A stretch of 22,677 bases of DNA from a virus, in IMG/VR virus record IMGVR_UViG_3300045581_000553, positions 1 to 22,677 of that record; one strand, given 5' to 3'. The position numbers and the translations under genes are program-made. Positions 1-22,677 of the stretch are shown one piece after another (positions within the stretch are counted from its first letter, which is position 1; the number at the start of each line of letters is the position of its first letter). The notes under the pieces are model-generated. The model had not been told where the DNA came from and made no database searches. It was given only the letters and a program-made list of their open reading frames with translations.

Positions 1-3000
1 GAAGGCGAGGGGCAGTTCTACAAGGACGGCTTGATTCGCGACTTCGAGAGCAGGACCGAGGCGCCCGTTTACAACCAATCCGCCACCCTGCGCCGCGGCA
101 CCGAAACGCTGAAGAAGTACGGGCTCATGCCCGAGTGGACCTGGGCCGAAGGCCTGGTGCCGGACATGCAGGAACAACCCCTCGAGCAAGGCCCCCGCGG
201 CACGTTTAGCCCTGAGCAACTGCTGGTCACGCTGAACGAGAACGCCGACCTATCGACGTTCCTGCACGAGTCTGGGCACTTCTTCCTCGAGGTAATGGCC
301 GACCTGGCCAGCCAGCCCAACGCCCCGCAGCAGATCAAGGACGACATGGCCACCACCCTCGCGTGGTTTGGCGTGCCTGACCTGGCCACCTGGAACGGCT
401 ACACCCTCAACGAGAAGCGCCCGTACCACGAACGCTGGGCCGAAAGCTTTGAGCAGTACCTCTTCGAAGGCAAAGCGCCAAGCGTTGAGCTTCAGCCGTT
501 GTTCCGTCGATTCCGCAGCTGGCTGCTCAATGTCTACAAGTCGCTGACGCAGTTCATGCGCGAGCGCAACCTTCAGCTGGGGGACGACATCCGCCAGGTG
601 TTCGGCCGCATGCTGGCCGTCGATGAGCAGATCGCCCAGGCTGAAGAGGCCGCCGGCCTGCTGCCCGATTTCGACGCCACCAACGAAGCCATCGAGAAAC
701 TGCAGGCGCGCAGCCTGCGCGATCTGAAGTGGGCGGTGAACGCACGCAACAAACGCATCAAGGAATTGCAAAAGCAGGCCAAGGACCTGCGCAAGGAAGT
801 CGAGGCCGAGGTGCGTGCCGAGGTTGAGCAACAGCCTGTCTACAGGGCCATGAACTGGCTCAAGAAGGGCGAGACGATTGACCCGGCCACCGGTGACTTG
901 ATCAAGGCCGAGAAAGGTTTCCGCCTGTTTACGGAAGCCCTGGCCGAGATGTACCCCGAAACCATGCTCAGCCGCCCCGACCTGGCTCGCCTCAAAGGCA
1001 TGACCAGCAAGGAAGGCCTGCACCCTGACCTGGTGGCCGACATGTTCGGCTTCGAGTCGGGCGACCAGCTGGTGCGCGCAATCCTCGACGCCGAGCCTAT
1101 CGCCACCGTCATCGAGGGCATGACCGACCAGCGGATGCTCGAGCGGCATGGCGACCTGGCCGATCAGCGCGCGATCGAAGAAGCTGCCAACCAAGCGGTG
1201 CACAACGAAGCTCGCGCGCGAAGCCTGGCCACCGAGCTGCGGAGTCAATCCGAGATGATGAGCCAGCGCCAGGATACCGGGCGCACGGACGTGCAAGGTC
1301 GCCCCATTACCGTCAACGCGATCACCGCCGCCGCGAAGGAGTTCGCGCTCAACCTGGCTGCTCGCCGTCGGATCAAAGACCTGAAGAATGCCACCTGGCA
1401 GCACCGCGCCGCCGAGGCTCGCGCTGGCAAGGCCTGGCAAGCCGCCACCACCAAAGGCGAGACAGAAGCCGCAGTGCAGGCCAAGCGCGACCAGGTGCTG
1501 AACAACGCCGCGGTGGCCGCACTGCAGGACGCCCAGGTCGAGGTGCGCAAGACTCTCGAGTTCTTCAAGCGCGTGGCCAAGGGCAGTGATGAGAAGCTGG
1601 TCGAGCGGGGTCGGGATCCTGACGTCGTCAACGCTATGCGCGCCATCCTGGCCGCCTACAGCGTGGCCCCACGTCTTGAGAAGTCGGCGCTGGACTACCT
1701 CGAGGTGGTCAGCCGCAACGACCCCGCGATGTATGGCGTGCTCAAGCCGATCGTCGACGCCGCGCTGGTCGAGGCGGTGCCACTGCCAGAGATGACGGTC
1801 GAGCAGTTGCGCGGGCTGACCGACAACCTGCGGGCCATGTGGGAGTTGGCCAAGCGCTCGCGGCAGATGGAAGTCGACGGCAACCTGCTGGACCTCGAGG
1901 ACGCATCGGCCGAGCTGTTTGCCAGGATGGAGCAGATCGGTATCCCGACCGAGGTGCCAGGCGAGAAGGGCGCTATCACCGAGAAACAAGAGCGCGGGCT
2001 CAAGCTGCAATTTGCCAAGTCAATCCTGCGTCGGGTTGAGCAGTGGGCCGAAGGGCTCGACGGCAAGTTCGGCGGTCCGTTCCTGCGCCTGGTGTTCCAG
2101 CCGATCAAGGACGCCGCCGACCGCTACCGCACCGCGAGGACCGACTACCGCAAGCGGTTTACTGACCTGGTTCAAAACCTGGCACCTGCGATGCCTGCAG
2201 GCGCAATCGACGCGCCAGAGATCGGCTACACCTTCGGCAACGCCCGCGACAGCGGCACCGCCGAGCTGGTCCACGCCATCCTGCACACCGGCAACGACAG
2301 CAACAAGCGCAAGCTCCTGCTGGGCCGTGGCTGGGCGACCGAGAACGCAGACGGCACGCTCGACACGCGCCGCTGGGACGCGTTCCTCCTGCGCGCCCAC
2401 AACACCGGAATCCTGAACAAGGCGCATTGGGATTTCGCTCAGGGCGTGTGGGACCTGCTCGAGGAAACGAAACCCCTGGCGCAGCAAACGCACCGCCAGG
2501 TGTTTGGCCGCTACTTCGCAGAAGTCACGGCCAACCCGGTGGTCACCCCGTTCGGAACCTACCGCGGAGGCTACGTCCCCGCGCAGACCGACAGCCGCCT
2601 GGTTAAAGATGCCAAACTGCGCGAGCTCGCCGATGGTGAAAACGAGTCGATGGCCTACGCATTCCCCAGCGCCCCCAGCGGGTTCACAAAGGCGCGGGTG
2701 GAGTACAACAAGCCTCTGCTGCTGGATCTGCGCGCCCTGGCTCAGCACATCGACAAGGTGCTGCTGTTCTCCCACATGCAGGTCGCGGTCAACGACGTGC
2801 GTAGACTGCTGTCCCGCAAGGACGTCAGTTACGCCCTGGACCGCATCGACCCAGGCGCGTACGAGGGCATGCTGATCCCTTGGCTCAACCGCTCGGCCAA
2901 GCAGATTGTCGAGACCCCGGTGGTTGGTGACCGCAAGCTCTCGAGGTTCCTCTCGGCTGCGCGCTCGCGCGCGGGCATGGCGCTGATGTTTGCCAACCTG

Positions 3001-4056
3001 TCGAACACGGTCCAGCAGATCACCGGCTTCAGCCTGGCCGCGGTCAAGGTAAAGCCAGGGCTCATGCTGCAGGCCACCGGGCAGTTCGCCGCCAGCCCCA
3101 AGGCGTTCAAGCAGTCAGTGGCCGACGCATCCCCCTACATGAAGGAGCGGATGCTTAACGACATGAGCGCGATGAACGACGCGGTCGAGGAGATCCTGGT
3201 CGATCAGACCCTGCTCGAGCGCGGCCAGGCCTGGACCCAGCGCCACGCGTATTTCCTGCAGTCGGCTGTCGACAACACGATGAGCCCGATCATCTGGACG
3301 GCGGCATACAACCAGGCCATCGCTGAAGGTCAGAACGCCCGGGATGCGGTGCGCTTTGCCGATGGCGTCATCCGTCAGACCCAGGGCTCGCTGCTGCCGG
3401 AAGACGTCAGTCGGTTCGAGACGGGCCCGGCTTACGGGCGACTGTTCACCCAGTTCGTGAGCTACTTCAACATGATGGCCAACACGAACGGCACCGCGGT
3501 CAAACAGATCGTCGACGAAATGGGCATGCGCAAGGGTGCCGGCAAAATCCTGTACGTAGCGCTGGCCGGCCTGCTGGTGCCGATCTGGGTAGCGGAGGCG
3601 ATCGCTCAGGCGTTCCGTGGGGGTCCTGAGGACGACGAAGGCGACGGTTACCTCGACGACTGGCTGGCTGCGGTGTTTGGGTTTGGCACGATCAAAGGCC
3701 TGGCTGCGCAAATCCCGTTCATCGGCCAGGCGGGGCAAATTGTTGTCAACCGGTTCAACGACAACCCGGCAGACGACAAGTTCAGTCTGAGCCCTGCGGT
3801 GTCGTTGATCGAGTCCAGCGTCAGCGCGCCGGCCAGTGTTTACAAGGCAATTGTCGACGACGGCAACGCGCAGAAGGCGGTGCGGGATGTCGCTGCTGCT
3901 GCCACCCTGATCACCGGTCTGCCGATCTACGCAGCCTCTCGCCCAATTGGATACATCACCGGAATGGCCGACGAAAAGATCAGGCCGGCGGGTCCGGTGG
4001 ACCTGACTCGAGGCCTGATCACAGGGACCGCAAGCCAGGAAAGCAAGGTGCCGTGA
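1..4056 (+). CDS. Large polyvalent/internal virion protein with HExxH metalloprotease motif (5' partial)
   Basis: The reading frame is open from base 1 (EGEGQFYKDG precedes the first possible TTG start at 31), so the gene begins upstream and at least 1351 residues are visible. Codons 89-93 read HESGH, a zinc metalloprotease signature, and about 50 residues later HERWAESFEQYL offers a Glu (near codon 148) as a possible third ligand, the gluzincin pattern. The middle is long, charged and alpha-helical (probable coiled coil). The C-terminal part has a hydrophobic stretch (ILYVALAGLLVPIWVAEAIA) and Gly/Ala-rich segments. Giant multidomain proteins of this kind are known from temperate podoviruses as ejected internal proteins and from the phage polyvalent protein class. 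It precedes the tail fibre in the late operon. The family role is inferred; the HExxH motif is seen. Confidence 0.8.
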   Translation, partial: EGEGQFYKDGLIRDFESRTEAPVYNQSATLRRGTETLKKYGLMPEWTWAEGLVPDMQEQPLEQGPRGTFSPEQLLVTLNENADLSTFLHESGHFFLEVMADLASQPNAPQQIKDDMATTLAWFGVPDLATWNGYTLNEKRPYHERWAESFEQYLFEGKAPSVELQPLFRRFRSWLLNVYKSLTQFMRERNLQLGDDIRQVFGRMLAVDEQIAQAEEAAGLLPDFDATNEAIEKLQARSLRDLKWAVNARNKRIKELQKQAKDLRKEVEAEVRAEVEQQPVYRAMNWLKKGETIDPATGDLIKAEKGFRLFTEALAEMYPETMLSRPDLARLKGMTSKEGLHPDLVADMFGFESGDQLVRAILDAEPIATVIEGMTDQRMLERHGDLADQRAIEEAANQAVHNEARARSLATELRSQSEMMSQRQDTGRTDVQGRPITVNAITAAAKEFALNLAARRRIKDLKNATWQHRAAEARAGKAWQAATTKGETEAAVQAKRDQVLNNAAVAALQDAQVEVRKTLEFFKRVAKGSDEKLVERGRDPDVVNAMRAILAAYSVAPRLEKSALDYLEVVSRNDPAMYGVLKPIVDAALVEAVPLPEMTVEQLRGLTDNLRAMWELAKRSRQMEVDGNLLDLEDASAELFARMEQIGIPTEVPGEKGAITEKQERGLKLQFAKSILRRVEQWAEGLDGKFGGPFLRLVFQPIKDAADRYRTARTDYRKRFTDLVQNLAPAMPAGAIDAPEIGYTFGNARDSGTAELVHAILHTGNDSNKRKLLLGRGWATENADGTLDTRRWDAFLLRAHNTGILNKAHWDFAQGVWDLLEETKPLAQQTHRQVFGRYFAEVTANPVVTPFGTYRGGYVPAQTDSRLVKDAKLRELADGENESMAYAFPSAPSGFTKARVEYNKPLLLDLRALAQHIDKVLLFSHMQVAVNDVRRLLSRKDVSYALDRIDPGAYEGMLIPWLNRSAKQIVETPVVGDRKLSRFLSAARSRAGMALMFANLSNTVQQITGFSLAAVKVKPGLMLQATGQFAASPKAFKQSVADASPYMKERMLNDMSAMNDAVEEILVDQTLLERGQAWTQRHAYFLQSAVDNTMSPIIWTAAYNQAIAEGQNARDAVRFADGVIRQTQGSLLPEDVSRFETGPAYGRLFTQFVSYFNMMANTNGTAVKQIVDEMGMRKGAGKILYVALAGLLVPIWVAEAIAQAFRGGPEDDEGDGYLDDWLAAVFGFGTIKGLAAQIPFIGQAGQIVVNRFNDNPADDKFSLSPAVSLIESSVSAPASVYKAIVDDGNAQKAVRDVAAAATLITGLPIYAASRPIGYITGMADEKIRPAGPVDLTRGLITGTASQESKVP

Positions 4057-4115
4057 TGTATCCGTGAACGGAGCCCCTGCGCCTACCATCCCCGGTAATC
4101 GCAGGAGCCCCGTGC

Positions 4116-6407
4116 ATGACGACCCCCTCAACCCAGCGCAAAGCCGGGCCGCTTCTTGGCACCGGTGTCCAGACCACCTGGCCATTCACGTTTAAGGTAT
4201 TCGCCGAGACCGACATCGCGGTCACGATTGCGGATAGTTTAGGTGTTGAAACGGCGCTCGTTTACGGCGCCGACTACAGCGTCAGCCTGAACGCCAACCA
4301 GGAAACCAGCCCTGGGGGCACCGTCACCTACCCCATCAGCGGGGCCCCGCTGCCCGTTGGCAGCCGCCTGGTAATCATCGGGGACCTTGACTACGACCAA
4401 CCCCTGGATCTGCCGAGCGGCGGAAACTTTTCGCCGTTGGCCCTCGAGAATCAACTCGATCGCATGGCGATGCAGATCCAGCAGCTGCGCGAACAGGTTC
4501 AGCGCGCGCTGCAAGTCAGTGTCACCACCAGCGCTGACGTGATGCTGCCGCCACCCACCGCGAGCCAGTTGATCAGCTGGGACTCTACGGGCAGCAACCT
4601 GGAAAACGTGCCACTTAGCTACTTGGCCACGGCTTTGGCCTACGGCAATTTCCGTTATGACACGTTTACCGCGGATGGCGTCCAGACGCAGTTTACGCTG
4701 TCAGTCGACCCTGCAACCCTGGCCAATCTGGATGTGGCAATTTCCGGCGTGGTGCAGGTTCCAGCAATCGATTACACGCTGATCACCGACAAGCTGGTGT
4801 TTACTTCGGCACCACCCAATGGCGCCGTTATTTTGGCGCGCTACGGGGAAGCACTGCCTTCTGGGCAAAGCGTCGGGTCAAACAACGTGACGTTCTCGCC
4901 GACCGGCACTGGCGCAACCCCACGTTCTGCCGAGTTAAAGCTGCGCGACATCGTGCACCGCAGCGATTACAACAACGACACCAATTTCAACAACGCCGCT
5001 GCGGGCAAGGTCGCTATCGACGCGACCAACAAAGTATTCGCCCAGCGGTTTGAAGGTACAGCGACGGATGACTCCGGCACGCCCGACGCGATCTTTCGCG
5101 TAGTACGCACGCACACCAACAGCGCGAGCCCACATTCTTTCAGAGATCAGACTGTATTCGCTCCGACTGCCGCCGGAGTTGCCGCATGTTCGTTTGACGC
5201 GGCGATGACCTCCAGCGGCTCGGCCAACATGGACCACACCATTGGGTTCCAGGCCCGAAACAGCCATGCCGGAAGCGGAACGCTGACGAACATGTATGGG
5301 CTCGGCAGTTACCCTATCGTGAGCTCGGGCACGGTCACCAACTGCATCGGGTTGGATGTCGCGGCTCACAGTGGGGCCGGCACTGTCGTCAATGAGTACG
5401 GCATTTACATCCGCAATCAATCATCGACGGCGACCAACAAATACCCGATCTTTATCCCAAACAGCCTTGGCACCAACTCCATTGGCGCGGCCACGAACTT
5501 CAACGGCTCCGGGGTTGTGTCGGTAGGCACCCTGATCAAAATGTTCATGGGTGATGGCGGCAACGGGTACAAATCCGTCGCCTATAACCACAACATGCAG
5601 TCGAACACGTATGACTACGGGGACTACATCCAGTCGATGTATTTCGGCCCGCAGGACATTACCTTCAGGTCTGCACCGGTCGGAGTGGCGGGGGCAACGC
5701 CTACCTTCACCAACATCGTCAGCATTCGCACCGACAGCACGCACGCAAACTTCAGGGCGTTTTTCCCAACCACCGACAACGTGTCCAACCTGGGTGTCAG
5801 TGGGTTGCGTTGGAAAGAAATTTTTTGCGCCAATGGCACGATCAACACTTCCGACGCGCGGCTAAAAACCGAAGTGCGCGATCTGTCCGCCCAGGAAATT
5901 GCAGCAGCGAAGGAACTCGCCAAAGCCATTGGCGGATTCAAGTGGCTCGCAGCGGTTGCCGAGAAAGGCGAAACGGCTCGCACCCACATCGGTATGACCG
6001 TTCAGCGAGCCATCGAGATCATGGTATCGAATGGCCTGGACCCCCTTGCCTATAGTTTTATTTGTTACGACGAGTGGGACGCGGAGTACGAAGACCACCC
6101 GGCGATTCACGAACAGATCGTCATCGAGCCCGAAGAAGTGGAAATCATTCCTGCGTATACCACCGAGGTAAACGACCAAGTCAGGATTGATGGCGAGCTG
6201 AGGAACATCGTCAAAACGGTTGAGATTCCCGAGCAACGCCGTGTCATCAAGGAAGCGGTTCTCGGTGATGGAAAAGTCTTGCAGGAAGCCTGGCGTGAAG
6301 TTAAGCGAGAAGCGGGTAACGCTTACGGTTTCCGCACCGATCAACTGTTGATGTTTATCGCTCGCGGTTTTGAAGCGCGACTGCGCGCGTTGGAAGGCGC
6401 GCAATAA
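4116..6407 (+). CDS. Tail fibre with C-terminal S74 intramolecular chaperone
   Basis: This is a 763-residue receptor-binding fibre. The N-terminus (about 1-165) is the adaptor-like domain common in podovirus fibres (TTWPFTFKVFAETDIAVTI, then a predicted helix LENQLDRMAMQIQQLREQVQ). The middle is beta-rich and Ser/Thr/Asn/Gly-rich. The C-terminus carries the peptidase S74 hallmark NTSDARLKTEVRDL, with Ser579 as the likely autocleavage nucleophile. Cleavage would release a chaperone of about 185 residues after trimerisation, as in known endosialidase-type fibres. The start ATG follows a good ribosome site (AGGAG, about 9 nt upstream). It lies between the giant virion protein and the lysis genes. 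The bacterial receptor cannot be deduced. Confidence 0.9.
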   Translation: MTTPSTQRKAGPLLGTGVQTTWPFTFKVFAETDIAVTIADSLGVETALVYGADYSVSLNANQETSPGGTVTYPISGAPLPVGSRLVIIGDLDYDQPLDLPSGGNFSPLALENQLDRMAMQIQQLREQVQRALQVSVTTSADVMLPPPTASQLISWDSTGSNLENVPLSYLATALAYGNFRYDTFTADGVQTQFTLSVDPATLANLDVAISGVVQVPAIDYTLITDKLVFTSAPPNGAVILARYGEALPSGQSVGSNNVTFSPTGTGATPRSAELKLRDIVHRSDYNNDTNFNNAAAGKVAIDATNKVFAQRFEGTATDDSGTPDAIFRVVRTHTNSASPHSFRDQTVFAPTAAGVAACSFDAAMTSSGSANMDHTIGFQARNSHAGSGTLTNMYGLGSYPIVSSGTVTNCIGLDVAAHSGAGTVVNEYGIYIRNQSSTATNKYPIFIPNSLGTNSIGAATNFNGSGVVSVGTLIKMFMGDGGNGYKSVAYNHNMQSNTYDYGDYIQSMYFGPQDITFRSAPVGVAGATPTFTNIVSIRTDSTHANFRAFFPTTDNVSNLGVSGLRWKEIFCANGTINTSDARLKTEVRDLSAQEIAAAKELAKAIGGFKWLAAVAEKGETARTHIGMTVQRAIEIMVSNGLDPLAYSFICYDEWDAEYEDHPAIHEQIVIEPEEVEIIPAYTTEVNDQVRIDGELRNIVKTVEIPEQRRVIKEAVLGDGKVLQEAWREVKREAGNAYGFRTDQLLMFIARGFEARLRALEGAQ

Positions 6408-6456
6408 CATTGGTATCCATGTCTCGGCGGCGTCAGCCTAGGATCAACGCATTTTT

Positions 6457-6705
6457 ATGAACACCGCTTGTGACATGACACCAGGACAGCACACCACCTT
6501 AGAAACCGCGATGTCTGCGGTCGGCAGCAAAGCAACGTACACGGGCGCAGGCGCCTGCGTGATGGGGGGCCTGCTCTCGAGTGAGATCGGCGTTTTGGTT
6601 GGCCTCTTCCTAGGTGTGGCCGGCTTCCTGATGAACTGGTACTACAAGCACAAGCAAGACAAGCGCGAACAGCAGATGCACGATTTTCGAATGACCCAGC
6701 AATGA
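6457..6705 (+). CDS. Class II-type holin
   Basis: This is an 82-residue protein with two hydrophobic segments (TGAGACVMGGLLSS and IGVLVGLFLGVAGFLMNWYY) and a highly charged, basic C-terminal tail (KHKQDKREQQ). That is the typical layout of small two-TM phage holins. Its stop overlaps the endolysin start by ATGA, which supports a lysis role. Several in-frame ATGs exist. The first is listed, although its ribosome site (AGGA, about 14 nt upstream) is weak, so a shorter form starting near MTPGQ or MSAVG is possible and could even be a dual-start regulator. Expected to sit in the inner membrane and time lysis. Confidence 0.8.
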   Translation: MNTACDMTPGQHTTLETAMSAVGSKATYTGAGACVMGGLLSSEIGVLVGLFLGVAGFLMNWYYKHKQDKREQQMHDFRMTQQ

Positions 6706-7178
6706 ACTTTGACCAGGCTTTCGACACACTGCTCCGGCATGAGGGTGGCTACAGCGACCACAGTGCCGACCCCGGCGGTAAAACCCGCTTTGGTGTGACG
6801 GAAGCCGTGGCTCGAGAGATCGGTTATCGCGGCGACATGCGCGACTTGCCCCTCGACCTGGCCAAGCGAATCTACCGCGAGCGCTACTGGCAAGCGATCC
6901 GAGGCGATGAGTTACCCGCCGGCATCCGCTACCTGGTATTCGACGCCGCGGTGAACAGTGGCCCTGGCCAGGCTGTCAGATGGCTGCAGCGCGCGGCAGG
7001 TGCCAAAGAGGATGGAGTGCTTGGTCCTGCCACCCTGGCCGCGGTGAACCAAGCCGACGGGGCAACGCTCACGCGTCGCTATCTCTCGCACCGGTTGCGG
7101 TTCATGACGAGCCTGGCCAACTGGTCATCATTCGGTCGTGGCTGGGCCAGACGCATTGCGGACCTGATGGAGGCGTGA
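6702..7178 (+). CDS. Endolysin, glycoside hydrolase family 108 (N-acetylmuramidase)
   Basis: This is a 158-residue lysozyme-like protein. The N-terminal GH108 motif RHEGGYSDHSADPGGKTRFG contains the catalytic Glu14 in HEGGY. The C-terminal part (FDAAVNSGPGQAVRWLQRAAG, then DGVLGPATLAAV) matches the peptidoglycan-binding domain usually paired with GH108. Full family length is present. There is no signal peptide or SAR-type N-terminal anchor, so release through a holin is expected. It overlaps the upstream holin by ATGA and is followed after 1 nt by the second membrane protein. Confidence 0.93.
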   Translation: MNFDQAFDTLLRHEGGYSDHSADPGGKTRFGVTEAVAREIGYRGDMRDLPLDLAKRIYRERYWQAIRGDELPAGIRYLVFDAAVNSGPGQAVRWLQRAAGAKEDGVLGPATLAAVNQADGATLTRRYLSHRLRFMTSLANWSSFGRGWARRIADLMEA

Positions 7179-7179
7179 C

Positions 7180-7590
7180 ATGTGGCAGTTGTTGATCCCC
7201 GCCATTACCCAGATCCTTGACAAGGTTCTGCCAGATCCAGCCCAGGCGGCCGACGCAAAACTGCGGGCCCTCGAGCTCGCACAGCGCGGTGAGCTCGCGG
7301 AGCTCGACGCTGAGGTCAAGCTGGCGCTGGGCCAGCTCGAGGTCAACAAGGTCGAGGCGGGGACCGACATGTTCCGCGGGGGCTGGCGCCCAGCGGTAGG
7401 GTGGACCTGTGTGGTCGGCCTGTTCTACCAGTTCCTGCTGCAGCCCTTGCTGCCTTGGGTCGTTACGGTCAGCGGGGGGCATGTGCCGCCGCTGCCAGCG
7501 ATCGACAACGAAACACTGATGGTTTTGCTCATGGGCATGCTCGGCCTGGGCGGACTGCGTACCTTCGAGCGTGTGAAAGGGAGGGCATGA
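7180..7590 (+). CDS. 3TM-type holin (gene-transfer-agent/phage holin family)
   Basis: This is a 136-residue protein with a charged amphipathic N-terminal half (AADAKLRALELAQRGELAEL, coiled-coil-like). It then has FRGGWRPAVGWTCVVGLFYQFLLQPLLPWVV and a C-terminal LMVLLMGMLGLGGLRTFERVKG. The GWRP...GW and LGLGGLRTFE signatures are characteristic of the 'holin of 3TMs' family (PF11351-like). It lies directly behind the endolysin and overlaps the tail-spike start by ATGA. With the class II holin upstream this makes two holin-like proteins around one lysin, and one may act as a regulator or substitute for another lysis function. Confidence 0.8.
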   Translation: MWQLLIPAITQILDKVLPDPAQAADAKLRALELAQRGELAELDAEVKLALGQLEVNKVEAGTDMFRGGWRPAVGWTCVVGLFYQFLLQPLLPWVVTVSGGHVPPLPAIDNETLMVLLMGMLGLGGLRTFERVKGRA

Positions 7591-8867
7591 CGACCCGCGT
7601 ACCAGGATCAATGATCGGCCTGACGCCTGTGGGCGGCACATCCGACGACACCCCGCAGATTCAAGCGGCCCTCAACGAAGCAAAAACGACCGGCGGCGCG
7701 GTGTACTTAGGCCCGGGCACCTTCCGCCTCAACACCCAGCTCGTAATCGCCGGCAGCGCCGGCACTGCCGCGCGTGTCGACCTGGTGATGTCCAAGGCCA
7801 CGATTCTCAAGTCGTATGTGACGGGCTCGGTGGCGAGCTACGACAGCGCGGGCTTTGCCATCGTGATCGACGGGTGGCGCGACTCGGCGATCCGCGGGGG
7901 GCGCTTGGACTACACCAATGGCACGGCCGGTATCCTGGTGCGCTGCCGGGCGGCTTCGACGATGGCCAACACCTTTGACGGCCTGCACATCTTCGGCGGT
8001 GCCACCAAGGCGATCCGCGAAACCGCGACCAAGGTGAGCCTGCGCTTCACCGGTAACGAGTCGGTGGCCGGCGCGGCGACCTACGTCAACTACTTCAACC
8101 GCGTGGTGGGCTGCCACTTCGACATCGGCTTCACGCACATCGACCTGCTGAACGGCGACTCGGGTGGCGGGCTGCACCAGCCCAACGCGCAGATCATCAC
8201 CGACTGCCTATTCGAGCGTTACGTGTACGGCGTCTACGTGCAGGACAGCGACGAGCACCGTGGCGACAACCTCTGGTTCAGCCAAGCGGGCACGCTCACC
8301 GCCAGCGCCGGGGGTGATGCCGGCACCAACTCGATCGACATCCGACTGGACGGCACCTACAACGACTTCACCTGGACCAGCGAGCCGGGTGTTGGGGCCA
8401 AGGCTTACTACGTTAAGGCTACAGCCAACGAGAACCGCCTGGCCGGCGTGTTCAACAGTGGGACCGCTCCGACCATCGAGGCGGGTGCTGCGGGCGACAA
8501 CCTGGTGTTTGACCGGCAACGCCTGGATGGCGTCAAGCGTTTGAACCACTTGAACCACGCTACCGACGGCGAGCAGGATATCAACCTGTTCGGCGACGGC
8601 GCCAACAGCCAAGGCGGGGCCGGGCGATCGAGCATGCGGATCTGGGAAGCCAACGGCACGGCGCGTAACCTGCGCCTGGGCTGGGGCACCGCAGGCAAGT
8701 GCTACGCGCAGGTGCCCAACGGCGCGCACCTCGACTTCGGCGGCACCTGGGAAAACCCGATCATGCTGAACGGGGCCTACCTTTGGGTCACCACGGGCAA
8801 GCTCTACATCAAGACCAGTGCGCCCACCACCAGCACCGATGGCACGGTGGTGGGCACTCAAACCTAA
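7587..8867 (+). CDS. Tail spike-like protein, pectate-lyase-type beta helix
   Basis: This is a 426-residue protein. The N-terminal segment MTTRVPGSMIGLTPVGGTSD DTPQIQAALNEA...GGAVYLGPGTFRLNTQLVI is the classic entry into a right-handed beta helix of the pectate lyase superfamily (DDT..IQ.AL..A...GG.V.L..GTY). The long middle has repeated hydrophobic/Gly/Asn turns (for example FERYVYGVYVQDSDEH). No enzymatic site is evident, so depolymerase activity on capsule or LPS is only inferred. The ATG overlaps the holin stop (ATGA). An upstream in-frame extension to 7401 would run inside the holin gene and is not used. It ends the rightward late cluster and meets the convergent HTH gene with a 4-bp overlap and no terminator. 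Confidence 0.85.
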   Translation: MTTRVPGSMIGLTPVGGTSDDTPQIQAALNEAKTTGGAVYLGPGTFRLNTQLVIAGSAGTAARVDLVMSKATILKSYVTGSVASYDSAGFAIVIDGWRDSAIRGGRLDYTNGTAGILVRCRAASTMANTFDGLHIFGGATKAIRETATKVSLRFTGNESVAGAATYVNYFNRVVGCHFDIGFTHIDLLNGDSGGGLHQPNAQIITDCLFERYVYGVYVQDSDEHRGDNLWFSQAGTLTASAGGDAGTNSIDIRLDGTYNDFTWTSEPGVGAKAYYVKATANENRLAGVFNSGTAPTIEAGAAGDNLVFDRQRLDGVKRLNHLNHATDGEQDINLFGDGANSQGGAGRSSMRIWEANGTARNLRLGWGTAGKCYAQVPNGAHLDFGGTWENPIMLNGAYLWVTTGKLYIKTSAPTTSTDGTVVGTQT

Positions 8868-9271
8868 CCGAAGGCCCGGCTGTCGTTGGCCGCCGGTGCG
8901 AGCCGGCTCACGGCTTCCTGGGCGATCGCCAGGTGCACGCGCAGGTCCTCAATCTCGCGACGCTGGGCGGTCAGCTGCTGGCGCAGCAGCACCAGGGACA
9001 GCACATGGCCGGGCTCGTAGCGGTCCCCGCCTGGGGATAGCAGCTCTCCATCGTGGAACCGCCAGCCGGTCCACTTGCCGCAGGTGCCAGGCAGATCCCC
9101 GAGCAAGAGCTTGATCGCCAGGTGCTGGCGGCCCGGGATCGGGGTCTTGCCGACCTTCCAGCGGTAGAGGGTTTTGGGGTGGATGTTGAGCTCGCGGGCC
9201 ACGCGGCGCTGGCCAATGAGTTCAATGAGCTGTCGAAGGTCACGGCGGGGCTTTTCGTTGATCTCAAGCAT
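8864..9271 (-). CDS. HTH DNA-binding phage protein
   Basis: This is a 135-residue protein. Residues about 10-50 (LRQLIELIGQRRVARELNIHPKTLYRWKVGKTPIP) form a clear helix-turn-helix. A short segment WTGWRFHDGELLSPGGDRYEPG follows, then a coiled-coil-like C-terminus (LLRQQLTAQRREIEDLRVHLAIAQ). The WRFHDG...GD..EPG segment is reminiscent of the phage DUF3653 family, but this is from memory and tentative. The ribosome site AAAGGA lies about 10 nt upstream of ATG. A 16-bp operator (9286-9301) sits directly in front, partly on the ribosome site, so the gene is probably repressor-controlled. Likely a small regulator; the target is unknown. Confidence 0.75.
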   Translation of the reverse strand: MLEINEKPRRDLRQLIELIGQRRVARELNIHPKTLYRWKVGKTPIPGRQHLAIKLLLGDLPGTCGKWTGWRFHDGELLSPGGDRYEPGHVLSLVLLRQQLTAQRREIEDLRVHLAIAQEAVSRLAPAANDSRAFG

Positions 9272-9285
9272 CTGCCACAGTTTCC

Positions 9286-9301
9286 TTTAGCAGTCGCTAC
9301 A
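9286..9301. promoter_or_regulatory. Operator copy (16-bp palindrome) before the HTH gene
   Basis: TTTAGCAGTCGCTACA matches the window-wide consensus TTTAGCA-NN-TGCTACA with one change. It lies 15 bp in front of the ATG at 9271 and touches the ribosome site, so binding would block this gene. Confidence 0.6.
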
Positions 9302-9306
9302 CCGTC

Positions 9307-9335
9307 AACCCCCATCCCGAGACGCATAATGTATA
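9307..9335 (-). promoter_or_regulatory. Composite motif shared with the transporter promoter
   Basis: AACCCCCA (9307-9314) followed by ACGCATAATGTATA (9322-9335) is repeated with nearly the same spacing at 10746-10773. In both places it stands next to an operator copy, on the upstream side of a leftward gene. Read on the minus strand it contains TATACA, a possible -10. The -35 region here is poor. Confidence 0.5.
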
Positions 9336-9382
9336 GACCGAGGCGGGGGCAACCCTCGGTCCATCAAAAAGTTGACCCTAAT

Positions 9383-9487
9383 TTACTGCACAGGATCAAA
9401 CACTTCCGAGCGGTTCTTCACGTTTTGCCTCATACGTGTAACGTGCATTATGTTCGCGTGCACGATGCACCATCGTTGGTAAAACAC
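9383..9487 (-). CDS. Possible 34-aa peptide downstream of dpdA
   Basis: A GTG start (9487) is preceded by an AAGGA ribosome site at good spacing, itself overlapping the dpdA stop codon. The peptide is basic (VFYQRWCIVHANIMHVTRMR...) with no recognisable domain. The stretch 9272-9499 otherwise holds no gene. It also contains a GTGCAT/ATGCAC inverted repeat (9443-9470). Coding status is doubtful. Confidence 0.25.
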   Translation of the reverse strand: MFYQRWCIVHANIMHVTRMRQNVKNRSEVFDPVQ

Positions 9488-9499
9488 GGGCGAATTCCT

Positions 9500-10213
9500 T
9501 TAGCAGATCGCGGCTGCCGGCCAGTGGTCGGAGCTGTTGTGTGCCTCGACTCGGTCGGCTATCACGGCGGCGCGCTGCCAAGTGCTGGCCGGCTGGTACG
9601 GACCCTCCCAGCGCTTGCCGTTGCAATTGACGCCGACGTTGGTCGAGTCAGCACTCGAGAGCGGCAGCTTGCTGAACACCTTGGGGTTCAACATGCGCAG
9701 CCCATGCAAGCGACACAGTGGGCGACCCATCGCGTCGCACATCACGGCGAGCACCTCGTGCATACGATCCCACCAATCACCGACCCCCGGTGTTGGCCAC
9801 TGGCCCGACGACCCAAGGGCAACCACCGGATACTCGTTGGCCAGGCGCTCGGCCCGCTCTAGCGGCTCGTGCAGGTGATAGATCGGCACGCCGCGGATGT
9901 GCGCCGGCCAGTCAGCGAGGAGGGCGTCGTTGTCTTCAGCGGTGCCGTCGATCACGTCGGGGATCAGCGCCCAGTCGAAGCCCGGGTGGCGGTGCCATTC
10001 ATCGCACCAGTCGGTGAAGCCCTGGACGTCCAGCACAGCTCCGCGCTTCCACACACTGAAGGCGCCGTTGTCGAACACGAACGACTGGCAGACCTCGGCC
10101 ACAACACCCATGTCGTCGCGCCGCGGGAACGGCACCAGGGCGTGCCGGCCCATCAGGAACCGCGCCACGTCTTGGCGCGGCCCGCTGATAGGAGTTCCGT
10201 GGTAGTGGATCAT
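9500..10213 (-). CDS. dpdA: DpdA-like DNA guanine transglycosylase (7-deazaguanine insertion)
   Basis: This is a 237-residue protein of the TGT-like fold seen in phage DpdA enzymes, which exchange guanine in DNA for a 7-deazaguanine base. Visible motifs: FDNGAFS (47-53), equivalent to TGT DSGGFQ, with Asp48 the likely acid/base. Next comes DWALIPDVIDG (80-90), then PIYHLHEPLE, then ALGSSGQ (132-138), the base-pocket glycine loop. HGLRM (170-174) and SADSTN (187-192) follow, Asp189 being the likely nucleophile. It is short and lacks the CxCxxC zinc site of tRNA TGTs, which fits a phage DNA-acting subfamily. The chosen ATG overlaps the transporter stop (ATGA), implying translational coupling. 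An upstream ATG at 10246 would lie inside the transporter. The base inserted and the target motif cannot be read from sequence. Confidence 0.82.
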   Translation of the reverse strand: MIHYHGTPISGPRQDVARFLMGRHALVPFPRRDDMGVVAEVCQSFVFDNGAFSVWKRGAVLDVQGFTDWCDEWHRHPGFDWALIPDVIDGTAEDNDALLADWPAHIRGVPIYHLHEPLERAERLANEYPVVALGSSGQWPTPGVGDWWDRMHEVLAVMCDAMGRPLCRLHGLRMLNPKVFSKLPLSSADSTNVGVNCNGKRWEGPYQPASTWQRAAVIADRVEAHNSSDHWPAAAIC

Positions 10214-10695
10214 GCGCGCACCGAGCGCCTTATGACCCAGGCCCACACCGCACCGCCGGCCACTTTGGCCGCGAACTGCAGCGCCACGATGTGCGGCAGA
10301 AATCCGCCGAAGGCAATGGTCGGGAACAGCAGACTGTCCGCCAGGGCGCCGGCCGCGTTGCTACCGTTGGCACGCTGCAGAAACGGGCGCTCGTGCAAGC
10401 GCTGGTAGACCAGCGCATCGACCATAGCCGCGGCCATAAACGCGATTGCACTAGCCAGTGCGATCTGGCCAGCGGCAGGGTTAAGCAACCAGCTCACTGC
10501 GCCGGCGGCGGCAATCATGCCGAGCATGCGTGGCCACAAGGCTTTGCCGGCCCATCGGTCATGCAGTCCATCTCGCAGCGACAGATCGAGTCCAATTAGA
10601 AGGAACGAGTTCAAGGGCGAAACCCAGGGGCCGAAGGTGGCCACGGATAGATTCGCAACGGTGATGGCACCGACATAGATCAAAACAGCAATCAC
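10210..10695 (-). CDS. VUT/YhhQ-family 7-deazaguanine precursor transporter (short phage form)
   Basis: This is a 161-residue polytopic membrane protein with about five to six hydrophobic segments: VIAVLIYVGAITVANLSVA, then NSFLLIGLDLSLRD, then MIAAAGAVSWLL, then IALASAIAFMAAAMVDALVY, and a C-terminal LADSLLFPTIAFGG...AAKVAGGAVWAWVI. The LDLSLRD, VDALVYQRL and ANGSNAAGALADSLLFPTIAFG signatures belong to the VUT family, whose E. coli member YhhQ imports preQ0/preQ1. It is shorter than YhhQ (about 220 residues), as phage versions often are. GTG at 10695 is preferred: AAAGG lies 6 nt upstream, and the predicted promoter (-10 at 10722-10727) gives a leader of about 20 nt. An ATG at 10821 would put operator DNA into the coding region. 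It is coupled to dpdA. Confidence 0.82.
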   Translation of the reverse strand: MIAVLIYVGAITVANLSVATFGPWVSPLNSFLLIGLDLSLRDGLHDRWAGKALWPRMLGMIAAAGAVSWLLNPAAGQIALASAIAFMAAAMVDALVYQRLHERPFLQRANGSNAAGALADSLLFPTIAFGGFLPHIVALQFAAKVAGGAVWAWVIRRSVRA

Positions 10696-10721
10696 GATCA
10701 GCCTTTCTTTTGCTACAGAAA

Positions 10722-10739
10722 CTTGTAGCAGTTGCTCAA
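10722..10739 (-). promoter_or_regulatory. Operator and extended -10 of the transporter-dpdA operon
   Basis: On the minus strand TTGAGCAACTGCTACA (10724-10739) fits the operator consensus and its right arm forms an extended -10, TGCTACAAG. The -35 at 17-19 bp is weak. A flanking TGCTACA (10710-10716) makes a second inverted pair with TGTAGCA. Confidence 0.5.
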
Positions 10740-10745
10740 TCCCAA

Positions 10746-10796
10746 AACCCCCACTTGGTACGCATAATGTATATTCTGCCTTTACAGAACTGTAAA
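10746..10796 (-). promoter_or_regulatory. Candidate upstream promoter and duplicated composite motif
   Basis: The minus strand shows TTTACA (10791-10796), a 17-bp spacer and TATACA (10768-10773), a fair sigma70 promoter pointing to the transporter. The -10 lies in ACGCATAATGTATA (10760-10773). That motif plus AACCCCCA (10746-10753) recurs at 9307-9335. Confidence 0.5.
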
Positions 10797-10801
10797 GGCA
10801 G
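10776..10801. repeat. Perfect 26-bp palindrome
   Basis: Arms CTGCCTTTACAG and CTGTAAAGGCAG are perfect around a central AA. The palindrome overlaps the -35 of the candidate upstream promoter, so it may be an operator for another regulator, for instance the Cro-like or HTH protein. As RNA it could form an 11-bp stem with a 4-nt loop, but no U-tract follows. Confidence 0.75.
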
Positions 10802-10830
10802 CGAGCACTTAGGGGGAGCATCGTGCTCGC
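10801..10830. repeat. 8-bp inverted repeat
   Basis: GCGAGCAC (10801-10808) and GTGCTCGC (10823-10830) are separated by 14 nt. It abuts the 26-bp palindrome and is part of the palindrome cluster in the transporter-dpdA control region. Confidence 0.55.
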
Positions 10831-10834
10831 GTCG

Positions 10835-10854
10835 GTTCTAGCAGGTGCTAGAAC
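10835..10854. promoter_or_regulatory. Perfect 20-bp palindromic operator copy
   Basis: GTTCTAGCAGGTGCTAGAAC is a perfect palindrome and contains the operator core TAGCA-NN-TGCTA. It is about 140 bp upstream of the transporter start, a second operator for this promoter region. Confidence 0.6.
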
Positions 10855-10857
10855 TAG

Positions 10858-10941
10858 GTGCAGAATGCACCCGGGCGGGGGAGAGCGTCAAGTTTCGTTT
10901 GTGGAACGATTCTGTGGAATCTGCAGAACGTTCTGTAGAAC
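10858..10941. repeat. Further small palindromes and a tandem GAACG-TTCTGT repeat
   Basis: GTGCA-GAA-TGCAC (10858-10870), CAGAACGTTCTG (10924-10935) and GTTCTGTAGAAC (10930-10941) are palindromes. GGAACGATTCTGTGGAAT (10903-10920) and AGAACGTTCTGTAGAAC (10925-10941) are imperfect direct repeats. No terminator for the long leftward operon is recognisable here. Confidence 0.5.
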
Positions 10942-10949
10942 GCGCTGTG

Positions 10950-11120
10950 CTAGCCAACCTGGCGGCGCAGCCAGTCCGACAAGGCCTGCGGCGGAATCAG
11001 TTGGTGTGGTGACTGCTCACCCAGGTTGGTGAGCAGCTTGTCAAACGCCTCGGCTTTGCGTTGCATGCGCTGATACTCGTCGAGAGCGTGGTTGATCGCT
11101 GCGTCAAATTCGCCCGACAT
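10950..11120 (-). CDS. Small hypothetical protein (last gene of replication operon)
   Basis: A 56-residue helical, charged protein (SGEFDAAINHALDEYQRMQRKAEAFDKLL) with no recognised domain. The ATG at 11120 is chosen because it starts one base after the DUF3310 gene stop. The longer form from 11144 would overlap that gene. It ends before the palindrome-rich region. Confidence 0.6.
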   Translation of the reverse strand: MSGEFDAAINHALDEYQRMQRKAEAFDKLLTNLGEQSPHQLIPPQALSDWLRRQVG

Positions 11121-11121
11121 G

Positions 11122-11376
11122 TTAGGCCCCCTTCTTAAGTTCAAATTCGATCAGCATGTCGATGACATGCCGGGCTTTCTCGAGGTCCTGCACACCCGCT
11201 TTGTCTCGAAACCTGGTCACGTATTTGATGATCGTGTGCTGACAGGCATCGAGGCCGTTGGCCATCGAATACTCCATCGGCTGGATCTTGAGCTTCGTGT
11301 AGTGACTGCCGCCCACCTGGGTCGTCAGTGCACCGGTCGGGGTCTTCTTGATAAAGCTGGGAATCTCGTCTTTCAT
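11122..11376 (-). CDS. DUF3310 family protein
   Basis: An 84-residue protein. Residues about 21-80 (VGGSHYTKLKIQPMEYSMAN, then CQHTIIKYVTRFRDKAGVQDLEKARHVIDMLIE) are the DUF3310 signature, a small helical domain common in phage replication regions and sometimes called SaV-like. Its biochemical role is not established; a nucleotide-metabolism link has been suggested for related folds. The start overlaps the helicase stop by ATGA. Confidence 0.85.
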   Translation of the reverse strand: MKDEIPSFIKKTPTGALTTQVGGSHYTKLKIQPMEYSMANGLDACQHTIIKYVTRFRDKAGVQDLEKARHVIDMLIEFELKKGA

Positions 11377-12794
11377 CGCTTGCCTTTCATGTAGTTCATC
11401 AGTGCGTCTTGGACGCTTCGCTTGCTGCCTCGCCGCGCCATGACCGCCTCGTCGACAGTCCCGCGCGCCACGATGTAATGCACAAACACGGGCCGGTCTT
11501 TGCCGGCTTGCATCTGGCGCATGGGACCCACGCGCTCGAGAATTTGGTCGTGGTATTCCAGATTCCAATCCTGGGCGAAGAACACTAGGGTATTGCAGTG
11601 CTCCTGCAGACCGTCCACCCCGTGGCCCATGCCTGCTGGGTGGCCCAGCCACAGCTTGCCCTGGCCCGCCCTGGCTGCGTCCAGGTGGTCCTTGCGTGAG
11701 AGGTCCAGGGCGTCGGGGAATCTCTTCAGCAGGCGCCACAGATCGCTGCGGAATTGATAAGCCACCAGCAGCGGATCGTCGCCCGTCTGATCGGCCAGCT
11801 CCTCGAGGGCGTCGAGTTTTTCGGTGTGCACCTCGACAGCCTGGTCCGGCCCATACTTCTCCGGGTCCAGGTAAACCGCGCCGTTCGCCATCTGCAGGCA
11901 CTTGATTGATTTCGCCGCGGCGTTGAAAGCTTCCACCTCCTGGCTGCCAAGCATCGTGAAGAGCTCACGCTCGAGCTCGCGGTACTTGACCCGCGCAGTC
12001 GCTGGCAGCTCCACCTCGATCACGTTGGTGACCGGGTCCTTGATGTCGAACCAGTCCTTAGGGTCCAGGGTCAGACAGATGTCAGCCAGGCGCGCGTGGA
12101 TGTCTTCATGCGCGTGGTGCAGGATGGTGGGGACAATACCCGGCTTGCCACTGATCGCATCCTTGACGCGTTTGTAAGCGAACCAGCGCTCCTCGAAAGC
12201 GGAATATGTGCGGCCCAGGCGCTGGCCCGCGTCCAGGAACCAGGTCTGCCCCCACAGATCCTTTAAGCCGTTGCTCGCTGGCGTGCCGGTTAGATTGATC
12301 CAGCGCTTGACCTGGGCGTGCGCCACGGCACCCACCGCCTGGGCCCTGACGCCACCCTGCTTGAGCCTAAAACCTTTGAGCTTCGTGCTCTCGTCAGCCA
12401 CGACCGTGCGGAATGGCCAGGCCTTGCCGGCGTCCTTGAAATGATCCCGAAGCCAGACCAAATTATCGTAGTTTGTGGTGTAGACCTGGGCGTCCTTGCG
12501 CAGCGCCGCGGCGCGCTGCCTGGCGTCGCCGATGATGGGCACCACCGACAGCCCGCGCAGATGGTCCCACTTCTGCGCTTCGTTGGTCCAGGTGTCGCGC
12601 GCTACCCGCAGCGGCGCCAGCACCAGGGTGGGCGCGTCCTCCCCCCATACGTTGTGCAACGTGTCGAGCCAGGTCATGGTGATCACGCTCTTGCCCATCC
12701 CCGGCTTGGCCCACAGCGCACAGCGGTCGTGTGCGTTGAGGTGATCCGTCGCGACCCTGGCGTAGGGGCGGGGGGTGTAGGTCCGACGGGTCAT
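11373..12794 (-). CDS. SNF2-type DNA helicase/translocase
   Basis: A 473-residue superfamily 2 ATPase. Walker A is KPGMGKS (30-36), motif Ia LVLAPLRVARDTW, motif II VADESTKLKG (D134-E135), motif III LTGTPASNG (168-176). The C-terminal lobe has LLVAYQFRSD, QDWNLEYHDQ and ERVGPMRQ (420-427, motif VI), typical of phage SNF2-like helicases. Length and motif order are complete, so it should be active, probably in replication or recombination fork remodelling. The motif VI arginine finger (R426) is present. ATGA overlaps link it to both neighbours. Confidence 0.92.
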   Translation of the reverse strand: MTRRTYTPRPYARVATDHLNAHDRCALWAKPGMGKSVITMTWLDTLHNVWGEDAPTLVLAPLRVARDTWTNEAQKWDHLRGLSVVPIIGDARQRAAALRKDAQVYTTNYDNLVWLRDHFKDAGKAWPFRTVVADESTKLKGFRLKQGGVRAQAVGAVAHAQVKRWINLTGTPASNGLKDLWGQTWFLDAGQRLGRTYSAFEERWFAYKRVKDAISGKPGIVPTILHHAHEDIHARLADICLTLDPKDWFDIKDPVTNVIEVELPATARVKYRELERELFTMLGSQEVEAFNAAAKSIKCLQMANGAVYLDPEKYGPDQAVEVHTEKLDALEELADQTGDDPLLVAYQFRSDLWRLLKRFPDALDLSRKDHLDAARAGQGKLWLGHPAGMGHGVDGLQEHCNTLVFFAQDWNLEYHDQILERVGPMRQMQAGKDRPVFVHYIVARGTVDEAVMARRGSKRSVQDALMNYMKGKR

Positions 12795-13114
12795 TGCAGC
12801 CCCTGGCTGTAGTGCCGCAGCTCGACCACCAGCGCCGCCTCGCGCAGACGGGACACCGATGTCTTCTTCATAACTTCGATGGCGACCGCGATGAAAGTCT
12901 CGAGCTCCGCGCGCTCGTCATCACCCCAGCCGATGAGCTCGGCCACGCAGGTGCGCAGCCGGTCATCCTTGAGCCGAGAGATTGCCTCGACCACATACTC
13001 GAGATCGTCTCGAGGCAGCGCTGCGCGCTGACGTAGCAACTCCGTCATGCGGTCAGCCTGTTCGGCCACGAAGTCGACATCAGGGCGCATACGCCCGCTG
13101 GCCCGGCGGCTCAT
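12791..13114 (-). CDS. Hypothetical phage protein
   Basis: A 107-residue, helix-rich and acidic protein (RDDLEYVVEAISRLKDDRLRTCVAELIGWGDDERAELETFIAVAIEVMKK). No known domain is recognised. The ATGA overlaps with the helicase and with the upstream HTH gene show it is translated in the same operon. Confidence 0.7.
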   Translation of the reverse strand: MSRRASGRMRPDVDFVAEQADRMTELLRQRAALPRDDLEYVVEAISRLKDDRLRTCVAELIGWGDDERAELETFIAVAIEVMKKTSVSRLREAALVVELRHYSQGLQ

Positions 13115-13491
13115 GCTACGGTCTCCACCCGCAGCCGACCGTTGGCCGATGGCACCAGGCGAGCAGTGCCAGCGGTGACCCTGGCCAGCGCTGCGGCGCG
13201 GCGTCTTTCTCGAGCCTTGGCCTGGCGCTGCGCGCCGGTGAGCTTTTCGCGCTTGGCATCCTTGCCGACGCCGATCTTGTAAATCTTGATCGCGTCGCGA
13301 CCCCGGACATCCTTCTCCCAGGCTGAAATGTATGCGGCCTTGGCTCGGTGCAACTCGCGGGTGTACTGCAGCACCGTCACGTAGTGCAGGCCTGTTTCGT
13401 CTGCCAGCTCCTGGCAGGTGTAAGTCCCCTCGAGCAGAAGCTTTACCAGTTGGGCCTGCAGTACTGCGCTCATTTTGATTATGCGTCTCAT
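13111..13491 (-). CDS. Winged-HTH-like hypothetical protein
   Basis: A 126-residue protein starting MRRIIKMSAVLQ. The segment KLLLEGTYTCQELADETGLHYVTVLQYTRELHRA is a helix-turn-helix typical of small winged-helix domains. The C-terminus is strongly basic (REKLTGAQRQAKARERRR). DNA binding is likely; function is unknown. The ATG at 13491 is chosen because it overlaps the upstream stop (ATGA) and has GGAG in front. Confidence 0.65.
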   Translation of the reverse strand: MRRIIKMSAVLQAQLVKLLLEGTYTCQELADETGLHYVTVLQYTRELHRAKAAYISAWEKDVRGRDAIKIYKIGVGKDAKREKLTGAQRQAKARERRRAAALARVTAGTARLVPSANGRLRVETVA

Positions 13492-13697
13492 TGTTTGCTC
13501 TCCATGCCTTTGCGCAGCTCCTCGAGGATGCTGCATACCGATGACGTCCGATGACATACCACGCAGTGCCGCCAGCCCTCTGTTGTGAGCTGCCGCTCGA
13601 TTAGGTGAGCGAAGATCACGAGCAGATTGTTGGTGGCCTGGTGCTCGGTGTTGAACCCGACTTCTGATGCCAGTCGAATGATGTCCTGGCGGTTCAT
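13488..13697 (-). CDS. Small hypothetical protein with Cys pair
   Basis: A 69-residue protein (MNRQDIIRLASEVGFNTEHQ...) containing CVVCHRTSSVC, a CxxC-x6-C arrangement that might bind zinc. No family is recognised. The ATG at 13697 overlaps the VRR-NUC stop (ATGA). The longer frame to 13826 lies inside the nuclease gene and is not used. Confidence 0.65.
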   Translation of the reverse strand: MNRQDIIRLASEVGFNTEHQATNNLLVIFAHLIERQLTTEGWRHCVVCHRTSSVCSILEELRKGMESKQ

Positions 13698-13987
13698 GAC
13701 AGCAGCGCCTCCACGCCCTCGAGCGAATCGATCACCTCGACTCGCTGACCCATGGCCCGCATCCGCTCGTGCTCGCGCAACTGGCTGGGCCTGGGCTTTT
13801 CCCCGGGGGCCTTGAGTTCGACCCATACCGTCGTCTTCAGCCGGCCACTGTAGAGCGATGCGTTGAATGGCAGCATGACCAAACGATCAGGCGCACCGTT
13901 GCGTCCAACCCACTGGACCTTGCGAACCTCACCGCCCATGGCTTTCACGCGCTTTACCAGGTAAGCCTCGATCTGGCTTTCACGCAT
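13694..13987 (-). CDS. VRR-NUC domain nuclease
   Basis: A 97-residue single-domain VRR-NUC protein of the PD-(D/E)xK superfamily. Motifs seen: an early Glu (ESQIEAYL), VGRNGAPDRLVML (the Asp of GxPD), then VWVELKAPGEKP (the ExK core) and SQLREHERMRAMGQRVEVIDS. Stand-alone phage VRR-NUCs act as structure-specific (Holliday-junction-type) or nicking nucleases. Its place between helicase and polymerase fits fork or recombination processing. The ATG at 13987 gives normal family length. Confidence 0.88.
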   Translation of the reverse strand: MRESQIEAYLVKRVKAMGGEVRKVQWVGRNGAPDRLVMLPFNASLYSGRLKTTVWVELKAPGEKPRPSQLREHERMRAMGQRVEVIDSLEGVEALLS

Positions 13988-14189
13988 GGAGGACCCCCAC
14001 GATGAGAACAAACAGCGTGACCAGGGCCGCGCCCAAAAACACGTAGAGGACAGCCGTCTCGTAGATATCGTTTTTCTGGTCTTCGCCTTCTTCGTAGACG
14101 TCGTCGAGCCTTGGGTACTGTCGGCCAACCTTGGCCACTTTTACCGGGCATTCCCGGCCTTGATTGCAATTACAGTTACAGCAGTGCAT
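13980..14189 (-). CDS. Small membrane protein with Cys-rich N-terminus
   Basis: A 69-residue protein. The first 14 residues MHCCNCNCNQGREC carry five cysteines. After an acidic linker (DDVYEEGEDQKND) comes a single membrane span (AVLYVFLGAALVTLFVLIVGVL). The ribosome site GGGAGGG lies just upstream. The start overlap with the nuclease is 8 bp. A metal- or Fe-S-binding membrane-tethered protein is conceivable; the function is unknown. Confidence 0.75.
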   Translation of the reverse strand: MHCCNCNCNQGRECPVKVAKVGRQYPRLDDVYEEGEDQKNDIYETAVLYVFLGAALVTLFVLIVGVLHA

Positions 14190-14209
14190 GTCGCCCTCCC
14201 TGGCGTTGT

Positions 14210-16339
14210 TTATCCCTTGCGATATCGTGATGTCTCAAACCCCGCCGCCGCCAGCGGGATACCCACAGACCACGGCGGCTGAGTAGCCATGAGCCGGCCA
14301 AGTTCGTCCGCGTTGAACTCGGGGCTGTCCGGTGTTTCTGTCAGCAGCTCGTCGTGCACCGAGAGCACGATCTCGTACCCAGCCGCCTCGATTGCAGGCA
14401 TGTTGTGTGCCAGGATGTCCCGCGCAAAAGCCTGGGTCGCGTTCTCGATGAGCTTGCCGCCATAGGTCTTGATGCGACCCCACTGGCGCGTGTACTGGTT
14501 GACTCCGAAGTAACTGATCTGCCCTTCGTCGTCGACGTCGGGATTGATGTAGCAGAGGTAGCGGCCCGATGGCAGGCGGATGCGCAGCCAGGCGCCATCG
14601 CGGCGAGCCTTGAGGTGTTCACCGATCGGGAACATCTCGCCCGGGTTCTTGATGGCCAGGCGCACAGCCTCACCAGCTGCAGCCCACAGGGCCTTGGTGT
14701 TGGCGTGCGCTTCGCGCCAGGCGGTCTTAAGCACTTCACAGGCGACGTATACGTCCATCGGCAGGCCCAGCGTGCGTTTCTTTTTCTGGGCCCACTGCCA
14801 CATGCCTCGGGCGTTCTCGAGAGCTTCAGGCGAAGCGGTGGCCCAGACTGCTTTGGCCAGGTCCTCGAGGTTCATGTTGTAGACCGCGGCGAAGGTCAGG
14901 AACGCAGCCACACCTCCCTCATAACCCAGGCCCAGCTCCATCACCTTGCCGATCTGGCGCTTCTGGCCGGTGGCCTCGCGCGGGTCGATGTTGAACGACC
15001 GACCATAGGCCACTTTGTAGAGGTCTTCGCCGGTGCCCGCATCGAAGTCGGCGAAGGCCTTGAGCTTCCACCGCTCGCCGGCTAGGTAGGCCAGGCCTCG
15101 ACCTTCAATGTTGGACAAATCAGCGATCACGAGCTTCTGGCCTGGTGGCGCAACGATGCAACCGCGCACCGCGTTGGCGGTCAGGCCGATGACGTTGTCG
15201 AACAGGACGTCGACATAACCACCTTTGAGCGCCTCGACGCCTTGGTCGAGGTACTCCTCGAGCAGGTCCTCGGCTTTCTTGAATGGAACCCGGAAATGGT
15301 CGGCCACCAGGCTGAGGTCAGGGCGTGGCATGTTCTGGGGTTGAAAGATCCGTCCAGCCCAGCGCGCTGTGCGGCTTGCGCCTGCGAACTGCAAGGTATT
15401 GCGCAGCCGGTTGTCGCCGCTTACCGCGTTGACCAGGGCGGTGTACTTTGCGGTCGAGGTCTTGGTGCTCTCGAGGCGAATCGATAGCAGCATCTTGACC
15501 CCCTCGGGCAGATCCGGATCCTCAAGCCGACGGCGTACCGTGTCCGCTTTCAGATCAGGCAAGTCGACACCGTACTCGCTGCAGATGTAGGCCAGCATGT
15601 CGTCGCGCTTGCTGGCGCTGGTGACCAGGCCATCGGTCTGGTCGACGACCTCTGACTTCAGTCGGCGCTGTTCTGCGGCCACAGCTCCAATTGCTGCCAG
15701 GGCGAGGTCGACGTCGACGGCGACACCGCGGTCGTTGATCCGCTGGTCGAGGTGCCAGGCCGCGAGCTCTGGGTGTCCGGCGCGGTAGTTCCAGGCGGGC
15801 AGTCGCTGGTCGATTGCACGCATTGCGATAATGTCCTGGCGGCTGTAGTCAAGAAACTCTGACCATTCTCTTGGATGTGTTTCACGCGTGGCTCTCCTGA
15901 GCGTTGAGTTTTTGGGGCGGGGCTTACAGAACAGCTGGATCAGCTCGCGCCCGCGCTTGTCTTTGGCCTGATCATCCGCGAGGCCGACGATCTGGCCGAT
16001 CTTCTCGAGGCTGCCCGGCAGGCCGTGTGCCATGGCTTTGATCATCGTGTCTTGCCAGCGCTCGACGGGCACGTCGATACCCCAGCAGTGACGCAGCACT
16101 GTGCGGTCGAACATGCTGTTGTGCGCGATGACGGTCACACCTGGATCTAGCAGCAGTCGGCGCAGGATGTCCGGCACCCGCTTGCCGCCGGTCATGTCTT
16201 CAACCAGGGGATCCGACCCGTTGACCGCCCACTGAACGACGGTGATCTCGGTGCTGGGGTGCTCGGCGTAGCGATGGGTGCCTGCGGTCTTGAGGTCACA
16301 CTCGGAGTAGGTCTCGCAGTCAAACCAGAGGATCGTCAT
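14210..16339 (-). CDS. Family A DNA polymerase with 3'-5' exonuclease
   Basis: A 709-residue replicative polymerase. Exonuclease motifs: WFDCETYS (D7, E9), IAHNSMFD (N74, D78) and YSRQD (Y165, D169). Polymerase motifs: A = VIADLSNIEGR (D407, E412), B/O-helix = QKRQIGKVMELGLGYEGG (K465, Y473), C = VLSVHDELLTE (H662, D663, E664). All catalytic residues are present and no 5'-nuclease domain is seen, as usual for phage enzymes. ATG at 16339 (AAAGG, 6 nt ahead) is preferred. A GTG at 16420 overlaps the SSB stop but would make the strong hairpins between the genes coding. It probably replicates the phage genome with the primase at the right end. Confidence 0.95.
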   Translation of the reverse strand: MTILWFDCETYSECDLKTAGTHRYAEHPSTEITVVQWAVNGSDPLVEDMTGGKRVPDILRRLLLDPGVTVIAHNSMFDRTVLRHCWGIDVPVERWQDTMIKAMAHGLPGSLEKIGQIVGLADDQAKDKRGRELIQLFCKPRPKNSTLRRATRETHPREWSEFLDYSRQDIIAMRAIDQRLPAWNYRAGHPELAAWHLDQRINDRGVAVDVDLALAAIGAVAAEQRRLKSEVVDQTDGLVTSASKRDDMLAYICSEYGVDLPDLKADTVRRRLEDPDLPEGVKMLLSIRLESTKTSTAKYTALVNAVSGDNRLRNTLQFAGASRTARWAGRIFQPQNMPRPDLSLVADHFRVPFKKAEDLLEEYLDQGVEALKGGYVDVLFDNVIGLTANAVRGCIVAPPGQKLVIADLSNIEGRGLAYLAGERWKLKAFADFDAGTGEDLYKVAYGRSFNIDPREATGQKRQIGKVMELGLGYEGGVAAFLTFAAVYNMNLEDLAKAVWATASPEALENARGMWQWAQKKKRTLGLPMDVYVACEVLKTAWREAHANTKALWAAAGEAVRLAIKNPGEMFPIGEHLKARRDGAWLRIRLPSGRYLCYINPDVDDEGQISYFGVNQYTRQWGRIKTYGGKLIENATQAFARDILAHNMPAIEAAGYEIVLSVHDELLTETPDSPEFNADELGRLMATQPPWSVGIPLAAAGFETSRYRKG

Positions 16340-16350
16340 TGTCGGCCTTT

Positions 16351-16392
16351 GCTGTTTGGTGAAGGTCGGCATGCCGACCCTCGCCAAACAGC
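16351..16392. repeat. 42-nt near-perfect inverted repeat upstream of polymerase gene
   Basis: Arms of 21 nt pair with one G-T wobble and one mismatch. The centre GGTCGGCATGCCGACC is perfect. In the leftward mRNA it forms a very stable stem whose base is 2-3 nt from the AAAGG ribosome site of the polymerase. There is no U-tract, so it is not an intrinsic terminator. A translation control element or RNase III-type processing site is possible. Confidence 0.7.
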
Positions 16393-16408
16393 CCTCTCTC
16401 GAGGGCTG
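16389..16408 (-). repeat. GNRA-tetraloop hairpin after SSB gene
   Basis: CAGCCCTC (16389-16396) and GAGGGCTG (16401-16408) form an 8-bp stem. On the minus-strand transcript the loop reads GAGA, a GNRA tetraloop. It overlaps the 42-nt repeat by 4 nt. Confidence 0.65.
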
Positions 16409-16416
16409 CCCGGTTA

Positions 16417-16989
16417 TCACGCGAAGTCGTCAGCAGCTGCGCCCTCGCTCACGTCCTCGAACTCTTCGCTATCTGCTGGGCGGCCAGCGCTGAAGCTGTC
16501 GCCATCACGGTAGAACTGGATGCCGCGCAGCTGGGCGTTGATGCGCTGCCCGTAGGCGTTGTCTTGAACCCAGAGCTCGATCGACGCGTTGACGTAGCAC
16601 CCAGGGTATGGGCGGCCAGACTTGGCGGACAAAGGCGAGCGATCGCGGTCGACCACGGTGGGCGCTGCGTTCTCCTGCGCTGCAGCGCTGACGAAGAAGT
16701 TTCCAGCAAAGCCGTCGTACTTGGTCTTGGTGTCGCCATCGTGCAGCGCGACCTTGTCCTGCTTCTCCAGGCCACGCAGGATCGCAGCGGCTTTGTCGCG
16801 CCACTTGTCTTTTGCGACCGCTTCCTGCTTCTTGCGGATCTCCTCGATCTGGGGGTGATCGGCCGGGATGATCAGCGTCGCGGAATAGCGGGGCTTGCCC
16901 TCGCCGTTCACGGTGGTGGGTTCAAACAGGTTGGGGAATGCCAGGCGGACGTCTTTGAGGAGAATGCGGCCAATGGATTGGTTAGACAT
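16417..16989 (-). CDS. Single-stranded DNA-binding protein, Enc34-like (DUF2815)
   Basis: A 190-residue protein. The sequence GRILLKDVRLAFPNLFEPTTVNG...PRYSATLIIPADHPQ, then YDGFAGNFFVSA, then PYPGCYVNASIELWVQDN and GIQFYRDGDSFSAG is the DUF2815 pattern of phage SSBs with an OB-like fold. The C-terminus is acidic (DSEEFEDVSEGAAADDFA), a feature SSBs use to recruit replication partners. It lies between the Cas4-like nuclease and the polymerase. AAGGA precedes the ATG. It likely coats ssDNA during replication and recombination. Confidence 0.9.
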   Translation of the reverse strand: MSNQSIGRILLKDVRLAFPNLFEPTTVNGEGKPRYSATLIIPADHPQIEEIRKKQEAVAKDKWRDKAAAILRGLEKQDKVALHDGDTKTKYDGFAGNFFVSAAAQENAAPTVVDRDRSPLSAKSGRPYPGCYVNASIELWVQDNAYGQRINAQLRGIQFYRDGDSFSAGRPADSEEFEDVSEGAAADDFA

Positions 16990-17002
16990 GGTAGGTTTCC
17001 TT

Positions 17003-18253
17003 TCAGTTGAAATCGGCGGTCACGTCGTTGAAATCGTCAGCGACCGGCGTGACCACCAGGGCCGGGCGTGAATCTGATTCGGGCGCCACATGGGCTTTCC
17101 CGTCTGGCTGGGTGATAAGACTTTGAAGCTTCGGCCACTGGCGCGGGCCGATCGTTCCGGCCTTGGCGAGCTTCTCGGCGCTTGCTGGACTGATGAGCTT
17201 GAAGTCGTACATCTCTGACTCTTTCAAACGCATTGCCTTGAGCAGGGCCTCGACCTCGGCGGGCTTGTCCCAGGCGCGGTTACCGCGTTTTCCCTGGACC
17301 AGCTTCCAGCCTGGCACTGCCTGGCCAGCGCGCAGGCGGCGCTCAGCCTCTGCACGCACGCTCTTGCACCAGTCCTCGATCAGGTCCACAGCGCGCAGCG
17401 AGCGGGCCAGGTCTGGCTGGCTGAAGGTCTTGGGGTCCGAGATATGCTCGAACTCGTCGACCGTTGCCGGCGCCTCGCTTACGTGCAACGCAACCTCCTG
17501 AAGCAGCGCGGGGCAGGTGGCCTTTGCCTTACAAAACTTGCAGGCCTTCTCGCTGGGGCGCAGGAATAGACCTTGGAATTCCTCCCACGGGCCATCGTCA
17601 AACTGCTCGGCGTTCTTGCAGGTGTTCACAGCACTGCGCGCAGTGCCGCGGCCCCAGGCCTCGAGCTCTTCGACACTGCAATCCCACTCGCTGGGTGCGC
17701 GCTTGATGCGAGGCTGGCTGATGGCCATGCGCACGCGGTTGAAGTCAGCGACCAGGCCCTGGTAAGCCTGCAGCGCGCCGAGACCGTACAGGCTCATCTG
17801 CGGGTTGCGCTCGGCGTCGACCTCGTTGCCGCGGCCGTATTTGAAGTCGACGACGATGATCTCGTCACCGCGAGCGATGATCACGTCCGCAGTGCCCCAG
17901 GCCTGGTCGAATTCGACGTCGAGGTACTGGCTGTAATTGACGCGGATGTCAGCGAACAACACCCCGTCGTCGCCACGCAGGTCGTTGCAATAGTCGATGC
18001 ACACCTGGACGTGCTCGGCCATGTCCTGGTCGACCTCGAAGGTAAACCCTTCGACCTCGATCACGCGCCCAATGTAGGCACTGGCCTGGCGGTCTTCCTG
18101 CAGCGCCCAGGTGAGTACCTGATGCGCTGCCGTGCCCTCGGCGGCGTAGGCGTTGGTGTTGTCTGGCAGCCCCTGCTCGAGGACGATCTTGCCCGGGCAG
18201 AGCATGATCGATTCGAACTTCGAGGCTGACCAGGTGGAATGGGCGGCGGTCAT
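17003..18253 (-). CDS. Cas4/RecB-like Fe-S nuclease (DUF2800)
   Basis: A 416-residue PD-(D/E)xK nuclease. Motifs: SKFESIMLCPGKIVLEQ with Cys19, EGTAAHQVL (H44), TADVIIARGDEIIVVDFKYGRG (D123, D136, K138) and QMSLYGLGAL. A C-terminal cluster CKFCKAKATC (C238, C241, C247) with Cys19 makes the four-Cys arrangement of Cas4/AddB-type Fe-S nucleases. DUF2800 proteins sit beside DUF2815 SSBs in many phages, and the pair is thought to serve DNA recombination, with the nuclease as a 5' resection exonuclease. No annealase is visible in the window. The start overlaps the upstream stop (ATGA). Confidence 0.9.
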   Translation of the reverse strand: MTAAHSTWSASKFESIMLCPGKIVLEQGLPDNTNAYAAEGTAAHQVLTWALQEDRQASAYIGRVIEVEGFTFEVDQDMAEHVQVCIDYCNDLRGDDGVLFADIRVNYSQYLDVEFDQAWGTADVIIARGDEIIVVDFKYGRGNEVDAERNPQMSLYGLGALQAYQGLVADFNRVRMAISQPRIKRAPSEWDCSVEELEAWGRGTARSAVNTCKNAEQFDDGPWEEFQGLFLRPSEKACKFCKAKATCPALLQEVALHVSEAPATVDEFEHISDPKTFSQPDLARSLRAVDLIEDWCKSVRAEAERRLRAGQAVPGWKLVQGKRGNRAWDKPAEVEALLKAMRLKESEMYDFKLISPASAEKLAKAGTIGPRQWPKLQSLITQPDGKAHVAPESDSRPALVVTPVADDFNDVTADFN

Positions 18254-18420
18254 TGGCGTTCCTGTTCGTTCATGAGGTCTTCAAAAGCATCGCGCGCGAT
18301 CCGGACCATCTCATCGAAGTCAGTCAGTGCCTCCGGGTCCGGGTGGCCCGTGAGCTCGCCGCGGGTCTCCGCGGCTCGGTTGATTGCCCAGCTCAGAGCG
18401 AGGAGTTGTTCCAGCGTCAT
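18250..18420 (-). CDS. Small acidic hypothetical protein
   Basis: A 56-residue, acidic, helical protein (MTLEQLLALSWAINRAAETRG...DFDEMVRIARDAFEDLMNEQERQ). No domain is recognised. ATG at 18420 lies 2 nt after the upstream stop and its own stop overlaps the nuclease start. The longer frame to 18477 would overlap the upstream gene. Confidence 0.65.
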   Translation of the reverse strand: MTLEQLLALSWAINRAAETRGELTGHPDPEALTDFDEMVRIARDAFEDLMNEQERQ

Positions 18421-18422
18421 GT

Positions 18423-18857
18423 TCAGCCTTCCAATTCGGCGAGCTTTTCCTGAACAGCGCCCAGGGCCTCGGCCCACTTGCCCTCGGGCAGCTCCTTGAA
18501 CGTCTTGACCCCGAGGGATGCCGCGACACCAGCTGCTGCCTCGCGAGACTTGCCGGCCAGGGCGAACACCGCCTTCTGCAGCGTTGCGTAGTCGACGGAG
18601 GAAACCGCAGGCGTGGGAGCCGGGGCTGGCTCAGGAGCAGCGACTGGTGCTGGCGCGGGTACCGCCGGCGCTGGAACTTCAACCGGCTTCGGAACTTCCG
18701 CAGGTGCTGCTTTCTGCTTGGCCTTCGGCACCGGGGCAGGCACCAGGGCCCCTAGTGCTTCGGGCTCAGGGCCGCCGACCAGGGCGCTGGCAGGGATGTC
18801 GAGCAGCGCCTGGCGCGCTGCTTCGATCGTCTTGAAATTGAGAGTGATTTCGACCAT
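18423..18857 (-). CDS. Two-domain hypothetical protein with Ala/Pro linker
   Basis: A 144-residue protein. The N-terminal part (MVEITLNFKTIEAARQALLDIP) and C-terminal part (DYATLQKAVFALAGKSREAAAGVAASLGVKTFKELPEGKWAEALGAVQEKL) are joined by a long Ala/Pro/Val/Lys linker (about residues 40-85), built to tether two domains. The C-terminal module resembles small helical phage domains found beside recombination genes; its function is unknown. ATG at 18857 has AAGGA 7 nt ahead. A TTG at 18875 is less likely. It is the first gene behind the operator-promoter at 18886-18914. Confidence 0.75.
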   Translation of the reverse strand: MVEITLNFKTIEAARQALLDIPASALVGGPEPEALGALVPAPVPKAKQKAAPAEVPKPVEVPAPAVPAPAPVAAPEPAPAPTPAVSSVDYATLQKAVFALAGKSREAAAGVAASLGVKTFKELPEGKWAEALGAVQEKLAELEG

Positions 18858-18881
18858 GGCTGGATCCTTTTGCAAATGAAA

Positions 18882-19088
18882 TTAGATTGTAGCGGCTGCT
18901 AAAGCTTGAGACAAAACTTTTTGTAGCTTTTGCAGTTCGTCTTTTTGTAGCACCAAGCGGTACTGGGTCTGGCGTGCAGGCCTGCGCGCCGTTGGAACGT
19001 AGGACCAGAAGATCACGGCGGTGCCGTAAGGCCCGGTCTCTGTTTCGACTGCCAGTTCCCAGGCATCGGTCTTTTGAATAGTTGTCAT
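18882..19088 (-). CDS. Small hypothetical protein
   Basis: A 68-residue protein with a beta-rich centre (GPYGTAVIFWSYVPTARR) and a helical C-terminus (KDELQKLQKVLSQALAAATI). No family is recognised. Its last codons contain the operator copy at 18888-18903, so coding and regulatory sequence overlap. The start overlaps the upstream stop (ATGA). Confidence 0.65.
   Translation of the reverse strand: MTTIQKTDAWELAVETETGPYGTAVIFWSYVPTARRPARQTQYRLVLQKDELQKLQKVLSQALAAATI
18886..18914 (-). promoter_or_regulatory. Operator-overlapped sigma70 promoter for nuclease/SSB/polymerase genes
   Basis: On the minus strand TTGTCT (18909-18914), a 17-bp spacer and TACAAT (18886-18891) form a good sigma70 promoter. 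The operator copy (18888-18903; TTTAGCAGCCGCTACA on this strand) fills the spacer and -10. The predicted start gives a leader of about 22 nt to the ATG at 18857. Confidence 0.65.
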
Positions 19089-19405
19089 GATGTCTTTCCT
19101 TCCGTTGCTTTTGCTATTGCGGCGCGTGCTTTTTGCGCGTGCTTTTGTACGACTCCCGGCTTAAATGCTGCCAGTTGTGCGGGATCCTCCAGCACGTCCT
19201 CGATGTAGGGAAGGGCGTCGAGCAGGGCGTGTAGGAGCTCCGGCGCGGCGGCGATCAGGCGGGCATTCTTTGCAACATCCCCACTGCCACAATCGCGCAC
19301 TTCGGCGAGATAACCTGGTTTAGATCCTGCAATCATCCATTCCCCAGTCGTGGGGCTGGGGTTCTGGCGCTCCACGCGCCAGGGTCCTGGTGTGTACGTG
19401 CTCAT
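19085..19405 (-). CDS. Widespread small phage protein of unknown function
   Basis: A 106-residue protein. The N-terminal TPGPWRVER...WMIAGSKPGYLAEVRDCG and the central AKNARLIAAAPELLHALLDALPYIEDVLED pattern (NARLIAAAPELL) is a recurrent phage/prophage family whose function is not known to me. It lies in the early operon, with ATGA overlaps on both sides. Confidence 0.8.
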   Translation of the reverse strand: MSTYTPGPWRVERQNPSPTTGEWMIAGSKPGYLAEVRDCGSGDVAKNARLIAAAPELLHALLDALPYIEDVLEDPAQLAAFKPGVVQKHAQKARAAIAKATEGKTS

Positions 19406-19710
19406 TGCTTTGCTTTCTTAGGTGCGTTGCGAAGTACCTCGAGGACTCGGCTCTCGCCACGGCTCTCTATCAGTTTGTCCAGGGTCATCTTGGCTGCTGC
19501 TTTTGTGTCGTTGAGGCAAGCCATCAGGTTCATGTAGGGGACGTCCATGACCTTGTATCCACTGTTCCAATCGCTGACGGTGTATTTCCCGATCATGTCC
19601 AGCGACTCGTGGACACAGAACCAGTGCTCGACGTTGCCGATCCAGTGCTTGAACTTCTTGGCTTCGATCGGCGTCGAGTCGCCGCCATTCCTATGGGGTA
19701 CGAACTTCAC
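19402..19710 (-). CDS. Hypothetical protein
   Basis: A 102-residue protein (MKFVPHRNGGDSTPIEAKKFKHWIGNVEHWFCVHESLDMIGKY...). It is rich in aromatic residues and His near the N-terminus and basic at the C-terminus. No domain is recognised. ATGA overlaps both sides. Confidence 0.7.
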   Translation of the reverse strand: MKFVPHRNGGDSTPIEAKKFKHWIGNVEHWFCVHESLDMIGKYTVSDWNSGYKVMDVPYMNLMACLNDTKAAAKMTLDKLIESRGESRVLEVLRNAPKKAKQ

Positions 19711-19841
19711 AGCAGGGCCTCCTCGGCGTCGGTTGGGTAGTTGTCTTGTTTGGGCTGGCGCTTGTTCCAGTCGGCTGGCAGCAGCTGCTTGCCGTGCTCG
19801 TCATACTGGGGGAACGGCCAGTGGGGGTCGTAGGTTTTCAC
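19707..19841 (-). CDS. Short hypothetical protein, GTG start
   Basis: A 44-residue protein (VKTYDPHWPFPQYDEHGKQL...), polar and Pro-rich. GTG at 19841 is chosen because it overlaps the upstream stop (GTGA) and has GGAG 7 nt ahead. The longer ATG frame from 19922 would run within the upstream gene. Confidence 0.6.
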   Translation of the reverse strand: MKTYDPHWPFPQYDEHGKQLLPADWNKRQPKQDNYPTDAEEALL

Positions 19842-19969
19842 CGGTAGAACTCCATAACTATCTGGTGCTGTGGCACCTTGAAATAGAGGCTGGTCAGCAG
19901 CACCGCGGCCTGGAATTGGCACCCGCTGTTCAGCAGGTCGAGGAGGTGGTTAATCCTGGTCTGTTTCAT
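19838..19969 (-). CDS. Short hypothetical protein
   Basis: A 43-residue, helical protein (MKQTRINHLLDLLNSGCQFQ...). ATG at 19969 overlaps the stop of the membrane peptide upstream (TGATG). No domain is recognised. Confidence 0.55.
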   Translation of the reverse strand: MKQTRINHLLDLLNSGCQFQAAVLLTSLYFKVPQHQIVMEFYR

Positions 19970-20061
19970 CAGAAGTAAGCTCCGAAAATGAGGCCGAAGA
20001 TCAGGCCCAGCGCTGCAGCGAACAGGGTGTCGATGATTACTGCTCGAGGTGTGCGTTTCAT
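19969..20061 (-). CDS. 30-aa single-span membrane peptide
   Basis: MKRTPRAVIIDTLFAAALGL continues to IFGLIFGAYF: a positively charged N-terminus, one membrane span with a GxxxGxxxG-like face, and no tail. TGATG couples it to the next gene. Function is unknown. Confidence 0.55.
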   Translation of the reverse strand: MKRTPRAVIIDTLFAAALGLIFGLIFGAYF

Positions 20062-20073
20062 GGTTGGTCTTTC

Positions 20074-20298
20074 TCAAATGTTGGCTTCGATCGTCTTCAA
20101 TACTTCATGCCCAAAATCAGAGCCACTAAGCGCGGCCAGCCAATCGGCGTGCTGTACTGCGTATCCCAACTGCGTTGTCTTGCACCAGTCACCAGCCCCA
20201 TCTATTTGGACCCGGTAGTCGTTCTTGCCTTCGTGCCAAACGCGGATAACAGCAGGCGGTTGTGTTTGTTTGTTCTTGGTAACCAAACGTGTCGTCAT
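20074..20298 (-). CDS. First gene of the leftward early operon, hypothetical
   Basis: A 74-residue protein (MTTRLVTKNKQTQPPAVIRV...DYRVQIDGAGDWCKTTQLGYAVQHADWLAAL). ATG at 20298 has AGGGAG upstream. The longer frame from 20379 would cross the promoter and terminator and is rejected. Its position just behind the operator-controlled promoter makes it among the first genes expressed. No family is recognised. Confidence 0.7.
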   Translation of the reverse strand: MTTRLVTKNKQTQPPAVIRVWHEGKNDYRVQIDGAGDWCKTTQLGYAVQHADWLAALSGSDFGHEVLKTIEANI

Positions 20299-20338
20299 AT
20301 CAATCTCCCTGGTTTGTTTATCGGCACAACGTGAAAAG

Positions 20339-20369
20339 ATTGTAGCATCTGCTAAAACAGAAGCGACAA
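20339..20369 (-). promoter_or_regulatory. Operator-overlapped leftward early promoter
   Basis: On the minus strand an extended -10 TGCTACAAT (TACAAT at 20339-20344) lies in the operator TTTAGCAGATGCTACA (20341-20356). A TTGTCG -35 at 20364-20369 is 19 bp upstream. The leader is about 34 nt to ATG 20298. This should be the main repressed promoter of the replication operon. Confidence 0.65.
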
Positions 20370-20396
20370 AAAACCCCACCGAATCTGTGGGGTTTT
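20370..20396. terminator. Bidirectional intrinsic terminator
   Basis: AAAACCCCAC (20370-20379) and GTGGGGTTTT (20387-20396) form a 10-bp stem with a 7-nt loop, T-rich on both strands. It ends the leftward repressor transcript just before the early promoter begins. Confidence 0.85.
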
Positions 20397-20411
20397 ACCG
20401 CTTTCGCGGCG

Positions 20412-20579
20412 CTACCGCAGGGCCAGGAAGATCAGTTCTGTGATGCTCAACACCAGCACAAGCCCGGCTATCCGAAGCGCCGCGCGGGCGTTGCGTTGGG
20501 CCTCCTCGAGCGGGTCGTGCCAGAGCCCGCCGTGCTCTACCAGGTACTGGATCCGCTGCTTGATCTGCTCGTCGCTCAT
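20412..20579 (-). CDS. 55-aa membrane protein coupled to the repressor
   Basis: The N-terminus MSDEQIKQRIQYLVEHGGLW is amphipathic, and the C-terminus has one membrane span (IAGLVLVLSITELIFLAL). The start overlaps the repressor stop (ATGA), and the terminator follows 15 nt later, so it is made with the repressor in the lysogen. A superinfection-exclusion or other lysogenic-conversion role is an inference from this position. Confidence 0.65.
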   Translation of the reverse strand: MSDEQIKQRIQYLVEHGGLWHDPLEEAQRNARAALRIAGLVLVLSITELIFLALR

Positions 20580-20989
20580 TTAATTAACCCCACTATCCGT
20601 TTTATGAATGGCTCGTCCACTCGCCCGAGCAGCTTCGTGTGCTCATATGCGAGTCCGACAAGATTCGCGTAAGCGTCAGGGTCTGGTTTTAGACCTGCGT
20701 CACGGATTGCTGCAGCCACCGCGCGGACACAGGCGGCTAGGGTCTCGTCGTCCACCTGGCGATTGCTGCCCGGGTGATCCTGGTCTATCCAGCCGATTGG
20801 CAGGCCGAGCTTGGTCTCCATCTCCCTGGCCACTCGCTCGCTGACGTCTCGGCTGGGGTTGGGTCCCGCCAGCTGGGCCAGGTACGAACCATTCGCGTGG
20901 CCGAGCTTCTTGGCCAGGCTAGTGGGCCCACCCCACTGGGTCATTAGGCTGCGCAAATTCTCGCGGCGTTTGTCATAGACGGACTGCAT
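20576..20989 (-). CDS. Phage repressor, short HTH type without peptidase
   Basis: A 137-residue protein. The HTH is at about residues 23-60 (GPTSLAKKLGHANGSYLAQL, then DVSERVAREMETKLGLPIGWID). The C-terminal half (DETLAACVRAVAAAIRDAGLKPDPDAYANLVGLAYEHTKLLGR) is helical and probably dimerises. There is no LexA/CI-type S24 peptidase domain, so classic RecA-stimulated self-cleavage is not expected. It is divergent from the Cro-like gene across 64 bp. It is the most likely protein to bind the dispersed 16-bp operators. Confidence 0.85.
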   Translation of the reverse strand: MQSVYDKRRENLRSLMTQWGGPTSLAKKLGHANGSYLAQLAGPNPSRDVSERVAREMETKLGLPIGWIDQDHPGSNRQVDDETLAACVRAVAAAIRDAGLKPDPDAYANLVGLAYEHTKLLGRVDEPFIKRIVGLIK

Positions 20990-20997
20990 TTGAGCAC

Positions 20998-21045
20998 CCT
21001 AGCAGATGCCAGCGCTTTGCTGCAATCGGTTTACTGCCTGCTAAA
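20998..21045. promoter_or_regulatory. Repressor/Cro divergent control region with two diverged operators
   Basis: CCTAGCAGATGCCAGC (20998-21013) and TTTACTGCCTGCTAAA (21030-21045) each keep one good operator half. On the plus strand TGCTAAACT gives an extended -10 (21041-21046) for the Cro-like gene. The transcript would start at or next to its ATG, and no clear ribosome site is seen. Confidence 0.5.
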
Positions 21046-21053
21046 CTCGGGGC

Positions 21054-21383
21054 ATGAAAACGATCACACCCATGCGCAACTGGATGGCCGCGGCCACAGT
21101 TGCAGAACAAGAGCTCCTGGCTGAGCGCGTAGGTACATCCCGAGGGATGCTCTACCAGCTCGCCGGGGGCCATCGCAACGCCAGCGCCGAGCGCGCCCAG
21201 GCTATCGAGCGCGAGACCAAACTGATGGCCAAGGCCAGCAAGGGCCGGCTGCCGGTGATCTACCGCACCGACTTATGCGAAGCCTGCAGGTCTTGCGATT
21301 TCGCGGCCAGGTGCCTGGGCGATCGGGTTGTGGTGTCTGAATTTCCTATCGTAGACGCGCGTCAACTGGAGCTCGACCTATGA
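21054..21383 (+). CDS. Cro-like HTH protein with C-terminal Cys motif
   Basis: A 109-residue protein. The N-terminal HTH (MRNWMAAATVAEQELLAERVGTSRGMLYQLAGGHRNASAERAQAIER) is of the YdaS/Cro type. The C-terminal tail has CEACRSCDFAARC, a CxxCxxC-x5-C cluster that may bind a metal. Divergent from the repressor, it is the expected early antagonist. It overlaps the next small gene by ATGA. The Cys cluster is unusual for a Cro protein. Confidence 0.8.
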   Translation: MKTITPMRNWMAAATVAEQELLAERVGTSRGMLYQLAGGHRNASAERAQAIERETKLMAKASKGRLPVIYRTDLCEACRSCDFAARCLGDRVVVSEFPIVDARQLELDL

Positions 21384-21481
21384 CTGATTTCCTCGGTGGA
21401 TGGGGCATCTTGATGTGCTGGGTGTGCTACATGCTGGGCTTCTTCACCGCGGCGCTGATGGCCGCCAACGGTCGTGACTGA
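21380..21481 (+). CDS. 33-aa membrane peptide
   Basis: The sequence MTDFLGGWGILMCWVCYMLG then FFTAALMAANGRD is a single membrane span with little else. Its ATG overlaps the Cro-like stop (ATGA). Function is unknown. Confidence 0.55.
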   Translation: MTDFLGGWGILMCWVCYMLGFFTAALMAANGRD

Positions 21482-21488
21482 GCGGCTC

Positions 21489-21647
21489 ATGTCTGGCGCC
21501 CGTGTCATGCTGCCCAGTGGCAACGTCGTCATCTTGATTGCAATGATCGATGACGACTGGATCTGCCAGTACACCGAGCTCTCGAGGGCCCGGGGTGAGG
21601 TGGTGTTCTCTGCACTGTTCTTGCAGCGCTACAGCACACCAGTCTAA
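21489..21647 (+). CDS. 52-aa hypothetical protein
   Basis: The sequence MSGARVMLPSGNVVILIAMI then DDDWICQYTELSRARGEV and FSALFLQRYST looks like a small beta-barrel (SH3/KOW-like) by pattern only. A GTG start at 21474 overlapping the previous gene is also possible. Function is unknown. Confidence 0.5.
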   Translation: MSGARVMLPSGNVVILIAMIDDDWICQYTELSRARGEVVFSALFLQRYSTPV

Positions 21648-21651
21648 AAGC

Positions 21652-21669
21652 TTTACACGGTGCTACAGT
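21652..21669 (+). promoter_or_regulatory. Operator/extended -10 ahead of primase
   Basis: TTTACACGGTGCTACA (21652-21667) matches the operator consensus in its right arm and partly in its left. It gives an extended -10 TGCTACAGT. No good -35 is seen. A transcript starting near 21676 would have a leader of about 136 nt. Confidence 0.5.
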
Positions 21670-21694
21670 TGGGGGGCCAAACCGTTTACTGTCC

Positions 21695-21782
21695 CGCCAT
21701 GGGTGGGGGATCCGGCCCGTGGACAGCGGGTGGGTTTGGCGACTTTACGGATTCCCCACCCATGGCGCCTTTGAAAGTCGCC
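21695..21782 (+). repeat. Two interlocking inverted repeats in the primase leader
   Basis: CGCCATGGGTGGGGGATCCG (21695-21714) pairs with 21748-21767 (20 bp, one G-T wobble). GGCGACTTT (21738-21746), inside its loop, pairs with AAAGTCGCC (21774-21782). The two stems interlock, so they probably compete. It lies 30 nt before the primase start. A replication origin, an operator or a leader RNA switch are all possible. Confidence 0.7.
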
Positions 21783-21811
21783 AATGAAAAAATTGTTTCG
21801 CCGGGGGGTGC

Positions 21812-22677
21812 ATGTCTAACGTGGCCCACATCACTCCACATTTGCGCAACGTCGAAGCCCCCGCCGCCATCAGAGATTTATCCGCATGGGTAGTCTGGCG
21901 GTTTGAAGCTGTCCCAGGGGGCGGCAAACCTCGCAAGGTTCCTTACTACGCAAACGGCGGTCGACGTCACGGAGAACAAGGCGTATCTCGAGACGTGGCC
22001 CAACTTGTCACGTTCGACGCCGCACGCGCTGCCGCAGCCCGTCGAGGGTTTGATGGCGTTGGGTTTGCTGCTCTACCTCAGTTCGGCATTTGCGCTCTTG
22101 ATTTCGACAACTGCATCACTGATGGGAAGATTCACCCGGACGTCGAGGCGCTGCTGGTCGATACCTATGCGGAGTTCAGCCCCAGTGGGCGAGGTCTGCG
22201 CCTGTTCTACCAGGGCAACCTGGGCAACGGTAAAGCACCGCTGAACAGTTCGTTTGGCATGGAATGCTTCAGCACGAAAGGCTTTGTCACGTTCACAGGC
22301 AACACGCTCGAGCTCACGGAGCTGCTGGGCAACGCGGACGTGGTGGCTCCGCTCTCAGACGCTGTGCACCAGCTGTATTCCAGGCGGTTCGCAAGCAAAC
22401 CCGACATGGTCGAGGTGTCGAGCAGCGGGGAGCCCACCGGTCTTTCGCCGCAGCAGATTGAGGATTGCCTGGCCGCGCTGCCTACCGACTTGCATTACGA
22501 CGATTGGCTGATGGTCGGCATGGCCATCCACTGTGAGACGCAAGGCCAGGGGTTCGAGCTGTGGGATGAGTGGAGCATGCGTTCGGGCAAGTATTCAACG
22601 CGCGAGTACAACGAAGAGCGCTGGCGCAGTTTTGGCAAGGGCGGCGGGGCCCAGGTGACGGGCCGAAGCTTGGTACA
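21812..22677 (+). CDS. Primase: Prim-Pol-like domain plus PriCT-2 (3' partial)
   Basis: 288 residues are visible and the frame is open at the window end. The N-terminal part has LSAWVVWRFE, RKVPYYANGG, ICALDFDNCI (D97, D99: metal ligands), SPSGRGLRLF (123-132) and FSTKGFVTFTGN, the bifunctional primase/polymerase pattern. Residues about 211-275 (LSPQQIEDCLAAL...YDDWLMVGMAIHCETQGQGFELWDEWSMRSGKY) are a PriCT-2 domain. Such proteins usually continue into a helicase. The ATG has a G-rich ribosome site (GGGGGG). It is expressed rightward, opposite to the other replication genes. Confidence 0.88.
   Translation, partial: MSNVAHITPHLRNVEAPAAIRDLSAWVVWRFEAVPGGGKPRKVPYYANGGRRHGEQGVSRDVAQLVTFDAARAAAARRGFDGVGFAALPQFGICALDFDNCITDGKIHPDVEALLVDTYAEFSPSGRGLRLFYQGNLGNGKAPLNSSFGMECFSTKGFVTFTGNTLELTELLGNADVVAPLSDAVHQLYSRRFASKPDMVEVSSSGEPTGLSPQQIEDCLAALPTDLHYDDWLMVGMAIHCETQGQGFELWDEWSMRSGKYSTREYNEERWRSFGKGGGAQVTGRSLV

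Follow-up and report, generated by a model that had tools for sequence, protein, structure and literature searches.

A recurrent pair of overlapping phage genes, for a VUT-family membrane protein and a DpdA-like enzyme, and its possible role in 7-deazaguanine salvage

How might a phage place a 7-deazaguanine base in its DNA if it carries no genes to make the precursor? The question is raised by two overlapping genes in an IMG/VR virus record of 22,677 bases, the whole of which was analysed and is referred to here as the window. It covers part of a tailed phage genome and contains genes for a tail spike, a DNA polymerase, a helicase and repressor-like proteins. Because its first open reading frame is cut, gene absences reported for the window apply to this fragment only. 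That frame (31-4056, 1341 aa) resembles the C-terminal part of phrog_9880, a family of 2231 positions and unknown function.

The pair and its immediate signals are:

9500..10213, minus strand: DpdA-like base-exchange enzyme, ATG to TAA, 237 aa, predicted TGT fold, with D48, D86 and D189
10210..10695, minus strand: VUT/QPTR-family six-helix membrane protein, presumed 7-deazaguanine importer, GTG to TGA, 161 aa
10210..10213, minus strand: overlap of the VUT stop and the DpdA start, ATGA, seen in the sequence and indicating translational coupling
10702..10707, minus strand: GAAAGG, likely ribosome-binding site of VUT, just upstream of its GTG

Our explanation, which we consider probable, is that these genes form a two-gene cargo cassette in which VUT imports a 7-deazaguanine and the DpdA relative inserts it into DNA, the phage itself making no precursor.

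Gene structure and protein families

The VUT-DpdA junction reads GCGCGCATGATCC, the TGA of VUT overlapping the ATG of DpdA. A sequence-only reading of this DNA had described the overlap, and its coordinates were exact. The same 4-bp overlap is found in the closest relative, L002, and in phages RCIP0319, Opt-79 and Lg3. The GTG start of VUT is supported by the starts of its relatives and by the GAAAGG upstream. A longer VUT frame from an ATG at 10821 (203 aa) was rejected; the relatives begin near 10695, and the added DNA is a conserved promoter/operator region in L099, a related phage that lacks the two genes.

The DpdA-like protein matched no Pfam or NCBIfam model. It falls in phrog_887, annotated as queuine tRNA-ribosyltransferase (8.3e-63), which also takes in CAjan gp35 (8.2e-96), Salmonella phage 7-11 gp32 (7.1e-74) and MED16 gp38 (3.1e-72). 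A profile of 18 family members aligns with CAjan DpdA at an hhalign E of 1.8e-10, with the motifs in register (DSGAFSA/DNGAFSV, GG/GSSG and SCDSS/SADST). The window enzyme is thus akin in sequence to an experimentally proven DpdA: in CAjan, dPreQ0 requires dpdA, and its deletion abolishes DNA modification (PMC6884629).

The window enzyme has the motifs DNGAFS (D48), PDVI (D86), LGSSGQ and SADSTN (D189). All three aspartates are invariant in 22 members of the family, and in 18 diverse members with identities down to 30%; they match the base-holding and nucleophile residues of TGT, roles that are assigned here by motif rather than by superposition. The sequence-only reading had pointed to DNGAFS, LGSSGQ and SADSTN and to the missing zinc site of tRNA TGT, and both points hold in the 237-residue sequence, in which no CxCxxC motif occurs. 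It had also named loss of D48 or D189 among homologues, or a fold unrelated to TGT, as evidence that would count against it; neither was seen.

Kinship to the cellular enzymes could not be traced by profile comparison. The window protein does not match PF01702 (tRNA-guanine transglycosylase), and hhalign of the DpdA profile against six tRNA TGTs aligned just the D(N/S)GxF motif, at a non-significant E of 0.17. Sequence searches of the PDB with the DpdA and VUT profiles gave nothing significant. Structure prediction had been proposed with the sequence-only reading. The AlphaFold2 model of the enzyme (pLDDT 83.6, pTM 0.83) had no Foldseek match in the PDB at E 0.001 or better, the top rows being tryptophan synthase alpha barrels. 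By VIA-align its best match is archaeosine TGT (1iq8; Z 14.5, 3.7 Å over 219 residues), followed by CBASS Cap10 (9ntn; Z 14.2), with other TIM barrels reaching Z 13.5, within about 1 Z of TGT. Among viral models, the named significant matches are mostly queuine tRNA-ribosyltransferases. The protein is thus predicted to be a TGT-type TIM barrel.

The close score of Cap10, together with DNA from relatives that holds only traces of dADG (PMC6884629, PMC8306585), would be consistent with an enzyme that modifies tRNA or protein instead of DNA, for example by Cap10-like deazaguanylation, or that acts in counter-defence. Membership in the family of CAjan DpdA argues for DNA as the target, and the absence of the CxCxxC zinc motif argues against a tRNA substrate. 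We consider such a non-DNA role improbable.

VUT passes Pfam PF02592 (Vut_1) with an E of 1.6e-12 and 48.4 bits, against a gathering cut-off of 27.2, the match covering the second half of the model only. Transporters of the QPTR/YhhQ family are about 220 aa long. At 161 aa the window protein is shorter than these (COG1738, PF02592), and it has six predicted helices (AlphaFold2 pLDDT 91.3). Its identification as a VUT/YhhQ-type membrane protein is therefore upheld by the PF02592 match and the helices. It falls in phrog_4899 (7.2e-42), which also contains the annotated preQ0 transporter of CAjan, and aligns with that transporter at an hhalign E of 3.8e-7. The NCBIfam equivalog for queuosine precursor transporters, TIGR00697, gave 26.1 bits, below its cut-off of 50.95. 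Structural matches are weak and are to ECF S-components, the best PDB match being weak as well. Known QPTR members differ in substrate (PMC11130926). From its family, VUT is presumed to import a 7-deazaguanine base.

In the proposed mechanism, VUT would carry a 7-deazaguanine, with preQ0 and preQ1 the likeliest bases, into the host. One message would serve for both proteins, and the DpdA relative made from it would exchange guanine for the imported base at some DNA sites by the double-displacement reaction of TGT, D189 being the putative nucleophile and D48 and D86 the residues that hold the base. Without precursor synthesis of its own, the phage would draw on the host pool and on import. The substrate, DNA as the target, the direction of transport and the benefit to the phage are what we infer; the paragraphs below describe the comparative evidence.

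Recurrence of the pair and supply of the base

When IMG/VR was scanned with VUT, 15 coding relatives emerged, every one adjoining a DpdA relative; a sixteenth match, L099, is regulatory DNA and was left out of this count. The pairs belong to two DpdA branches and occur in both gene orders, often with the ATGA overlap. Viewed from DpdA, a VUT partner is present in 13 of the 80 closest relatives in IMG/VR. Among 80 DpdA relatives from bacterial genomes, VUT is a clear neighbour of four (L134, L146, L147 and L177) and a weak one of three; in Devosia (L174) and Rhizobium (L179), DpdA adjoins such a weak VUT match. In most DpdA relatives VUT is missing. When 103 DpdA proteins were placed on a tree, 13 gains or losses were needed to explain the VUT label, at least nine of them forced by starred branches.

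Of the 21 VUT-bearing records in the phage collection, 14 place a DpdA next to VUT. A single lineage, made up of six mEp phages and MagusPhagus, accounts for the remaining seven. The genomes of mEp021 and MagusPhagus, the two of the seven that were examined, have no phrog_887 match, so that a universal linkage of VUT to DpdA is rejected. In both (mEp021, L188:3004-4271; MagusPhagus, L189) VUT has a small gene on one side and a phrog_757 DNA methyltransferase on the other, which suggests that VUT may serve another modification there.

The pair is also present in named phages. PEAT2 of Pectobacterium (gp18-gp19) and the Escherichia phages Lg3, LHE71 and RCIP0319 have VUT followed directly by DpdA, the same order as in the window, and the DpdAs of PEAT2, RCIP0319 and Lg3 are 30-33% identical to that of the window; no functional study of these four phages was found in the literature. 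That VUT and DpdA recur together, translationally coupled, in many phages is thus supported.

The nearest characterized system is the preQ0 system of CAjan, whose DpdA (gp35) and transporter (gp41) share PHROGs 887 and 4899 with the window proteins. The CAjan cluster, however, also encodes FolE, QueD, QueE and QueC, whereas the window fragment is without FolE, QueC and QueD, and the window genes are adjacent and overlapping, unlike those of CAjan. In CAjan, as in EC151 (PMC8310023), the transporter sits within a full preQ0 cluster. A DpdA-only "third group", which includes 7-11 and MED16, has the same DpdA family (hhalign 99.9% for 7-11) and no reported preQ0 synthesis genes. Hutinet et al. 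in 2019 listed 76 phages with DpdA and without synthesis genes and proposed uptake of an exogenous precursor; they noted YhhQ homologues in some phages but no correlation with any phage group (PMC6884629). Here, in contrast, VUT is tightly linked to DpdA. Systems for 7-deazaguanine insertion are already known; the stripped-down, recurring VUT-DpdA pair is a variant of them, and no description of the minimal coupled pair as a unit was found in the literature searched, whose coverage of key later work is incomplete.

Models for QueC, QueD, TGT and FolE have no match in the window, which bears out for this fragment the earlier statement that folE, queD and queC are absent. Among IMG/VR records, 12 others with the pair, the longest 57 kb, likewise have no match to the QueC, QueD and TGT models. 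Neither FolE nor QueC was found in six pair-bearing records deposited as complete genomes (AB3P2, Phc, PEAT2, RCIP0319, Opt-79 and Lg3), under a search in which CAjan, the positive control, scores for both; QueD was searched in one of the six.

Bacterial genomes that carry the pair differ in their que genes. QueC and QueD are both present in five of seven, so that import may do no more than enlarge the host pool. The genomes of Devosia L174 and Rhizobium L179 have no full-length QueC or QueD, with partial QueC-like matches and a TGT present, and these bacteria may depend on precursor salvage. In Ideonella (L177) and a Nitrosomonadales MAG (L134) there is a single PF02592 match per genome, presumably the pair's own VUT. 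Since host que gene content varies, import may supplement or replace the host supply, depending on the host. The claim that the phage imports its precursor instead of making it is therefore upheld for the phages, which lack FolE and QueC, and is weakened by the five bacterial genomes.

These five genomes also fit another explanation, that the enzyme uses host preQ0 while VUT serves something else, such as feeding host tRNA queuosine, in which case the two genes would be paired by common timing and not by a common pathway. The many DpdA relatives without VUT, and the mEp021-type phages that keep VUT without DpdA, point the same way. But such an explanation does not readily account for VUT relatives that adjoin DpdA in every one of the 15 close cases, often overlapping and in either order, for the repeated independent pairing on the DpdA tree, or for the presence of both families in the CAjan preQ0 cluster. 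We regard it as unlikely, though the least so of the alternatives considered.

How much base would be inserted can be gauged from relatives. By LC-MS, about 0.02% of G is dADG in Salmonella phage 7-11 (PMC6884629) and about 0.13% in Pantoea phage MED16; the enzymes tested on MED16 DNA were not affected, and those for which sensitivity was expected still cut it (PMC8306585). Measurable dADG in two phages whose DpdAs are of this family counts in favour of the cassette explanation. In CAjan, a more distant relative with its own preQ0 synthesis, about 32% of G is modified (PMC6884629). VUT has no significant match in the DpdA-holding half of the 7-11 genome, nor within 3 kb of MED16 gp38. The sequence-only reading had called the pair a minimal salvage system for hypermodified DNA, and had pointed to the blocking of restriction by phage DpdA proteins. 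The salvage module stands on the protein families, the predicted TGT fold, the aspartates, the coupling and the lack of FolE and QueC; hypermodification and restriction blocking are at present not supported, given the traces in 7-11 and MED16 and the cutting of MED16 DNA.

Promoter region and origin of the cassette

The DNA around the pair contains further elements:

10776..10801, no strand: 26-bp palindrome CTGCCTTTACAGAACTGTAAAGGCAG with 12-bp arms, operator candidate upstream of VUT, conserved in L099
10835..10854, no strand: second palindrome GTTCTAGCAGGTGCTAGAAC with 9-bp arms, upstream of VUT, in a region conserved in L099
10761..10773, minus strand: TATACATTATGCG, promoter-proximal element upstream of VUT, within a 49-bp direct repeat
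9323..9335, minus strand: TATACATTATGCG, second copy, between the pair and the HTH gene, within the 49-bp direct repeat
8864..9271, minus strand: HTH/DUF3653-like regulator gene (PF12375, E 7.9e-6), the promoter's natural owner in L099

In L099 a 147-bp region, 83.7% identical to that of the window, lies directly upstream of the HTH gene, so that in the window the pair sits between the promoter and its HTH gene (empty-site comparison of window 9336-10760 with L099:1441-1670). The pair is flanked in the window by the diverged 49-bp direct repeat, 75.5% identical. In L002 the pair is upstream of the operator region instead; operator control is therefore not a fixed feature of the pair. A search with the 20-bp core of the first palindrome found no second copy in the window, the next best site having 5 mismatches, and there is no copy in the gap of a putative repressor pair at 20.99-21.05 kb, between the HTH protein genes at 20576-20989 and 21054-21383. 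A sigma-70 consensus scan of 9200-11150 found none, so the promoter is a predicted one. The proposal that the pair is operator-controlled and switched on at lytic induction survives only in part: VUT does have a palindrome ahead of it, but in L099 the promoter/operator belongs to the HTH gene, and the lytic switch finds no support in the position of the L002 pair across the operator or in the repressor gap.

The empty site in L099 and the repeat around the pair might be taken to mean that the cassette is a recently acquired passenger behind a duplicated promoter, affecting the phage little or not at all. Against this, window and L002 differ at 25, 19 and 96 first, second and third codon positions in DpdA, and at 39, 28 and 88 in VUT. 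With third positions dominating in both, both genes look functional. Distribution is also very wide, with the catalytic residues kept. A mere passenger is thus very improbable.

Alternative partners of DpdA

The slot next to DpdA is not always filled by VUT. Counted within 1.5 kb of DpdA, an 81-aa protein (phrog_37496) is present in 83 loci, VUT in 36, both in six, QueD in eight and none of these in 53. The counts are descriptive, because the loci come from more than one query and the QueD profile is narrow, missing the QueD of CAjan. Partners are exchanged even among the window's nearest relatives: L002 (85%) has VUT, and L003 (77%) has the 81-aa gene instead. Strict mutual exclusion was considered and rejected, VUT and the 81-aa gene occurring together in the six loci.

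A lone QueD (PTPS) replaces VUT upstream of DpdA in L007, L008, L009, L130 and L171, and downstream in L144, L155 and L156. In several loci the QueD and DpdA genes overlap at stop and start, and two of the QueD neighbours match PF01242 at 5e-20 and 4e-24. QueD being an enzyme of the preQ0 pathway, its position beside DpdA is a separate line of support for a role related to preQ0.

The 81-aa protein, which has no Pfam match, is encoded at L003:3194-3439 and in about 88 other loci, and adjoins DpdA in most Pseudomonas-type loci. Its invariant residues are C12-P13, V33-E34 and E49 (E usually after H), spaced much as in QueF. Its profile matches QueF-like proteins at E 0.003 to 0.006, and bimodular QueFs alone at 0.014, and the score against QueF exceeds all 100 of 100 column-shuffled controls. 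It is a possible miniature QueF-like enzyme, a profile match of this kind being far from proof.

A broader and more tentative reading takes DpdA as a fixed core whose neighbour slot holds a VUT importer, QueD or the perhaps QueF-like 81-aa protein, the window having the import-only form. As the inserted base would then be set by what VUT imports, it may be one not seen before in DNA.

The largest group of DpdA phages recognized in 2019 has DpdA without precursor synthesis, and the source of its precursor was left open. Because phages that can be grown on laboratory E. coli carry a tightly linked importer-enzyme pair, that question can be tested directly, and the way VUT, QueD and the 81-aa protein alternate hints at additional pathway genes.
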